A program made the position numbers and the translations under genes. Positions 1 to 64,000 of a stretch of 64,000 bases of DNA are shown piece by piece. The stretch comes from Symmachiella dynata. Its GTDB lineage: Bacteria > Planctomycetota > Planctomycetia > Planctomycetales > Planctomycetaceae. The notes beneath the pieces were generated by a model that worked only from the letters and a program-made list of their open reading frames with translations, searched no databases and had not been told where the DNA came from. Each line of letters begins with the position of its first letter. Position 1 is the first letter of the stretch. Location: contig NZ_CP036276.1 in assembly GCF_007747995.1 (NCBI RefSeq), positions 5,322,001-5,386,000 of the forward strand. The letters run 5' to 3'.

Positions 1-68
1 AACGCGGGCGTTCCGCGGTTTAAGTTCTTCTTAACGATGAGAGTCACGATTCTCGGGGAACCCAAACC

Positions 69-1298
69 ATGCTCGTCCTGACTGATTTCGGGAAGCGATT
101 CGGAATCACCCTGGCTGTCTGCTTGATCGCAGCCCTGCCCTTGCGGGGCATGGCGAAAGACACGCCTGCATTTCGTCAGCTGCGATTGAAGATGGTGAAA
201 AACGTCGTAGCACGCGACGGGATCACCGATGAAGCTGTCTTGTCGGCGATTCGTGCCGTACCGCGGCACGAGTTTGTGCGGACGTCGCTACAGAAACTCG
301 CCTACTACGATCAGGCATTGCCGATCGGATTCAAACAGACGATTTCACCGCCGTTTGTCGTCTCCTACATGACGCAAACCATCGAGCCCAAACCATCGGA
401 CCGCGTATTGGAGATCGGCACCGGTAGTGGGTACCAAGCGGCGGTGTTGGCCGAGATTGTGGATCATGTTTATACGATCGAAATCGTTGAGCCACTGGGT
501 AAATCTGCTGCGCGGCGTTTGAAACGATTGGGTTACGACAATGTGACGGCCAAAGTGGGCGATGGATACCAAGGCTGGGAGGAGTATGCCCCGTTCGACA
601 AAATCATCGTCACCTGTTCGCCGGAAGACGTTCCTCAAAAGCTGATTGATCAACTGCGGGACGGGGGCAAGATGATCATTCCCTTGGGCGAGCGGCATCA
701 ACAGGTGTTTTATCTCTTCGAAAAACAAGAGGGTGAGCTAGTCAAGCAACAGTTGATTCCCACGTTATTCGTTCCCATGACAGGTAAAGCGGAGGATGAG
801 CGTCAGGTTCAACCGGATCCGTTGCATCCTCGAATCGTCAATGGGGGGTTCGAAGCGGCTGGGAACGAAGAGGGTCGCGCCGAGGGTTGGCATTATCAAC
901 GGCAAAACCAACGGATTTTGGTCCAAGCGCCTGAGGGGAAGGCGTATATGCAATTCCAGAATGATACGCCGGGACGCGGGTCGCAAATCCTGCAAGGCTT
1001 CGCCATCGACGGCAGCGAGATCTCGCACCTGGATATCAGTTTGTTCGTGCGACTCGAGGCGGGACGCAAAGGGCCGTTGCAGTACGAATTGCCGGCGATT
1101 TATGTTTACTTCTACGATCAATCGCGACAGGTGGTCGGCGACGCCGTTGTTGGACCTTGGACCGGCACGTTTCCGTGGAAGGAAGTCCGCGAAACCGTCA
1201 AAGTGCCGCGGCATGCCACGGAAGCCATTCTTCGTGTTGGCCTGAATGGCGGGCTCGGCACGCTGTGTGTGGATGATATCCGGATCGCACCCCGATAA
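69..1298 (+). CDS. pcm: Secreted protein-L-isoaspartate O-methyltransferase-like protein with extra C-terminal domain
   Basis: Family role: PCMT transfers a methyl group from S-adenosylmethionine to L-isoaspartyl residues, starting their repair. Residues about 35-240 match the family: the conserved stretch GFKQTISPPFVVSYM near 88-102 and the AdoMet-binding motif VLEIGTGSGYQAAVL at 113-127. Unlike the usual cytosolic enzyme of roughly 210-230 residues, this 409-residue form starts with a hydrophobic signal-like segment (about 10-29, ending near GMAKD). It also carries about 155 extra residues that open with NGGFE (from about 257) and look like a beta-sandwich of the carbohydrate-binding CBM4/9 kind. 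It is probably exported and acts on envelope or periplasmic proteins; that location is inferred. The ATG start follows a GGGGAA stretch. The gene stands alone, converging on the AsmA-like gene. Confidence 0.88.
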   Translation: MLVLTDFGKRFGITLAVCLIAALPLRGMAKDTPAFRQLRLKMVKNVVARDGITDEAVLSAIRAVPRHEFVRTSLQKLAYYDQALPIGFKQTISPPFVVSYMTQTIEPKPSDRVLEIGTGSGYQAAVLAEIVDHVYTIEIVEPLGKSAARRLKRLGYDNVTAKVGDGYQGWEEYAPFDKIIVTCSPEDVPQKLIDQLRDGGKMIIPLGERHQQVFYLFEKQEGELVKQQLIPTLFVPMTGKAEDERQVQPDPLHPRIVNGGFEAAGNEEGRAEGWHYQRQNQRILVQAPEGKAYMQFQNDTPGRGSQILQGFAIDGSEISHLDISLFVRLEAGRKGPLQYELPAIYVYFYDQSRQVVGDAVVGPWTGTFPWKEVRETVKVPRHATEAILRVGLNGGLGTLCVDDIRIAPR

Positions 1299-1355
1299 GC
1301 TCAGGCAGCGATTCCGCATCGGGTTGCCGCTGTTTGTTCGGCTTCGATGGCCGCC

Positions 1356-4300
1356 TTAACGGCGTGGTTGAATGCGGCCGCGGTTGGCGTTAGTTGGACG
1401 CTGCGTCGGTTGTTGCGGTCCGAGAATCCCTAGCAGGCTCCGTCCCAGACCGTCCAATCGGGGGATGACGGATTGATTAATCTTCGGGTCTGCGGTCGTG
1501 CCGGTCACCTTGACGTAGACCCAATTTTCAGTCAGTCCGGCGGCAAGATTTCCCACGATCGGCACGGGTAGTTTGTTGCGCGGCTGGGTGGAGTAGAAGT
1601 CGAGATCGAGCGCGCCATCAGACTGTCGCATTCGTCCGCGACCTCGCAAACTGATGGCGTCCCCTGCCAAATCGATCTGCTGGAAGAAGTATTCATGCTT
1701 CGTGGATTCGAATTTGACAAACGCGCGATCGAATGCCGTCTTGTCCGGCGGCAGAAAACTCAAGGCCTTGGTCATCTGTAGAATCACAGGCAATTCATAG
1801 AGCGCCGCCGGGTTGATACTGATGTTTCCCCGACCAAGAAAGCTATTGGGATCAGAGCCGCGTCCCTCGAACACCACGTTGCCGTTGATCACGCCGCGCA
1901 ACTGCTTTTGTTTGGGGGCGTACCGTTCGGTATACCGTTCCACGCGGCCATCTTTGATATGGATTTTGATTTTATACGCGTTGTTTTCGTCCAACGTGGC
2001 GATGCCGTCGAGCACTAATTTGCCGCCGATGAACTTGGCCGTAACGCGGTCCTGGTCGTCGGGCGCTGTCGGTCCGACGGCGGCTTTTTCGTCGCTGGCG
2101 ACGGCCCGCGAACCGATGATAAATTGTTCGTTTTGGAAATACATCGGACCGGCGATATCCGTTAATTGATAACCATCGATCGTCACCGAATCCAAATCGA
2201 GCCAACCGGTGCCCATAATGGCTTCGCCGTTCCATTCCCCATTCAGGTTCACGCGGCCGAACAAGTCATCCAGGCCGACACCGGCGGTGATCGAGGTGCC
2301 CGAATGGTAAATGTCGATGTCCCATTTGGCTGTGACCATCATTTCACGCGGCCCGGGGGTGCCTCGCAGAGCGAGACGCCCATCGGCAGAGATGTTGTGT
2401 CCCCGCGGGTCGGTCGCCTCAAAGAATGCCCGCAAGGTGTTCGGCAAGGCTTTGCGGAATCGGTTTCCTGTGTCGAGATCGTCGACTGTCAATTTGTCTA
2501 AGCTGATGTGCCATTCGCCGTGCGGATAGTATTCGCCGCTCCCCCGTAGTTCGATGTTTTTGTCGTCGCCATGCTTAGCGGTGAGGCCTTGGTTGGGAGT
2601 GAGCCCGGTGATGATGATGTCCCGTTGATTCATATTCGGGTTATTCATGACGGACACGCGACCGGTCACGCCGTAGAACGGAAAGGGGAAGGAACGGAGT
2701 TTGATGGAATCGTTTTTGAGATCCAACTGGTGGATGTCCACGACAGGAATCGTGCCGGGCGTCCAACGGATATGGGTGTCGATGTCGAAGCGGCCTTGCG
2801 GTTCGAATTCTCTGGTCAACTGTTGCATCGCCTCCGGCAGTGCGTAGTACAACTCTTCGGATTCAAACGACGCATCCTTGGCGACCAGTCGCATGTCCAA
2901 CAGTCCGCCGTTGCGCTTGATGAAACTGCCCCCGCCCCAAACTTGGGTGGTGCCGTGCGTGGCGGTCATGCGCTGGAATGTCCAATCCTCGGAATCCCAT
3001 TCCATCAGGCCGTTGACATCTCTGAGTTCATAGGGGAACTGGACGCAGGTCACAGTGCCGTCGTGCAACCTTCCTTTGAGATGCGGTTGGTGTTTGTGTC
3101 CCGGTCCCGGCGGGCGGTACAACCTCACGTCGGCGTCGATGGTGCCACGCAGGTTCAATTGGTGGATTGCTTTTTGGGCGGGCGGACTGCAGGCGTTGAT
3201 GAGTTTGCCATCAATGGGCAACCCCGTGACGTGAATATCGACCGTCGATTCCGCCAACGGACCGGGGTGCCGCACGTCGGCGGCAATCGTGATCGGACGG
3301 TCTCCCGCCATGCCTTCGACATTGGCTGTCAACTTCGGCCCTTCTTGAACCACCCACCCGTTCATGTTTGTCACGGGATAGGGAAATTTGACATGCTGCA
3401 TCGAGCCGTTTTTGATCGTCACCCGCGAACTGTGTTCCCAACTATTGACGCGGTCGTATTCCAGGTGAGCAGCCACATCAATCCGGCCGCCGGGGCGAGT
3501 GTCGTCGTAATACTTTTTCCATGAGGCGGGCAGCCGGCTTCGTAGACGGGTGTCGACCGGCAGGTCATTGATGGCGATGTCGATTTTCACCGGGGCATCC
3601 GCTTCTTGAAACGCCCAATTGCCATCGACAGTCAGGTTGGTAGTGCCGTTGCGCGCGGTCAGTGCTTGGGCATTGATCCGCGTATTGTTGACGAAGATGT
3701 TCCCCCCCAGGTCGAGTAGCTCAAACGGCAAAAACACGCTTTGCAGCCGGCCTTCGGAGATGGCGATCTTTGCGCCATATTGCAACGGCGCGCCTTGTTC
3801 CCATTGCCTGACCTGAAAAGTGATTTCGGTCTTTGCGTTCAATTGCGCGGCGAGCAAGATCCGATCCGTCATCGCATCAAACCCGTCAGTTGCTTTGCGA
3901 TCGTCGAGTTGCGCCACCTGGTCCGCCACCGTGGGGGCGAGCGAGTCGCGTTTGGAGGCCAACAATTTGCTTGTCTGTTCGTCGAGTTTGCGAACTTGTT
4001 TTGGGAAAAATCCCGCGAGTTCTTTGGCTAGGTCGGAATCGAGTTGCAACTCTTGGATCGAGCCGTTCGCTTCCCAGGTTTTGGCAACTAGATCGAACTC
4101 ACCATCCAACTGCATGGCTCCGGCTTTATCCAATTGGAAATCGGATTTGATGCGATAGCGTTTTTTGCCGGTCGGAGTCAGTTCCAGATTGACGTCGCGG
4201 AGCGTCATTGCCGGAGAGAGCTGGCCATCTTCATGCGTAACGCGGAGGGTGATTGCTCCCTGCTCGACGAAGATCTCAGGTTGCGATTTTGACTCGGGCG

Positions 4301-4697
4301 GCGGCTTGATTCCCTCGAGATTCCAACGCCCTGCACGGTCGCGGACCAATTCCAATTCGGGCCGCAATAAGCGGACCTGTTGAATCACGACTTCTTGGTC
4401 GGCCAGACGACTCCGGTCCAAAACCACGATGGTTTCGGGGAGCAGCACGGTGGGCCGGCGGTTTTCCAGGTTCTTAAGCGTCAGATCATAGACCCGTACC
4501 CGTCCCCACAGGTCGATGCGGGCTTCGGGGATGTCGGCCTGCCAATCGGGCGCTGCGGCGGCCAGTTTTTCTAGCAGCGTCGCACGTACGAGTTCATCGC
4601 TTTGCGACAAAAACCAATAGCCGTACCCGCCCCCGCCCGCGACAACGATCACGAGTAGTACAAAAATCCAAGTACAGGTTTTGCGAATGGCTGCCAT
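1356..4697 (-). CDS. Large AsmA-like envelope protein
   Basis: A 1113-residue protein with one N-terminal membrane anchor (about residues 8-32) followed by a very long beta-rich region of alternating short strands. The C-terminal part, ending in LPVPIVGNLAAGL and a TTADPKINQS-type segment, resembles the AsmA/DUF3971 C-terminal region. Family knowledge: such proteins are anchored in the inner membrane and span the periplasm, and several are implicated in lipid transport to the outer membrane. The exact subfamily is not resolved here. The upstream glycosyltransferase gene ends 29 bp before this start, so the two are likely co-transcribed. Confidence 0.8.
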   Translation of the reverse strand: MAAIRKTCTWIFVLLVIVVAGGGGYGYWFLSQSDELVRATLLEKLAAAAPDWQADIPEARIDLWGRVRVYDLTLKNLENRRPTVLLPETIVVLDRSRLADQEVVIQQVRLLRPELELVRDRAGRWNLEGIKPPPESKSQPEIFVEQGAITLRVTHEDGQLSPAMTLRDVNLELTPTGKKRYRIKSDFQLDKAGAMQLDGEFDLVAKTWEANGSIQELQLDSDLAKELAGFFPKQVRKLDEQTSKLLASKRDSLAPTVADQVAQLDDRKATDGFDAMTDRILLAAQLNAKTEITFQVRQWEQGAPLQYGAKIAISEGRLQSVFLPFELLDLGGNIFVNNTRINAQALTARNGTTNLTVDGNWAFQEADAPVKIDIAINDLPVDTRLRSRLPASWKKYYDDTRPGGRIDVAAHLEYDRVNSWEHSSRVTIKNGSMQHVKFPYPVTNMNGWVVQEGPKLTANVEGMAGDRPITIAADVRHPGPLAESTVDIHVTGLPIDGKLINACSPPAQKAIHQLNLRGTIDADVRLYRPPGPGHKHQPHLKGRLHDGTVTCVQFPYELRDVNGLMEWDSEDWTFQRMTATHGTTQVWGGGSFIKRNGGLLDMRLVAKDASFESEELYYALPEAMQQLTREFEPQGRFDIDTHIRWTPGTIPVVDIHQLDLKNDSIKLRSFPFPFYGVTGRVSVMNNPNMNQRDIIITGLTPNQGLTAKHGDDKNIELRGSGEYYPHGEWHISLDKLTVDDLDTGNRFRKALPNTLRAFFEATDPRGHNISADGRLALRGTPGPREMMVTAKWDIDIYHSGTSITAGVGLDDLFGRVNLNGEWNGEAIMGTGWLDLDSVTIDGYQLTDIAGPMYFQNEQFIIGSRAVASDEKAAVGPTAPDDQDRVTAKFIGGKLVLDGIATLDENNAYKIKIHIKDGRVERYTERYAPKQKQLRGVINGNVVFEGRGSDPNSFLGRGNISINPAALYELPVILQMTKALSFLPPDKTAFDRAFVKFESTKHEYFFQQIDLAGDAISLRGRGRMRQSDGALDLDFYSTQPRNKLPVPIVGNLAAGLTENWVYVKVTGTTADPKINQSVIPRLDGLGRSLLGILGPQQPTQRPTNANRGRIQPRR

Positions 4698-4726
4698 CCT
4701 TGACTCGCTTTCGCTGAAAATAGACT

Positions 4727-6031
4727 TTATGAGAGCGACAACGACTCGCCGGGACGTGGTTCGGCTGAGTCTTGAGTGTCGTGGGGACTAGTTTTGGTAA
4801 AGATCGGCAGAAACGAGCGGATCCCGATCGCGGTGAGCACCAGCAATGGATACTCCGCCGGGAGGCGATATCGAATGGAACCGATGAACAGGGCATGGAT
4901 ACAGGCGAAATAAACGATCGGTCCGGCAGTGAGCAAGCAAAGCCAAAATCGATCCCGCGACAACCAACCACCGCGAATCGCGGCCAGCATGATGGCTGCA
5001 AAAAAAAGTGCGAGCGGAATCATCAAATACCAAGTGCGGAACTGTGCGGCATTGGGCCAAGGACTCCAGTAGCGAGCCAGTTTAATACCCGCCAACTGCA
5101 CGATACGCGCGGGGTGGGCGGCGGCGTATTTCCAGGCGGCGTCACGGTAGTATTGATCCGCATCGAATTCCGACATCCGCTGGTAGACGCCGTCCCGTTC
5201 CACAAACGCCATGTCGCTATCGCCGGTGGCCTGTGGGTTCATTCCGTCATAGAGGCTCGGCCCGACCCACAACGTGGTCGGTACGATGTGCCCGGTCAGG
5301 CGATAATTGCGAATCGTCCAAGGGGCCAGCGAAACCGCCAAGCCGAGGCAGAGCATTGCTGCTAGACAAAAGCCGTGTCGATTGCGCTGTGTGAGAGCCC
5401 AATATAAAAATGCGCATCCAGGACCCACGAGCAGCCAACTGGGGCGGACGAGCGTCGCGATGCCCACTAAGACGCCGGCCAAAAAAGCCCAAATGTACCG
5501 TTGCCGACTGGTCTGTGGATTCTGCTGATTGAGGTTGAGAATTTTCGCAACTGCGATCAGGCTCAACAGCATGGTGGCGGCGAAGAGCGTTTCACTGAGG
5601 ATCAGCGGTGTGAATCCCACAAATGCGGGTGAGATGGCGGCGACTCCCGCAGCGATGACACCTGTCTCTGGGTCGACCAATTCTTTGCCTAACCAAAAAA
5701 CCAATCCGCACGCAGCTGTTCCGACGAGGGCTAACATCAGCCGGATGTAGATGATGTCGTCACCGAACATGCGCATGCCGAGCGACAGCATCCAGGGAAA
5801 TCCGGGAGTGCGCATGATCCGCCGCGGAGGGACATAGAGTTCAAATGGTTTGCCGTTGGCCAATTGTTCTCCCAACGTCCAATACCCGGTCGCATCCCCG
5901 GCGATGAGAAATTGACGGCCCGGTTGCTTGTCGAGTTGAAATTGCAGTACAGCAGCTGCGCCTACGCGCAAAGTCAACGCGACCGTCATGACGATCAACA
6001 ACCATCTCTTCCAACAGTTGAAATCGGGCAT
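4727..6031 (-). CDS. GT39/ArnT-like membrane glycosyltransferase
   Basis: A 434-residue polytopic membrane protein with about ten hydrophobic segments. It has the signature layout of dolichyl/undecaprenyl-phosphate sugar-dependent transferases (GT39/PMT/ArnT superfamily): a first membrane segment, a periplasmic acidic loop (IAGDATGYWTLGEQL), then RTPGFPWML, and later VRPSWLLVGP. Such enzymes transfer a sugar from a lipid carrier to protein or lipid on the outer face of the inner membrane. Donor and acceptor cannot be told from sequence. It is the first gene of a two-gene minus-strand unit with the AsmA-like gene, which fits a role in envelope building. Confidence 0.82.
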   Translation of the reverse strand: MPDFNCWKRWLLIVMTVALTLRVGAAAVLQFQLDKQPGRQFLIAGDATGYWTLGEQLANGKPFELYVPPRRIMRTPGFPWMLSLGMRMFGDDIIYIRLMLALVGTAACGLVFWLGKELVDPETGVIAAGVAAISPAFVGFTPLILSETLFAATMLLSLIAVAKILNLNQQNPQTSRQRYIWAFLAGVLVGIATLVRPSWLLVGPGCAFLYWALTQRNRHGFCLAAMLCLGLAVSLAPWTIRNYRLTGHIVPTTLWVGPSLYDGMNPQATGDSDMAFVERDGVYQRMSEFDADQYYRDAAWKYAAAHPARIVQLAGIKLARYWSPWPNAAQFRTWYLMIPLALFFAAIMLAAIRGGWLSRDRFWLCLLTAGPIVYFACIHALFIGSIRYRLPAEYPLLVLTAIGIRSFLPIFTKTSPHDTQDSAEPRPGESLSLS

Positions 6032-6433
6032 GGTGGCTCAATACCGGGTCCTGAGAAATCGGCGGATGGTATCGGCAGCGGGAAGTGGGGGTCAAGGGCA
6101 ATGTTCCGCAGCCCAATGCGTCGATAACGGCGTAACTGGTTTTGAGTTCCGAAGATGTGTCGCGATGGCTGAATGTGAAAGAAGGACACGATTTGATCGC
6201 CACGCTGTATCTCAAAATTAGCGTGCGGAAATGCGGGGATTTTGAGAGAGCGTGTCGCGTGACATCAGCCGAGCAGACAAAATTGGCTCGCTAGAGTTGC
6301 GTTCACCTGTGCGAGCGGTTCCAATGGTGACTCTCTTAAGATTCCCGACAACAGGTCCACACCTGGTTTTCATGTTATTGATGCCATTCGGTGCCGCGTT
6401 GAGTTTCGCGGTCACGGTCAAACGGAGACACCT
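6032..6433. other. Divergent intergenic region, no gene seen
   Basis: This 402-bp gap separates the divergent glycosyltransferase and MFS genes. Short open frames occur here but none has a good start site or a recognisable product. It must hold the promoters of both flanking genes. I found no convincing -35/-10 pair, riboswitch or repeat. Confidence 0.4.
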
Positions 6434-8056
6434 ATGAGTGATGCAGCACCTGCAACCCAGTCCAGTCACAGCGAAAAGTATTTGTTTTGGGCCTGTTTTA
6501 TCGCATTGATCGCCACCGCCTTTGGTTTCATGGTTCGCGGTGTGTTGATTGATGAATGGGGCACGCAGTTTGGTCTGGACGATGTTGAAAAAGGACAAAT
6601 TGCCGGCGTCGGCGTGTGGCCCATGGGGGTCAGCATTATTTTGTTCAGCTTGGTGATCGACAAAATCGGCTATGGACGAGCGATGGCGTTCGCCTTTTTT
6701 GCTCACATCGCCTATGCGGTGGTCGTGATCTGTGCCCCGATGGTCTTAGCACCTGAGGGAGCTTCTGCCGCTGAAATCGCTGCGGGCAAATCCGCCGGAT
6801 ACTGGATGCTGTATATCGGCAACCTGATTTTCGCACTCGGTAACGGTACGGTCGAAGCGGTGATCAATCCGGTTGTGGCGACTTTGTTTAGCCGCGAAAA
6901 GACCAAATGGCTCAACATTTTGCATGCGGGTTGGCCGGGTGGACTTGTGTTGGCCGGACTGTTGACGATCGCCATGGGCGACATCGACTGGCGGTTGAAA
7001 GTCGGTTTGATTTTCTTGCCCGTATTGACCTACGGCATCATGATGCTGCAGTGCAAATTCCCTCTCTCAGAACGGGTGGCCGCAGGGAGCGGTTACCGCG
7101 AGATGCTCCAAGAATTCGGCATCTTGGGAGCGTTGATCGTCACCATGTTGATTGTGCGTGAAGTTCTGGGAAGCGTGTTTGGCTTTTCTCCAACCATCCA
7201 ATGGGCGGTTGTTGCGGCGGTCGTTGTGCCGTTTGGACTCTATGTCCGAGCACTGGGCCGACCGATGTTTATCTTCTTGCTGTTGATCATGATTCCGCTG
7301 GCCACGACTGAAATCGGAACGGATAGCTGGATCACCAGTTTGATGGAACCGGAAATGGCGACGCTGGGGATGAATGCCGCTTGGGTGTTGGTCTACACGT
7401 CGTTCATCATGATGGTCTTGCGGTTTTTCGCCGGACCGATCGTGCACAAGATCTCGCCGTTGGGATTATTGGCGGTCAGTTGTGTGATTGCAGCTGTTGG
7501 TCTCTTGGCTCTCTCCAAGGCGGCGGGAATCATGATTCTGGCGGCGGCGACTCTCTACGGATTCGGGAAAACCTTCTTCTGGCCCACCATGTTGGGCGTG
7601 GTGTCGGAACGGTTCCCGAAGGGGGGAGCGTTGACGCTCAATGCGACTGGTGGCGTGGGTATGTTGGGAGTGGGCGTGCTGGGCGCACCGTTTTTCGGCC
7701 TGCTCCAGGAAGAAAACGTGACCGATCACCTCAAGCAAGCCCAACCTGCGATCTACGAACAGATCACCAGTGAAAAGAATAGCGTCTTCGGTCCCTACAC
7801 AGCGGTCGATCCCGAAAAGAAGGAAGAACTCCCCGCTGAGGAGAAGAAGACTGTTGAAGAATACGTCTTGCTCTCGAAAAAAGCGACGCTAGCAACTGTG
7901 GCGATCTTCCCCTGTATCATGCTGGTCTGCTACTTAGCGTTGATCGCCTACTTCAAATCGAAGGGGGGTTATACGGCAGAGATTCTGGCCGGACATCCCG
8001 ATGCGGAGGAGGCTACAAAATTCACCAGCGGCTCCGAGGCGCCTGGTGAGGCGTGA
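6434..8056 (+). CDS. MFS transporter
   Basis: A 540-residue major facilitator superfamily permease with about 12 membrane segments. The loop between helices 2 and 3 reads DKIGYGRAMAF, the usual MFS DxxGRR-like position. The second half contains a stretch (LYGFGKTFFWPTMLGVVSERF) reminiscent of sugar or nucleoside permeases. An insertion of about 60 charged residues (near 440-490, rich in E and K) lies before the last helices, and the C-terminus is hydrophilic. The ATG has a GGAGA site six bases upstream. The gene is monocistronic, with a terminator 25 bp after its stop. The substrate is unknown. Confidence 0.82.
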   Translation: MSDAAPATQSSHSEKYLFWACFIALIATAFGFMVRGVLIDEWGTQFGLDDVEKGQIAGVGVWPMGVSIILFSLVIDKIGYGRAMAFAFFAHIAYAVVVICAPMVLAPEGASAAEIAAGKSAGYWMLYIGNLIFALGNGTVEAVINPVVATLFSREKTKWLNILHAGWPGGLVLAGLLTIAMGDIDWRLKVGLIFLPVLTYGIMMLQCKFPLSERVAAGSGYREMLQEFGILGALIVTMLIVREVLGSVFGFSPTIQWAVVAAVVVPFGLYVRALGRPMFIFLLLIMIPLATTEIGTDSWITSLMEPEMATLGMNAAWVLVYTSFIMMVLRFFAGPIVHKISPLGLLAVSCVIAAVGLLALSKAAGIMILAAATLYGFGKTFFWPTMLGVVSERFPKGGALTLNATGGVGMLGVGVLGAPFFGLLQEENVTDHLKQAQPAIYEQITSEKNSVFGPYTAVDPEKKEELPAEEKKTVEEYVLLSKKATLATVAIFPCIMLVCYLALIAYFKSKGGYTAEILAGHPDAEEATKFTSGSEAPGEA

Positions 8057-8080
8057 CGCCTCGAGGCAGAATTGAAATTC

Positions 8081-8122
8081 ACCGGTTGCCGGCGACGATG
8101 TTGCCTGCAACCGGTTTTTTGT
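8081..8122 (+). terminator. Rho-independent terminator after the MFS gene
   Basis: A perfect 9-bp stem (ACCGGTTGC at 8081-8089 with GCAACCGGT at 8107-8115) is followed directly by a run of six T. It lies 25 bp past the MFS stop codon. Confidence 0.85.
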
Positions 8123-8170
8123 TGCGCATTCGCAACGATGCCGGCACCGTTGACGAAAAAACTGAGCCAG

Positions 8171-9229
8171 CTATTTCACAGCCATTGCTTGGCGGCAAAT
8201 CCGTTGGATAGCGTTGGGGATGAGATCCAACGGGAGGGTCTGGTCGGCCAAACCGGCGTTGGCAATGGCGGCCGGCATACCCCAAACGACGCTCGTGGCC
8301 TTGTCTTGCACAATGATGGGGGCTCCCACGGCGGCCAGTTCGCGGGCACCTTCGATCCCGTCTTCTCCCATGCCGGTCAACATCACTGCCAAGGTTGATT
8401 GGCCGTACCATTGGGCGGCGGAGCGGTATAAGAAATTGACCGAGGGCCGACAAAAATGTTCGGGCGGTTCTTCATTGAGCACGGTCACCATGCGTTTGTC
8501 TTGGCGATCAATGGCCATATGAAATCCGCCCGGCGCCACATAGGTTTTCCCCCGTTCGATGAGCATGCCGTTCGTTGCTTCGCAACAGGGACGCCCGCCG
8601 TCCTTCTCCAGATGCTTGGCGAGCATGGGTGTAAACATGGGGGGCATGTGCTGGGTGATCAGGATCGGGAGATCAAAGTCGACCGGCAGTCCTGCCACCA
8701 ACGATGAAAGCGCCTTGGGGCCGCCGGTACTGGCTCCCACGACCAAGATTTTTGGTATGGCTGCGGTCGTTGTGGGGGTGACAAGAACCGGTTTTTCTGG
8801 AGCCGCCGTCTGTGTACTGTGTTGCCCGAGTGCTTTGACCAACGGCAGCAATTGTTGCGAGAGTTGGGCAATGCTATCGGCGGCATTTTTGGCAACCGGT
8901 TTGGCGATACATTCAGCTGCGCCGATGGTGAGCGCTTGGATGGTTGTCTCGGCCCCTTCATAGGTCATGGAGCTGGCCATGATCACCTGCGTATTGTGAA
9001 ATTCCTTCAGAATGGCTCGTAGCGCGGTGACGCCGTCCATCACAGGCATTTCGACATCAAGGACGACAACATCTACGGGGGTTTTTCGCATAAATTCTAA
9101 TGCGGCCAACCCGTGCATGGCAGTGCCAGCGACCGTAATATAGGGATCGGTGTCCAATGCCCGGACCAACAGTCCGCGCACGACAGCCGAATCGTCCACA
9201 ACCAATACTCTCACGGAAGTTTGTGTCAA
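8171..9229 (-). CDS. cheB: Chemotaxis response regulator protein-glutamate methylesterase CheB
   Basis: CheB removes methyl groups from (and deamidates) glutamates of chemoreceptors after phosphorylation by CheA. Residues 6-122 form a receiver domain with the acidic pair in VDDSA and the phosphate-accepting Asp58 in VVLDVEMP. Residues about 160-345 form the esterase, with the catalytic triad visible as Ser167 (GASTGGP), His194 (ITQHMPP) and Asp290 (TGMGEDG). At 352 residues it is full length. It lies 68 bp downstream of cheW in the cheA-cheW-cheB order. No cheR or chemoreceptor gene is near, so its substrate receptor is encoded elsewhere. Confidence 0.96.
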   Translation of the reverse strand: MTQTSVRVLVVDDSAVVRGLLVRALDTDPYITVAGTAMHGLAALEFMRKTPVDVVVLDVEMPVMDGVTALRAILKEFHNTQVIMASSMTYEGAETTIQALTIGAAECIAKPVAKNAADSIAQLSQQLLPLVKALGQHSTQTAAPEKPVLVTPTTTAAIPKILVVGASTGGPKALSSLVAGLPVDFDLPILITQHMPPMFTPMLAKHLEKDGGRPCCEATNGMLIERGKTYVAPGGFHMAIDRQDKRMVTVLNEEPPEHFCRPSVNFLYRSAAQWYGQSTLAVMLTGMGEDGIEGARELAAVGAPIIVQDKATSVVWGMPAAIANAGLADQTLPLDLIPNAIQRICRQAMAVK

Positions 9230-9297
9230 GACACACCTAATTCTAAGATTACGTTCGGGAATTGTCCGTCAAGGTGGCAAAATCAATGACGATTGAC

Positions 9298-9783
9298 CTA
9301 GAAGTTCAACAGATTCGTAACGTTGATGATCACGATCAATCGGTGCTGTAATCGATAGACTCCAGACGTGATTGGTTTCCAATGCGCGTCCAAGTTTCGA
9401 GGTGGCGGCTGTAGGGTTTCGCCTGAGACATTGATGACCTCACCCACTTCATCAACCAACAGGCTATAGGACTCATCGTTGAAGCGAACGACGACGTTCA
9501 TGCTTTGCCGGTCACCTTCCAGCGCCGGTAATTTCAGCCGTTTTCGCAAATCAATCGCGGTAACGATCTGCCCGCGCAGGTTCAACAGGCCCGCGATTTC
9601 CGGCTTGGCTTTGGGCGTACGGGTAATCGACTGTGGGTTCAAGACTTCTTGAACGGAATTGACCGGTACTCCCAGCAATTGACCGTCGACCGAAAACGAG
9701 ACAAATTGGTTGAGGTAATCAAGTTGGTCGTTGATCGAGTCGGCGCTGCCCGAGGGCGCGGTGAGGGTTGCTGATTGGCTCAT
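9298..9783 (-). CDS. cheW: Chemotaxis adaptor CheW
   Basis: CheW couples chemoreceptors to the kinase CheA. Residues about 25-155 form a single CheW domain with characteristic stretches such as [12 protein letters not shown], the [16 protein letters not shown] core and [12 protein letters not shown] chose the ATG at 9783 because it overlaps the cheA stop in an ATGA arrangement, which suggests translational coupling. A longer open frame reaching upstream lies inside cheA and has no family similarity. The protein is 161 residues, normal for CheW. Confidence 0.93.
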
Positions 9784-12386
9784 GCACTTGCTCCTTGTCG
9801 TCCTCGTTGGTGACACAATTCCTGGACGCAACTGAGGAACTGCTGCGTATTCAACTTCGTAAGGCACCGCGCGAAGCCCGCTTGCTGTGCTCTCGATTCC
9901 AAACCGGCACCGCTTAATGACGTCAATGCAATCAGGGGCGCCCGCATATCGTCACTGCGCTGCTGATACCATTGCGCGAATTCGTACCCGTCCATCATGG
10001 GCATTTCGATGTCCGAGATGATGAGATCAAAATGCTCACCGTTTTCGATCGCCTCGACGGCATCGACCGCTGAATTGCAGACGCTCACGTGGTAGCCTGC
10101 GGTTTCCAATGTGGTGGTCACCAACTGCCGGAAAAACACAGAGTCATCAATGACCAGCACGCGTTCGTCTGAGGACTGGGACTTTTTCTGGAACCAATCC
10201 GGGTCGGCCATTTCGACATAGTACTGGGCGTCGATCACGTCCGTCGCTTTGTTGTTGATGATCGCCGTTCCCAGAACACCGGGCCGTGAACTTGGCATGC
10301 GGATGACCAACGGTTCCTCGCGAATATCCAAGATTTCCTTGACGACGAGTCCCATCGAGCGGTCCCCTTCGGAGAACACGACCACAGGCTGAACTTGATC
10401 AGTCGCATCGTTGGATGCGGTGGGGTGGATGGGCAACAAGGGCAACAGGTTGTCGCGATACTGCACAACCATCCGTTCGCCCGTGCGTTCGATTGTCTCT
10501 GTGGGGAATTCTTCGAGTCGTGAAACGAGAGACAACGGAACGGCCATGGTCGAATCTTCCCCGGCGTCGAATACCAACATGGTGGTGGTATTGCCGGCGT
10601 GTTCTTGGTCCGCTTCGCCGCGTTGGCGCTCCGCTTCGGTCGTAATCGAACCGCCGTCGAATTGCGCGGCAATTCCTGCGACGTCGAGAATCATGATCAC
10701 ACGCCCATCCCCAAGGATTGTTGTGCCCTGATAGATGGCAATGTCCTTGAGCAGGTGTCCCACTGGCTTGACGACGATTTCTTCGGTATCGAACACTTCT
10801 GAGACGATTAAGCCGAATTGCTCGTCGCCGGCTTGGACGACAACAATATTCACATCCCGTTCTTCGCCTGCATGCTCATCATCCAGTCCCAATTCGCGGT
10901 CCAGATGGATTAATGGCAGCAGTCGGTCGCGCAGTCGATAAACTTCATTGCGATTGATGGTTTCGATTTTGTGGCGATCCTCAGCGGCCACGCGGACCAG
11001 TTCGACGATCGTCAATTGCGGAATGGCAAAGGAATACCCACCGCTCTCGACGACCAATGCCGAAATGATGGCCAACGTCAGTGGGATCTTGATTCGCACT
11101 TCAGTGCCAATCCCGCGGCGCGACGTTAAGTCGACCGTACCACCAATCCGCTCGATTTGAGTTTTGACCACATCCATGCCCACGCCGCGTCCCGATACGG
11201 AACTGATTTCCTTAGCTGTTGAGAAACCAGGAGCGAAGACGAGGTTGACCAGATCCTTTTCAGTCATTCCGGCCGCGGCTGCGTCGGTCAGGATGCCATT
11301 TTCCACAGCTTTTTGTCGCACACGCTCGGCATTGATGCCCGCTCCGTCATCATCGACGCAGATGATCACATGCCCCCCTTCATGGAAGGCATTGAGCCGG
11401 ACAAGACCGGCTTCGGGTTTGCCGGCGGCGCGGCGATCAGCGGTTGATTCGAGACCGTGGTCGGCTGAATTACGCACCATATGCGTGAGCGGATCTTTGA
11501 TGGCGTCCAGCACCGTACGGTCCAATTCCGTTTCGGCGCCTCGCATGTCCAATTCGATGAGCTTCCCGGTTTGCTGAGCCAGGTCACGCACTAATCGCGG
11601 CAATTTGCCCCAAGCGTTTCCAATCGGCTGCATGCGGGTTTTCATAACCCCTTCCTGCAGGTCGGTTGTCACGCGATTGAGGTGCAGGATGGGAGCGGCA
11701 AAGATCGATTCGTCGTCGCCGCGAACCATTTGCACGAGTTGGTTTCGAGTCAGAACCAGCTCGCCCACAAGATTCATTAAGCTGTCCAGGACATCCACAT
11801 TCACGCGAATCGACAGGTCGCTGATGCTTTTTTTGGAAGGATCCACAGCCTCTTCCTGTGTATTCGTCGGTGCGGCAACGGGTTTGCTGTCTTCAACGGT
11901 TGGTGGTGTTATTGATTCGGTCACAGGCGTTGCTTCGACGGGAGCCTCGCTGATCTCATCAGGCACATCACGACTCTCGACAGGCACGTCACCGGCATCT
12001 CCATCGGCCGACTGCATCAATTCGTCGAGACGGGCGATCAATTGGGAGTTGTCGCGGACTGGTTCCTGCCCTGTCGTTTCCAGTCCGTGCAGGAGTTCCT
12101 TGATTTCGTCGACTCCCTCAAGGATGAGTGAGATGGATGTCGGCGTGACGCGCAGTTCACGATCGCGCATCCGGCCCAGCACGTTTTCCGTCGCATGCGC
12201 CACGGACCCCAAACCGGTCAGGCCGATGAACCCACAGGTCCCCTTGATCGTATGAATCGTACGAAAAATACTGGCGATCAGGTCGTCGTCGTCCGGTCGC
12301 TTTTCCAAGATGACGATTTCGTTATCGAGTTGCGACAGGTTTTCCATGCTCTCGGCAAGGAACTCCTGGAGGATTTCTTCATCCAT
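9780..12386 (-). CDS. cheA: Hybrid chemotaxis histidine kinase CheA with two CheW-like domains and a receiver
   Basis: An 868-residue CheA. Domain order: Hpt domain (1-105) with phosphorylatable His45 in HTIKGT; an acidic Pro/Thr/Glu-rich linker (about 125-185) where the usual P2 domain would be; dimerisation helices (about 190-255); an ATPase domain with N-box [12 protein letters not shown] (about 302-313), VDDDGAG and GRGVGMDVV; a CheW-like domain (about 438-570); a second CheW-like segment (about 600-725, containing [10 protein letters not shown]); and a C-terminal receiver (about 748-860) with VIDDS and [12 protein letters not shown]. It starts the cheA-cheW-cheB operon and overlaps cheW by four bases. 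A CheA-receiver fusion of this kind suggests a phosphate sink or a non-flagellar chemosensory pathway; that is inference. Confidence 0.94.
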
Positions 12387-12970
12387 GCTGATGGCACTCT
12401 TTGCTATTTGGATGCGGTTGGCCGGACGAACCGTTCAGGAACAATCGTACCTATTCCAAAACTTTGAATTGAGATAGGAACGAGTTTCCTCAAAGCTGAG
12501 GACGCAATTTCCGCGGGGATGCATGCCTTGGTACTTTTCCTTAGCGCCTATCGTCTTCCCTGCCGGTTTGGCTTGAGACAGACATCTTGGTAGACAATTC
12601 AAATCGGCAGAACTGTGCAATGTGTTAAGACGCGGTGAGTTTTCCGCCCGCATTTGCTCGGGTACAACACCTTGGCTGTTGACTGCCAAATTGCGATGGG
12701 ATAGGAATCAGTACGAAGTCAATCGTGTGATCATTCTCTGACCAGGACCTCAGGCCGTTTATCAAATCCAATTTGCCGGGGGGTGAATGACTGTGACATC
12801 CCTATTTTGAGTCAGGAGTACCAGGGATGAGCGATACGCGGTTTACGACTGCTTAGTTCCTGGCCTACAATGCGGCCCACAGTGAACTGGTCGGTATGTT
12901 TGGTGATTCGGTAATCGGGCGTGCTTACGCGCCTGCGGACAACAGCAACGGAATGACAAAAGGAATGGCC
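12387..12970. other. Divergent intergenic region between cheA and the M16 peptidase gene
   Basis: These 584 bp carry only short open frames without family resemblance. The open frame of the M16 gene runs back to 12896, but no signal peptide or ribosome site supports a start there. No repeat, RNA gene or clear promoter was recognised. It must contain both divergent promoters. Confidence 0.4.
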
Positions 12971-15697
12971 ATGATGTTTCGAATCGCGTGCGTCTTTGGA
13001 ATGGTGGGAGTTGCGGTGGCGACAACTCACGCTCAGGATACTTCCCCGCAGAGAGGACTTGCCCCCGTGAATGGACCACAGCACCGAGCCAATATCGATA
13101 TTCACTACGCCTCGCGGCAGTCTTTGGGCAAGGGCGTGACGCTCGCCAAATTGTCCAGCGGCTTGACCGTGATCGTGCAGGAGAATCATGCGGCACCAGT
13201 CGCCACCGTCCGCAGCTATGTTGTGAATACGGGCAGTGCCTTTGAAGGCAAGGACATGGGAGCCGGCTTGAGCCACATGTTAGAGCATTTGGTCGCCGGC
13301 GGCACGACGACCATCCGACCCGAAAAAGAAGTCCGGGCGCTCGTCGATTCGATGGGGGGACGCACCAATGCTTACACATCGAATGACATCACCGCGTTTT
13401 ATATCGATTGCCCGGCGGACAAGACCGCGCTGGCTCTGGAATTAATCGCACAGAACATGCAGTTCTCTACGATTCCCGAAGACGAATACCTCCGCGAGAT
13501 GGGGGTCGTGCAGCGGGAATTGGAAAAAGGCGAACAGGAACGCCGCCGGGTCAGCTACAACCGCATGAAGCAACTTATCTATCAAGTCCACCCCATGCGG
13601 CACCCCACCATTGGCTATCTGCCGGTCGTGCAACAGGTCAAGCGTCAGGATGTGATCGATTTTTATCACAACCGCTATGTGCCCCAAAACATGATCATTA
13701 TCGTGGTGGGAGACGTGAACACCGACGACGTTTTGGACGAAGTGCTCAAGGACTTCAAAGACTTCCATCGCACAACCGAACGCGCACCGATCTTGCCCGT
13801 CGAGCCGGATCAAGCCTCGCCGCGGACGATTCGTGTGGAGATGGAAGGCCCCACGGCGCAGATCAGTCTGGCGTGGCCGACAGTCCCGCTGCAAGACCCG
13901 AACCTGTATCCGCTGGATGTCGCGGCATTTGTTTTGACGCACGGTGACAGTTCACGGTTAGCGAAGCGATTGAAAATCGATCAGCCGTTGGCAACATCGG
14001 TCTCCAGTTCTTCGTTTACTCCTGGATTTGTCAAAGGCTGGTTCCAGATTACAGCGGAGTGTGCTCCTGAGAACCTCGATGAGGTCCGCCGAATTATTCT
14101 CGAAGAAGTCGATAAACTAAAAACCACCGAAGTCAGCGAAGCCGAGTTGGCCAAGGTGAAACGCCAAAAGGCGGCCGAGCACGTTTTTGGACAACAAACC
14201 GTACAAAACCAAGCCGAGATGCTCGCCAGCAGTTATCGGTCGACAGGCGATCCGCTGTTTGACGACCAATACGTTGCCGGCATTCAGACGGTGACCGCCG
14301 AACAAATTCGCAACGTCGCTCGGAAGTATTTTCTTTCCCAACGGATGAATACCGTGATCATCGAACCGTTGGGCAGCGGCGCCAAACGGCAAGCGACCTC
14401 GGACAGCTCACCGGCCGAATCTGAGATTATCCGCAAGCAGTTCCCCAACGGGTTGACTGTTTTGCTCAAACGGCACAGCGTGGTGCCGTTGGTCTCGATT
14501 CAAGCGTTCGTCAAAGGGGGTGCGACAAGCGATACGAATGCTGACAGCGGCTTGGCGTCACTCGCCTGCCAGTTGATGACCCGCGGAACCAAGAAGTACA
14601 CCGGGGAACAAATCGACGAATACTTCGATTCCATCGGTGGTTCACTTTCCGTCAGTAGCCAGCGCAATTCGAGCTATCTGCAATCGTCGGTGCTGGCGAG
14701 CGATTTCGATGCGAGCATGGATTACGTTCATCAAGTGCTGGTCGAACCGACCTTTCCTGAAGAAGAATTCGAACGGGTTAAAGGCCTGCATCTGCGGAGG
14801 ATTGCAGCCCGGGCAGCTAATCCCCAAACCGAAATTTTGGATTTCTGGGCGTCGGAGATCCCTGATTCTTCGCCTTACCACCGCACAGTGAGCGGTACGG
14901 TCGAGACGGTTTCGAAGTTGACGGTGGAGGATTGTCGCAAATTCCGAGCCGATTACTTTGTGCCCAACAATATGGTGATTGCCATTTTCGGTGACATCGA
15001 CGTCGATGCGACGCTAGCCAAGTTGGAGACCATGTTTGGTTCGTTGCCGCGTTCCGATTCGTTCCATTGGCCTGAGTTCCCCGAAAATCAGCCGCTGGCC
15101 AAGTCGCGATCGGAACATCTGCAAAACCAAAAGCAAGACACGGGCATGATCATGCTCAGTTATCCGATTTGCAGTATTTACGACCAGAAATCGCGGGATT
15201 CGCTGGAGGTGCTTTCCGGGATTTTGACCGGCGGCAGTGGCGCGGGAGGCCGGTTGCACGAGGAGTTGCGCGGCGCACGATTGGTCTACTACGTGTTTGG
15301 TTTTCAGATCAATGGTTTCGCACCGGGCTATTACAACGTGCTCACGCAAACACGGCCGGAATCGATCAATGATGTGATCGGGCGAATTGAAGCGGCGATC
15401 GAGAAAATTAAAAACGAAGGCGTACCCGCTGAGGAATTCGAAGGGGTCAAAGGAAAACTGATCGCAGCTCACGCGATGAAAAACACCACCCCCAGCGGTC
15501 AGGCGTTTCAAGCCGCCATTGATGAATTGTACGGCTTGGGCTACGAGCATGACCGTGGGTATGACAAACGGATCGCGGACGTGACCGTCGACGATGTGGT
15601 CAAAGTTGTGCAAACGTATTTCCAGCACGGCTTGGTGGTCACGACATCGCCGAACGCCTCTCCGGATGAGGCGGCCAAACCGGATGAGAAGAAGTAA
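12971..15697 (+). CDS. Secreted two-domain M16 zinc peptidase
   Basis: M16 (pitrilysin/insulinase) metallopeptidases are clam-shell enzymes with two homologous halves. The first half carries the inverted zinc motif HMLEH (codons at about 13274-13288), followed about 75 residues later by the REMGVVQRELEKGE helix that supplies the third ligand. The second half, from about nt 14430, repeats the fold without an HxxEH motif, as is usual. I chose the start at 12971 (or the ATG at 12974), because AAAAGGA lies 6-9 bases upstream and the protein then begins with a signal peptide ending near THAQD. Earlier ATGs have no such site. Likely periplasmic or outer-membrane. It is a single-gene unit. Confidence 0.9.
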   Translation: MMFRIACVFGMVGVAVATTHAQDTSPQRGLAPVNGPQHRANIDIHYASRQSLGKGVTLAKLSSGLTVIVQENHAAPVATVRSYVVNTGSAFEGKDMGAGLSHMLEHLVAGGTTTIRPEKEVRALVDSMGGRTNAYTSNDITAFYIDCPADKTALALELIAQNMQFSTIPEDEYLREMGVVQRELEKGEQERRRVSYNRMKQLIYQVHPMRHPTIGYLPVVQQVKRQDVIDFYHNRYVPQNMIIIVVGDVNTDDVLDEVLKDFKDFHRTTERAPILPVEPDQASPRTIRVEMEGPTAQISLAWPTVPLQDPNLYPLDVAAFVLTHGDSSRLAKRLKIDQPLATSVSSSSFTPGFVKGWFQITAECAPENLDEVRRIILEEVDKLKTTEVSEAELAKVKRQKAAEHVFGQQTVQNQAEMLASSYRSTGDPLFDDQYVAGIQTVTAEQIRNVARKYFLSQRMNTVIIEPLGSGAKRQATSDSSPAESEIIRKQFPNGLTVLLKRHSVVPLVSIQAFVKGGATSDTNADSGLASLACQLMTRGTKKYTGEQIDEYFDSIGGSLSVSSQRNSSYLQSSVLASDFDASMDYVHQVLVEPTFPEEEFERVKGLHLRRIAARAANPQTEILDFWASEIPDSSPYHRTVSGTVETVSKLTVEDCRKFRADYFVPNNMVIAIFGDIDVDATLAKLETMFGSLPRSDSFHWPEFPENQPLAKSRSEHLQNQKQDTGMIMLSYPICSIYDQKSRDSLEVLSGILTGGSGAGGRLHEELRGARLVYYVFGFQINGFAPGYYNVLTQTRPESINDVIGRIEAAIEKIKNEGVPAEEFEGVKGKLIAAHAMKNTTPSGQAFQAAIDELYGLGYEHDRGYDKRIADVTVDDVVKVVQTYFQHGLVVTTSPNASPDEAAKPDEKK

Positions 15698-15720
15698 GCC
15701 CGAGCAATGAGCATTCCGGG

Positions 15721-15749
15721 AACGCGCGGCTTGGATTGAGCCGCGCGTT
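15721..15749. terminator. Strong hairpin in a convergent gap, likely bidirectional terminator
   Basis: A perfect 11-bp inverted repeat (AACGCGCGGCT and AGCCGCGCGTT) with a 7-base loop lies 23 bp after the M16 stop. It sits between convergent genes. No long T run follows on either strand, so termination is inferred from position and stability. Confidence 0.55.
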
Positions 15750-15806
15750 ATCCCCGGGCGTTGTTATGCTCAGCTGTGTGTGAATAGCTACGCTAAACGT
15801 GGTGCG

Positions 15807-15832
15807 CGGCTCAGCGGGAGCTTCGCCCTCCC
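15807..15832. repeat. Dispersed repeat family B, copy 1
   Basis: CGGCTCAGCGGGAGCTTCGC followed by CCTCCC. It differs by one base from the copy at 37593-37618. Read on the minus strand it translates as GEAPAEP, a peptide I recognise as recurring in spurious ORF calls from planctomycete intergenic DNA. Confidence 0.7.
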
Positions 15833-15851
15833 GGATACTCGAGTTTGCTGG

Positions 15852-17327
15852 TTAGGCTTGGTAGAGGCCGGGGATGGTTTCTGCTTTGACCAATTCACGC
15901 GGTTGGTTGAGGTGGTTGTAGACGATCGTATCGGGGGCGATCCCGAACGAATGGTAGATCGAGGCCAAGAGTTGTCCCGGGTGCACCGGGTCGTTGAGTG
16001 GTCCCGATCCGGTTTTGTCCGAAGCCCCGTGGATCCGGCCTTGGTGGACACCCGCCCCGGCGACACATGCGGTGTAGCAGTAGGGCCAGTGGTCGCGGCC
16101 GTCGGAGGTGTTGCTGTTGCCGGAGGTACTGACTCCCCGTTGCGGCGAGCGGCCGAATTCGCCGATGGCGACGACCATGGTTTCGTCCAATAGTCCCCGT
16201 TCGTCCAGGTCGGAGAACAGCGCCGAGAGGCCCGCGTCGAGCATCGGTGCGGATTGGGTTTTCATGCGTTTAGTCAAGCCGGAGTGCACGTCCCAGGAGT
16301 GGTTGTCCGAGTTGGCCACCTTAGGCCAGACGACCTCGACCACGCGGGTTCCGGCTTCCACTAGTCGCCGGGCGAGCAATAAGCTTTGCCCGAACGTGTT
16401 GCGGCCGTATCGATCGCGCATCGCCGTTGATTCTTGATCGAGGGTGAACGCCTCGCGGGCACGGCCGGAGATGACCAAGTCCAGCGCCCGGCTATACGAC
16501 TGGTTCAGGTTGTAATGCTTGACCGCTTTTTCAATTTGCGGCATGCCCTTGTTGATCGAATCCCGCAAACGGGCGCGACGCTGCAGACGGGTGGCATAGA
16601 CCTCGGGGCGGAGCTTTAAGTCATCGACCCGAATGTTGTCCATCTTGTTCATGTTCATATCATCTCCTTCGGGATAGAGATAATACGGGTCGTACGCGCG
16701 GCCCAAAAAGCCCGCTGTGCCGGCCTTGCCGACAACGTTACTTTCTTGCAGCGGGCGGGGCATCATCACCAGCGGCAACATTGGTTCGGTGGGTGGTTTG
16801 AGGCGAATGATGTTGGAGCCGAAGTTCGGAAAGTCCTTCGGTGTCGGGGGTTCCAACTGGCCGGAGGCGCTGACTTTGTCCGTGGTGTAGCCTGTCATCA
16901 TTTGATAGATGGCGGCAGTGTGATTGAACAACCCCTTGGGCGTATAGCTCATGGAGCGGATCATTGTGATTTTGTCGTTCACCTGCGCCAATTTGGGCAG
17001 CATTTCCGTGAACTGCACGCCCGGCAGTTTGGTGGAAATCGGTTGAAACGGGCTGCGGATATTGTCGGGGACGTTTTCCTTGGGATCCCACAAGTCGAGG
17101 TGGCTGGGGCCGCCTTGCAGGAAAATCATGATCACGCTTTTGGCTTTCCCCCAACCCGGTCCGCCGACCGCTTCCGGCCCTTTGGCCGCGGCGTTTTGGA
17201 GATCAAACATCGTGCCCAGCCCCATGCCCAGCATGGCCGAGCCGCCGACTCGCAATAAATCGCGTCGTGAAGGGCCGACGTTTTTATCGCAGACGTCTTT
17301 TCCAAGTTGTCCGGGAATCACGAGCAT
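15852..17327 (-). CDS. DUF1501 family protein (exported, Tat-type signal)
   Basis: A 491-residue DUF1501 protein, a sulfatase/alkaline-phosphatase-fold relative abundant in planctomycetes. A twin-arginine motif ([10 protein letters not shown], about residues 20-29) precedes a short hydrophobic stretch ending near NAAAKG. Characteristic family stretches include [15 protein letters not shown], the [13 protein letters not shown] region and EFGRSPQRG followed by [10 protein letters not shown]. Biochemical function is unproven for the family. The giant DUF1549/DUF1553 gene ends 99 bp upstream on the same strand, the normal pairing in this phylum, where the two are thought to work together outside the cytoplasm, perhaps in polysaccharide use. 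Confidence 0.93.
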
Positions 17328-17426
17328 GACAGGTTCTCCGTAATCTTGTGAACAGATGATTTCTGTGAACGGTATTCAGCGTCGGCGATTGTAGTGTTCA
17401 TGTTTACCGAAACGTCGCGTTGGACG

Positions 17427-20400
17427 TTATCGATTGAACATGAATGAGGGACTATTGATCAGCGCCCACGCGATGTCTTGTGCTGCAGTGAGTCGATTCT
17501 GGGCCAGTTGCTCGGTGCTCAGTTTGACATCCCCGCGCAGGCGACGCAATCCCGGTTCGATCGGAACCGGACGGCTGACGACTTCGAGGTTGTCCCGCAT
17601 GGCTTTGAGGACTGGGTCTTCCGGTCGGGGTTGGCGACTTTCGGCAAGCGCCTGTTCGTGTTTTTGCAACTGCTTATCGAAGCTGCGGAGGTATTTGGTT
17701 ACAGCCGCTTTTTGTTCGGCGGTACGCTTCTCAGCGGGGACTTCCAGAATTTTGGCGATTTCAGCATCCACTCCGTTGAATAGGATTGGATCAGCGGAAT
17801 TTGTGACCGAGAGCCGAAACTTGCCGATGGAGTGTGTTTTGGATTTGAACTGTTGTTTGAGTTGGAACGTCAAAATCGTCCCCCCCGGCAGTCCCACCGG
17901 TTCGGCCAATGCGAAAGTGGCATAGTGGTTCTGGCCGGTTTTACCGGAGACGGCCCAACCGTTGCTGGCAGGGGCGGAGACACCGTCGATGGCTGTGGCG
18001 ACCGGATATCCCTTTTGGTCGTAATCGGACCGTGCGTCGACCAACTTCAATTTTGTCTTTTGATCCGGGTTTTCCTTAGGAGCGGCCCAAACCTCGAATT
18101 CGGTCAGGACGAAGTTTCCATCGCCTGATCGGCCGGGGCCTTTCTTGGGGCTGCCTTCGTGGGCCAAAACCTCCAAACGAATGCTACGAATTCCCGTGAG
18201 CGGCGTTTCGGCCACGACATTATAGTCGCCGGTGCCATTGGTCCCGGTTGCGACGACCGACAGGTCTTCTTGCTTGGTCAAAGTGGCGGTGTTGGTTGTG
18301 GACAGAGTCGAAGGGTCGAGGGCAACCCAGGGGGTGTTGCGATCCTCACGCGCTTCCCAGGCCGCAAACTTGGCCGGCAGGGTGGCTTCGTATTCTTTGA
18401 GCACTGCTGCCAGCATTTCGGTCCGCTGTTTCTGTTGCTTGTCCAACTCAGCGATTTTTGGTGCGATGGCTTTTTCATAGGCCGCAATCGCCGCTTTGGC
18501 TGCTGCTATGGAGGCTTCACGTTGTGCCGCCTGGGCGGTCATCAGCGGTTTGAGGCTTTCTTCCCGCACGTGCAATCGATGGGTAAGTTTGTCATGTTCC
18601 CGCGGGATCTGCTTGAAGACTTCTAAGCTGGATTCTATTTCTTGTTCCGTCGCAGGTCGGTTGAGGATTCGCATGAATAACGCGTTGATGAGTTGCGCGT
18701 CATCCGAAGTCCGCTCAACCAAACGAGCGATGTCGTTTTTGGGATCGGCAATGGCGTCGCCCACGGTGGGGCCGGTGACCATGGCCATCACAGGACCGAA
18801 TTGCACACCGCTGGAACGTTCGCACTCACAGGCGCTTTCCCGAGGGGGACGACCGAATTGGGCTAGGAATCCACTGGGCTCTTTGACGCCGGCATCGGGC
18901 AATTGAGCGGCACGCGTTCCCGGAGGAAGATTGGGAAAATGCGACATCGAACCGGTGGCACGATGCAATGCGTCGTACAACACCTCAGCGGGCAGTCGCC
19001 GTGCCATGGCGTGCGAATAGTTGATGTTGTCGTCTTCGTTCCAACGATTGGTATTGATGGACAACTGATACGCGCGAGATTTGCAAATCAGCCGCACCAA
19101 TTGCCGCGTGTTGAATCCGCTTTGTATAAAGTCGTTCGTTAGCCGCTGAAGCAGTTCGGGGTTGGTCGCCGGGTTGCCCGCGCGGATGTCGTCGATCGGC
19201 TCAATAAACCCGGTCCCCAGCAGATAAGCCCACAAGCGGTTCACATAGCTGCGGGCAAAGTACGGGTTCTCGGGTGAGGTGATCCAAGCCGCCAGTTTCT
19301 CCCGTCGCGAGGCGGATTCGTCGGCTGCATGCTTTGCTGAGAATGGAAACGTTGGTGGCATGACGGCTCCGGTGGTGACGTGTTTGACTTCACCTTCATT
19401 TTTATCATACACAATTTCAAACAGCGGTTTGGCCCCTTCGACGGCTGTCCCTTTGGTCTTTTTATCGCCCGAGGCGGGATCCTTTTTCAGTCCCACTTGC
19501 GCAAAAAATGCGGCCGTCTCGTAGTATTGGTCTTGTTTCCAACGCTCGAAGGGGTGGTCGTGGCATTTGTTGCAATTGAAACGGATGCCTAAAAACAGAT
19601 GCGTCGTGTTCTCCATCGTCTCTTCAGGCGTCCGCAGGATCTTGTAGTAGGAGGCGGGCGGATTTTCCTTGTTGGAGCCGCTGGCTGTCAGAATGCTGTG
19701 TACGAGGCGGTCGTAGGGCGTGTTGTCCGCCACCTGCATGCGAATCCAATCGTGGAACGCTTTGGCCCCTTCGGCGCCTAAGTATTTGCGATTAACCTGC
19801 AACAGGTCCGCCCACTTGTTGGTCCAGTGATCGATGTAATCATCGCTGCCCACCAATTGGTCAATCAATTCATCGCGTTTCAGACGCGTGTCGCGGCTGT
19901 CGGCGAGGAAACTGCTGACTTGCTCGACTGTGGGGGGCAAACCGGTCAGGTCCAAATAGACGCGACGAACGAACTCCGCGTCAGTGCACAGACCGGACTG
20001 CACCGTTTTGGTGCGCTGCAGTTTTTTGACGATCATTTCGTCGATGTAATTATTTGTCGGTTGGTCTTGCCAGACGAAACCTGAGCGGTCTCCCATGACG
20101 GTCATGGTGGTGGCGGCGTAGGCGCCTTGATAGCGGGTGAGGATCGGTGTTTCTCCGCGGCGGAGGACGGTGATCAAACCGGTGCCGTCGGTGGCGGCAA
20201 CTTCGATGTCGCCAACTTCGACAAAGGCTTCGGCGGTGGCATCGCGTGTTGTGCCGTCGGAATACGTCGCCACGACGCGCATCTGTTGTTTGGAACCGGC
20301 TAACTGCACGATGGGGTTTTGCGGTGTGACGTCGATTTTGACGACATGGGGAACCGCTTGGTCCAACTTTGCGCCGTCGGAAATCCACTTGCGAATGATT

Positions 20401-22544
20401 TCGTAATAGGGCGTTCCCGGTTTGGCCAGTTGTCCGCCTCCGTGAGGGACCGCCGCAGCCGCTTTGAGCAACATTAGGCTATTGTCGGGCGAAGCGCGAT
20501 TGACGCGACGCGACGCCAAGTCATCGGTAAAGGCCCGCAGATCGAATTCGGGATCGTTGCCGCGGAGCGACAATTTGAATCCGGCTTTGCCCTTGTTCGC
20601 CCCATGACACGTGCCGGCATTGCAGCCCAGTTTCGTCAGCGTGGGAACCACGTCCCGTTTCATATCAACCGCAAAGTCGTCTTCGACAGCGGTTACATGC
20701 ACGACGGACTTTGCAGCCTTGTCGGCCAAGCTAAACGTGATTTCGGTAATGCCGTTAGCATTGGCACGCAACAGACCGCTTGGGGAGACGCTCGCAATGG
20801 GTTCAGTGACGGCGAACTGCGCTATGCGTGTCGCATCGACTCGTTCCCCCGATTCCAGCACAGCGGTCACGAGAAATTGCACCGAATCGTAACGGTGATC
20901 AATGGTGATTTCCTGCGGCTGAACTTCCAGAGCAGCTACCTTTTGACCTTCCGGCAGTGACTCGGGAGTCAGTGCGTCCTCGGCTGCGGTCGTTACAGTG
21001 TCTTCGATTTCGCGTTGAACGATTTCGTCGCTGACCGGCACGGAGAGGAACTCTTTTTCCAGATTCGCGTTCTCTGTGGAGTAGAGTCGGATTTTTCCGT
21101 CACCTCCGGCAACCGCGATGGTTTTTCCGTTGGGGTGGAAGACAACGGCGTACAGGCCGGTGCTGTCCACAGTGGTTTGGGCCACGGCTTGGACGCCCTG
21201 TGTGCGGTATTTGTCTAACCGTTTTCGTTCCTCTGCGGAACGCTGGCTGGAGCGCTTGAGCGAAATTTTCTTGATGTCCTCCGGCATTTCGACGTCGAAC
21301 TCATATTTGGCGATCAAGACTTCGCCGGTTGTGTTGTCACTGCTGACAGCGGCAACGTGGCTGCCATCTTTGCTGATGGCAACTCCAAACAAGCGGCCTT
21401 TGAGTGGCGGAAATTTGCGGATCAAATTGGCATCGTCGCCGATGACGCGTTTGGATTCGCGGAAGATGCGATACAACTTGGGCACACCGTCAGCCCCGCC
21501 GACGAAAATGACGTCGGATGTGGGATGCCGCGTCACGGAGGCGATGCCGCCCTTCAGCGCGCCGGGAGTGATCGAGGTGATGTTGTCGATAAAGCGTTGC
21601 GTTTCGATCTCGGTCAGTTTGGCGGTCCGGTCGCGGCCGACGGAAACGAGGTTGGTGCCTTTCACCGAGAAAACGGTATCCAACACCCAGTCGCTGTGCG
21701 AACCTTGATACAGGACTTGTTCACCCGTGATGGAATCGATGGCCCGCACCGTATTGTCGGAGCATCCAAACGCGATCAGTTTTCCATCCGGCGACCAGCT
21801 TGCGCCATAGATCGTGTCGTAAGTGACTGGAACGGAGAGCGTTAATTTGCGTTCTTGCACGTCCCAGACTTGGACCTCCCCCATCCGCGCCGGCAATCCG
21901 CCGGTTACGGCCAAACGTTTTCCGTCGGGAGAAAATCGGACCGATTCGATGCGCTCCGACATTCCAACCAAGCGCCCGGCCAATCCCGATCCATCGGCCT
22001 TGTGCAACAAGACTTCATGAAATCCAGCGACGGCAAGTAGCGTTCCGTCGGGAGAATAATCTAACGACGTGACTACCGGCGGCGCTGTGTAGATCGGCGG
22101 GTGCTCATTGTCATAATGCCGTTTGGCCGATTCGGGTGTGTCGTTCACGCCCCCTTGTGCAATCCATTGACGGATCAATTCAATTTCGAAATCTGTGAGC
22201 GGTTTCCGGCCGCGGGGCATTTGAGCTTCGCCATCGACGGGAACGATTAATTCCAACAGGTGACTGTCGTCGGGTTTGTTCGCCACAACGGCTGGGATTT
22301 CCGATTCGCCACCGCCGAGCAGTTTGTCGAACGACGTCATATCGTAGCCGCCACCCGACTTGGCCGGTTGATGGCAGCCGTGGCAATTCGCCTGAAAGAT
22401 CGGACGAATCTGCTTGTAAAAGCTGACTTGCGGGGCAGCCTGTTCTTTGGCAGCCGGTTGTTCGTCCGCCGCGCTGGCCGGAACAAGGCCGAAAGCAAAC
22501 AACATCAAAGAAACGGCAAGTGGTCGGAACGTCATTGAAAGCAT
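17427..22544 (-). CDS. Giant exported PSCyt1 / WD40 / Ig-like / DUF1549 / DUF1553 protein
   Basis: A 1705-residue protein with a Sec-type signal peptide (about 1-26). Domains in order: PSCyt1-type cytochrome segment with heme motif CHGCH (about 54-58); a WD40-like beta-propeller (about 160-490, repeated SPDGKLIAFG-type units); a Big2/Ig-like segment (about 545-625); a second Cys-rich segment with CNAGTCHG; another Ig-like segment; DUF1549 (DLTGLPPTVEQV and, further on, NKCHDHPFERW); DUF1553 (YVNRLWAYLLGTGFIEP). Inside DUF1553 there is a long Ala/Lys/Glu coiled-coil and a discoidin-like module (FVLTEFEVWAAP). The C-terminus is PSFMFNR. It pairs with the downstream DUF1501 gene. The architecture suggests an extracytoplasmic, possibly heme-binding protein of carbohydrate or redox metabolism; the activity is unknown. 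Confidence 0.93.
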   Translation of the reverse strand: MLSMTFRPLAVSLMLFAFGLVPASAADEQPAAKEQAAPQVSFYKQIRPIFQANCHGCHQPAKSGGGYDMTSFDKLLGGGESEIPAVVANKPDDSHLLELIVPVDGEAQMPRGRKPLTDFEIELIRQWIAQGGVNDTPESAKRHYDNEHPPIYTAPPVVTSLDYSPDGTLLAVAGFHEVLLHKADGSGLAGRLVGMSERIESVRFSPDGKRLAVTGGLPARMGEVQVWDVQERKLTLSVPVTYDTIYGASWSPDGKLIAFGCSDNTVRAIDSITGEQVLYQGSHSDWVLDTVFSVKGTNLVSVGRDRTAKLTEIETQRFIDNITSITPGALKGGIASVTRHPTSDVIFVGGADGVPKLYRIFRESKRVIGDDANLIRKFPPLKGRLFGVAISKDGSHVAAVSSDNTTGEVLIAKYEFDVEMPEDIKKISLKRSSQRSAEERKRLDKYRTQGVQAVAQTTVDSTGLYAVVFHPNGKTIAVAGGDGKIRLYSTENANLEKEFLSVPVSDEIVQREIEDTVTTAAEDALTPESLPEGQKVAALEVQPQEITIDHRYDSVQFLVTAVLESGERVDATRIAQFAVTEPIASVSPSGLLRANANGITEITFSLADKAAKSVVHVTAVEDDFAVDMKRDVVPTLTKLGCNAGTCHGANKGKAGFKLSLRGNDPEFDLRAFTDDLASRRVNRASPDNSLMLLKAAAAVPHGGGQLAKPGTPYYEIIRKWISDGAKLDQAVPHVVKIDVTPQNPIVQLAGSKQQMRVVATYSDGTTRDATAEAFVEVGDIEVAATDGTGLITVLRRGETPILTRYQGAYAATTMTVMGDRSGFVWQDQPTNNYIDEMIVKKLQRTKTVQSGLCTDAEFVRRVYLDLTGLPPTVEQVSSFLADSRDTRLKRDELIDQLVGSDDYIDHWTNKWADLLQVNRKYLGAEGAKAFHDWIRMQVADNTPYDRLVHSILTASGSNKENPPASYYKILRTPEETMENTTHLFLGIRFNCNKCHDHPFERWKQDQYYETAAFFAQVGLKKDPASGDKKTKGTAVEGAKPLFEIVYDKNEGEVKHVTTGAVMPPTFPFSAKHAADESASRREKLAAWITSPENPYFARSYVNRLWAYLLGTGFIEPIDDIRAGNPATNPELLQRLTNDFIQSGFNTRQLVRLICKSRAYQLSINTNRWNEDDNINYSHAMARRLPAEVLYDALHRATGSMSHFPNLPPGTRAAQLPDAGVKEPSGFLAQFGRPPRESACECERSSGVQFGPVMAMVTGPTVGDAIADPKNDIARLVERTSDDAQLINALFMRILNRPATEQEIESSLEVFKQIPREHDKLTHRLHVREESLKPLMTAQAAQREASIAAAKAAIAAYEKAIAPKIAELDKQQKQRTEMLAAVLKEYEATLPAKFAAWEAREDRNTPWVALDPSTLSTTNTATLTKQEDLSVVATGTNGTGDYNVVAETPLTGIRSIRLEVLAHEGSPKKGPGRSGDGNFVLTEFEVWAAPKENPDQKTKLKLVDARSDYDQKGYPVATAIDGVSAPASNGWAVSGKTGQNHYATFALAEPVGLPGGTILTFQLKQQFKSKTHSIGKFRLSVTNSADPILFNGVDAEIAKILEVPAEKRTAEQKAAVTKYLRSFDKQLQKHEQALAESRQPRPEDPVLKAMRDNLEVVSRPVPIEPGLRRLRGDVKLSTEQLAQNRLTAAQDIAWALINSPSFMFNR

Positions 22545-23153
22545 GACCCGCTACCTTTGTCGGATGTAGGATGCGATCGGGGCGAAGAGAGACTGAGACC
22601 GATCGCTGATTAGAACACGTGTGTGCTTTTATGAACTGCGGCGCCGCATCGCCGACCTTTTGGGCAACGTCAGTGATGCTGCACAAGGTGAACTCATTGA
22701 CAAAACGGCATATGTTGATTGTACTTCCTTAATCGAGCCGATTGCAAGCATCAATTCGGCAGTGCTCAGGAGTGCAAAGTACTATTTTCATGCAACTTGC
22801 ATAGCAATCAGCGGCCTCGGAGGCTGTTGAACGGCGCAGCTCTCGATTTCAACTTGTTGATCACGGCAGCATTGCGCTTGACCGCTCTTTGCTGTCCACC
22901 GAAGATGGTTGATATTGCCTCGCTATCGACACATTTTGGCGATTTTGGTGGCAGTGACCAGCTAACTTCGGTAGATAATAGGATAGCTTTGCCCTCCGCT
23001 ACCTCCCGGCTTTGAGAGCCGACGATGTGTCATCGTTTCAAACAGCAAGTCGCCTCAGCGTATCCGGCGTCTTATTCAAATAGCGAACGCTCACTAGCCT
23101 TCGAAATCGCCCGACGGTGGATTGTCACCCTGTGAACGGGCCTGGGATTTATT
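22545..23153. other. Divergent intergenic region, possible weak promoter
   Basis: These 609 bp separate the giant DUF1553 gene (minus) from the GYF-like gene (plus). Only short open frames occur. A perfect TTGACA at 22697-22702 is followed after 17 bases by TGTACT, a poor -10 match, so a plus-strand promoter is possible but unproven. A small CGGCT/AGCCG hairpin lies at 23007-23021. No RNA gene was recognised. Confidence 0.35.
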
Positions 23154-24608
23154 ATGTCCGAGAAATGGTTTTTTAATCGCCAAGACGGTTGTGGGGTTCA
23201 AGGTCCATTTCAATTGGACCATATCAAAGACCTATTACATCAAGGTGAATTAAAGCAGAACCACCTTGTGCGGTGTGGTGCCATTGGACAATGGGCGTCC
23301 CTCGATGATTTGAAGTGGTTCTACAATCCCAAAGATGGCAGCGGTGTACACGGACCGGTCACGCGTATTCAACTCGCAGAGTTTTTGGAAGCGGAAGAGA
23401 TTACCGACAAGACCGAGGCACGCGACGGAGGGCTGGGCGAATGGCAACCGTTGTCTGTTGTATTGGGAAATGCAGCGGCCCTGTCTGGTGAGATCGCGAC
23501 CGGTGAGACAGCGACCTTGGCGACGTCGACAAACACCGACGACGATGACTTTGAGTTGAGCATCAAAACCACCGTTCAAGACAATCCCGATCCGACGCCC
23601 GAATTCGAAGCGATCCCGGATGAAGGTGTCGGACCTGATGATGACCTTTGGTATTGTGATCTCTCGGGAGAGATCAATGGTCCCCTGCCTTGGTCGCGCG
23701 TCCACAGTTTGGCCTCGATGGGACGGGTCAAACGGACGGACAAAGTTCGCCATGCCTCGGAGGGCCATTGGAAAATTGCCGAAGAGTTTGAGGGGTTGTT
23801 CCCCAAGTCGGAACCATCCGTAACGCAGGTCCCCGCCGCGGATCCGCCCCCCCTCGAACCAGACCCATTGGCCGCAGCAGGCGATGCAGACCCCCCTGCG
23901 GATTCGCGTTTCGAGAATCCCAATCCCAACGAGGCTTCCAACGCGCCGCTAGATCCGAAAATGGCGGATTGGCTCGATCAGGAAACGGCCGAGCCCGAAC
24001 CCTCGACCGATCCCCTATCAGAATCCTTAGAAGCAGCGATCGCGGGTGCGGCTGGTGAAAATCGTCGCAGGAACAAAGCCAAGGCTCGCCGCGCCGCTTT
24101 GGCCAAGCCACCAAAACCATCCGCACCCAAGCCTCGTCGCTCTTCGTCTCCGAGCATCGACTTTGCTTCACTGTTCTCAGCGGCACGCATGAAGACCATC
24201 GCGACGGTGCTCGGCGTTGTGGCGCTGGTTGGTGGCGGGTACTACTTGTTTGGTATGAGCAGCGCTCAAGACATTCGAGGCTATGCGACCTATCAGTCAT
24301 TTTGGAGAGACTTTAAAGAACTGCGTGCACAGAACGCGTCTGAATTGGAATGGGCCCAACTGAATTCTCGAGTGAAACAAGGGATTGGCCCGTTGGTGGA
24401 ACAATTGGAGGCGACCGCATCGTCCAGCCGGACTGCGGAACAAGCACTGCTCTATGTAGGACGCGACTGCATTCCCAAAATGATGGCCGAAGGCCGTAAA
24501 CAACCCTGTGAAGCGGAGAGGTATTTTATCCAGCACATGGAAACCGTTCGCAAGAAAATGCCCGAAGCCGACCTCCAAGTGATCAGTCCTGACCCAAATT
24601 TTGAATAG
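23154..24608 (+). CDS. Membrane protein with three N-terminal GYF-like repeats
   Basis: A 484-residue protein. Three tandem GYF_2-like modules can be read: WFFNRQDGCGVQGPF (about residues 4-58), WFYNPKDGSGVHGPV (about 62-110) and LWYCDLSGEINGPL (about 162-220). Each has the W-x(10)-GP core of this fold, which in other proteins binds proline-rich peptides. A long acidic Pro-rich linker and a Lys/Arg/Ala stretch follow. One membrane segment (about 347-367) and a helical extracytoplasmic tail of about 115 residues complete the protein. The repeats should face the cytoplasm. The next gene starts within 8 bp of this stop. Confidence 0.8.
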   Translation: MSEKWFFNRQDGCGVQGPFQLDHIKDLLHQGELKQNHLVRCGAIGQWASLDDLKWFYNPKDGSGVHGPVTRIQLAEFLEAEEITDKTEARDGGLGEWQPLSVVLGNAAALSGEIATGETATLATSTNTDDDDFELSIKTTVQDNPDPTPEFEAIPDEGVGPDDDLWYCDLSGEINGPLPWSRVHSLASMGRVKRTDKVRHASEGHWKIAEEFEGLFPKSEPSVTQVPAADPPPLEPDPLAAAGDADPPADSRFENPNPNEASNAPLDPKMADWLDQETAEPEPSTDPLSESLEAAIAGAAGENRRRNKAKARRAALAKPPKPSAPKPRRSSSPSIDFASLFSAARMKTIATVLGVVALVGGGYYLFGMSSAQDIRGYATYQSFWRDFKELRAQNASELEWAQLNSRVKQGIGPLVEQLEATASSSRTAEQALLYVGRDCIPKMMAEGRKQPCEAERYFIQHMETVRKKMPEADLQVISPDPNFE

Positions 24609-24615
24609 GCCCCTA

Positions 24616-25719
24616 ATGGAATTGCAGCCTGAGTTGGAATATGAAATTCCTCTCGATGACGGTCTTGATCAATGGGGCATTGGTGTCGTGGGGTCGGGGT
24701 TTATCATCAGCGACTGTCATTTGCCCGCGTATCGTGATGCGGGTTTTCGGGTGCTGGGGATCAGTTCGCGGCGCGAGGCCCGCGCGCGGGAAGTCGCGGA
24801 GCAGCGCATGATCCCACGTGTGTTCGTCAACGTACGTGACATGCTCGCCGACAGTGAAATCCGTGTCATCGATATCGGCGTCCCTCCACAGCATCAACCG
24901 GACATCATCCGCGAGATCGTAGAGCATGGTCGGCATGTGCGGGGAATCTTGGCGCAAAAGCCGCTGGCGATGAGCTATGCCGAGGCCCATGAACTGGTGC
25001 AGTTGTGCACCGCTGCGGGGATTACGTTGGCGGTCAATCAAAACATGCGGCACGACCAATCGGTGCGGGCATGTCAGGATTTGCTTGATCGAAAACTGCT
25101 GGGCGATCCGGTATTGGGCACGATCAACATGCGGGCGATTCCGCATTGGATGCCTTGGAGCGAACAACTGGATTCGCTATCGACGTACGTAATGTCGATA
25201 CATCACCTCGACACGTTTCGCTATTGGTTCGGTGATCCGACGCGGGTGATGGCCAGCACGCGGACTGATCCCCGCACCAAGTTTTCGCACACGGACGGCA
25301 TCAACCTGTATATTCTCGAATTCCCCACAGGCTGCCGCGCGAGTAGTTGGGATGACGTTTGGACCGGCCCCGCCCGCGAAGGGAGCGCCGCGGACATTGG
25401 GATCACTTGGCGCGTCGAGGGGACCGAGGGTCTGGCCCGCGGCACGATCGGCTGGCCCAGTTATCCCGACCGCACCCCCAGCACATTGGATTACACCACC
25501 ACAGCGGCCGAGGAATGGATCTGCCCTCGCTGGGACAAAGTTTGGTTTCCCGATGCCTTCCGCGGCACGATGGGCGAATTGTTGATGGCCTTAACTCACG
25601 ATATAGAGCCGAGCATCTCCGGAAAAGACAACCTGAAGACGATGGCACTCGTTGAAGCCACATTTGCAGCGGCGCGTGATCATCGCGTGGTTGAACTGGC
25701 GGAAATTCTGGAGACGTAA
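24616..25719 (+). CDS. Gfo/Idh/MocA-family NAD(P)-dependent oxidoreductase
   Basis: About 367 residues. The N-terminal Rossmann fold begins GIGVVGSGFIISDCHLPAY, the nucleotide-binding Gly-rich loop of the family. The second half is the usual alpha/beta substrate domain. The catalytic Lys sits in LAQKPLA; most family members have EKP here, so the Glu is replaced by Gln. Substrate is unknown, typically a sugar or inositol derivative. I prefer the ATG at 24616; an in-frame TTG at 24601 overlaps the previous gene's stop. The close spacing suggests co-transcription with the GYF-like gene. Confidence 0.88.
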   Translation: MELQPELEYEIPLDDGLDQWGIGVVGSGFIISDCHLPAYRDAGFRVLGISSRREARAREVAEQRMIPRVFVNVRDMLADSEIRVIDIGVPPQHQPDIIREIVEHGRHVRGILAQKPLAMSYAEAHELVQLCTAAGITLAVNQNMRHDQSVRACQDLLDRKLLGDPVLGTINMRAIPHWMPWSEQLDSLSTYVMSIHHLDTFRYWFGDPTRVMASTRTDPRTKFSHTDGINLYILEFPTGCRASSWDDVWTGPAREGSAADIGITWRVEGTEGLARGTIGWPSYPDRTPSTLDYTTTAAEEWICPRWDKVWFPDAFRGTMGELLMALTHDIEPSISGKDNLKTMALVEATFAAARDHRVVELAEILET

Positions 25720-25764
25720 TCCGGCAGTCTGTTGTGCTACGGGTGTTACCAGATCATTGAAAAA

Positions 25765-25843
25765 GGGTGCCACTGGCGGCTTGCCCGCTAGTGCAAACCG
25801 GATGACCTGCTAAACACTGCTGGACAAGCCAGCAGTGGCACCC
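25765..25843 (+). repeat. Dispersed palindromic repeat family A, copy 1
   Basis: About 79 bp beginning GGGTGCCACTGGCGGCTTG and ending with the inverse CAGTGGCACCC. It contains two hairpin modules (CACTGGCGG...CCCGCTAGTG and CACTGCTGG...CCAGCAGTG) joined by a spacer after AGTGCAAA. Copies lie at 35655-35730 and 42250-42337 (both inverted), with shorter relatives at 28923 and 54221. It fills the gap between convergent genes. Confidence 0.8.
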
Positions 25844-25869
25844 GGGTTCGGAGTGGATGCAACGGGCTG

Positions 25870-27525
25870 CTAGGGAAACTTGGCGGCCATGGGCATGCGG
25901 CGGCCGCTGCCAAAAGCTCTTTGGGACAGTTTGATGCCCGGCGGCATTTGGCGGCGTTTGAATTCGTTGCGGTCCAAACGGCTCGCCACCCACTGTACGG
26001 TCTCGGGCGGAAACTCTTTGCTGAGGCTGGCGACCGAGCGTTCCTGCTCAATTAAGCCTTCCAAAATCGCATCCAGCACCGGGTACTCAGGGAGCACGTC
26101 TTGATCGAATTGATCGGGGGCCAATTCGGCGCTGGGCGGCTTGGTGATGATGTTCTCAGGAATCACTTCGCGGCCTTCGACCACATCGTTGATGTATCGC
26201 GAAACTCCATACACATCGCGCTTGAACACGTCGCACAACACGGCGAATCCACCAGCCATGTCGCCGTACAGCGTGCAATAGCCGACCGCCAATTCGCTTT
26301 TGTTGCCGGTCGCCAACGGTAACCAGCCGTAACGATTGCTGCGGATCATCACCATCGCGCCGCGAATTCTCGCCTGCAGGTTTTGATCGGGCAAGCCACC
26401 GGGATCGGAGGTCAAATCGTCTCCCACAACCGGCGTTCCTTCATACGCACGATGCACGTCGTCAATCGGAATGATCTCGTGATTGATGCCCAGCAACTCG
26501 GCCATCTTCTTTGCATCATCCACGCTATGATCACTGCTATGCCGACTAGGCATCAGCAGCGTGTGGACATGTTGCGGCCCCACGGCAGCGGCGGCGATGT
26601 AACAGGCCAGCGCGCTGTCAATGCCTCCCGATAGCCCGAGCACACATTCCCGGAATCCGCATTTTCGGGCATAGTCGCGCAGGCCCATGACCAGGGCATC
26701 CAATAGTCGTTTCTCGCGAGGCGGATTGATCAACTCCATGGTTGCGGGAAGTTGCTCCGAATCGATCAACAAGCGATCGGTTTCGAATCCCTCAAGGTGC
26801 GCCACCATCTCCCCGGCGGCGTTCATCACGAAACTGTTGCCATCGAAAACCAAATCATCATTGCCGCCGACTTGATTGACAAACAGATAAGGCCGCTCAT
26901 GCCGTTGAACGTGCTCACGAACCAACTGCAACCGGCGATTCGGTTTGTCGATTTCAAACGGACTGGCTGAGAGATTGATAAACAGATCCACCCCGGCGGC
27001 GGCCAGAGAGGCGACGGGATCGTGTTGATGGGCCAACTCGTGCCGATAGGTCGGTTCGGTCGCATGCCACCAAGCATCTTCGCAGATATGCACGCCCAAC
27101 TTCAGCCCGACAAACTCGATCGGCGCCGTTCCGGTGGCGGGAAAGAAATACCGTCGTTCATCGAAGACGTCATAATTCGGCAGCAAGATTTTTTGCACCG
27201 AGCCGACAATCGCCCCGCCATGCAGCAGGCTCACGCAGTTCGCCACGCGGCCTTCCGGCACTCCCTGGGGATCGGGATGCCCAACCAGCACGCCCAGATT
27301 TGGATCGAGTTCCTGCGCCAATTCTTCGACCGTGCGGCGGCAAGCGGCGGCGAAACCTTCACGGAGCAGCAGGTCCTTGGGGGGATAGCCGGAGATGATC
27401 AATTCCGACGTGACCAACAAGTCAGCACCGTCAGCAACAGCGCGCTGAGCCGCCTCTTTAACGAGAGCCGCATTTCCGGCCAGATCGCCGACCGTGGGAT
27501 TGAGTTGTGCAATCGCAATTTTCAT
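25870..27525 (-). CDS. nadE: Glutamine-dependent NAD+ synthetase
   Basis: NadE amidates nicotinic acid adenine dinucleotide to NAD+ using glutamine. The N-terminal nitrilase-type glutaminase shows the triad Glu41 ([10 protein letters not shown]), Lys112 ([14 protein letters not shown]) and Cys148 (HICEDAWW). The C-terminal synthetase domain carries the ATP pyrophosphatase loop [12 protein letters not shown] (about residue 297) and a [17 protein letters not shown] stretch. I chose the ATG at 27525 because the protein then begins directly with [10 protein letters not shown], the family N-terminus; a longer open frame to 27564 adds unrelated residues. At 551 residues it has the usual length. Confidence 0.96.
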
Positions 27526-27642
27526 CGCTGTTTCTATCGCCGCAGGTGAGAAGAGTTGTCGCAATGACGGACGATGCGAGTATACTCATTGGCAGAAGTC
27601 GGCGACAGCGACTCAAGCCGCAACGAAACCGGAGGACGAATC

Positions 27643-27900
27643 ATGACGGAACCAGAAAAACGTCGCAGCTTTGCTTGGGTCTGGTGGACGATCGGGCTGC
27701 CGTTGTTTTATGTCCTGTCTATCGGACCGGTTGCACGAATCGAAATGGAGCTATTTGTTGCAGGGTACGATACCTCTTGGATGGAATCGATCAGCAGTAT
27801 TTTTTATTGGCCCATTGGATATTGCGCGTTGCATAACGACACGGCACTGCGAATGGTCGTTGGATATTTTGAATTGTGGGGGATTGAAATGGAAATCTGA
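27643..27900 (+). CDS. Small membrane protein, tandem paralogue 1
   Basis: An 85-residue protein of no known family. A charged N-terminus (MTEPEKRRS) leads into one membrane segment, WVWWTIGLPLFYVLSIGPVA. The next gene encodes a relative with the same layout, sharing YVLSIGPV and an aromatic WYWW/WVWW segment, so these are tandem duplicates that have diverged. The ATG has GGAGG seven bases upstream, which supports this start over an upstream in-frame one at 27574. Orientation is probably N-in. Confidence 0.65.
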   Translation: MTEPEKRRSFAWVWWTIGLPLFYVLSIGPVARIEMELFVAGYDTSWMESISSIFYWPIGYCALHNDTALRMVVGYFELWGIEMEI

Positions 27901-28011
27901 ATTCATAAATTGACGACTCACTTTAAAACTGATTTCAGAGAATTTCGATTCAGTGGCTGTAGAGCGTTCGGCTGAACCAGCTTGGCCGCGCCCAACAGAA
28001 AGGAACTGCTC

Positions 28012-28266
28012 ATGAACGACGAAAAACAAAAACGCCGCAGCGGTTGGTATTGGTGGGCGCTCCTGCTGCCGGTGATTTATGTGTTGTCAATTGGGCCGGT
28101 CACTAAGATTTACGTTGAAATGGAGCAGGCGCATCTAAATACCGAATGGATAAAACCGTGCTTCTACAGATTCTATGCGCCGCTACATTGGGCCAACAGA
28201 AATAGCACTTGGGTGGATCAGTTTTTCGATTGGTATATCGACGACTTGTGGCAGGTCTATCCATAG
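28012..28266 (+). CDS. Small membrane protein, tandem paralogue 2
   Basis: An 84-residue paralogue of the preceding gene: MNDEKQKRRSGWYWWALL, then PVIYVLSIGPVTKIYVEME. The shared pattern is a Lys/Arg-rich start, Trp-rich membrane entry, YVLSIGPV, a polar (E)ME segment and an aromatic C-terminal half. The ATG follows GAAAGGAACTGCTC, a good ribosome site. Function is unknown. The 111-bp gap before it shows no terminator, so the pair may be co-transcribed. Confidence 0.68.
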   Translation: MNDEKQKRRSGWYWWALLLPVIYVLSIGPVTKIYVEMEQAHLNTEWIKPCFYRFYAPLHWANRNSTWVDQFFDWYIDDLWQVYP

Positions 28267-28403
28267 TCGCGTTTGGCTTGGCAATTACCAAGAATGGGAA
28301 ACCGGCTGCGATCTGTTGGAAAACCCTTGCGACAGCTTCGGGCGGCGGTAGACTGAATGGTGGACGTAAAATCCACACAAACCTTAAAGTCCCCACCTAA
28401 ACC

Positions 28404-28886
28404 ATGCCCGCTCGGCCTCTCAAGCAGAAACGACCGCTTACTACACCGCGCTACAACTTCGCGCGGTGCTTGGTTGTTGTGGTGACGCTGTCGGTGGTTT
28501 TGGCTAACTGGCTGGGTATTGACCGGATCGAATTGGCGACGGCGGCGGACGGGAATTCGCTGGTTGGTCTCGCCTCTTCCTCCTGTTGTTGTGCGAAACG
28601 GGGCAACGTCTGTCGTTGTGGGACTGGGTGTTGTGGACGCGCGGCCAAACCGTTGGCCAAGGCGAAGTCGACAACGACGAAATCACAACTGGCGATTCGC
28701 TTGTGGCTCAGTTGTCCCCGACAAGGTACCGACGGCCTGAGATCCTCCCAGTCCCCCGACTGGATCGTGGAGACAGGTTTGCCCGTGTCGACGAACATCG
28801 TATGGTCCGAGACGGCATTACCGTCCCCGCACGGGCCATTGCTGCTAGCGATCGAGCCCCCCACGCCCCCGCCGCGCGACTGCTAA
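28404..28886 (+). CDS. Possible secreted Cys-rich protein
   Basis: A 160-residue open frame with a basic N-terminus and one hydrophobic segment (about 22-36, LVVVVTLSVVLANWLG) like a signal peptide. A dense Cys cluster follows (Cys61, 62, 63, 70, 72, 76 and 77, around SSSCCCAKRGNVCRCGTGCC), then a Lys/Ala stretch and a Pro-rich end. The cluster could bind metal or form disulfides. No family was recognised and no strong ribosome site lies upstream, so it could be non-coding. It lies upstream of the DUF1559 gene. Confidence 0.45.
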   Translation: MPARPLKQKRPLTTPRYNFARCLVVVVTLSVVLANWLGIDRIELATAADGNSLVGLASSSCCCAKRGNVCRCGTGCCGRAAKPLAKAKSTTTKSQLAIRLWLSCPRQGTDGLRSSQSPDWIVETGLPVSTNIVWSETALPSPHGPLLLAIEPPTPPPRDC

Positions 28887-28922
28887 CGCGCCTATTCCCA
28901 TGGGGAACAACTCTCGCTCAAC

Positions 28923-28952
28923 GGGTGCCACTACTGGCTTGTCCAGCAGTGC
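28923..28952 (+). repeat. Family A repeat, partial copy
   Basis: GGGTGCCACTACTGGCTTG followed by TCCAGCAGTGC: one hairpin module of the family A repeat (see 25765), without the second module. It lies between the Cys-rich open frame and the DUF1559 gene. Confidence 0.65.
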
Positions 28953-29144
28953 TTCTCGCCGCACGATCTGTCGCAGACTTCAAACGAAGTACGACAATCG
29001 AAGCACGACATCCCCCGTCTGACTTCGTGCCCCAACGGAACTAACGACCGTTCATCGGTCCACCGTGCGCTCTGAACAGATGCGCTACGCTCCCCACAAA
29101 CACACGCGGACCTTGTCCGCACTTTCATACAGAGGAATGAATTC

Positions 29145-30086
29145 ATGCCTACTCACAAACCACTGCGTACTAAACGCGGATTTACCTTGATCGAACTTCT
29201 GGTGGTGATCGCCATCATTGCCATTCTTATCGCACTGCTGTTACCCGCCGTTCAACAAGCGCGCGAAGCGGCGCGGCGGACGTCGTGCCGGAACAACCTC
29301 AAGCAAATTGGGATCGCCCTGCACAACTACCACGATGTGTTCAGCACCTTTCCCCCCGGATACATCGCTGAAGGGGTCACGGCCGACGACGGCGTAGGAG
29401 CCGAAACGGGATCGGGATTTGCCTGGTCGACGCTGTTGTTGCCCTATCTGGAACAACCCGCGGTTTTTCAAGGGTTGGATTTTAATGAGAACTCGACTGA
29501 ACCTGACAACGTCCTCATGGGACTGACACCGTTGTCGGTTTTCATTTGTGCTTCGGACGATGTGCAACCACAGTTTGACGTCAACGATTCGACAGGTACG
29601 TTGATTGCCCGGGTTGCTTCTTCGAATTATGTCGGCGTCTTCGGCTACGGCAGCGTCACCATGCATCCTGGCAAGGGGACCGGTATTTTGTATCGCAATA
29701 GCAGCGTTAAAATCAGGGACATCACTGATGGGACATCCAATACGCTGGCTGTGGGAGAACGGACGCACGATCTGACCGAATCGACTTGGTACGCCGCACT
29801 TCCAGGCGCCACGGTGAACGCCGGCATGGCGATGATGCCGATGATGACCGAAGGCTCCTCGCATTTGGTGTTGGGACACGTCGGGCAACCGGCAATGGGC
29901 ATGATGCCGGCGATGGAACATACGCCCAATCAATCGGGCCACATCGTGAATTTCTGGAGTCGCCATACCGGGGGAACGCATTTTCTCTTCTGCGACGGTT
30001 CCGTCCGATTTTTGGGAGAGAACATGGACTATCCCACCTACAAGCATTCCGGGATCAAGAATGACGGCGAGGTCGTCTCGTTCTAA
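29145..30086 (+). CDS. DUF1559 prepilin-type N-methylation protein
   Basis: A 313-residue protein of the large planctomycete DUF1559 family. It begins with a type IV pilin-like leader: [18 protein letters not shown] has the prepilin peptidase site (G before FTLIE) and the hydrophobic helix. The DUF1559 domain follows ([29 protein letters not shown]) and ends with the family signature [12 protein letters not shown] (about residues 283-294). Family function is uncertain; members are thought to be pseudopilin-like or surface proteins. It has GAGGAA eight bases before the ATG and a strong hairpin after the stop. Confidence 0.95.
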
Positions 30087-30118
30087 CACCGGCCCCCTAA
30101 CCGTTGATAAAACCTAAA

Positions 30119-30160
30119 AACGGCTTCGTGAATCGGTCCCGCCCGGTTCACGAGGCCGTT
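30119..30160 (+). terminator. Hairpin terminator after the DUF1559 gene
   Basis: A 14-bp stem with one G-T wobble (AACGGCTTCGTGAA at 30119-30132 and TTCACGAGGCCGTT at 30147-30160), 33 bp after the stop. Only a weak T-rich tail (CGCGTTTG) follows, so efficiency is uncertain. Confidence 0.6.
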
Positions 30161-30248
30161 CGCGTTTGATGCCTGGCAGTGCTTCAGCATTGTGTTGACG
30201 ACGATGGCGGCTTAGGATCGATAGCGAACATCACACAAGGAGTTATCC

Positions 30249-31730
30249 ATGCATCGATTTATTCGCTCTATTTGTCTCGCGACTGCCGTACTTTCCACAT
30301 GCGCTCTACATGCGGAGGACTGGCCGCAATTTCGCGGGCCGAATTGTAGTGGGATTTCGACAACCACCGCGACGTTGCCCGTCGAATTTTCAGAGACGGA
30401 GCATGTCCTTTGGTCAGACGAAATTGGCGAAGGGGTCGGGTCGCCGGTGATCGCTGCCGGACGATTGTTTGTCACGGCCATGGTCGACAAAGAAACCGTG
30501 GGCCTGCTTGCCTTCGATGCGAAAACCGGCAAACCGATTTGGAAGCAGACTTGGAAGACCGGTCCGCTGGCTGAAGTGCATGAAACCAACAGTCATGCCA
30601 GCACGACCCCCGCCGCCGATGCCGACCATGTGTACGTCTATTTTCCCACGATGGGCATGCTGGCGTTCGACGCGGCCACCGGCGCGCAATTGTGGGAAAA
30701 GAAACTGCCGGTGCCGTTCTTTGTCTTCAAATGGGGACCGGCGATGTCGCCGGTGCTCTATAAAGATCTGGTCATTTTCTGTCAGGACGACGACCTGGCC
30801 CCGGCGATTTATGCGTTGAATAAAGAGACGGGCGAAATCGTCTGGATGGACGATCGCAGTGACATGGCGGTCAATTATTCGCACCCCGTGATCTGCGAAA
30901 CCGACCAGGGCGAAGAATTGGTCGTTGCCGGGACCGGAAAGTTGATCGGCTACGATCCGAATAACGGCGAACGCTTGTGGTATGCCAAGGTGTTGTTGCG
31001 AAATATCAAAACCACACCGGTCTGCCAAGACGGCACGATTTACATTTCTCTACAAAGCGGCGGGATTGCCAATCAATGGTTGGCAACGGCCGATCAGGCA
31101 GAGACCGGTAACAGCGACGGCAAATTGACCCGCGAGGAGATGCAAGGTTTCGTCGGCGAGACAAAGATTCCCGAGTCGTTCTTCAAAAAGACCTTCGAGC
31201 GCGGCGACAAGAACAAGGATGGATTTCTGGAGGGGGAAGAACTCGACTTTGCCTTCTTGCATCCCGATAACTTTGCAGGTGCCCGCTTTGATGCCGAAGA
31301 AGCCGGGGACCAATTCGTCCTAGCGGTTCGCGGCGGAGGACGGGGAGACGTGACCGATTCGCACGTGCTGTGGAAGCACAAAACCAAATACACCGACCAC
31401 ATCGTCTCGCCCTTCGTCCACGACGGCCGCATGTTTTTGATCAAAGGGGGCGGTATCACCACCGTCTTCGATACGGAAGAGGGCAAGGTCCTCCGCCGCG
31501 CCAAACGGATCAGCAACACGAGCGAATACTTCGCATCGCCCATCTATGGCGACGGCAAAATCTATCTGGCCGGCGAAAACGGTTTTGTGGTGGTGCTAGC
31601 TGATGATCCGGACTACGAGATCCTGGCCAAAAACGACATGGGCGACAGCATCGTCGGGACCCCCGCAATCGCCGACGGACGACTGTATATCCGCACCCGC
31701 ACGAAGCTGATTTGCGTCGGCGAGGAATAA
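30249..31730 (+). CDS. Secreted PQQ-like beta-propeller protein with EF-hand-like insertion
   Basis: A 493-residue protein with a Sec signal peptide (about 1-21, ending LHAED). Next comes the planctomycete WPQFRGPNCSGIS opening and repeated PQQ/quinoprotein-type blades (ALNKETGEIVW, IGYDPNNGERLW, KLICVGEE). Two EF-hand-like loops are inserted between blades at about 282-335: DSDGKLTREEM and DKNKDGFLEGEEL, each with the Asp-x-Asp/Asn-x-Asp-Gly calcium pattern. It is probably periplasmic and calcium-stabilised; no catalytic activity can be assigned. The ATG has AAGGAG eight bases upstream. Confidence 0.9.
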   Translation: MHRFIRSICLATAVLSTCALHAEDWPQFRGPNCSGISTTTATLPVEFSETEHVLWSDEIGEGVGSPVIAAGRLFVTAMVDKETVGLLAFDAKTGKPIWKQTWKTGPLAEVHETNSHASTTPAADADHVYVYFPTMGMLAFDAATGAQLWEKKLPVPFFVFKWGPAMSPVLYKDLVIFCQDDDLAPAIYALNKETGEIVWMDDRSDMAVNYSHPVICETDQGEELVVAGTGKLIGYDPNNGERLWYAKVLLRNIKTTPVCQDGTIYISLQSGGIANQWLATADQAETGNSDGKLTREEMQGFVGETKIPESFFKKTFERGDKNKDGFLEGEELDFAFLHPDNFAGARFDAEEAGDQFVLAVRGGGRGDVTDSHVLWKHKTKYTDHIVSPFVHDGRMFLIKGGGITTVFDTEEGKVLRRAKRISNTSEYFASPIYGDGKIYLAGENGFVVVLADDPDYEILAKNDMGDSIVGTPAIADGRLYIRTRTKLICVGEE

Positions 31731-32125
31731 CCAAGGGTTTAGTATCATAAAACAGTCGTTAATCGCTGACCTGAAGGGAATGTAGGTCTTCACGGGTGAT
31801 TTTGTCTTACTAACTCTGAAAATTCCTTGAAATTCATACAATCGTTCTAACGCGAAATCGATTCTGCTCCGATAACGGTGCTGTCCCGGGCCATCTCATC
31901 AAAAGCCAAACGCTCTGCTTTTTATAGGACACAGAACGCCATCTTTACCTATTGAAATGAAATTCAATCAAGATGGCAGTTCAAGACAGGTTCTCCACAA
32001 TGGCGGCATTCCTTCGTGATGTCGCCGTGATCCGCTAACTTGATCACCTCAGGTGAGTTCAGAGTGACGGAGCGAGAGAACATATCGCAAATTAATGTCC
32101 GACAAGGAAGTAGGAACGTTGCAAT
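31731..32125. promoter_or_regulatory. Intergenic region with a 40-bp interrupted palindrome
   Basis: A 395-bp gap upstream of the Cys-rich barrel gene. At 31938-31977 an interrupted palindrome combines GCCATCTT/AAGATGGC (8 bp) outside and ATTGAA/TTCAAT (6 bp) inside, with a 6-base loop. No T run follows, so an operator or an mRNA leader structure is more likely than a terminator. A minus-strand open frame across this region is a shadow. Confidence 0.4.
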
Positions 32126-33199
32126 ATGCAAAACTACGCTTGGTTCGCAGTTATCGTTATGGGGACAGTCTCCGTCGCCCGTGCCGCTGAGCCGATTCAA
32201 CCGGCTGCGGCAAATTTTGAACAATCGATCTTCTCGGCCGCAGAGCCGGCGGACTTTGCCAGTCAATGGGGAGTTCAACCGGTCAGTTGCGAATATGCTT
32301 CGTCCTGCAATGGTTGCAATAATTGCCTGTCCTGTGGAACTGGTGGATGTGGTTGCGGCTGCGGCTGCGGCTATGAGTGTGGTAGCGGTCTCTCGTTTCT
32401 CAAGGGTGATCACTGTTTCGATAGTTTCATCGAGCCGACGACCAACCCGGTTTTCTTCGAGGATCCGCGAGCCCGCACACGTGTGCGGGGTTTGTTCATC
32501 AATCAGATGATCCCCGAAGATTCCATTCTCCAAGGTGGTGATTTCCAAGTTTACGCAGTTCAGTTGTCGGTCGCGCTCAGTGATCGTTTTGCCGTGATCG
32601 CCAATAAAGACGGCTACATCAAGCTGCAATCTGATGCCCTGCCCAACAATGGTGGATGGGCTGATCTCGCCACGGGGGTGAAATATGTCATGGTCCGTGA
32701 TGTCGAGAACCAATTCCTACTCAGCGGCGGCGTTTTGTATGAATGGGCCAATGGCAGCAGCGACGTGTATCAAGGAAATGGCGACGGCATGTGGAATTTC
32801 TTCCTGACGACAGGGAAGGAGCTCGGTGAAGATTCGCACTTTATTGGCACAGTCGGTTGGCATTTGCCGAACAACCCCAACCAAGAGAGCGAATCGATGT
32901 TCTACAGCTTGCACTTGGACAACGAGGTTGTCGATGATGTCTACGTTCTGTGGGAAATGAACGGCATCCAATACCTGCAAAGCGGCAACCGCCTCCCCGG
33001 TGTGTCGGTAGAAGGCGGAGATTTGATCAATCTCGGTGCCGGCGATGTGGCCGGAAACCACGTCCTGACCATGGCCTGGGGGGCAGCGCTGATCCTCACC
33101 GATTCTTTACGTGTCAGTGGCGCTTGGGAGATCCCCCTGACCTCTCGCAAAGACTTGCTGGACAGCCGAACAACGATCACGATGAGTTGGATCTATTGA
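32126..33199 (+). CDS. Exported Cys-rich protein with likely outer-membrane beta-barrel
   Basis: A 357-residue protein with a signal peptide (about 1-21, VSVARAAE). A striking Cys/Gly segment lies at about 55-85: ten Cys in 31 residues, including CNGCNNCLSC and GCGCGCGCGYECG. The rest (about 95-357) is made of alternating hydrophobic and polar strands with Gly/Asn turns and ends in the aromatic residue Tyr (TITMSWIY), as outer-membrane barrels do. No named family was recognised. Its stop overlaps the stop of the convergent TIGR03009-like gene by seven bases. Confidence 0.72.
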   Translation: MQNYAWFAVIVMGTVSVARAAEPIQPAAANFEQSIFSAAEPADFASQWGVQPVSCEYASSCNGCNNCLSCGTGGCGCGCGCGYECGSGLSFLKGDHCFDSFIEPTTNPVFFEDPRARTRVRGLFINQMIPEDSILQGGDFQVYAVQLSVALSDRFAVIANKDGYIKLQSDALPNNGGWADLATGVKYVMVRDVENQFLLSGGVLYEWANGSSDVYQGNGDGMWNFFLTTGKELGEDSHFIGTVGWHLPNNPNQESESMFYSLHLDNEVVDDVYVLWEMNGIQYLQSGNRLPGVSVEGGDLINLGAGDVAGNHVLTMAWGAALILTDSLRVSGAWEIPLTSRKDLLDSRTTITMSWIY

Positions 33200-34131
33200 G
33201 CGATCCCCAGGACAAACATCAAAAATTCAACAGCCCATCCCCAATCAAAAGCGACGGGCTTTTTTTGTGGGTTTTGCTGTTGCTGATTCGTCCCCGGATT
33301 GCCGACCAATTTGTACCCGTTCAACTTCGGCCGCCAATCGCCGATCTGCGCCGGGTCGGTTTTCACCTCTTTGATGCGAGTGACCGTTCGGCTTTTTCCC
33401 GTCGGGCGTTCGATCCGGGTTGCGTAAGTCTGTAGTGACTCTTTGTCGAGCAGGACATCGATTTGTTTGAATTCCTGGCGCAACCCCTCTGTTTTGGGGC
33501 GAGCGACCAAATGGAACCCATTGGGATTCTTCTTACCCCGAAACCAATCATAGTCGTTGAGAAGTTGCTCTGCCTTGATGCCAGCAACCATAGGAAACAA
33601 TATTTGAGGTTTGCCTAGTTTCTGCCAGGGAAAAGTCCAACTTGGAAATGAAGTCAGGAATTCAGCCGGCGTCGTGGGGATTGTTTCCGGCATTGGAATG
33701 CGTTTATAGGTTTTCTCTTGCGTGTCAATAAAAGTGATAGATTTCCCATCCCAGTACCACATTTCTGAACTGACCGCGTCTAAATAGTACGGTCGCCCAT
33801 CGGTCCCCTTCAGCTTACTCTTCTCGCCGCTCTGGCCGGGCATCGGTTTCAGTTCTAACAAGCCTTGATTCGGCTGCTGCACGACAAGCCTGCCGATGCC
33901 GCGCTCTTCGGTGAAAAACGTGTGATCATAGACGTAACGCTCGAATTGAATCTCGACGACCTCTCCTTGGTGCGAAGCGGCTTCCCATTTTTGGAGCAGG
34001 TCAAGCAGTTCCGGCGATGTCGCGGCTGGTTTTTCTGCCGGCGGTTTTGCTGTTGGTTCTTCAGCGGCGGCGAGACTGGCGGCTGCCATAGAGCAGAGGG
34101 CACAGTAGGAAACAATCCATCGTAAGCGCAT
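33193..34131 (-). CDS. TIGR03009-like exported planctomycete protein
   Basis: A 312-residue protein with a signal peptide (about 1-23) and an Ala/Pro/Lys-rich stretch. The domain has the family look: LLQKWEAASHQGEVVEIQFERY, YDHTFFTEERGIGRLVV, and YYLDAVSSEMWYWDGKSITF. The fold recalls LolA-type outer-membrane lipoprotein carriers; I infer a periplasmic role. The last residues (FDWGWAVEFLMF) are encoded across a plus-strand terminator-like sequence, because the gene converges with and slightly overlaps its neighbour. Confidence 0.75.
   Translation of the reverse strand: MRLRWIVSYCALCSMAAASLAAAEEPTAKPPAEKPAATSPELLDLLQKWEAASHQGEVVEIQFERYVYDHTFFTEERGIGRLVVQQPNQGLLELKPMPGQSGEKSKLKGTDGRPYYLDAVSSEMWYWDGKSITFIDTQEKTYKRIPMPETIPTTPAEFLTSFPSWTFPWQKLGKPQILFPMVAGIKAEQLLNDYDWFRGKKNPNGFHLVARPKTEGLRQEFKQIDVLLDKESLQTYATRIERPTGKSRTVTRIKEVKTDPAQIGDWRPKLNGYKLVGNPGTNQQQQNPQKKPVAFDWGWAVEFLMFVLGIAQ
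33232..33267 (+). terminator. Possible plus-strand terminator inside the end of the convergent gene
   Basis: AGCCC (33232-33236) and GGGCT (33256-33260) form a short stem followed by eight T, 33 bp past the Cys-rich barrel gene stop. The stem is weak with a large loop. It lies within the 3' coding end of the minus-strand gene. Confidence 0.4.
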
Positions 34132-34799
34132 CGGGGCGTCCTCCGAATGATGACTTGTGCTAAATGCGGGGAAAGTCTACCTCCATCCGGCCAGACCACC
34201 AAGGTGAGATTGCCGGCCTCTCAAAACGAACCGCGTGAAACGCGTGAATTCCTTTTCGCCTCGGGTCACGGCGGGTGTCAATCAGCCAACCTAACCCACG
34301 GCATCGCTGTGCTTTGCCCTGAGCTGCCCTGTCATGGCCCCGTCGGAACGAGTTCGGCCGGCCCCAACGGGGCCACACATGTCAGCCCAGGGCACGGAGA
34401 CGTGAGCGGAGCGAACGCCCCACCGCCCTGGGTTTTGGGGACGGTCGCGAGTCTAAGCCCTGAAAGGGCGGCACAATCGCTCCCGCTCTCCGACGCTTGC
34501 TCTCAGTTCTCCCCTCACCCCGGAGCTTGGAAAGCGGGCGTGCGCCTCGCCGCTCTGAGGTTGCAGCAAATTTGATCCGGCGATACACTCCCGCCCCGTA
34601 CAGCGGCCCGAAAAACGGATTGCCCTCTCACAATCTCGCCGAGGCCGACAGCGGACTCTCATCTCAGATTCACCGACCTCTCCTCATTTCACAGTTGCCA
34701 TGCCTGCTGCCGCTATTGGCGGCAATCTATATTGCGCGCGTCCTGGCATGTTGCCGGCTGCGGACTTTTGTTTGTCCAAGATTTTTCATTGGTGCGGCG
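34132..34799. repeat. Long divergent gap with planctomycete-type GC-rich palindromic repeat
   Basis: No gene is supported in this 668-bp gap between divergent genes. About 34250-34570 is GC-rich and full of small palindromes (CCCCAACGGGG; CCCAGGG... paired with CCCTGGG; CCCTGAAAGGGCGGCAC). I recognise this style of sequence from intergenic DNA in planctomycetes, where it gives spurious ORFs. The plus-strand open frames here (34147-34575, and the upstream extension of the OmpA frame) lack ribosome sites and recognisable domains. Confidence 0.55.
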
Positions 34800-35627
34800 A
34801 TGATCTCCCTCTCCAAAACTCAATTCAGCACATTGTTCCTGGCATTGATCCCCCTGTGTGTTGTGGGCTGTACTGTCGCCCCGCCACGCATTTCGGGATA
34901 TCCCACCGGCGTTCCGCCGGCAACGCATCAAGCCTTGCAACAACAACAGGCCAACTTGATGGCCCGCTTTGAAGAGTTGAACGCGCGCACCGCCAGTTTG
35001 GACGCCGATAACCAGCGACTGCAGGCGCACCTCGCACAGCAACAACAACAGACGGCAAAGATGCAAGCTTCGTTGCAACAGAGTCGAGACACGGTCGCGG
35101 ATCTACGTGATGAACTGACCATCGAACGTCGCAACCAAGGCTCGTATGCCGGCCAAGGTGCACTGCCTTCGACTGAAGTCGGTTATACCCCCGCCGGGAA
35201 TCTGCCGTTGGCCAACATTCCTGGTGCGGATGTCAATCAAGATGGCGGCGACATACGGATTCGTCTCGACGGCGCCCAATTGTTCGCATCCGGAAAGGCG
35301 TCGATCAAAAACACTTCGCAAAACTCGAAACTGATCGACGATGTCGTCTCGACGATTCAGTCCCAATACCCACAACAGCGCGTGACCGTCGAAGGACACA
35401 CCGACTCCGACCCGATTCGCCGTAGCAGTTGGAAAAACAACGAAGAACTCTCACTCGGTCGCGCACGGGCGGTCTATCATGCGCTACGAAAACGGGGACT
35501 CCCGGAGGCGCAGTTGTCGGTCGCCGGATACGGTTCCTCGCGTCCGTTGGCCGATAACAACAGCCCAGCGGGCAAAGCCCGCAACCGCCGTGTGGAAATC
35601 GTCATCCACGCCCAATCGGCCCGCTAA
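34800..35627 (+). CDS. OmpA-family peptidoglycan-binding lipoprotein
   Basis: A 275-residue outer-membrane lipoprotein candidate. The N-terminal signal ends in lipobox LCVVGC (Cys about residue 25). A Gln-rich coiled coil follows (about 45-105, QQQQ-containing heptads). The C-terminal OmpA domain (about 150-275) shows VEGHTDSDPI, LSLGRARAVYHAL, VAGYGSSRPLADN and ARNRRVEIVI, including the conserved Asp and Arg that bind diaminopimelate. I chose the ATG at 34800 because it places the lipobox correctly; the open frame extends 100 codons upstream through repeat DNA. It probably ties the outer membrane to the cell wall. Confidence 0.92.
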   Translation: MISLSKTQFSTLFLALIPLCVVGCTVAPPRISGYPTGVPPATHQALQQQQANLMARFEELNARTASLDADNQRLQAHLAQQQQQTAKMQASLQQSRDTVADLRDELTIERRNQGSYAGQGALPSTEVGYTPAGNLPLANIPGADVNQDGGDIRIRLDGAQLFASGKASIKNTSQNSKLIDDVVSTIQSQYPQQRVTVEGHTDSDPIRRSSWKNNEELSLGRARAVYHALRKRGLPEAQLSVAGYGSSRPLADNNSPAGKARNRRVEIVIHAQSAR

Positions 35628-35654
35628 AACTTTGGTGTGCAACCGAAGGAACGG

Positions 35655-35730
35655 CGTGTGACTGGATCTGCCAGTGCTTGATTCGTCGTTCCCAGATTTG
35701 GATTTGCACTGGCAAAGCCAGTGGCACCCC
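35655..35730 (-). repeat. Dispersed palindromic repeat family A, copy 2 (inverted)
   Basis: Read on the minus strand it begins GGGTGCCACTGGCTTTGCC, then AGTGCAAA, a spacer, and CACTGGCAGATCCAGT. This is the same two-hairpin plan as the copy at 25765, but the stem bases changed on both sides so pairing is kept. It fills a convergent gap. Confidence 0.75.
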
Positions 35731-35792
35731 ATTTCAAGCTGCTGTTGGCCCCAAGACGTGCTTGGTCATTGGGGCAACCTACCCTGCGGGCG

Positions 35793-36269
35793 TTATTGCT
35801 CTTTCGCTTTCGGCGATTTGACGACGCCCCACATGTTGCCGATCACCTCGCCGTGACGCCAGGTCCCCGCGTATTGGCCTTCGTGGAAGAGTACGCGGCA
35901 GCTAAACGTTCCCAGTCCCGGGATGGCGACTTTGGTGAGCGAAATCATGGGCGTATCATCGGCCCATTTCACAGGCAGCGGCATGGGGATCGCCGGCTTA
36001 TCACCATACTGAAATGTGAACAGCCAAAATCCGTTGGGCATTTTCTTTAAGTCCACGATTTTATAGGTGTCCTTCTTCGGCTCGGACTCCTGGCCATCTT
36101 TGATCACGGAGAAATTCCCGATCAGCTCCGCCCCCTTGAGCATCTTCTGAAATTGCGCCTCATGCGGATTCAGTTCTTCGCCAGTCGGAGCCTCATCGGC
36201 GGCTTGCAGTGCGAAACTGGCGAAAATGGCGACGGACAACACCGACAGGCAGGCGATTTTAGGAATCAT
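35793..36269 (-). CDS. Small exported protein of unknown function
   Basis: About 158 residues. It begins MIPKIACLSVLSVAIFASFALQ-, a signal peptide ending near QAADEAP. The remainder is beta-rich with pairs such as LIGNFSVIKDGQ, KDTYKIVDLKK, FWLFTFQYGD and CRVLFHEGQYAGTW. This pattern occurs in planctomycete proteins of unknown function that sit in the periplasm; I cannot name a family. The ATG at 36269 has GGAG nine to ten bases upstream; in-frame ATGs at 36284 and 36320 are alternatives. Confidence 0.7.
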   Translation of the reverse strand: MIPKIACLSVLSVAIFASFALQAADEAPTGEELNPHEAQFQKMLKGAELIGNFSVIKDGQESEPKKDTYKIVDLKKMPNGFWLFTFQYGDKPAIPMPLPVKWADDTPMISLTKVAIPGLGTFSCRVLFHEGQYAGTWRHGEVIGNMWGVVKSPKAKEQ

Positions 36270-36568
36270 GATTTCTTTCTCCATGAGATAAGTGGTCAGT
36301 ATTCGTCGGGGAACCAGCAATCCAGGCAGCGTAAACCATTACAGGACAGTCGGTTGCGCACGTACCCCTGTGTTTTAATGCGGTCATCGCGGCGTCTGGG
36401 CCGGTTGGGAACTTCAATTATTTTCCGGTCATCCCAAAATTATGGCCAATTGGGCTAAGAATCAAAACCAACCGGCGAATTACCTGTTGTCTGCTGGTCA
36501 ATATCATAGCGGCTCAACGGAGCCGGGCCACTGGGACAAATGTTCCGCATATCAGAGGGAGAACAGAA

Positions 36569-37372
36569 ATGATTAAGAAAGCAATTTTGAGTACAGCCGC
36601 CTTGGCGCTGGTCGGAACATTCGTCTTCGGCCGGGACGCTGCCAGTTACGTAAAGACCTCGGCCACGATGGTCAAAGATTCAATCCGGTCCGAAGTGCCG
36701 CCGGAATTGGAAATTGAACGGGCACGGGATCTGGTGAACAACCTGCTTCCGGACATTCGCGACACGATGCGGCAAATCGCCGAAGCGGAAGTCGATGTCG
36801 AACATCGCACGGCTCAAATCATGCGAGATGAAGATGAGTTGGCCCGTCAAAAACAAGAAATGTTGGCACTGAAGAGTTACGTGCAAAACGGCGAAGAAGT
36901 TCGCTACGTCGGCCGCACCTACTCGGAAGCGGAAATGAAGCAGGACTTGGCACGACGTTTTGAGCGGTTCCAATTGGCCGAACAAACGTTGGAAAGTCAT
37001 CGCAAGATCTTGAAGGCACGTGAGCAAGTCGTGATCTCGGCTCGCAGCAAATTGGAAAACATGATGGCTTCCAAACGCGATCTGCAAGTCAAGATCGAGA
37101 ACCTGGATGCCCGCTTGCAAGCTCTGCAGGCTGCCGAAGCTGCTAGCGACTGCAACATTGACGACTCCCGCTTGTCGCGAGCCAAGCAGTTGATTGCTGA
37201 CTTGAACAAGCAACTGGATGTGAAAGGCAAGATGTTGGATGCCGAAGAACGGCTAACACCGATGATTCCGGTGCACACCGGTCCGATGGTTCCGGAAGAC
37301 TTGAACGAACAGATCGATCAATACTTCCACCTGAATGAGTCAGGCGACACGACGTCTAAGACGGATGCTTAA
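36569..37372 (+). CDS. Anchored or exported coiled-coil protein
   Basis: A 267-residue protein. A short hydrophobic N-terminus (about 5-21, AILSTAALALVGTFVFG) serves as a signal or anchor. Nearly all of residues 50-240 is predicted by eye as long amphipathic helix with heptads (ERARDLVNNLLPDIRDTMRQ, then LQVKIENLDARLQALQAAE). The pattern loosely recalls PspA/IM30-type or septum-associated coiled coils, but there is no clear match. The ATG has GGGAGAACAGAA upstream. An intrinsic terminator follows 120 bp after the stop. Confidence 0.75.
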   Translation: MIKKAILSTAALALVGTFVFGRDAASYVKTSATMVKDSIRSEVPPELEIERARDLVNNLLPDIRDTMRQIAEAEVDVEHRTAQIMRDEDELARQKQEMLALKSYVQNGEEVRYVGRTYSEAEMKQDLARRFERFQLAEQTLESHRKILKAREQVVISARSKLENMMASKRDLQVKIENLDARLQALQAAEAASDCNIDDSRLSRAKQLIADLNKQLDVKGKMLDAEERLTPMIPVHTGPMVPEDLNEQIDQYFHLNESGDTTSKTDA

Positions 37373-37492
37373 ATCTAAACTGGCTCTCGCCCTCCGGCAA
37401 TTTGTCGGGGGGTTGGGGCCGTTCGGAGTTTGCTGAAACGGTTTCGCCACGCGAAGCGCTCGCCGGGTTTGCGAAAAAGAGAAACAACCTCG

Positions 37493-37522
37493 GGTGGCCG
37501 GCTGCCCGGTTGCCCTTTTTTT
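37493..37522 (+). terminator. Rho-independent terminator
   Basis: GGTGGCCGG and CCGGTTGCC pair over 9 bp with three G-T wobbles around a CTGC loop, followed by C and seven T. It follows the coiled-coil gene. Confidence 0.75.
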
Positions 37523-37592
37523 GATGGCGTAGAACTTTTAGTCTGCTCGGAGTGTCAAGCCCCTGCTGAGCAGTGAGCCTCGCAAGAATGCA

Positions 37593-37618
37593 CGGCTCAG
37601 CAGGAGCTTCGCCCTCCC
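37593..37618. repeat. Dispersed repeat family B, copy 2
   Basis: CGGCTCAGCAGGAGCTTCGC followed by CCTCCC, one base different from the copy at 15807-15832. The minus-strand reading gives DWEGEAPAEP, part of a spurious open frame. Confidence 0.7.
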
Positions 37619-37741
37619 AGTCACTCGTTCTAAACTGGAATTTACGGATCGGTTCTTGGGAATGTGGCGGATTTCCTTTGATGAAAATGATCCCCTGGCC
37701 GGGGAAATGCGTTAAAATCAAGCGGAGTAGGACCGGTGGTG

Positions 37742-38407
37742 ATGCAAGGAAACTTCGGGTTAGGAAACTCCGCGACGCCCGCAACAGGGGCGGTCGCTTT
37801 GGGTGGTGCCGATATGGATGGTGAGCGCTATATACTGTGGATTGACCGCGTCGGGGCGTTTTTGTTGTGCCTGGGCGAACGGGTTTCGCTGGGAGGACCG
37901 GTGTCTGGACCTCCCGCAGCTGATGTCGCCTTGTTGGCGAATTTGTCACGCCGGCACGCCGAAATCGTTCGCAGCGGCGAAGGGTACTATCTGCAGGCTG
38001 CCGCGGCGGCAACGGTTGCCGGACGTATGGTGCACGAACAAACAAATCTTGCGGATGGGAATGAAATTCAATTGGGAGAGAGCGTCAAATTGCAATTCCG
38101 ATTGCCGACGATCATCAGCGGAACGGCGCGGCTCGATTTTGTCAGCGATCACCGCCCCTCGCGCGCTGTCGATGCGGTGGTGCTCATGGAGGACACGTGC
38201 ATTTTAGGCCCGGGTGCAGATAGCCATATCCGTTGTTCGGGTTGGGACCATACCATCCTGTTGCATCGCAGCAGCGGTCAGCTGTGTTGTAAATCGCGAT
38301 CAGATATTTATGTGGATAACCAACACGCCAAATCGAGCATGCCGCTCACAGACGGATCGATCGTCACCAGCATCGATGGAAGGTTTCGATTGGAAGCGGT
38401 GCAGTGA
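37742..38407 (+). CDS. FHA-domain protein
   Basis: A 221-residue protein. Residues about 27-120 read as a forkhead-associated domain: a glycine-rich strand, the LSRRHAEIVRSGEGYYLQ core (Ser-x-x-His, binding phosphothreonine) and a late NEIQLG-type strand. The second half (about 130-221) looks like another, degenerate FHA module, with LGPGADSHI, IYVDNQHA and LTDGSIV. FHA proteins read Ser/Thr-kinase output. It heads a plus-strand cluster with a small membrane coiled coil and a membrane Ser/Thr kinase, so it is a likely substrate or reader of that kinase (inference). ATG at 37742 preferred (AGGA nine bases upstream); in-frame GTG codons lie just before it, and an internal ATG is at 37814. Confidence 0.8.
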   Translation: MQGNFGLGNSATPATGAVALGGADMDGERYILWIDRVGAFLLCLGERVSLGGPVSGPPAADVALLANLSRRHAEIVRSGEGYYLQAAAAATVAGRMVHEQTNLADGNEIQLGESVKLQFRLPTIISGTARLDFVSDHRPSRAVDAVVLMEDTCILGPGADSHIRCSGWDHTILLHRSSGQLCCKSRSDIYVDNQHAKSSMPLTDGSIVTSIDGRFRLEAVQ

Positions 38408-38492
38408 GAAACAGAAAACCGACGAGTGGATTGTCAGGTTGATCACTGAAGGCGAGCAGACAAATTTGTAGTGGAGAACTGAGGAGAACAAC

Positions 38493-38768
38493 ATGGCGGA
38501 TGACCGCCGTTCCGGGCCAGTGAGTCTGGGTTGCGGAACATTGATTGTGATTGGGCTGATTGTGCTCATCTTTAGCGGCGGCGGCAGAATTCAACAAATG
38601 AGCGATGACCTTAGCAATATGCGGACGGACATCAATAACCTCCGGACGGTGATCGAAAAGCAAAATCAAACCAGCGAAGACCAAACACAGGCTATCGAAA
38701 AACAAACACAGGAAATACGGGAACTGAAAAACGCGATTGGGCAGGAACCGAAACTTCCGCAGCCGTGA
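38493..38768 (+). CDS. Small membrane-anchored coiled-coil protein
   Basis: A 91-residue protein with one membrane segment (about 13-29, GCGTLIVIGLIVLIFSG) and then a continuous heptad coiled coil (IQQMSDDLSNMRTDINNL, later QTQAIEKQTQEIRELKNAI). It has a strong ribosome site (GAGGAGAACAAC) and sits between the FHA gene and the kinase gene, so it may be an oligomerisation or scaffold component of that cluster. Confidence 0.75.
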   Translation: MADDRRSGPVSLGCGTLIVIGLIVLIFSGGGRIQQMSDDLSNMRTDINNLRTVIEKQNQTSEDQTQAIEKQTQEIRELKNAIGQEPKLPQP

Positions 38769-38888
38769 GTCATGCGGCCAACGAGATGTGAATTCAAAAC
38801 AACACCCCGATTTCTATAACATAGGGACTACGACGTGCCCGGTACCCTAGCCAAAACATTACCCCACCTACCACAGGGCGGCAGAACC

Positions 38889-40955
38889 ATGAAATTCACC
38901 TTTCAGCCGGAATCGAAGCCGCTGGACGGTTACACGATCAAACGCGCCATTGATCGTGGCGGCTTCGGCGAGGTCTACTACGCCCTGAGCGACTCCGGGA
39001 AGGAGGTCGCTCTGAAGCTGCTCCAGCGGAACATGGATGTTGAATTACGGGGGATTCGTCAGTGCATGAATCTCAAGCATCCGAATCTGATGACGATCTT
39101 CGACATCAAAACCGACTCCGACGGTGACCATTGGGTGATCCTGGAATTCATGTCGGGGCAGACGCTGGAACAGGTGCTGGACAACCATCCGCAAGGCATG
39201 CCGATGCAGGAGGTTTTGCATTGGCTGGATGGAATCGCAGCGGGGGCGGCTTATTTGCACGACCGCGGCGTTGTGCATCGCGACCTCAAGCCGGCAAACC
39301 TGTTTATCGATGCGGGCACGATCAAAATTGGCGACATTGGGCTTTCCAAATACATCACCCCCAGCCGGCGGAGCGGACATACCGAAAGCGTGGGGACGGT
39401 GCACTACATGGCACCGGAGGTGGCGCATGGGCGGTACGGGAACGAGTTGGATGTCTACAGCACAGCTGTGATGGTCTATGAGATGATCACCGGCACGGTT
39501 CCCTTTGATGGGGAGAGTACCGGCGAGATCATCATGAAGCATCTCACAGAACAGCCCGACCTGAGCAAGCTTCCAGAAAAACTGCGGCCGATTCTAGGTC
39601 GAGCCCTGGAAAAAGATCCCAAGCAGCGAACGCACAGCATCGCGCAATTCGCGCGGCTGGTCAAAGAAGCAGTCTTGGGGAACAACGGCGCTCCGGCTAA
39701 ACCGACTGCGACGGAAATCCCAGAGGATTCTTTTGTGGCGGCCGCTGCGGTGGAGCCCTCGGCTCCTCCCAAAAACGGTTCCCCAAAACCGGAACGTCCC
39801 GAACGTCCCAGCCACGAACGGCACACGCAGGCGTATCGGGGTGAAAATCAACCGCACCACAGTGAGCCAAAAAGTGGAGAATCGAACCACCGCATCTTTT
39901 GGATATTGCTCGCCGTCGTCGCTGTCGTTGCCGCATTGGGACCGGGCCCCATGTTCCGTTCCGCAATCGTGGTCGGGATTGTTGGAGGCATCGGTTATTT
40001 TCTGTATTGGTTGTTCTTTATTCCTTTCAAACCGGCAAAACTGTCGCCTGAGAGCCGTGAGAAGTTACGAAAAGAAGCGGACAGCCTATTCGACAACTTG
40101 GCAGAACAGCACAAGCCGGCCGTTGCGGACGTGCCGCCGCCGGTCGTTAAACCGGCCGCACATCGGAAACCTCAGCCACAAGTGATCCCGGTCAAAAAGG
40201 GCAAGACGTGGCTGCGTCACAAATCGTCGGCACTCACCCCGCTCACGATTCGTCCGGTGCACATGCGGGACCGTTTGGCCTCTGCGGCGCAATCGATGAC
40301 CATGGCGGTCATTTTCTCGCTGCCGATCGTCGGTGTGATTACTTTTCTGTTGCCGGACCTACAGGACCCGGCGCGGGCGGGGCTGTTCGGATTTATGACG
40401 ATTATCGCCTCATGGTTGGTGTTGTTGCCGTCGAAGATGTGGGAAGGGACCGCCACCGAGCCGACGATTCGCCGATTGGTATTGCTCAGCGCGGGTGTTG
40501 TCGTCGGGGTGTTAGCGTTTGGTCTCGATCAAACCTTGATGGTCGATGTTCCCAATATCACGCGTGAAGTTGACGCCAACGATGCCATGTTTACCAAAGT
40601 CGGCGATCAGCCATTGCTGACCGAGAATTCCGTGACTCTTCAGTCGCAACCGGGGATGCCTTACTCCGACGCACGCTGGATCAAGTACCAGCCGACGTTG
40701 GCCGGGTATGTTGTCTTCTTCGCCGCCCTGTTTGGCATCCGTCGTTGGTGGTGGCATGCCGATGCGTTTCGGCCGAAGCGGTTTCGCGTTAGCTCGCTGT
40801 TGCTCACGGGATTAGTCGGGTTTCTGATCACAACCATCTTCGCCTTCCCGCACGGCTGGGCAGCTTTGTGGGCGGTGGCGATCTCGGCCGTCGTACAACT
40901 CGCCGCGACATGGGCGCCGCCGAATGTTCGTCCGGCAATGATGGAGGACAACTAA
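38889..40955 (+). CDS. Membrane Ser/Thr protein kinase with DIG instead of DFG
   Basis: A 688-residue Hanks-type kinase. The kinase domain occupies about 12-262: Gly-rich loop RGGFGEVYYA (23-32), catalytic Lys43 in VALKLL, HRDLKPAN (130-137), metal-binding DIG (149-151; most kinases have DFG), GTVHYMAPE (169-177) and a C-lobe ending PKQRTHSIAQF. A Pro/Glu-rich linker follows, then two membrane helices (about 335-390), a cytoplasmic stretch and four to five further helices (about 470-680). I chose the ATG at 38889, which follows AGGGCGG; a GTG at 38835 is an alternative. The next gene starts one base after this stop, so they form an operon. Confidence 0.93.
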   Translation: MKFTFQPESKPLDGYTIKRAIDRGGFGEVYYALSDSGKEVALKLLQRNMDVELRGIRQCMNLKHPNLMTIFDIKTDSDGDHWVILEFMSGQTLEQVLDNHPQGMPMQEVLHWLDGIAAGAAYLHDRGVVHRDLKPANLFIDAGTIKIGDIGLSKYITPSRRSGHTESVGTVHYMAPEVAHGRYGNELDVYSTAVMVYEMITGTVPFDGESTGEIIMKHLTEQPDLSKLPEKLRPILGRALEKDPKQRTHSIAQFARLVKEAVLGNNGAPAKPTATEIPEDSFVAAAAVEPSAPPKNGSPKPERPERPSHERHTQAYRGENQPHHSEPKSGESNHRIFWILLAVVAVVAALGPGPMFRSAIVVGIVGGIGYFLYWLFFIPFKPAKLSPESREKLRKEADSLFDNLAEQHKPAVADVPPPVVKPAAHRKPQPQVIPVKKGKTWLRHKSSALTPLTIRPVHMRDRLASAAQSMTMAVIFSLPIVGVITFLLPDLQDPARAGLFGFMTIIASWLVLLPSKMWEGTATEPTIRRLVLLSAGVVVGVLAFGLDQTLMVDVPNITREVDANDAMFTKVGDQPLLTENSVTLQSQPGMPYSDARWIKYQPTLAGYVVFFAALFGIRRWWWHADAFRPKRFRVSSLLLTGLVGFLITTIFAFPHGWAALWAVAISAVVQLAATWAPPNVRPAMMEDN

Positions 40956-40956
40956 G

Positions 40957-42210
40957 ATGAGCCCTAAAACAACAATATTATTTCCCGGTGCATTATTGCT
41001 ACTGCTGGTCATCGGCGGATTCTGCCTGTGGGGGCTGAGTGCCTTGTTCCGCAAGTTCGGAGTTAGCAAATCGCTGTTGGCGGCATTATTGTTATTGCCA
41101 GCATTAGCAGTCGGGATGATTCTATTGTCGCTGATAAGTTTCCGTAGCCAGAACGTGCAAATAGCACGCGAAACGCAGCAACGCGCCATTTTGCAACAAC
41201 ACGAAGCTATCCAAGCACAGCACCGGGCGATCCAGGAACATGCTGAGCAAATCCACCGCACAGCGGATGCGAATATCGAACATGCCCGTCGCATGGTAGA
41301 TGCACACACTGAGAGTTCGGAGAGTCATTTCTCCGAACTGGTCCAGGTGCCAAACGAGGCCGTCACAGTGCGGACGGACTACAACTGGATGTTCCTATCG
41401 GTCGTGGCAGTCATTGCTATGTTGGTTTTGTCGGGGATGATAGGGGCCTCGGTCTACCTATCAGCGCAGGGGGGTACGTTGCAATGGCGGGCGGTTGGCT
41501 CGAAGTTGCTTTCGATCGCGTGGGTGGTTCCCATACTTATTATGGCGGCGATTCCGATGTATATGATCGTAGGCAAACTTGGTGGCTGGACGACTCCGGT
41601 CGTCGTATCGCAAGTCGTCGCCACGACTGCCGTGACAATGCAAGACGTTGATCGCGCCACGACAACCGGAGACGTGCCCGATTGGGTGTCCGCTCCAACG
41701 CAGAACGACGGCCAAACCCGTGTGGTGGTGGTGCGCAGTCATTTCAGCCCAGCTGTCGATGCCTCGGATACAGAGCGTGCCATCAGCCTTGCCCAAAACG
41801 AAGTCTACAATGAAGCGGCTCAACAGATACGCGCGTACTTTGGCGAGACGTACCCGGTGCAAAACAATTGGCCGATTCCCGATGAAATCGTGCGCCGCGC
41901 CATTGGCAAAGTCCATCTGCTCGAAAAGGACGTAGATGGCGGCGGAAAAGTCTATCGGCGATTTGCTCAGGTGAATTTGAACCCCGGCATTCGTCAAAAA
42001 CTGTTACCGCAATGGCAAAAGGCGACCACGCAGAACCGTCTCTGGACGCTCTGCGCCGGAATGGGACTCTTAACGTTATTGCTGGGAACAACCGCTAGCT
42101 ATCTGCGATTAGATCGCATGACAGACGGGGCATACCGCGGCCGGTTGAAGCTAGCCTCGTTTTCGGTAGTGACCGCGGTCGCTTTGGTTGCAGTCCTGAT
42201 TGTCGGCTGA
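40957..42210 (+). CDS. Membrane protein co-encoded with the kinase
   Basis: A 417-residue protein with two N-terminal membrane helices (about 8-28 and 40-62) and a Gln/His-rich coiled coil (about 70-115, QQHEAIQAQHRAIQEHAEQI). Two more helices (about 135-160 and 172-205), an extracytoplasmic alpha/beta domain (about 230-355, with RVVVVRSHFSPAVD and YRRFAQVNLNP) and two C-terminal helices follow. No family was recognised. The start is one base after the kinase stop, so translation is almost certainly coupled; a partner of the kinase is the simplest reading. Confidence 0.78.
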   Translation: MSPKTTILFPGALLLLLVIGGFCLWGLSALFRKFGVSKSLLAALLLLPALAVGMILLSLISFRSQNVQIARETQQRAILQQHEAIQAQHRAIQEHAEQIHRTADANIEHARRMVDAHTESSESHFSELVQVPNEAVTVRTDYNWMFLSVVAVIAMLVLSGMIGASVYLSAQGGTLQWRAVGSKLLSIAWVVPILIMAAIPMYMIVGKLGGWTTPVVVSQVVATTAVTMQDVDRATTTGDVPDWVSAPTQNDGQTRVVVVRSHFSPAVDASDTERAISLAQNEVYNEAAQQIRAYFGETYPVQNNWPIPDEIVRRAIGKVHLLEKDVDGGGKVYRRFAQVNLNPGIRQKLLPQWQKATTQNRLWTLCAGMGLLTLLLGTTASYLRLDRMTDGAYRGRLKLASFSVVTAVALVAVLIVG

Positions 42211-42249
42211 TTCACCGCAGGGCAACATCCGCAGCGAATGCACCGATCC

Positions 42250-42337
42250 GGTGCGCGGCTGCCCCTGCTGGCTCGAGCAGCAGTGTTTCAAGACGTTCGC
42301 ACATTTTGCACTGGCGGACAAGCCGCCAGTGGCACCC
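42250..42337 (-). repeat. Dispersed palindromic repeat family A, copy 3 (inverted)
   Basis: Read on the minus strand it begins GGGTGCCACTGGCGGCTTG, then TCCGCCAGTGCAAA, a spacer and AAACACTGCTGCTCGAGC. It aligns end to end with the copy at 25765. The first stem is perfectly paired here (GGCGG/CCGCC), where copy 1 has GGCGG/CCCGCT. It lies between convergent genes. Confidence 0.8.
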
Positions 42338-42360
42338 GTTTACGGGCAGGCTACTTGCCG

Positions 42361-43104
42361 CTACGGCTTCTGATTATTCGAGGGCTGACGCAAGTGGAGT
42401 GCGTGCGCGTCGAGGTAGTTGCAAACCGCATCCAATGCTCCTTTTGCCAAGCTAGCTTCGGCTTCGGTGCAGGAGTATTGCTTTTTCAGCTCCACATCGG
42501 AATGGATGATATTGCGGTATTCACGCAGAGTGACATCAATGGCGTTGGCGCGGTCCTTGGGCAGAATATCCACATCCGCGGCGACATTGATCAACTGATA
42601 CATCGTCCACTGCCCTTTTTCGATCCGTTTGGTCTTGGGGGCTTTGGGGCTGGCTTTGGCCAGCTGGATCACCTCGTCCGATGCTGTTAATTGGTCCACC
42701 AGAATCGCTTCCAAAATACTACCCGCCAAGACTACGGTGCTTTTCCAGGCTCCGGCGGGAAATAAGATCAACGAAAGTTCGCGATAGTCGCGTTTGATGA
42801 TCCGTCGCAGTTCGCTGGAGGCGATAAAGTCAAACGCCCGCACCTGAGCGCTACTGCCGATCCCGGCATAGTGATCCAGTACGTGCAATAGGTCATCCAT
42901 GTTTGGCAAACCGGACTGGTGCAGATGGTTGTCATCATAGCCACGGATATTCATCCGCAAGATGATAAAGTCATACTGCACATCAGGAAGAAAGTCCCGC
43001 GGATCAAGGCGATCCAGTTCCTCGGCAAGGACTTTGACCAAGGCTGTCCGATTGGCGCGCGCGGAACTCACTGCGACGGCAAGTTTCCGAATGTATCCGA
43101 CCAT
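42361..43104 (-). CDS. HEPN-like helical protein, function unknown
   Basis: A 247-residue, mostly helical protein. The C-terminal 120 residues have the look of HEPN-type domains: a helix GSILEAILVDQL (about 141-152), LINVAADVDILP, then LREYRNIIHSD (about 208-218), which contains the RN-x(2)-H / R-x(6)-H motif. A final helix is EAEASLAKGALDAVCNYLDA. HEPN domains are often RNA-binding or RNase modules in defence and toxin systems, but many are not. The ATG at 43104 has AAGG six bases upstream; the open frame extends further with no support. Its neighbours do not form a recognised antitoxin pair. Confidence 0.6.
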   Translation of the reverse strand: MVGYIRKLAVAVSSARANRTALVKVLAEELDRLDPRDFLPDVQYDFIILRMNIRGYDDNHLHQSGLPNMDDLLHVLDHYAGIGSSAQVRAFDFIASSELRRIIKRDYRELSLILFPAGAWKSTVVLAGSILEAILVDQLTASDEVIQLAKASPKAPKTKRIEKGQWTMYQLINVAADVDILPKDRANAIDVTLREYRNIIHSDVELKKQYSCTEAEASLAKGALDAVCNYLDAHALHLRQPSNNQKP

Positions 43105-43287
43105 GAGCGACCTTCTGAGGAGGAGTGCAGCGCAGATCCATCTCGCAAAGAGAGGATTGTCGAGCCAAACAATCTGGCCCGGTTTTAGAGTGCACAGACC
43201 TTCGACACAATACCAATTGACACGGATAAACGAATAAGGTTCTTGGGTGTTTATCAATTTCGAAATTAATGCCCCGCGATCTCGAAA

Positions 43288-43962
43288 TCAACGCTGGTTA
43301 TCGTAAAACGCCACGAGCCGTTCAGGAGCGACGCCGCATTGTGCCAACACGACCAGCATCCAATTCGTCGCCGTCTGCCGCACCACGCCACGTTGTTGCC
43401 ATCGACGCGCGGAGACGCGAATTTTTTGGTCCAGCAGCACGAATCGGCCTTCATACCGCAACTGTTTCATCAAAAATAAATCTTCCATCAGCTTCAATGG
43501 AGGAAACCCACCCAGCCGTCGAAACACGTTGGCCTTGACGAAAATCCCTTGGTCGCCGTAAGCCAACCGCAGACTGCGAACCCGTAGCGCATTGCCCCAC
43601 TCCAAAGCACGATACCGAAGTCCACTGGCGCCGATCTGCTGACGGAAACATCCCCCCACGCAATCGGTCTCCGCACAGGCGGCGCGGGCCGCTGCGAGGC
43701 ATCCTGGTTCCAAACGGCAATCAGCATGCAGAAACAACAAGATCTCCCCCGTGGCTACCGCAGCGCCGGCATTTTGCTGGCCACCGCGTCCCGGCGCGAC
43801 GCTGAGTACAATATCCGCGGCGGCGGACTTCGCTAACGTATCGTCACTGCTGCCCCCATCGACGACGATCGTCTGCACCTGACCGGCATCCTGCGTCGAT
43901 TGCAGCGCCGCCTCGATATTGGTCGCTTCGTTCAGCGTGGGGATAATGACGGAGATTTGCAC
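43288..43962 (-). CDS. TIGR04283-type family 2 glycosyltransferase
   Basis: A 224-residue GT-A fold glycosyltransferase. It opens with ISVIIPTLNEATNIEAAL, then VVDGGSSDDT, APGRGGQQNAGAAVATGEIL and LFLHADCRLEPG (the DxD-like metal site is HAD). This order matches the TIGR04283 family, annotated as arsenosugar biosynthesis glycosyltransferase in many genomes; the true substrate is often unknown. I chose the GTG at 43962 because the protein then begins at the first beta strand; the open frame continues 76 codons upstream without similarity. The usual TIGR04282 partner is not seen here. Confidence 0.85.
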   Translation of the reverse strand: MQISVIIPTLNEATNIEAALQSTQDAGQVQTIVVDGGSSDDTLAKSAAADIVLSVAPGRGGQQNAGAAVATGEILLFLHADCRLEPGCLAAARAACAETDCVGGCFRQQIGASGLRYRALEWGNALRVRSLRLAYGDQGIFVKANVFRRLGGFPPLKLMEDLFLMKQLRYEGRFVLLDQKIRVSARRWQQRGVVRQTATNWMLVVLAQCGVAPERLVAFYDNQR

Positions 43963-44301
43963 GAGAGACGCGGGCTTTAGGCTGAGAGGTTTTTGCAGAC
44001 AATCATTCGCAACGTGTCGACCATTGTTGCCACCCACCACATACGTCGTCAATTCAGCGCACAGCTTACTAACGGTGGTCCTACCGAAATCGAGGGCGCC
44101 TCCAACTCCCCTCAAGCCTGTCCCCTCACGCCTCACCCTTTCGGTGAAATTTAGCATCCTAAAACGAACAGTGTGGGCCGTTGCTAGCACAAAGGTATGT
44201 GGTTGCGTTAGGATGCGTTGTTGCAGCGCTGAGGAGTTCCTAGGGGCTTAGGTCCGCAGTTCCGAAGTAACGGATGCGGTTCATTAGAGAAAGTTATCAA
44301 C

Positions 44302-45609
44302 GTGCGTGTTGCGTATTTGGATTGTTCGACGGGGATTAGCGGTGACATGACGCTCGGTGCGTTGTTGGATGCCGGTGTGGATGAAGCGGCGATTCGCGCG
44401 GGGATCGCTTCGTTGGACCTGCCCGATGTTCGGCTGGAAATCAACGAGGTGATGAAGGGTGACTTTCGCGCCAAGCATGTCCGCGTCGTGCATCCCGAAC
44501 AACACGCGCATCGTCATCTGTCAGACATTGTGACGTTGATCGATAACGCATCGGCGCTCACCGAGTCGCAGCGGGCGTTAGCAAAACGTATTTTTCACGA
44601 TGTGGCAGCTGCGGAGGCCAAAGTGCATGGCGCGACGGTCGAGCAAGTCCACTTTCATGAAGTCGGCGCAATCGATTCGATCGTCGACATTGTCGGCGCC
44701 GCGATTGGGTTTGACCTGCTCGGCGCGGATCGCGTGGTCAGCAGTCCGCTGCCGACCGGACGCGGGCAAATTCGCATTGCTCACGGAATCTGTACCGTCC
44801 CCGCACCGGGCACGGCGGAGTTGCTCAAAGGGATTCCGCTGGTGGATGTGCCGATCGAAGCGGAATTAACCACGCCCACCGGGGCGGCGATTGTCGCAAA
44901 TGTCGTTGATCATTTCGGTGCGTTGCCGGAGATGCAAATCGAAAACGTGGGCTACGGAGCCGGCACCAAGGATTTTCCTGAGCGGGCCAATCTGTTGCGG
45001 ATCTTTGTCGGCATGGCGACCGCTACGCCGGATGTGGACTACGTTTCGATATTGGAAACCAATCTGGACGATGTCTCCGGTGAGGTGATTGGTTATACCA
45101 AGCAAAAATTGTTCGATGCCGGCGCGTTAGATGTCTATTCTACGCCCGTACAAATGAAAAAAGACCGCCCCGCAGTCGTGTTGAGCGTGATTTGTCGACC
45201 GGCAGACCGAGGCGCATTGGAATCGATCCTATTCGCCGAAACTGGGACGTTTGGGATCCGGCATCATGTTCTGGAACGTTCCAAGCGTGCCCGTGAGCTG
45301 CATGAGGTCGCCACGATTTGGGGAACGGTTCGGGGAAAGATAGGTTGGCGGCATGGCGAACCGGCGATCTTTACCCCGGAATTCGACTCGTGTGCCAAAA
45401 TCGCTGAACAAAATGGAGTGCCGCTACGGGATGTGTATCGCGCAGCCGAAAGCGCGTATCAACCACAAACGTCCACTTCGCCGGCGACAGGCAAACCAGA
45501 TCACGCGCATGACCATTCGCATAGTCACGACCATACGCACGATCATGATCATACTCACGACCACAGCCATGATCACGACCACGGACATGACCATGGGCAT
45601 GACCACTAA
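44302..45609 (+). CDS. larC: Nickel-pincer cofactor biosynthesis protein LarC with His/Asp-rich tail
   Basis: LarC inserts nickel into the pyridinium dithiocarboxylate cofactor of lactate racemase and related enzymes. The 435-residue protein has the family (formerly DUF111) start AYLDCSTGISGDMTLGALLD, then EQVHFHEVGAIDSIVDI and SILETNLDDVSGEVIGY. It starts at a GTG and is a single uninterrupted frame, unlike the frameshifted larC of lactobacilli. The last 35 or so residues are an almost pure His/Asp (Ser, Thr, Gly) repeat (DHAHDHSHSHDHTHDHDHTH...), a likely metal-storage or chaperone tail. larB, larE and larA are not in the window. Confidence 0.95.
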   Translation: MRVAYLDCSTGISGDMTLGALLDAGVDEAAIRAGIASLDLPDVRLEINEVMKGDFRAKHVRVVHPEQHAHRHLSDIVTLIDNASALTESQRALAKRIFHDVAAAEAKVHGATVEQVHFHEVGAIDSIVDIVGAAIGFDLLGADRVVSSPLPTGRGQIRIAHGICTVPAPGTAELLKGIPLVDVPIEAELTTPTGAAIVANVVDHFGALPEMQIENVGYGAGTKDFPERANLLRIFVGMATATPDVDYVSILETNLDDVSGEVIGYTKQKLFDAGALDVYSTPVQMKKDRPAVVLSVICRPADRGALESILFAETGTFGIRHHVLERSKRARELHEVATIWGTVRGKIGWRHGEPAIFTPEFDSCAKIAEQNGVPLRDVYRAAESAYQPQTSTSPATGKPDHAHDHSHSHDHTHDHDHTHDHSHDHDHGHDHGHDH

Positions 45610-45712
45610 TCAGCATCCAGCCTGCGGCTCGTTCGAGGGCAGAATCTGAACGGATGAAGCGTCGTTCACGGAAAATAATCGGCCGACATTGCTACCAACA
45701 GGAGGTTTGGTG

Positions 45713-46081
45713 ATGCCTAGTAGCGGAGTAATGATTTTGGGCGGACTGATGCTGCTCGTCATGGCGTTTTTGCTGCGGCGGAGTTTCACTCAGTCCAAGG
45801 TCAGTCGGAATCGCGATCCGCAGAAAGAAGCGCATGCGGATATTCACGCCGCCGAGTCGAGCTACACAGCGGCGATCAATAAAATGGAATTGCGGGTGAA
45901 TGAGTATGCCCGCGAGGTGGAAGGGCGTATCGGTACAAAAATCGCCGTACTCGACCGTTTGCTCGCCGAAGCGGAGACATCGATTAAACGATTGGAAGAA
46001 CTCTCGCAGCAACGCCCGGCAGGTGAAAACACCACCGGGACCGAAGCGGCGGGAGACGAAAGTGGTGCAGAGGAATCGTAA
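45713..46081 (+). CDS. Small membrane-anchored coiled-coil protein
   Basis: A 122-residue protein with one membrane segment (about 7-22, MILGGLMLLVMAFLLR), a basic stop-transfer stretch, then a helical segment of about 65 residues (ADIHAAESSYTAAINKMELR... LDRLLAEAETSIKRLEEL) and an acidic disordered tail. No family was recognised. The ATG at 45713 has a perfect AGGAGG six bases upstream, which overrides an in-frame TTG at 45689. Confidence 0.75.
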   Translation: MPSSGVMILGGLMLLVMAFLLRRSFTQSKVSRNRDPQKEAHADIHAAESSYTAAINKMELRVNEYAREVEGRIGTKIAVLDRLLAEAETSIKRLEELSQQRPAGENTTGTEAAGDESGAEES

Positions 46082-46258
46082 ATCACTCACCATGCGCGGT
46101 GATGATAAGACGATGGGGCCGACACAGGGTTGTCGGGGGGACGAAATTGCCGAACGGATCAACAAAGCCGCAACATACATGCGGTTGATTCGCAAGATGC
46201 GTCACGATTGAAGAGAATTGCGACGCCGGATAAACCAGTCGGAGTGGATGAACAGCCC

Positions 46259-48430
46259 ATGTTAAAACTCGAAACTGCGGTTTTGGACAGGATCGCCCAA
46301 GAAGTGGGCGTGAAATCATCACAGGTGGCCGGCACCATCGAGTTGCTGGATGACGGAAACACCGTGCCGTTCATCACGCGTTACCGCAAGGAACGGACGG
46401 GAAATCTGGATGAAGTGCAGATTCGCGACATCCAACAGCGCGTGAAGTCCCACCGACAATTGCGGGAACGGGCAGCGACGATACTCAAGTCGATCGAATC
46501 GCAAGACAAACTCACACCGCAATTGCAACAACAAATCGAAGCGGCCCAGACGCTGGCCGAGTTGGAAGATTTGTACCTGCCGTACCGCCCCAAGAAACGG
46601 ACGCGTGCCCAGATTGCCCGTGAACGCGGGTTGGAAGGGTTTGCAGAGCAACTGTGGAGCGAGGATCCGGCGGTCGATTCGCCCCGCGCGGCCGCGGCCC
46701 AACATGTGAACCCCGAACAGGAACTGGCCACAGCCGACGACGTGCTGCAGGGGGCGTCCGATATTTTGGCGGAACGGATTGCAGAAGACGGCAGCGTCCG
46801 CGAGTCCGCTCGCCGCGTCGCTTTGAAAACCGGCCGGTTAAAAATCACAGCGGCCGGTAAAGAAGCGGACGAATCGTTTCGTGATTATTTTGACTACTCC
46901 GAAGCAGTCAGCAAGATTCCTCCGCACCGCGTGCTGGCCATCAATCGCGGCGAAACCGAGTCGGCACTGCGTGTGAAATTTGTCTGGGACGGCGACGCAG
47001 CCCAAGCGAAAACGGTCCGGTTACTGAAATTGAATGAACATCGTTTCGCGCTATTCATGATGGACGTATCGGCCGATGCGTTATCGCGGTTGATTCTGCC
47101 GTCGCTGGAACGAGAGCTGCGTCGTGATTTGACACAGCGCGCCGAGCAACATGCGATTGAAGTCTTCGCCCGGAATCTACGAAACCTGTTGTTGCAACCG
47201 CCGGTGCGCGGCCAACGGGTTCTGGCGATTGATCCTGGATTTCGGACCGGCTGCAAAATCGCGGTCTTGGATGAAACCGGCAATTGCGTGGCGACCGATG
47301 TGGTGTACATCACCGGATCACAATCGAAAAAGGCGGCCGCCCGCGACAAGCTGGCAGAGTTGGTCGCAGAGCACAGTTGTCATCTGATTGCCATCGGCAA
47401 CGGCACCGCTTGCCGCGAGACCGAGGAGATCGCCGCGGAGTTGATCGCCGAATCGCATGCGGATTTGCGGTATGTGATTGTGAATGAAGCGGGTGCTAGT
47501 ATTTATTCAGCCAGCGACGCTGGTCGCGAAGAATTTCCCGACTACGACGCAACGACCCGCGGCACCATCTCCATCGGACGCCGCTTGCAGGACCCGTTGA
47601 GCGAATTGGTGAAGATCGAACCACAGCATATCGGCGTGGGCATGTATCAACACGACGTCAGTCCCAAATCGCTCAAAGAATCGTTGGATGAAGTCATCGA
47701 GTCATGCGTGAATTATGTCGGCGTGGATCTCAACACATCCGGCACGGCACTGTTGAGTCATGTTTCGGGACTCAATCGGCGGACGGCAGCCAATATTGTC
47801 AGTTGGCGGAACGAACATGGGTCGTTTCGCACGCGACGGCAACTGCTGGAGGTCGCCGGTTTGGGACAGGCGACCTATACGCAAGCGGCCGGTTTTTTGA
47901 AAATCACCAGTGGTGATGAACCGTTGGATGCGACGTGGATCCATCCGGAAAGTTATCCGACCACACGGCGCTTGTTGGAGCGTTTTCAGTTGCCCTCGGA
48001 AAAGGTGACGCGCGATGAAACGGTTCGAGAGACATTGCAGCAGCGGGTTGCCGAATTGGACCGCCCGTCATTGGCCCAGGAATTTGAAATCGGTCTGCCG
48101 ACATTGACCGATATTCTAGACGCACTGGTCCGCCCCGGTCGTGATCCCCGGGCCGATTTGCCCGCACCGGTTTTCAAAAGCGATATCCTCAAGCTTGAAG
48201 ACCTGCAACCCGGAATGACGCTGCAAGGGACGGTGCTGAACGTGGTAGATTTTGGGGCGTTTGTCGATATTGGCCTGAAGGACAGCGGCCTGGTCCACAT
48301 CAGCAAACTGGCCGATCAATACGTCAAAAACCCGCACGATATCGTCGCTGTGGGGGACGTGGTCACGGTCCGCGTCGAGGAAATCGACTCAGTACGTCGT
48401 CGTGTTTCGCTCACCATGCGCAGCGCGTGA
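46259..48430 (+). CDS. tex: Tex family S1 RNA-binding transcription accessory protein
   Basis: A 723-residue Tex homologue. The N-terminal helical region has the family signature VPFITRYRKERTGNLDE. A YqgF/RNase H-like core follows with VLAIDPGFRTGCKIAVLD, a helix-hairpin-helix region (SGLNRRTAANIVSWR) and a C-terminal S1 domain (GMTLQGTVLNVVDFGAFVDI, SGLVHISKLADQYV). Tex associates with RNA and the transcription machinery and affects gene expression in several bacteria; the mechanism is unsettled. I prefer the ATG at 46259 because the protein then starts where family members do; the frame is open to 46130 but lacks similarity there. Confidence 0.95.
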   Translation: MLKLETAVLDRIAQEVGVKSSQVAGTIELLDDGNTVPFITRYRKERTGNLDEVQIRDIQQRVKSHRQLRERAATILKSIESQDKLTPQLQQQIEAAQTLAELEDLYLPYRPKKRTRAQIARERGLEGFAEQLWSEDPAVDSPRAAAAQHVNPEQELATADDVLQGASDILAERIAEDGSVRESARRVALKTGRLKITAAGKEADESFRDYFDYSEAVSKIPPHRVLAINRGETESALRVKFVWDGDAAQAKTVRLLKLNEHRFALFMMDVSADALSRLILPSLERELRRDLTQRAEQHAIEVFARNLRNLLLQPPVRGQRVLAIDPGFRTGCKIAVLDETGNCVATDVVYITGSQSKKAAARDKLAELVAEHSCHLIAIGNGTACRETEEIAAELIAESHADLRYVIVNEAGASIYSASDAGREEFPDYDATTRGTISIGRRLQDPLSELVKIEPQHIGVGMYQHDVSPKSLKESLDEVIESCVNYVGVDLNTSGTALLSHVSGLNRRTAANIVSWRNEHGSFRTRRQLLEVAGLGQATYTQAAGFLKITSGDEPLDATWIHPESYPTTRRLLERFQLPSEKVTRDETVRETLQQRVAELDRPSLAQEFEIGLPTLTDILDALVRPGRDPRADLPAPVFKSDILKLEDLQPGMTLQGTVLNVVDFGAFVDIGLKDSGLVHISKLADQYVKNPHDIVAVGDVVTVRVEEIDSVRRRVSLTMRSA

Positions 48431-48649
48431 ATTCTCAGTCCTCCCCAAACTCGCCGCAAATGTTTGTGCCCATGGGGTGCGTTGCGCGACGGGGGTGACT
48501 AAAATGTCCCACCAACGACTGGAGCATTCCCCTGGTGCCGAAACAAGGCGGGGAATGACCGTCAGACGGCAGTTCGCATTGGAACGGTCAAACGACAGGG
48601 ATCAAACAAAACTTTTTGAATCGTAAGCAGCAGGAAAAGAGGCACGACC

Positions 48650-49165
48650 ATGAAATGGCCCGTATTTTTCGCATTGGCAACTGCGGTCTGTTGGGGGATG
48701 TATGGCCCCGCTTTGGGGAAATCGCGGGCGGCACTGCACAGCCCGTTTACACCATACGTAGCAATTGGCCTGGCCTATTTATTCTGGGGCGTCGGCGGGG
48801 GCGTGCTGGGAATGATGTATAACGGGGACACCTTTTCGCTGTCCGGCCCCGGTGGAGTGTGGGGCTTCATTGCCGGGACACTGGGAGCCTGGGGAGCCTT
48901 CACGTTGACGTTGGCGATGTACAGCGGCGGTATGGCAATGCCTAATATCGTGATGCCGGTTGTATTTGGCGGGGCGGTGACCGTCTCGGCATTGGTATCG
49001 CTCTATAGCGTGGGGGACAAAGTTCCCATCAATCCGATGTTGTATGTCGGGGTCGTGGGAATGTTCATCTGCATCGTGATCGTGGCTTACTTCACCCCCC
49101 ATGCCGCTCCACATGGCAAAGCCCCTGCCTCAGATTCCGTCGAAGTGTCGGCCGAAAGCGAATGA
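48650..49165 (+). CDS. Five-helix membrane protein, possible half-size DMT-like
   Basis: A 171-residue protein that is almost entirely membrane helices. It starts with ALATAVCWGMYGPALGKSR, a pattern like the first helix of DMT/EamA-type or rhamnose-permease-like transporters, and is about half their length. The C-terminus is short and hydrophilic. Substrate is unknown. The ATG has GAGG nine bases upstream. A palindromic repeat follows the stop. Confidence 0.72.
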   Translation: MKWPVFFALATAVCWGMYGPALGKSRAALHSPFTPYVAIGLAYLFWGVGGGVLGMMYNGDTFSLSGPGGVWGFIAGTLGAWGAFTLTLAMYSGGMAMPNIVMPVVFGGAVTVSALVSLYSVGDKVPINPMLYVGVVGMFICIVIVAYFTPHAAPHGKAPASDSVEVSAESE

Positions 49166-49193
49166 TTGACGGTTCTCTGAGATTAGGAAATAA

Positions 49194-49338
49194 AGCCACG
49201 GATGAACACGGATGAAACACGGAATCTCCTGGTGAGTCTCCGACTGCTCCGGCGTACCAGCGCTGGAAGTTACCTCCGACGATCAACATGGCTACGGCTC
49301 TCTTTTGATCCGTGTCTGTTCCGTGTGAATCCGTGGCT
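49194..49338. repeat. Large interrupted palindrome in a convergent gap (family D)
   Basis: The ends AGCCACGGATGAACACGGAT and ATCCGTGGCT are inverse, with an inner ACACGG/CCGTGT pair. The interior holds further short repeats of CACGGA/TCCGTG. A T run (ATTTTTTTT) follows on the plus strand just after 49338. I recognise the CACGGATGAACACGGATG style from planctomycete intergenic DNA. It separates convergent genes and could terminate both. Confidence 0.7.
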
Positions 49339-49356
49339 AAATTTTTTTTCAAACAC

Positions 49357-49941
49357 TCAACTCATCGCTTCCTCGGCAGTGACGATCATTTGAGCGATGT
49401 CGATCAGTTTTTGGTTTTTGTCGTTCGATAGTTTTTGAAGCCGCCGAAACGCGTCCGGTTCGTCGAGGCCGGCGCGTTTCATCAATACGCCTTTGGCCCG
49501 CTCGATCACTTTGCGGTCCTCCAAGGCTTGCCGCAAGTCCGCCGCTTGTTGATGTAGGGCTTGGAATTCTTGAAACCGCCGCATGGCCAGTGCAATGGCT
49601 GTTTCCAGGTCCGCTTGTTTGATTGGTTTGACTAAATAGGCCAGCACGTGATCCTGCAGGGCCCGCTGAATCAACTCGGGTTCATGAAACGCTGAAACCA
49701 AAATCACCGGCACGGGAAAATGTTCCCGAATCCGCGTGGCCGCCTCAATCCCGTCCATGTCGGGCATTTTGATGTCCGTGATTGCCAAGTCGGGGCTGGT
49801 GGATTTACAGAGTTCCACCAGCTCCAATCCGTTTTGGGCGGCCCCCACCACTTCGTGACCCATGGCACAGAGCGTGTCTTGGAAATATTCGCACATTTCC
49901 GGTTCATCATCGGCGACGGCAATTTTCAACATGCGTGTCAT
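49357..49941 (-). CDS. ANTAR-domain response regulator (RNA-binding antiterminator)
   Basis: A 194-residue response regulator. Residues about 5-120 form a receiver: VADDEPE at the start and LAITDIKMPDMDG with the phosphorylatable Asp (about 56). Residues about 130-190 form an ANTAR domain with the typical RKVIERAKGVLMKRAGLDEP and a final helix. ANTAR domains bind paired hairpins with hexanucleotide loops in mRNA leaders and prevent termination. The start at 49941 overlaps the kinase stop as ATGA with AGGAG seven bases upstream, so the two are translationally coupled. Its RNA targets are probably near by (see 51757-51876). Confidence 0.94.
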   Translation of the reverse strand: MTRMLKIAVADDEPEMCEYFQDTLCAMGHEVVGAAQNGLELVELCKSTSPDLAITDIKMPDMDGIEAATRIREHFPVPVILVSAFHEPELIQRALQDHVLAYLVKPIKQADLETAIALAMRRFQEFQALHQQAADLRQALEDRKVIERAKGVLMKRAGLDEPDAFRRLQKLSNDKNQKLIDIAQMIVTAEEAMS

Positions 49942-51386
49942 GATTGACTCCTGGGTAATATGATCGTGATACACGCACCGCTGGGCGGTCGGTTTGAGGC
50001 TTCGATCAATCCGCCATGTGCGACAATGATGCGCTTGCAGATCGCCATTCCCAAACCGGTGCCGCGTGTCTTGGTCGTGTAAAATTCATGAAATATCTGC
50101 TGTTGTGCATCGGCTGTCAGTCCCGGACCGTTGTCGCAGATACAGATTCGCACCGCGGGTTGGCCGACAAAGTCAGTCTCCCCATATTCTACCTTGATCC
50201 GGGGTTCTTCGGTGGTCGCGGCGATCGCATTTTCTAAGATGTTGCGAAAAACCAGCCGCAGTCCGAATTTATCCCCCTGGCAATACGGATCGTCGCCGGT
50301 TTCAGTCAATGCAGCATTGCGTCCTTCGCGGGCCAAGGCCAAATCGTGCCAGGCGTGTCGCACGATGTCGGAAATCGCCGTATGTTCCGGATTCACGCGA
50401 ATGGGAGCGGCGTATTCCCGCACATCCTCATACAACTGGTGCAAGTCATCTTGCGCGCGTTGAATCCGTTTGATGAGCTTGGTCGCTTCGGGTTGGTTTT
50501 TGATACGCCGCTCCAACATCTCCAGTCCAGCTTGGCTGCGCTGCAGTGCGTTACGGCTCTCGTGGGCCAGCGCAGCCATCGCTTGGCCAATCCCCGCCAA
50601 CCGCTCGGATTGCAGCAACCTTTCTTCGGCCTGTTTGATGGCCGTGATGTCGCGGACCATGCCGGTGAACAGACGCCGATCCTCTAGCTGGACTTCACTG
50701 ACCGACAGATGGATGGGAAATGTGGTGCCGTCTTGGCGTTGAGCGACGACCTCGCGTCCCGTACCAATGATCTTGCGGATTCCCGTGCGGCGGAAGTTGC
50801 TGAGGTAGAGATGGTGCTCCGAGGAATAGGGATCGGGCATCATTTCACTGATGTTTTTGCCGATTGCTTCATCGGCCGTGTAGCCAAACATATTTTCGGC
50901 AGCGGGATTAAACGACTCGATCACCCCTGTCTCGTCGATGGTAATAATGCCTTCGACAGCCGAATTGACAACGGCCTGCATGCGGACATATTGATCGCGA
51001 AGCTCTGACTTGGCGCGTTGATGCTCGACGATACTCACCAGATCGGCCAGTAGAACGCCGGGGTTGATCGGCTTGAGGAGATAATTGGCCGCCCCCAAAC
51101 GCATGGCGGCGACGGCCCCATCGACGGAGTCGGACACGTAAATTACGGCAGCCTCAGGCGCCAAGCTTTGGATGCCGGGGATGAGTTGTTCGATAGAAAG
51201 ATCCGACACATCCTGGTCGAGGATCACCACCGAAATTTTTTCCAGACGGGTTTTCTCGAGCGCTTCGGTCGCCGTCGCGGCGGTGGCGACGAAATAGTGA
51301 TCCTGCTCCAGAATTTTGCGCACAACGTCCCGTGCCTTGGTATCCCCATCGACGATCAAAATGCGGCGTGGTTGCGGAGTGTGCAT
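49938..51386 (-). CDS. Hybrid sensor histidine kinase (receiver-PAS-kinase)
   Basis: A 482-residue cytoplasmic kinase. A receiver domain (about 8-122: ILIVDGD, VVILDQDV) is followed by a PAS domain (about 138-250: IDETGVIESFNPAAENMFGY). The kinase core has its H-box ALAHESRNALQ (His about residue 283) and an ATPase domain with NILENAIAA, ICDNGPGLT and FYTTKTRGTGLGMAI. It has no membrane segment, so it senses an internal signal. I prefer the ATG at 51386; the frame is open to a TTG at 51494, but that start lies within the T run of an intrinsic terminator. Its partner is the ANTAR regulator encoded immediately downstream. Confidence 0.92.
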   Translation of the reverse strand: MHTPQPRRILIVDGDTKARDVVRKILEQDHYFVATAATATEALEKTRLEKISVVILDQDVSDLSIEQLIPGIQSLAPEAAVIYVSDSVDGAVAAMRLGAANYLLKPINPGVLLADLVSIVEHQRAKSELRDQYVRMQAVVNSAVEGIITIDETGVIESFNPAAENMFGYTADEAIGKNISEMMPDPYSSEHHLYLSNFRRTGIRKIIGTGREVVAQRQDGTTFPIHLSVSEVQLEDRRLFTGMVRDITAIKQAEERLLQSERLAGIGQAMAALAHESRNALQRSQAGLEMLERRIKNQPEATKLIKRIQRAQDDLHQLYEDVREYAAPIRVNPEHTAISDIVRHAWHDLALAREGRNAALTETGDDPYCQGDKFGLRLVFRNILENAIAATTEEPRIKVEYGETDFVGQPAVRICICDNGPGLTADAQQQIFHEFYTTKTRGTGLGMAICKRIIVAHGGLIEASNRPPSGACITIILPRSQS

Positions 51387-51492
51387 GGTCTCACTGTTGT
51401 TCCCAAAGGCAAACCGGCCCGAAGCCAATTCTGCAATCGTTCCTATTCCAAGCGCAGCACCAGCCGCAACCACAGACGTTTTATATAACGAC

Positions 51493-51536
51493 AAAAAAAG
51501 CCCACACGTCGCACCGATCTATGCGACGTCCAGGCT
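51493..51536 (-). terminator. Intrinsic terminator in the leader of the kinase/ANTAR operon
   Basis: On the minus strand: AGCC, a 3-base internal loop, ACGTCGCA, an 8-base loop, TGCGACGT, a 3-base loop, GGCT, then seven T. It lies about 107 bp upstream of the kinase ATG on the same strand. No minus-strand gene lies upstream for it to end. It is either an attenuator in the operon leader or the end of a small RNA. Confidence 0.8.
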
Positions 51537-51756
51537 GTCATTGCCGTACGATCCGGTCGACCACGCCATGGGCCCACGGACGCAACAAAATGTCGTGAAA
51601 CAGCGCGGCTTCGGGATGCAGATTGCCCCCTCCGCTGAACGCAGCATTTCTACGCGCATCATAACCTGACGGTACTGACGGGGAAAGTGCGACGGCCGAT
51701 TTCCCAGCCACGCACAACGCGGGACAACGGGAGACGCGACTGTTGTGATTGAAATC

Positions 51757-51784
51757 TTGACGAACTGCGCAGCATTGTATACAT
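51757..51784 (+). promoter_or_regulatory. Near-consensus sigma-70 promoter upstream of the BON operon
   Basis: TTGACG (51757-51762) and TATACA (51778-51783) are separated by 15 bases, or 16 to the overlapping ATACAT. A TG just before the -10 element gives an extended -10. It would start transcription near 51790. Confidence 0.5.
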
Positions 51785-51789
51785 TAGTC

Positions 51790-51876
51790 CTGCCTCGACC
51801 GCCCATGACCGGGTGGCCGAGTTTGGTAGTGATTGCCTTTTCGCAGGGTCCAAGGACCGGCGGGAAGGTTTTTTTT
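51790..51876 (+). ncRNA. Structured leader or small RNA with hexaloop hairpin and terminator
   Basis: Three structures lie in a row. Hairpin 1 (51794-51821): CTCG and CGAG outer stem, one mismatch, CCGCCC/GGGTGG inner stem, and a 6-base loop ATGACC. Hairpin 2 (51825-51837): GGTA/TGCC around GTGAT. The terminator (51836-51876) follows. Hairpin 2 shares two bases with the terminator's left arm, so the two may exclude each other. This order resembles ANTAR-responsive leaders, although loop 1 lacks the consensus G at position 4 and loop 2 has five bases. It is either the attenuated leader of the BON/cytochrome operon (ATG 60 bp on) or a free RNA of about 87 nt. Confidence 0.55.
51836..51876 (+). 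terminator. Strong intrinsic terminator upstream of the BON gene
   Basis: CCTTTTCGC (51836-51844) pairs with GCGGGAAGG (51860-51868) with two G-T wobbles. An inner GGTCC/GGACC stem caps it. Eight T follow. No plus-strand protein gene ends near by, so it must end a short leader or small RNA. Confidence 0.88.
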
Positions 51877-51935
51877 ATGGACTGATCCGAATGTCTGCGG
51901 ATCTCCAAATTTGCTAAAACAGGGGAAAAAGCGAG

Positions 51936-52214
51936 ATGCCTGGTCTGGTAAGGGAGGACAGGAAACGAAATCGGTTGAACTCTCGAGATGCGGAAATCGA
52001 AGAGTCCGTGCTGGAGAATCTACGGGCAACTTCTATCTCATTTGGCGAATCGATCGCTTGCCAATGCCAAGATGGCAGGCTTGTCCTGACAGGCACGCTT
52101 CCCTCGTATTATCACAAGCAATTGGCCCAAGAGATCGCGGGACAAGTTGAGGGAGTGCGCGTCGTCATTAATCAAATCCAAGTCGATTTCGCCAAATCAT
52201 CTCGGCCCCGCTAA
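51936..52214 (+). CDS. Small BON-domain protein
   Basis: A 92-residue protein. Residues about 20-85 form a BON domain: an amphipathic helix (EIEESVLENLRAT), the central Gly in VLTGTLPSYYHKQ, and the last strand VRVVINQIQVDF. BON domains bind phospholipids or other BON proteins. No signal peptide is visible, so location is uncertain. The ATG has AGGGGA nine bases upstream. It heads a plus-strand unit with the cytochrome c-like gene, preceded by the terminator-containing leader. Confidence 0.82.
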   Translation: MPGLVREDRKRNRLNSRDAEIEESVLENLRATSISFGESIACQCQDGRLVLTGTLPSYYHKQLAQEIAGQVEGVRVVINQIQVDFAKSSRPR

Positions 52215-52307
52215 ATCACCAGACGACTGCCCCAACTGAGGGGAAAATCAATTCTTAAATCACCCTTCGCAAACAAATCACCATTCGCAAACAAGGAGTA
52301 CAACACG

Positions 52308-52883
52308 ATGACCGACTACTTCCGGAGCCTGAATACCCCACGCCTCCTCACAGTCGCATTGACGCTGACCGCAGTTTTCGGGACAGCTTGGGTGCTCAGT
52401 AGTCAACCGGATCAGGTCTCACATGCTGCTGAACCGGCTGCCCAGAAGGATGCAGGCAAAAAAGCTGCCGATCCTAATCTCCGGAAAATGACCCCGGTTC
52501 AGGTATTCATGCGCGCGAAGCTTGATGACAACACAAAAATCCTCGAAGGGCTGATGACCAACCAATTCGACCAGATTGTCGATGCAGCAGATCATCTGCT
52601 TTTGATGAGTAAAGCGACTGAGTGGCACGTCATTCAAGGCCCAATTTATAAGCAACATAGCACAGAATTTCGCCGCGCTGTTGAGCGTCTCAAAATCGAC
52701 GCAGAAAAGAAAAAGTTAGATGCAGCAACTTTGGCCTATATGCACATGACGATGACCTGCGTCAGTTGCCATAAATTTGTCCGTGGCACACAACTTGCTG
52801 GTAATGTTGAGCTGCCGACCCATTCACTTGTCTCATTACCTCAAACTCAACCCCTAGTCCCTGACAATCCAATCAGCCGCTAG
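52308..52883 (+). CDS. Exported class II cytochrome c-like protein
   Basis: A 191-residue protein with a signal or anchor segment (about 12-33) and a helical body. One heme-binding motif, CVSCH at 151-155, lies near the C-terminus. A C-terminal CxxCH on a four-helix bundle is the layout of cytochrome c'/c556-type proteins. It probably carries one covalent heme outside the cytoplasm. The ATG follows CAAGGAGTACAACACG. It is downstream of the BON gene (93 bp gap). Confidence 0.82.
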   Translation: MTDYFRSLNTPRLLTVALTLTAVFGTAWVLSSQPDQVSHAAEPAAQKDAGKKAADPNLRKMTPVQVFMRAKLDDNTKILEGLMTNQFDQIVDAADHLLLMSKATEWHVIQGPIYKQHSTEFRRAVERLKIDAEKKKLDAATLAYMHMTMTCVSCHKFVRGTQLAGNVELPTHSLVSLPQTQPLVPDNPISR

Positions 52884-52897
52884 CAAGAGGAAGGCCG

Positions 52898-53170
52898 ATG
52901 ATGCTGTTACTCCCTGCCGAAAAAATCGCAAAACGACTCCAAACTCCGCAACCAAACCGGAACACGTCTTCCACCAAAGGGGAGATTGCTGAGTATCGCG
53001 ACGAAGAGATCTCCGACTTGCCGGACAACGAATTGATCGCCGCCATTCGTGCCGCGCAGCTGCCGTACCTGAGTCAGCGATTTGAAGACCGCTTGGAGTA
53101 CTGCGACCGGGACGTCCTGGAACGGCTCGTGCATTTGGCCCGCCACTGTTGTCGCAACCAAGGGCATTAG
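52898..53170 (+). CDS. Small conserved-looking protein of unknown function
   Basis: A 90-residue, soluble-looking protein. The middle is acidic (EIAEYRDEEISDLPDNELI) and the C-terminal half is helical, ending LVHLARHCCRNQGH, with a Cys-Cys pair flanked by His. The ribosome site AGAGGAAGG before the ATG is strong and it lies 14 bp after the cytochrome stop, which supports it over overlapping minus-strand frames. Function is unknown. Confidence 0.62.
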   Translation: MMLLLPAEKIAKRLQTPQPNRNTSSTKGEIAEYRDEEISDLPDNELIAAIRAAQLPYLSQRFEDRLEYCDRDVLERLVHLARHCCRNQGH

Positions 53171-53300
53171 TTGCCAGTTTGGCAACTTGCCCCTGTGACA
53201 ACGTGGCGGCGAGAGAACTCGGTCGTCAGCGGGTGAGAACAGATGACGGCTCTGTGAATGAAGCATTTGTTGTGTTAGCCTATAGAAACAACATCGCTTT

Positions 53301-54086
53301 ATGACTTATTGTCCACAGGGCCGCCCGGTGATTCGCTTACACATCTTATTTTGCGCTTTCGCAACGGTCACTCTCGCCCTGTTTGGCCGCACGTTGTATT
53401 GCGCCGAATCGCATCGGCAATCGCCGCCGCAATTCAAGGCGCTGCTAAACGCGAGCGATATCGAGTTCGATTTTTACGATCCGGCCATAGAACCAGATCG
53501 ATATCCCGGACGCGCTTTGTTTTCCCTCGATGTGCGGACCCGGTTTCTGTATGAGTACCAGGTTGTCAGGCGCCGCGCTCGACGCTATGTGATCATCCGG
53601 CCCAAAATCCAGAAAATCCAATGGAAGCTGAAGCACACCATCCGACTTCCTGAGTCCTACGACGACCCGACAATGTGGGACACCGTGTTACTGTTGCACG
53701 AGTTGGATCACGTCGCCATTAGTAGCGACCCCCGTTTGCGGATGTTGCTGGAACGGGCACTCTTCTCGGTGAAGCGGATTGAACGCCCCATGACACAGGG
53801 GGGCGCCCTGAATGAAGCGGCGATACAAAAAATCATCAACGACGAATTCATCAAACGCCGCGATGCCGTCGTCGAGTTGGCAACTAAAAATTACAAACTG
53901 TTGGACAAAGTCTCAGCGCACGGTGCCCGAAACATTCCCGACCGCGATGCGTTTTTTCGTAAGCTTTATTCCAAAGAGTCGCTGGACGAAGCGGGGTTTC
54001 CCTATTTGGGAGAGGTCGTGGAACTGTTGAATGACAAGAAGTATGAAAAAGCCAAACTGCTGCACCATTCCAGCATCGGCAAATAG
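53301..54086 (+). CDS. Exported protein with HExxH motif, possible metallopeptidase
   Basis: A 261-residue protein with an N-terminal hydrophobic segment (about 12-29) that looks like a signal peptide. At 133-137 it has HELDH within VLLLHELDHVAIS, the HExxH zinc-binding pattern of many metallopeptidases. A helical C-terminal part follows (FIKRRDAVVELATKNYKLLD). A third ligand cannot be assigned with confidence; Asp143 or a later Glu could serve. No family was recognised. The motif in a hydrophobic helix, as here, favours a true zinc site. Confidence 0.65.
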   Translation: MTYCPQGRPVIRLHILFCAFATVTLALFGRTLYCAESHRQSPPQFKALLNASDIEFDFYDPAIEPDRYPGRALFSLDVRTRFLYEYQVVRRRARRYVIIRPKIQKIQWKLKHTIRLPESYDDPTMWDTVLLLHELDHVAISSDPRLRMLLERALFSVKRIERPMTQGGALNEAAIQKIINDEFIKRRDAVVELATKNYKLLDKVSAHGARNIPDRDAFFRKLYSKESLDEAGFPYLGEVVELLNDKKYEKAKLLHHSSIGK

Positions 54087-54220
54087 TGACTCCATTATGA
54101 TGCATACAATGCTGTGTTTATGGACGGACAACGCTCGGCTTTTGACAACCGAATGCGACAGCGCTTATTGAACAAGTCGAAATGCCGCTAACGCCCAATC
54201 GCCTATCAAGGTTCGACGTC

Positions 54221-54238
54221 GGGTGCCACAGGCACCCC
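54221..54238. repeat. Short family A-like palindrome
   Basis: GGGTGCCACAGGCACCCC, the end palindrome of the family A repeat without the hairpin modules. It lies between the HExxH gene and the DUF6807-like gene. Confidence 0.5.
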
Positions 54239-54291
54239 AAATTGGGACGACTAAAAACTTAATGCTCTGCTGAAAACCTAAGGACCATTGC

Positions 54292-55506
54292 ATGAACACC
54301 GTGCGAGTCTCTCTGTTCGTAGGCGCATTGTTATCCGTTCCGTTGTTGGCCGTCGCTGAACCGGTGACTCTCAAGCTCCAAGCGGGGAAACAGGACCGCC
54401 TGTCGACACCGGTTTTCTGGGAATTGCCGGCAGCGCTGCGCAAGGCGTCCGGCTTCACGCTCACGCGCGGAGAGGACGGGAAAAATGTTCCGGTCCAAAT
54501 CACGCAAGATGATCCGCCGCGAATCATGTGGATTCTCGACGAAGAGTTGAAAGCTGGCCAGTCGCGGCGTTATCGGATGACGCCTACCGCTGAGTCCTCT
54601 GCGGCCGCCGCGGTGACGTGTCGGGACAACGGACGGCAATTGGTCGTGGCTGTCGGCGACAAACCGGTGTTGCACTACAACCATGCCGTTGTCCCCGCTC
54701 CCAATGCGGATGAAGCATATTATGCCCGCAGCGGATATTTGCACCCGCTGTTTGCACCGGACGGACAGGTTCTCACGGGCGACTTTGCCCCCGATCATCC
54801 GCATCAACATGGCGTGATGTTTGCCTGGACCAACACCACCTTCGAAGGCCGCGACATCAATTTTTGGGACCAAAAATCCCAAGCGGCAAAAATCGAACAC
54901 GTTGCGATCGGGGAGACCTTCGAAGGTCAGGTGGCCGGGGGATTTCGTGCGTCGTTGCGACATACCGATCTGACAGCTCCGGAAGGACCCAAACCGGTGC
55001 TAGATGAGACGTGGGAGGTGCGGGTCTACAATGTGAGCGACGGCTTTCTCTTCGACGTGCATTCCACGCAACGTTGTGCCGGAGACAGCCCGCTGACGAT
55101 CAATCAATATCATTACGGCGGAATGGCGATCCGTGGGCGTCGAGAATGGCTGAAGGCCGAGGGTGCAGAATTCCTCACCAGCGCAGGCAAAACACGGGAC
55201 AACGGCAATCATAGCCGGCCGGATTGGGTCACAATGTCCGGGCAGCTTGAGGGGCGGCCGTATGACGTAACCATGTTCGCAAGCCCCAGCAATTTCCGCG
55301 CGCCGCAACCGGTCCGGCTGCATCCCTCGAAACCTTATTTCGTCTTCGCCCCGTTGGTTTTGGGCGAGTTTCAAATTCGCCCCGGCACGCCGTACGAATC
55401 GCGATATCGTTTCCACGTCGCTCAAGGAGCACCCGACGTGAAACGGACGCAACAACTTTGGCAAGATTACGCCGATCCACCGCAGGTCACGCTCATAAAT
55501 GACTAA
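54292..55506 (+). CDS. Exported DUF6807 (PmoA-like) family protein
   Basis: A 404-residue protein with a signal peptide (about 1-20, ending AVAEP). It has the family's beta-sandwich character and landmark stretches: GYLHPLFAPDGQVLTGDFAP, DHPHQHGVMFAW and YGGMAIRGRREW. These correspond to DUF6807, often labelled 'methane oxygenase PmoA' in databases; that label is misleading, and the protein is not a methane monooxygenase subunit. It is common near planctomycete sugar-catabolic genes, so a carbohydrate role is likely. The ATG has AAGGA about nine bases upstream. It converges on the next gene with a six-base gap. Confidence 0.85.
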   Translation: MNTVRVSLFVGALLSVPLLAVAEPVTLKLQAGKQDRLSTPVFWELPAALRKASGFTLTRGEDGKNVPVQITQDDPPRIMWILDEELKAGQSRRYRMTPTAESSAAAAVTCRDNGRQLVVAVGDKPVLHYNHAVVPAPNADEAYYARSGYLHPLFAPDGQVLTGDFAPDHPHQHGVMFAWTNTTFEGRDINFWDQKSQAAKIEHVAIGETFEGQVAGGFRASLRHTDLTAPEGPKPVLDETWEVRVYNVSDGFLFDVHSTQRCAGDSPLTINQYHYGGMAIRGRREWLKAEGAEFLTSAGKTRDNGNHSRPDWVTMSGQLEGRPYDVTMFASPSNFRAPQPVRLHPSKPYFVFAPLVLGEFQIRPGTPYESRYRFHVAQGAPDVKRTQQLWQDYADPPQVTLIND

Positions 55507-55512
55507 GCTGTA

Positions 55513-56712
55513 TCAGCGCTGAAAAATCGGCAGTAGTTGATACGGCGGTGTGAGTGCCAGCACGGTCATTGCTGTGGTGTAAGCCTCACCGTAACGACGA
55601 TCCAGACCGCCGGCAGGTCGCCAGGCGCCGTCGCGCGATTGGTGAGCGGTCACTGTGTCGACGAAAGTCGGGAAATAATTTTCCCAATACTCTCCTCCCA
55701 GTTGAAACATCGCCTGGCTGCTATAAAACGCCGAGTAGACATGCCAGTTTTCACCACGGATGGGACGGTCGTATTGGGTAAACGGCCGCTGCAGTAACCA
55801 GTCACCCGTTTTCTGTGCCATCTCAGTGTGATGCTGTCCTGCCAGCGAGAGTGCTAAGATCCCAGCCCCGGCCATCGCCCGTGGTCGGTTGAATTCTGGT
55901 TCTTCCTCGACGATTTCATAGACAAACGTTGTGTTCTTGGCGTCGTAACAACTTTTGATGTATTTGACCGCTAGCTCAATATCCCGCGCCGGAATATCAA
56001 ATCCGGCGTTGCGGGCCGAACGCAAAAACATGACCTGCCACGATGTGATCGATAGGTCGGCATCATTTAAGCCGTACCGTCGCAAATACCGCCAGGAGCC
56101 CCGTTCATTGGGAAAGCGTTTGGGCTGCGGGTGGCACAACATGCTGAATTGAATGGCCCGTTCGATGGTCACGCGTAAATCCGCCGGCCCCGCGGCGGCG
56201 GGAAACCGGCCTTGGAATGCGACTGCCTGTTGGGGCTGGTCGTTCGGCAGCATGCCATAGACTTCCGTAAGCATCAAACCAGTGATGGCATGATTATAAG
56301 TCGCCGCGTGGGAAGCGAGGAGATAGCGATGGGTCGACTCGGGCTTGTTTTGGCTGAACAGTCCGTCGGGGCGTTGTGCTGAGCGGCAAAACGCGATGGC
56401 GCGTTCGAGGGTCTCGCCATAGGGCCCCTGCCCCGGCAAATGTCCCCGCGACAGGAAAGCCAACACACACAGACTGGTGACCCCGGGCTGGCCGGCTGCA
56501 GGTGCACGGAATGAACCGTCACGCTGCTGTTGCGAAGCCAAAAACTTCAAGCCTTTATCGACAGCTGCCTCCACGCGGTTTCGTTGCCGCGGCGTTAGGA
56601 CACCAAACCCACCCATTTCCGCCCCGGCCGCCGTTGAGGCTGACGATCCACTGGCGAGAACAACCGTGATGCCACAGATAGCAGACGTCAGCATTAAGCG
56701 AGCACGATTCAT
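55513..56712 (-). CDS. Exported protein with terpene-cyclase/squalene-oxidase-type alpha-barrel
   Basis: A 399-residue protein with a signal peptide (about 1-31). The body consists of alpha/alpha-toroid repeats with the recurring GSFRAP / RPDGLFSQ / GSWRYLRRYG / DGAWRPAGG elements, each a Gln/Asp-x-Gly-(Ser/Ala)-(Phe/Trp) repeat of the prenyltransferase/squalene cyclase fold. The cyclase catalytic DxDD motif is not seen, so this is more likely a binding or scaffold protein of the fold, a frequent planctomycete family. The ATG has AAAGGA upstream. It is the last gene of the minus-strand run from 61.8 kb. Confidence 0.82.
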   Translation of the reverse strand: MNRARLMLTSAICGITVVLASGSSASTAAGAEMGGFGVLTPRQRNRVEAAVDKGLKFLASQQQRDGSFRAPAAGQPGVTSLCVLAFLSRGHLPGQGPYGETLERAIAFCRSAQRPDGLFSQNKPESTHRYLLASHAATYNHAITGLMLTEVYGMLPNDQPQQAVAFQGRFPAAAGPADLRVTIERAIQFSMLCHPQPKRFPNERGSWRYLRRYGLNDADLSITSWQVMFLRSARNAGFDIPARDIELAVKYIKSCYDAKNTTFVYEIVEEEPEFNRPRAMAGAGILALSLAGQHHTEMAQKTGDWLLQRPFTQYDRPIRGENWHVYSAFYSSQAMFQLGGEYWENYFPTFVDTVTAHQSRDGAWRPAGGLDRRYGEAYTTAMTVLALTPPYQLLPIFQR

Positions 56713-56767
56713 CAGGGACGTCCTTTGTTACGAGGTTTTTTGACTATTCGGTCGGCGGCCGAAAATC

Positions 56768-57643
56768 TTAGCCGCGTTGTCGATTGATCAGGTCGTGGGC
56801 CCCACCGATCGCGCGGCTGAGCCACATCCCGTCGATCACCACCGCCAAGCCAATGGCAGCGCTGGCCAGAATGGTCACGGAGTCGAAAATATGTGCCCCC
56901 ACGGTGATCACCGGTTGAGTGGTATGATCCCGCAAGAACAAATCAATACCCAGCACAATCGCGCTGGCGAATAGATGATACACCATAAATCGCAGCGTGT
57001 ATTTCCCAGTGGCCGTGTCATGAAACCGCCGCGCGATTTGCTGCAGCGAGAGCGCTTGGAATAGGATTCCCAGACATCCCAAACCGACAGCGAACATTTG
57101 CGGGAACTTGTACAACGGTGAATCCCGCAGAATGGCCGGCACAGGGATTTCGCCACCGATTTTCGTAATTTCCAACGTCAACACGATCGCACCGAACAAT
57201 GCCACCAATGCCGCAGCGGAGAATAGCCAGCGGAGGATGTTTCCCACCGGCGTGATACTCAAGATACTTCCCACAAAAAACAGCCCGCAACAGGCCAACA
57301 GGACCGGCGGGGTAATGCGTCCCAGAGCGGTGAGGATACGCTCTAACGTCGCGGGATGGGCATAAACCAACTGGCAGACGACGATGGAAAGAATCACGAA
57401 AACTATCAACTGCATCTTTTCGTCGGCATCGGTGATGAATGCAAAACGGACAATTCCCAGATAGATGGCGGCAATTAGGATGCCCAATCCGAACCCGACC
57501 AATCCATTGACTTCATGGCCAACCACCCAGGGCGCCAATGCCAAGCTGATCGCTGAATGCAGCAAAAAAACAATAGCGATCGCTTGGGAACTGATGCGAT
57601 TCAGCGTGAGTCCGAAACGGACGCCGTGCCAACCGATATTCAT
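56768..57643 (-). CDS. Polytopic membrane protein of unknown function
   Basis: About 291 residues and seven to eight membrane helices with short loops. No motif of a known transporter is evident. The ATG at 57643 is preferred; an in-frame TTG lies four codons upstream. The kinase gene ends 59 bp upstream on the same strand, and the C-terminus is short and basic (RAIGGAHDLINRQRG). It may be a membrane partner of the kinase/phosphatase pair, judged from position only. Confidence 0.72.
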   Translation of the reverse strand: MNIGWHGVRFGLTLNRISSQAIAIVFLLHSAISLALAPWVVGHEVNGLVGFGLGILIAAIYLGIVRFAFITDADEKMQLIVFVILSIVVCQLVYAHPATLERILTALGRITPPVLLACCGLFFVGSILSITPVGNILRWLFSAAALVALFGAIVLTLEITKIGGEIPVPAILRDSPLYKFPQMFAVGLGCLGILFQALSLQQIARRFHDTATGKYTLRFMVYHLFASAIVLGIDLFLRDHTTQPVITVGAHIFDSVTILASAAIGLAVVIDGMWLSRAIGGAHDLINRQRG

Positions 57644-57702
57644 GAGAAATGCCAATCTGCGTTCATGGTCGAAGGCTCAGCCTTGCGACCGGGGTCTCTG
57701 TT

Positions 57703-59433
57703 TCAATTCGTAATTTCCGGTGCGACTTGTTTCATTTGGACCGTCTCACCAAAGGGAGAATTTGGTGAGGAGCCAGTTTGCGGGGAGACTTCACTCCACC
57801 ACTGCGCGGCTTGATTCGCGTTCCAATCTCCGGCCGCGCCGCAGTCATTGAGGGCTTGTTCCAACGCCGATAAGTCGCTGTAACGGTCCGCCGGTTTCTT
57901 GGCTAGGCATTTGAGCACCACGGCTTGAAGGTCCGCAGGAATATCTTCCCGATGAATCGTCGGTGGCTCAACCTCTTTGGTGGCATGCGCCATCATGACT
58001 GCCACCGGTGTCGCCCCTTCAAACGGCGGCCGACCCGTTAGCATGTAATAGGCGACGGCACCAAGGGCGTACATGTCGGTCCGCCCGTCCAGCGCAGGAT
58101 CGCCTATCGCTTGTTCGGGCGACATATACAACGGCGTTCCGCTGATTACCTGATCGGATGTGATTTGTGATGCCTCAGGTTCATTGGTGAGCTTCACGAG
58201 GCCAAAATCCAGTACCTTGATGAAGTCGCACATGCCGCCTCGTTCCGAGACGAACAGGTTGGCCGGTTTGAGGTCGCGGTGAATCAAGCCCGCTGCGTGT
58301 GCATCGGCCACAGCGTTGCACGCCTGCCGCAGCAAATAAATCACGCGACCGGCCGGCAACGGTCCATACTGTTCGACCATCTCGTCGAGACTCATTCCAG
58401 GCAGATATTCCATGATGTAATAAAACGTGCCGTCGTCACAATGACCGTAGTCGTAAATGGCGATTGTGTTGGGATGCGTGAGCGCAGCTGTCGATTGCAC
58501 TTCCCGTTCAAACCGGGCTAACGACGTGGGATTCCCGGCCGCTTCGGGACGGATCAATTTCATGGCACAGGGCCGTTTGAGCAGGTCATGCTCTACCAAA
58601 TGCACCTGTCCCATACCGCCACTGCCGATCAGCTTTACTAAATGATATTGCCCAAATTTTTTAGCCTGATGGACTTCTAGACGCATCGCACTGAGCACAG
58701 CGGCACCGTAGGTGGCCAGCAGCGCCGCGATGAACACAATCAGCAGTTCGGTGCTGACATTTTGCTGGCTCGTCAATCCGTCCAATTTGTCCACCAAATC
58801 GGCATGCCTCATGGCGAACAACCCCAATGTGATCAACGGTGCTAAGGCCATCGTAAAGACCACGCGTGCTGTTCCGATCCAACGGTGCGGAATCAACAGC
58901 CCGTGAACAATGATCAACATAAAGATCCCGAACATTTGGGTGCGTGCGGCAAGCACCATTTCGGCCGTGTTTCCAGAGAGCGCACCATTGAGGGCGATTT
59001 CGTAGCGCAGGTAGATCCACATCAACGTCAAAGCGCCGAACAGGGTATATTCGATGCTGCGCAGCACCGTTTGTGACAGTTGCGGCTTGATGAACAGATA
59101 CACCACAATGCCGCCCACCAGCACCAGCCGCAGCAGATCGACATGTTCGATCACCGCCATGTCGTTGAGAAAATCAATTCCCCCGTTGCCGTTGCGATTG
59201 ATCATCGCCCAGAGAAAGATCAGGCCGTACACCACCAGCAGCAACAGCGTGACCGCGCGCAACCGCGTGTGCAGCAGAGAGGTGGTCTCCGTACCGAACG
59301 TCTGTCCGCGGCCCATGACCAATTCGATCGGTCGGATGCTCGACTTTTTTTCACCGGCAGCGGCATCAACCGTCTGTGCAAGTTCAGCGGCCACTTTTTG
59401 AGGGGTGCGATCCGACCGCTGCGGCGGTGCCAT
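57703..59433 (-). CDS. Membrane Ser/Thr protein kinase, membrane part first
   Basis: A 576-residue kinase with an unusual order. Six hydrophobic segments (about 60-250) come first and the kinase domain (about 262-545) is at the C-terminus. Kinase elements: IGSGGMGQVHL (269-279), Lys292 in CAMKLI, HRDLKPAN (385-392), DFG (409-411) and GTPLYMSPEQA (432-442). All catalytic residues are present. I chose the ATG at 59433 (AAAGG upstream) over a longer frame to 59508. The phosphatase gene ends 96 bp upstream on the same strand, so the pair is likely co-expressed and could set a reversible phosphorylation state. Confidence 0.93.
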   Translation of the reverse strand: MAPPQRSDRTPQKVAAELAQTVDAAAGEKKSSIRPIELVMGRGQTFGTETTSLLHTRLRAVTLLLLVVYGLIFLWAMINRNGNGGIDFLNDMAVIEHVDLLRLVLVGGIVVYLFIKPQLSQTVLRSIEYTLFGALTLMWIYLRYEIALNGALSGNTAEMVLAARTQMFGIFMLIIVHGLLIPHRWIGTARVVFTMALAPLITLGLFAMRHADLVDKLDGLTSQQNVSTELLIVFIAALLATYGAAVLSAMRLEVHQAKKFGQYHLVKLIGSGGMGQVHLVEHDLLKRPCAMKLIRPEAAGNPTSLARFEREVQSTAALTHPNTIAIYDYGHCDDGTFYYIMEYLPGMSLDEMVEQYGPLPAGRVIYLLRQACNAVADAHAAGLIHRDLKPANLFVSERGGMCDFIKVLDFGLVKLTNEPEASQITSDQVISGTPLYMSPEQAIGDPALDGRTDMYALGAVAYYMLTGRPPFEGATPVAVMMAHATKEVEPPTIHREDIPADLQAVVLKCLAKKPADRYSDLSALEQALNDCGAAGDWNANQAAQWWSEVSPQTGSSPNSPFGETVQMKQVAPEITN

Positions 59434-59529
59434 GCGTCTGCCTTTAGCTGAGGTTTCTATCGAGTTGACCCGCCTGCGTGTTCGGAAATCAGCGGTCAAC
59501 CGATCCATCGTACGGGGAGACAGTGCTGG

Positions 59530-60219
59530 TTACAACTGAGGTTTGTCGGCGTCACTTTGTGCTTTTAGAACCGATAACATCGCCATTTGCCCGCTATTGC
59601 AAGCCAAGGCGGGGCGCACCGCTTGAAGTTGACGCAACGCATCGTGCAGTGGGAGGTCGGGATTGCGGTGCATCAATAACGCAGCCGTCACCAAACCGGT
59701 CCGACCATGTCCCTGCGCACAATGAATATAGGTCGTACCGGCGCACCCATTGATCTCGTTGATCAATTGCCGCAATTGGGGCCACGTCGGTATGGAACCG
59801 TCCAAGATCGGGCACGAAATATAATTGACCGCCGAGCAAATGGTGGTTGGCTCTGCAAATTCACACGTCAGATCAATCACATTGTCGATCCCGTCGATCA
59901 TTTCCTTGGCCAATAATCTGCGACCGATGACTAATTGATCCTTCACAATATCATAGGGACGCTCCCGCCGCACAAAGCAGGTGAGACGCCAAATTGTCCA
60001 TGCATAAAGCAGATAGGGAAGAAACACAAAAACTGGCGCATAGGAAAGACGGCCACTCGGACGTTTGCCGAAGATCCACGGCCAATTGAGAAGGTAGGCA
60101 ACTCCGAGCACCGTGAGATTCATGGCCGGCCACAGACAAACCAGCCACCATCCGGACGAGACAATCGCCCGCACGCCCAGCAACAGCCCCATCGTTAACC
60201 ACAACAAACCGTATTTCAT
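59530..60219 (-). CDS. Membrane-anchored dual-specificity/tyrosine-type phosphatase
   Basis: About 229 residues. Two or three N-terminal membrane segments precede a cytoplasmic phosphatase domain. The catalytic loop YIHCAQGHGRTG carries the Cys-x5-Arg signature of PTP/DSP enzymes, where Cys forms the phospho-enzyme. A short acid loop lies upstream (ISCPILDG region, Asp candidate). The ATG at 60219 is preferred; a TTG at 60276 extends the frame. The kinase gene follows on the same strand, and an LRR gene precedes it. Substrates are unknown; the adjacent kinase's targets are the obvious candidates. Confidence 0.85.
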   Translation of the reverse strand: MKYGLLWLTMGLLLGVRAIVSSGWWLVCLWPAMNLTVLGVAYLLNWPWIFGKRPSGRLSYAPVFVFLPYLLYAWTIWRLTCFVRRERPYDIVKDQLVIGRRLLAKEMIDGIDNVIDLTCEFAEPTTICSAVNYISCPILDGSIPTWPQLRQLINEINGCAGTTYIHCAQGHGRTGLVTAALLMHRNPDLPLHDALRQLQAVRPALACNSGQMAMLSVLKAQSDADKPQL

Positions 60220-60309
60220 GGCGATGGGACTCTTAGAGGCCAAAGGATCGGAGGACAAGAGCGATGCGGTCGACAAAATTGATTACGCCGAAGGCGTTCC
60301 ACATCATAG

Positions 60310-60343
60310 CCTAGGGTCGCGAACGAAGTGAGCGCACCCTAGG
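60310..60343. repeat. Palindromic element after the LRR gene, terminator-like
   Basis: CCTAGGGT and ACCCTAGG form a perfect 8-bp stem, with CGCG/GCGC possible inside, around a GAACGAAGTGAGC loop. It lies just after the LRR stop on the minus strand. I recognise CTAGGGTCGCGAACGAAGTG as a recurrent planctomycete intergenic motif. Confidence 0.6.
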
Positions 60344-60349
60344 ACCAAT

Positions 60350-61753
60350 TTAATAATGAATCTCACAACCCGGCAATTCGCGCCGCAATGTTTCAATCCC
60401 CGCCGCAGAGACCTGCGTCTCTCGCAGGTCTAAGTATTCCAACGTCCGCATCCGCGAAAGATACGGCACGGTGGCGTCGGTGATTTTTGTGCCTTTGAGA
60501 TTCATAGCGACCATAGCCCTGTTCTCTCCCAGAATTTCGACGGCGTGATCGGTGATGGGAGTATCTTCAAGATACAAATACTGCAACATAGGATTGTGTG
60601 ACAAGTGCTCGACACCCGCATCAGTGACGAGCGAATCGTACAAACCGACCGAATCCAATGCGGCTCCATAGGCGAGGACCTCAATCCCGGCATCCGTTAC
60701 GCTCGTGTTTTTTAGCACGACGCAGTTTAAGACCGGCAATCTGCACAAAGTCTCCATTGCAGCATCGGTAAATTGCGATCCATGCAAGCCGATGACTTCG
60801 AGACTGGGAATGGACGATAGTTGCTGCAGTCCCTCTTCCGTGATGAATGTGTCATCCAGTTCCACGAACGACAGTTTGGGAAACGCGGCCAAATGTCGTA
60901 GCCCGGCATCGGTCACCTGGGTATGTTGGAGATTTAAGTGCCTGATGTTCTGATGAGCGGCGAGTTGCTGCAAACCGGCATCAGTAGTGTTCGCTCCCAA
61001 CCCCAATAAATCCAAGCCTTTGAGCTTCAGAATATCAGGGATAGATGCGTCGCCGATCTGGGTTTCGCTGAGCATCAAGTAACTGAGTCGCGTCAGTCCC
61101 GCCAAATGTTTTAACCCGACATCGGTCACAGCGGTCCGTTGCAGATTGAGAGTGCGCATGTTCGGCATGCGGCCGACATATTCCAGTCCCGCATCGCTGA
61201 CCTGAGTGTCCTCCAGCTGCAACGATTCCAGTTGTGGGGAACTCGAAAGGTAGGCTAAACCGGCATCGGTGATGTCCGTCTTCCTCAATTCGAGACCTTT
61301 CAGTTGCGGTAAGGCCCCCAGATGTCCGAGACCTGCATCAGTGACCGCCGTCTCGGCCAAAGACACACTACGGATGTTGTCAGCTCCCGCGAGCGCTGCG
61401 AGACCGGCATCCTTCACATTTGTGTTACTTAGGTCGAACTTCACATTCAGCAGCTTGCGAAACCCCAGGTTTTGCCGTATCCAATCATCGTCGACTTCAC
61501 TACCGCTCAAAGCGATGGTCGTAAAAACCCAGTCCTGATTGTTCATGGTCAAGCGATTCCAAAGCGGGGCGGGGGGAGTTAAGTCTCGAAACTCAACCGT
61601 CCCACCGGCCTGCTCCACCGCTGCAATAAATCGCCCCGGCCCGTTTAGCCACAGCCAACCCCAAGCGACGAGGACAAACAGCAACAGAATCGCAGTCGCA
61701 ATCAAATACGGATGCCGCCGAGGCCAACTGCGGCGTGGTGAAGTGTCCTGCAT
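60350..61753 (-). CDS. Membrane-anchored leucine-rich repeat protein
   Basis: A 467-residue protein with a basic N-terminus and one membrane anchor (about 17-38). Then come about 14 consecutive leucine-rich repeats of 24 residues with the consensus TDAGLxxLxxxPxLxxLxL (for example DAGLGHLGALPQLKGLEL). The repeats face the extracytoplasmic side and probably bind a protein or polysaccharide partner. I chose the ATG at 61753 (GAGG seven bases upstream); a TTG at 61795 extends the frame. It is the first gene of the LRR-phosphatase-kinase-membrane-cyclase-fold run, although a palindrome separates it from the phosphatase gene. Confidence 0.88.
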   Translation of the reverse strand: MQDTSPRRSWPRRHPYLIATAILLLFVLVAWGWLWLNGPGRFIAAVEQAGGTVEFRDLTPPAPLWNRLTMNNQDWVFTTIALSGSEVDDDWIRQNLGFRKLLNVKFDLSNTNVKDAGLAALAGADNIRSVSLAETAVTDAGLGHLGALPQLKGLELRKTDITDAGLAYLSSSPQLESLQLEDTQVSDAGLEYVGRMPNMRTLNLQRTAVTDVGLKHLAGLTRLSYLMLSETQIGDASIPDILKLKGLDLLGLGANTTDAGLQQLAAHQNIRHLNLQHTQVTDAGLRHLAAFPKLSFVELDDTFITEEGLQQLSSIPSLEVIGLHGSQFTDAAMETLCRLPVLNCVVLKNTSVTDAGIEVLAYGAALDSVGLYDSLVTDAGVEHLSHNPMLQYLYLEDTPITDHAVEILGENRAMVAMNLKGTKITDATVPYLSRMRTLEYLDLRETQVSAAGIETLRRELPGCEIHY

Positions 61754-62036
61754 GAGCGCGCCTCGTTTTTTGCAATCGTCAAAGAACATCGACAACCACG
61801 ACTGTACCCACAGCTGCGCACCTACGCAATCGCGTTTTCTCTGCTACCAATCACGCCTGTAAGTCAACGGCATCGTGCGGGTTGTTTGAGAAGTCCGGCG
61901 AAAATCGCTACTCGCTGTTGCGAAAACTGCCTGTTTGTGTTGTGTTGGATTGGGGTGATTGCGACAATAGAAAGAGGCGCTACGATGTCACGCGCCATTA
62001 CCGGAGCGCGCACGCAACTGTGGGAGATCAGTATCG

Positions 62037-64000
62037 ATGGTTCGGGGTTTTTCGGAGAAGTTAAAATCGTCTGCACTGCTCATCGGCGCATGCGTTGTGT
62101 CGTTGCTCATGACCACGCCGCTCTCGGCCGCGGATGAAAAAGAAGCCCCCACCCCCGTCGACTTCGGCCGCCAAATCCGCCCCATCCTGGCCAAGCGCTG
62201 TTTCGCTTGCCATGGTCCCGATGTGGCTGAATCGGGTCTGCGATTGAATGATCCGGAATCGGTCTTTGCCGAATTGGATTCCGGTGAATTGGGCATCGTG
62301 CCCGGTAAACCGGAAGAAAGCGAATTGCTGCGACGGATCGCCACCGACGATGAAATCGAGCGGATGCCCCCCGAAGAGAAGCCGCTCCCGGCAGAAGAGA
62401 TCGCCCTGATTCGTCGTTGGATTTCCGAAGGGGCTGCGTGGGACAAACATTGGGCGTTTCAACCCATCCAACATCCCCAGCCACCGGTTGTCAAAAACAG
62501 CGAGTGGGTCCGAAATCCGATCGATGCTTTTATCTTGGCGCGGCTTGAAACGAACGGCCTGAGCCCTGCGCCGCCGGCCGACAAACTCGCGTTGTTGCGT
62601 CGCGTCTACTATGACCTGACCGGACTACCGCCCACCCCTGATGAAGTCACAGCGTTTCTCGCGGACACCGCGCCCGATGCCTATGAAAAAGTGGTCGACC
62701 GGCTGTTGGCCTCACCCCGTTACGGCGAACGCTGGGCGCGGCATTGGCTGGATCTGGTGCGCTATGCGGAAACCAATAGCTACGAGCGCGACGGTGATAA
62801 GCCGAATGCATGGCGGTACCGCGACTACGTCATCCGCAGCCTCAATGATGATAAACCATACGACCGGTTTTTGACCGAGCAACTCGCCGGCGACGAATTG
62901 CCCGATGCATCCGCTGAGACGATTATCGCCACCGGCTACTACCGGTTAGGCTTGTGGGATGACGAACCGGTCGACCGCGAACAGGCGTACTACGATGAGT
63001 TGGATGATATTCTCACCACCACCAGCCAAGTCATGTTGGGCCTGACCGTCAATTGCGCACGGTGCCACGATCACAAGATCGATCCGATTCCACAGACCGA
63101 CTATTACAGCCTGTTGTCCTTCTTCGAAGGCGTCCCCTCCTACGGCATCCGCAGCGATCAACTTTCGTACAATCAAACGGACATCTCTTCTCCCGAATTG
63201 GCAACGCAACATGCGGAGTTGGACCGGCAGAAGAAAGCGGTCCGTGAAAAGATGCAGCCGATCGAGCAAGCGGGCATCGTCAAAATGTCCGCCCCCGATC
63301 AACGCCAATCCGAAGGCCGCGGCCGTCAGAAATTACTCGACGAAAAGCTCAAGGATTATCTCGACGAATCCGCCTGGGCAGAATACTCATCGCTCAAAAG
63401 CGAACTCGACAAACTCAATGCGATCAAATTACCTCCCCGCGAATCGGCCCTGTCGGTCGCCCGTTGTAATCCGCGGCCCCCGCAATCCCACGTGCTGATG
63501 CGAGGCAACGTGCATGCCAAAGGGGAAGAGGTTGCCCCGGGTTTTCCGACGATCCTCAATGCACCCGTGCCAGAGATCCCCGTCGCTCCCGAAGGGGCCA
63601 AGACCTCTGGCCGTCGCACAGTGTTGGCCGAGTGGATCACTTCGCCGGACAACATCATGACCTCCCGCGTGATCGCCAATCGTATCTGGCAACATCATTT
63701 CGGCCGCGGCATCGTACGCAGCACTAATAACTTCGGTCTGCTGGGCGATGCCCCCACGCATCCGCTGCTGTTGGACTGGTTGGCCACCGAACTGGTCGCC
63801 GGGGATTGGCGACTGAAGCCGTTGCACAAAACCATCATGATGTCGGCCGCCTATCAAATGTCCTCGCAAGGCAATCCACAAGGCTTGTCTCGCGACCCGC
63901 GTAACGATCTGTTCTGGCGGTTTGATATGCGGCGGTTGAGCGCCGAGGAATTACGTGATTCGATCCATGCGGTCAACGGCCGGTTGAATTTGCAAATGTA
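62037..64000 (+). CDS. PSCyt1 / DUF1549 / DUF1553 exported protein (cut off by the window end)
   Basis: A 654-codon fragment without a stop; the C-terminal part lies beyond the window. Signal peptide (about 1-31, ending LSAADE). PSCyt1-type heme segment with CFACH (55-59). DUF1549 (about 150-350) with YYDLTGLPPTPDEV and NCARCHDHKIDPIPQ. The start of DUF1553 with NRIWQHHFGRGIV and RLSAEELRDSI. The ATG at 62037 has GGGAGATC upstream. It is the second member of this family in the window. A DUF1501 partner would be expected downstream, outside the window. Confidence 0.93.
   Translation, partial: MVRGFSEKLKSSALLIGACVVSLLMTTPLSAADEKEAPTPVDFGRQIRPILAKRCFACHGPDVAESGLRLNDPESVFAELDSGELGIVPGKPEESELLRRIATDDEIERMPPEEKPLPAEEIALIRRWISEGAAWDKHWAFQPIQHPQPPVVKNSEWVRNPIDAFILARLETNGLSPAPPADKLALLRRVYYDLTGLPPTPDEVTAFLADTAPDAYEKVVDRLLASPRYGERWARHWLDLVRYAETNSYERDGDKPNAWRYRDYVIRSLNDDKPYDRFLTEQLAGDELPDASAETIIATGYYRLGLWDDEPVDREQAYYDELDDILTTTSQVMLGLTVNCARCHDHKIDPIPQTDYYSLLSFFEGVPSYGIRSDQLSYNQTDISSPELATQHAELDRQKKAVREKMQPIEQAGIVKMSAPDQRQSEGRGRQKLLDEKLKDYLDESAWAEYSSLKSELDKLNAIKLPPRESALSVARCNPRPPQSHVLMRGNVHAKGEEVAPGFPTILNAPVPEIPVAPEGAKTSGRRTVLAEWITSPDNIMTSRVIANRIWQHHFGRGIVRSTNNFGLLGDAPTHPLLLDWLATELVAGDWRLKPLHKTIMMSAAYQMSSQGNPQGLSRDPRNDLFWRFDMRRLSAEELRDSIHAVNGRLNLQM

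Follow-up and report, generated by a model that had tools for sequence, protein, structure and literature searches.

The gap between two divergent operons of the planctomycete Symmachiella dynata holds two transcript leaders that are the same element, composed in each case of a hairpin (P1), a linker, a short second hairpin (P2) and a strong intrinsic terminator. Judging from sequence, we consider it likely (probability about 0.85) that both leaders are controlled by antitermination through the ANTAR protein encoded beside them. The window, by which we mean the whole stretch of DNA that was analysed, is 64,000 nt long (GCF_007747995.1, NZ_CP036276.1, positions 5,322,001-5,386,000, forward strand). 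Its genome (G000) is one contig of 7,767,809 bases, and a protein search gave planctomycete MAGs as its nearest relatives. In window coordinates, the features of the locus are:

49357 to 49938, minus strand: gene of the REC-ANTAR antiterminator (Pfam Response_reg and ANTAR), preceded by the kinase gene
49938 to 51386, minus strand: gene of the sensor kinase, REC-PAS-HisKA-HATPase by Pfam, with a FixL-like haem PAS domain
51493 to 51536, minus strand: intrinsic terminator of the kinase/ANTAR leader, with a T7 tract at 51493-51499
51533 to 51545, minus strand: P2 of the kinase/ANTAR leader, GGCAATGACAGCC, folding as GGC-[AATGACA]-GCC, its 3′ arm in the terminator base
about 51553 to 51579, minus strand: P1 of the kinase/ANTAR leader, core CC-[CATGGCGT]-GG, matched by the covariance model R1
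51757 to 51785, plus strand: promoter of the BON/cytochrome operon, TTGACG-17-TACATT, 9/12 matches
51794 to 51821, plus strand: P1 of the BON leader, 10 pairs with one mismatch, hexaloop ATGACC
51825 to 51837, plus strand: P2 of the BON leader, GGTAGTGATTGCC, three nucleotides from P1, its 3′ arm forming the 5′ base of the terminator
51836 to 51876, plus strand: intrinsic terminator of the BON leader, stem 51836-51868 and T8 tract 51869-51876
51936 to 52214, plus strand: gene of a 92-aa BON-domain protein (Pfam BON, E 3e-13), the first of the attenuated operon
52308 to 52883, plus strand: gene of a 191-aa protein, the second of the BON operon, with one CxxCH motif and 86% identity in G001, a genome of the same genus

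The BON operon is divergent from the kinase/ANTAR operon. A search of the 7.77-Mb genome for the ANTAR family returned one match only, the gene at 49357-49938, whose product scores 82.9 bits against PF03861 (curated cut-off 27.3). The 191-aa protein, which had been called a cytochrome in the original prediction, had no match in Pfam or NCBIfam. The kinase frame also offers a TTG start at 51494, inside the minus-strand terminator; the more probable start is the ATG at 51386, which G001 keeps. Convergent to the ANTAR gene, positions 48650-49165 of the plus strand encode a 171-aa membrane-like protein that is kept in all three genomes of the genus (L134 8511-7996, L133 10743-10231; 79-97% identity) and has no match in Pfam or NCBIfam.

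Transcription of the BON operon is predicted to start just before P1. Three promoter-like sites were counted in 50500-53000 against 1.6 expected, the BON promoter being not significant by itself. None of 500 dinucleotide shuffles was as stable as P1 of this leader (z -3.6) and one of 500 was as stable as its terminator (z -4.1), while P2, folding as GGTA-GTGAT-TGCC with a five-base loop, is weak when taken alone (-2.8 kcal/mol, 28/500 shuffles as stable, z -2.0). For the kinase/ANTAR terminator, 4/500 shuffles were as stable (z -2.9). Neither terminator was listed by a simple terminator scan, and both rest on folds and conservation. In each leader the 3′ GCC of P2 also takes part in the base of the terminator, so that a folded P2 and a complete terminator are mutually exclusive. 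The leaders combine features by which ANTAR-target RNAs are recognised, namely two stem-loops of at least 3 bp with a short linker (3 nt in the plus leader, longer in most relatives) and occurrence together with an ANTAR protein gene, with the mark of the attenuating subclass, a P2 that overlaps the 5′ side of an intrinsic terminator. The original prediction had placed a promoter, hairpins and both terminators in the gap, and folds, shuffles and conservation in G001 bear it out; the hairpin pair that it described for the BON side stands there, but is not confined to it, as the kinase/ANTAR leader has a P1 and a P2 too. The two P2 13-mers of the window both fit GGYARTGAYWGCC; because this pattern was drawn from that pair, their likeness is suggestive only and calls for outside tests. 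Rfam gave no match at the gathering threshold over the window and, within the gap, one chance match (E 2.6).

Conservation within the genus follows the elements. In G001 the plus promoter segment (51750-51793) is 93.2% identical, plus P1-P2 95.5% and the plus terminator 92.3%, and on the minus strand P1 with linker is 86.1% and P2 with terminator 86.8% identical, the P2 13-mer being unchanged. The middle of the gap is 72.8% identical, the stretch from the minus terminator to the kinase ATG 68.2% and that from the plus terminator to the BON ATG 83.3%. The hexaloop of the plus P1 reads ATGACT in G001. A second genome of the genus, G002, has a kinase/ANTAR operon without an adjoining BON gene; its kinase leader comprises P1 (CC-[CATGGTGA]-GG), P2 (GGCGACGATAGCC) and a terminator, and its BON gene, about 55 kb from the ANTAR operon, carries an element of its own that R1 matched blind, the sequence being absent from the model. 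A DNA search with the leader by itself found, in its own genome, that leader and short chance pieces; in the set of 59 genomes it returned G001 together with a 26-bp piece of G038. The piece in G038 and a second piece in the own genome resemble coding sequence and were rejected as leader copies.

Covariation was assessed in an alignment of elements from ANTAR loci. A rule requiring P2 and a terminator, applied with nine duplicate loci excluded, gave 38 rows, 23 of which entered alignment A4. The 15 dropped rows were ten without a P1 (L014, L029, L051, L060, L061, L067, L078, L079, L140, L145), L124 and L146 (a single place, where P1 could not be used), two rows of L012 that nearly duplicate L010, and one of L002 and L134, which are the same place. 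Pair counts for P2 are biased because P2 was picked through its pairing; the pairing of P1 lay outside the selection rule, yet rows lacking P1 were removed by eye. Within these 23 elements, five of the seven P1 pairs have changed on both sides. None of 500 shuffles reached the percentage of paired cells (88.1 against 75.2 in shuffles), the covariation score (0.431 against 0.209) or the number of cells with double changes (35 against 13.6), while the number of further pair types was reached by 3/500 and that of doubly changed pairs by 41/500. When the 3′ partner of P1 was slid along the alignment, all cell-based measures fell. R1, a covariance model of P1, linker and P2 from which the terminator was excluded, matches the plus leader at 51795-51837 (33.3 bits) and the minus leader at 51533-51579 (30.5 bits), both sequences being part of the model.

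Of 59 relatives, 19 have an ANTAR match; R1, run over all 59, gave 65 hits at E <= 1. A terminator, called where a fold of at most -10 kcal/mol begins at P2 and a T-rich tract is present, stood behind 35/45 hits in genomes with ANTAR and 0/20 in genomes without it (Fisher p 1e-9, hits within one genome not being independent); at random positions it was called at 32/4000 and 19/4000, respectively. Hits outnumber independent events, since the element-bearing genomes are related. At 31 bits or more there were 18 hits in ANTAR genomes and none in the others; lowering the threshold to 26 bits brought these counts to 33 and 12. Terminator-backed hits made up 3/3 in G000, 3/3 in G001, 2/2 in G002, 9/10 in G010, 8/10 in G025, 3/4 in G038 and 7/7 in G052, and the ten hits without a terminator in ANTAR genomes were spread over G010, G025 (2), G027, G034 (2), G038, G040, G054 and G058. 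Genomes that had contributed no seed sequence to the model gave 8/10 (G025), 7/7 (G052) and 0/2 (G034) hits with a terminator.

The 19 genomes divide into 14 with a relative of the window protein at 55% identity or more and five with distant ones only. Terminator-backed elements occur in 7/14 genomes with this ANTAR type and 0/45 others (p 1e-5). The other seven of the 14 have no terminator-backed R1 hit; two of them, G005 and G049, show look-alikes by eye, that of G049 preceding a BON gene. Across the ANTAR loci themselves (56 sources, some of them duplicates) there were 37 R1 hits at E <= 1, of which 30 had a terminator. Taken together, these tests came out in favour of the plan put forward in the original prediction, in which the second hairpin competes with a terminator: G001 conservation and P1 covariation support it, the same element recurs at many planctomycete ANTAR loci, and terminators stand behind R1 hits only where an ANTAR gene is present.

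Other searches were less informative. In a sample of 294 genomes of the phylum, 26 had an ANTAR match at E <= 0.001 and four an R1 match at E <= 0.05, namely G000 and three without an ANTAR match, in none of which a terminator follows, so the R1 score by itself is unspecific; this search is weak because few candidates per genome were scored. Seven lower-scoring R1 hits in G000-G002 that had received no terminator call were examined, and none has a terminator. A pattern of P2 plus T tract was no commoner in six genomes than its reversed control; by eye, it named a second BON/cytochrome leader and an ion-channel leader in G002 as candidates. At L146 (4212-4130, minus strand; G005), two terminators stand in tandem behind a P1-like hairpin, downstream of or near the ANTAR gene, each after a P2-like hairpin (loops AATGAAA and AACGACA), possibly a double attenuator.

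In the mechanism that we propose, RNA polymerase would by default start just upstream of P1, make P1 and the terminator, and halt before the first gene. The kinase would phosphorylate the REC-ANTAR protein, probably at low oxygen, given the FixL-like haem PAS domain of the kinase. The phosphorylated protein would then dimerise and bind the P1 loop followed by the P2 loop in the nascent RNA, an order taken from EutV. Bound protein would keep P2 folded, leaving the 5′ arm of the terminator without its base, and polymerase would continue. Through the kinase/ANTAR leader the circuit would be auto-amplifying, and through the BON leader it would drive the BON/cytochrome operon; a third copy of the element in the genome (G000:C1:623763-623806) precedes a hemerythrin-domain gene, and likewise in G001.

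Ten of the 30 terminator-backed elements at ANTAR loci, that of the window included, have a BON gene at most about 310 nt downstream, in every case divergent from the ANTAR gene. At locus L003, from an Isosphaeraceae MAG, one element faces a BON gene and the other an operon of globin kinase, response regulator, kinase and ANTAR genes. Behind the 35 terminator-backed elements of the genome search there were 51 candidate ORFs; 30 were scanned with Pfam and 25 matched something: BON (4), Hsp20 (3), PPDK (2), and one each for PFOR, Cpn60 (GroEL), FBPase, ADP-forming acyl-CoA synthetase, CBS, hemerythrin, CsrA (behind a BON gene), cNMP-binding, PAC2, baeRF, radical SAM and others, with two weaker matches, a partial one to cNMP and one to cytochrome c′, below the Pfam cut-offs. 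To us, this target set suggests a low-oxygen or dormancy-like response. A CsrA-like gene follows an attenuated BON gene at L194 (2770-3066, minus strand; G025; Pfam), and at L266 (G002) inspection by eye shows a reading frame resembling CsrA downstream of the second BON leader.

The PAS domain of the window kinase resembles that of FixL structures (8js5, E 2.1e-31; 1dp6, E 2e-30) and keeps two columns that we take to be the haem proximal His and the pocket Arg of a FixL-type haem PAS. At L003 a kinase has a globin domain instead (Pfam Protoglobin, E 6.7e-33). Of 57 loci rows, 23, from 20 distinct loci, show a globin of this kind, and 22 of these keep the His; six rows, from 5 distinct loci, show a FixL-type PAS with both His and Arg, and the globin is absent from all six. 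That haem sensors of two different types occur in one circuit points to a gas as the signal, most likely oxygen, and on this sequence evidence oxygen is a reasonably probable signal of the circuit. The circuit may also be as described and respond to NO, CO, redox state or an input through the REC domain of the kinase, a possibility to which we give clearly less weight: haem sensors bind several gases, the window kinase has an N-terminal REC domain and reaches 206 bits with the NCBIfam FixL equivalog (cut-off 850), and a hemerythrin target gene would also suit NO or iron-sulphur stress, but two unrelated haem folds known for oxygen sensing occupy the kinase position, and PFOR, PPDK, Hsp20 and GroEL targets suit low oxygen.

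The loops depart from the rule for ANTAR targets, in which both are hexanucleotides with A1 and G4. In the plus leader, loop 1 (ATGACC) has A1 but A at position 4, and loop 2 has five bases; opening of its A-U pair would widen it to seven (AGTGATT), with A at position 1 and G at position 4. In the minus leader, loop 1 is ATGGCG only with a C-T mismatch closing it, and loop 2 has seven bases (AATGACA, with A1 and G4). P1 is a pentaloop with G at position 3 in 18/23 model sequences (in the alignment register), and most planctomycete rows have P1 directly upstream of P2, with the loop NNGRN. The doubts already attached to the original prediction, a first loop without G4 and a second of five bases, were well placed and mark a planctomycete variant of the RNA. 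With the hexaloop rule failed, the window leaders are best filed as a new, planctomycete variant of ANTAR antitermination.

Loops that deviate from the ANTAR consensus, in an element for which Rfam has no family, could also belong to attenuators worked by another RNA-binding protein or by a leader ribosome, with the ANTAR gene incidental. We regard this as unlikely: terminator-backed hits are restricted to ANTAR genomes (0/20 elsewhere), elements flank ANTAR operons at many loci, and a P2 in the terminator base is the plan of ANTAR targets in the excerpts of PMC3369931. It is more improbable still that each P1-P2-terminator unit is a small RNA in its own right, perhaps a sponge for ANTAR protein, with the operon promoters downstream of the terminators, for although the off state would yield a short transcript to the T tract anyway and a sponge of this kind, EutX, is known (PMC8934654, in excerpt), the elements stand close before same-strand ORFs at many loci and the stretch from the plus terminator to the ATG is, at 83.3%, less conserved than the element.

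The window ANTAR protein was aligned by sequence to EutV (6ww6), the numbering offset being inferred from Asp54. Arg142, Lys143, Lys149 and Glu160 are kept, and the replacements are Lys147 to Arg, Tyr164 to Phe, Arg168 to Gln, Met172 to Asn, Asn173 to Asp, Arg175 to Asn and Arg177 to Lys. In EutV, Tyr164 stacks on G4; Met172 is described in the excerpts of PMC8934654 as essential, plugging the hexaloop and possibly determining its size. In the 45 rows that are 55% or more identical to the window protein, Met is never present at 172 (36 Ser, 4 Asn, 2 Ala, 2 Thr, 1 Arg), and Arg at 175 occurs once. Among 44 rows at 41-47% identity, almost all from Chloroflexota, 43 have the Met and 43 the Arg. 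Loss of Met172 was considered as a special mark of the window ANTAR type and rejected: eight more distant planctomycete rows lack it too, so loss of the plug goes with the phylum. Its coincidence here with loops that are not hexaloops appears to be an association, and no causation is implied. G025, G038 and G052 (L114, L119, L131) also encode a further ANTAR protein, more distantly related, in which Gln stands at the position of EutV Met172.

On balance we lean slightly towards a wider reading, a planctomycete low-oxygen or dormancy regulon run at the RNA level, in which haem kinases with a FixL-like PAS or a globin would cause REC-ANTAR proteins to open terminators before BON, Hsp20, GroEL, PFOR, PPDK and hemerythrin genes and before their own, using a non-hexaloop code and no Met plug. 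If true, antitermination would join DNA-binding oxygen regulators as a means of controlling a whole stress regulon, in a phylum whose gene control is little known. It would also provide a new ANTAR RNA code, with a fixed loop G outside a hexaloop; as the change of code is accompanied by a change in the residue proposed to measure the loop, loop choice by ANTAR proteins would become directly testable. R1 serves as a search model that marks target genes in planctomycetes, including the cultured Singulisphaera acidiphila DSM 18658, where three elements are backed by a terminator.

Known systems share parts of this plan. NasR/NasT and AmiR likewise combine an ANTAR output with an attenuated leader, but exert nitrate or amide control over nitrogen genes, whereas here haem sensors are linked to stress and energy genes. 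The mycobacterial DosR dormancy regulon resembles the present circuit in its haem sensor kinases and in counting Hsp20 and further low-oxygen functions among its targets; DosR works at promoters on DNA, whereas the window circuit would work at terminators on RNA, and no homology is claimed. We found no comparable planctomycete haem-kinase/ANTAR circuit in the accessible part of the PMC literature, a collection outside which subscription papers mostly lie; as excerpted, PMC12316311 and PMC8396549 describe no such circuit, and the string "planctomyc" is absent from the excerpts of PMC8164766 on actinobacterial ANTAR-target RNAs. Those RNAs, as described there, also required a lineage-tuned covariance model and also have dual stem-loops with A/G-rich loop positions, but often lie on ribosome binding sites and act on translation, while those of the window lie on terminators.

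The closest likeness is to EutV and the eut leaders of Enterococcus faecalis. As far as the excerpts of PMC3369931 and PMC8934654 extend, the two systems share a kinase with a REC-ANTAR protein, two small stem-loops, a P2 that overlaps the 5′ side of an intrinsic terminator, an element common to several leaders with one near the regulator genes, and the RNA-contact residues Arg142, Lys143, Lys149 and Glu160. In eutP, cutting the linker to 3 nt reduced induction (PMC3369931, in excerpt), which counts against the proposed mechanism in the plus leader, where the linker has this length. Unlike the eut leaders, those of the window have no A1/G4 hexaloops; Met172 is replaced by Asn (by Ser in most relatives) and Arg175 by Asn, the input would be a haem sensor kinase rather than EutW, and the targets are others.
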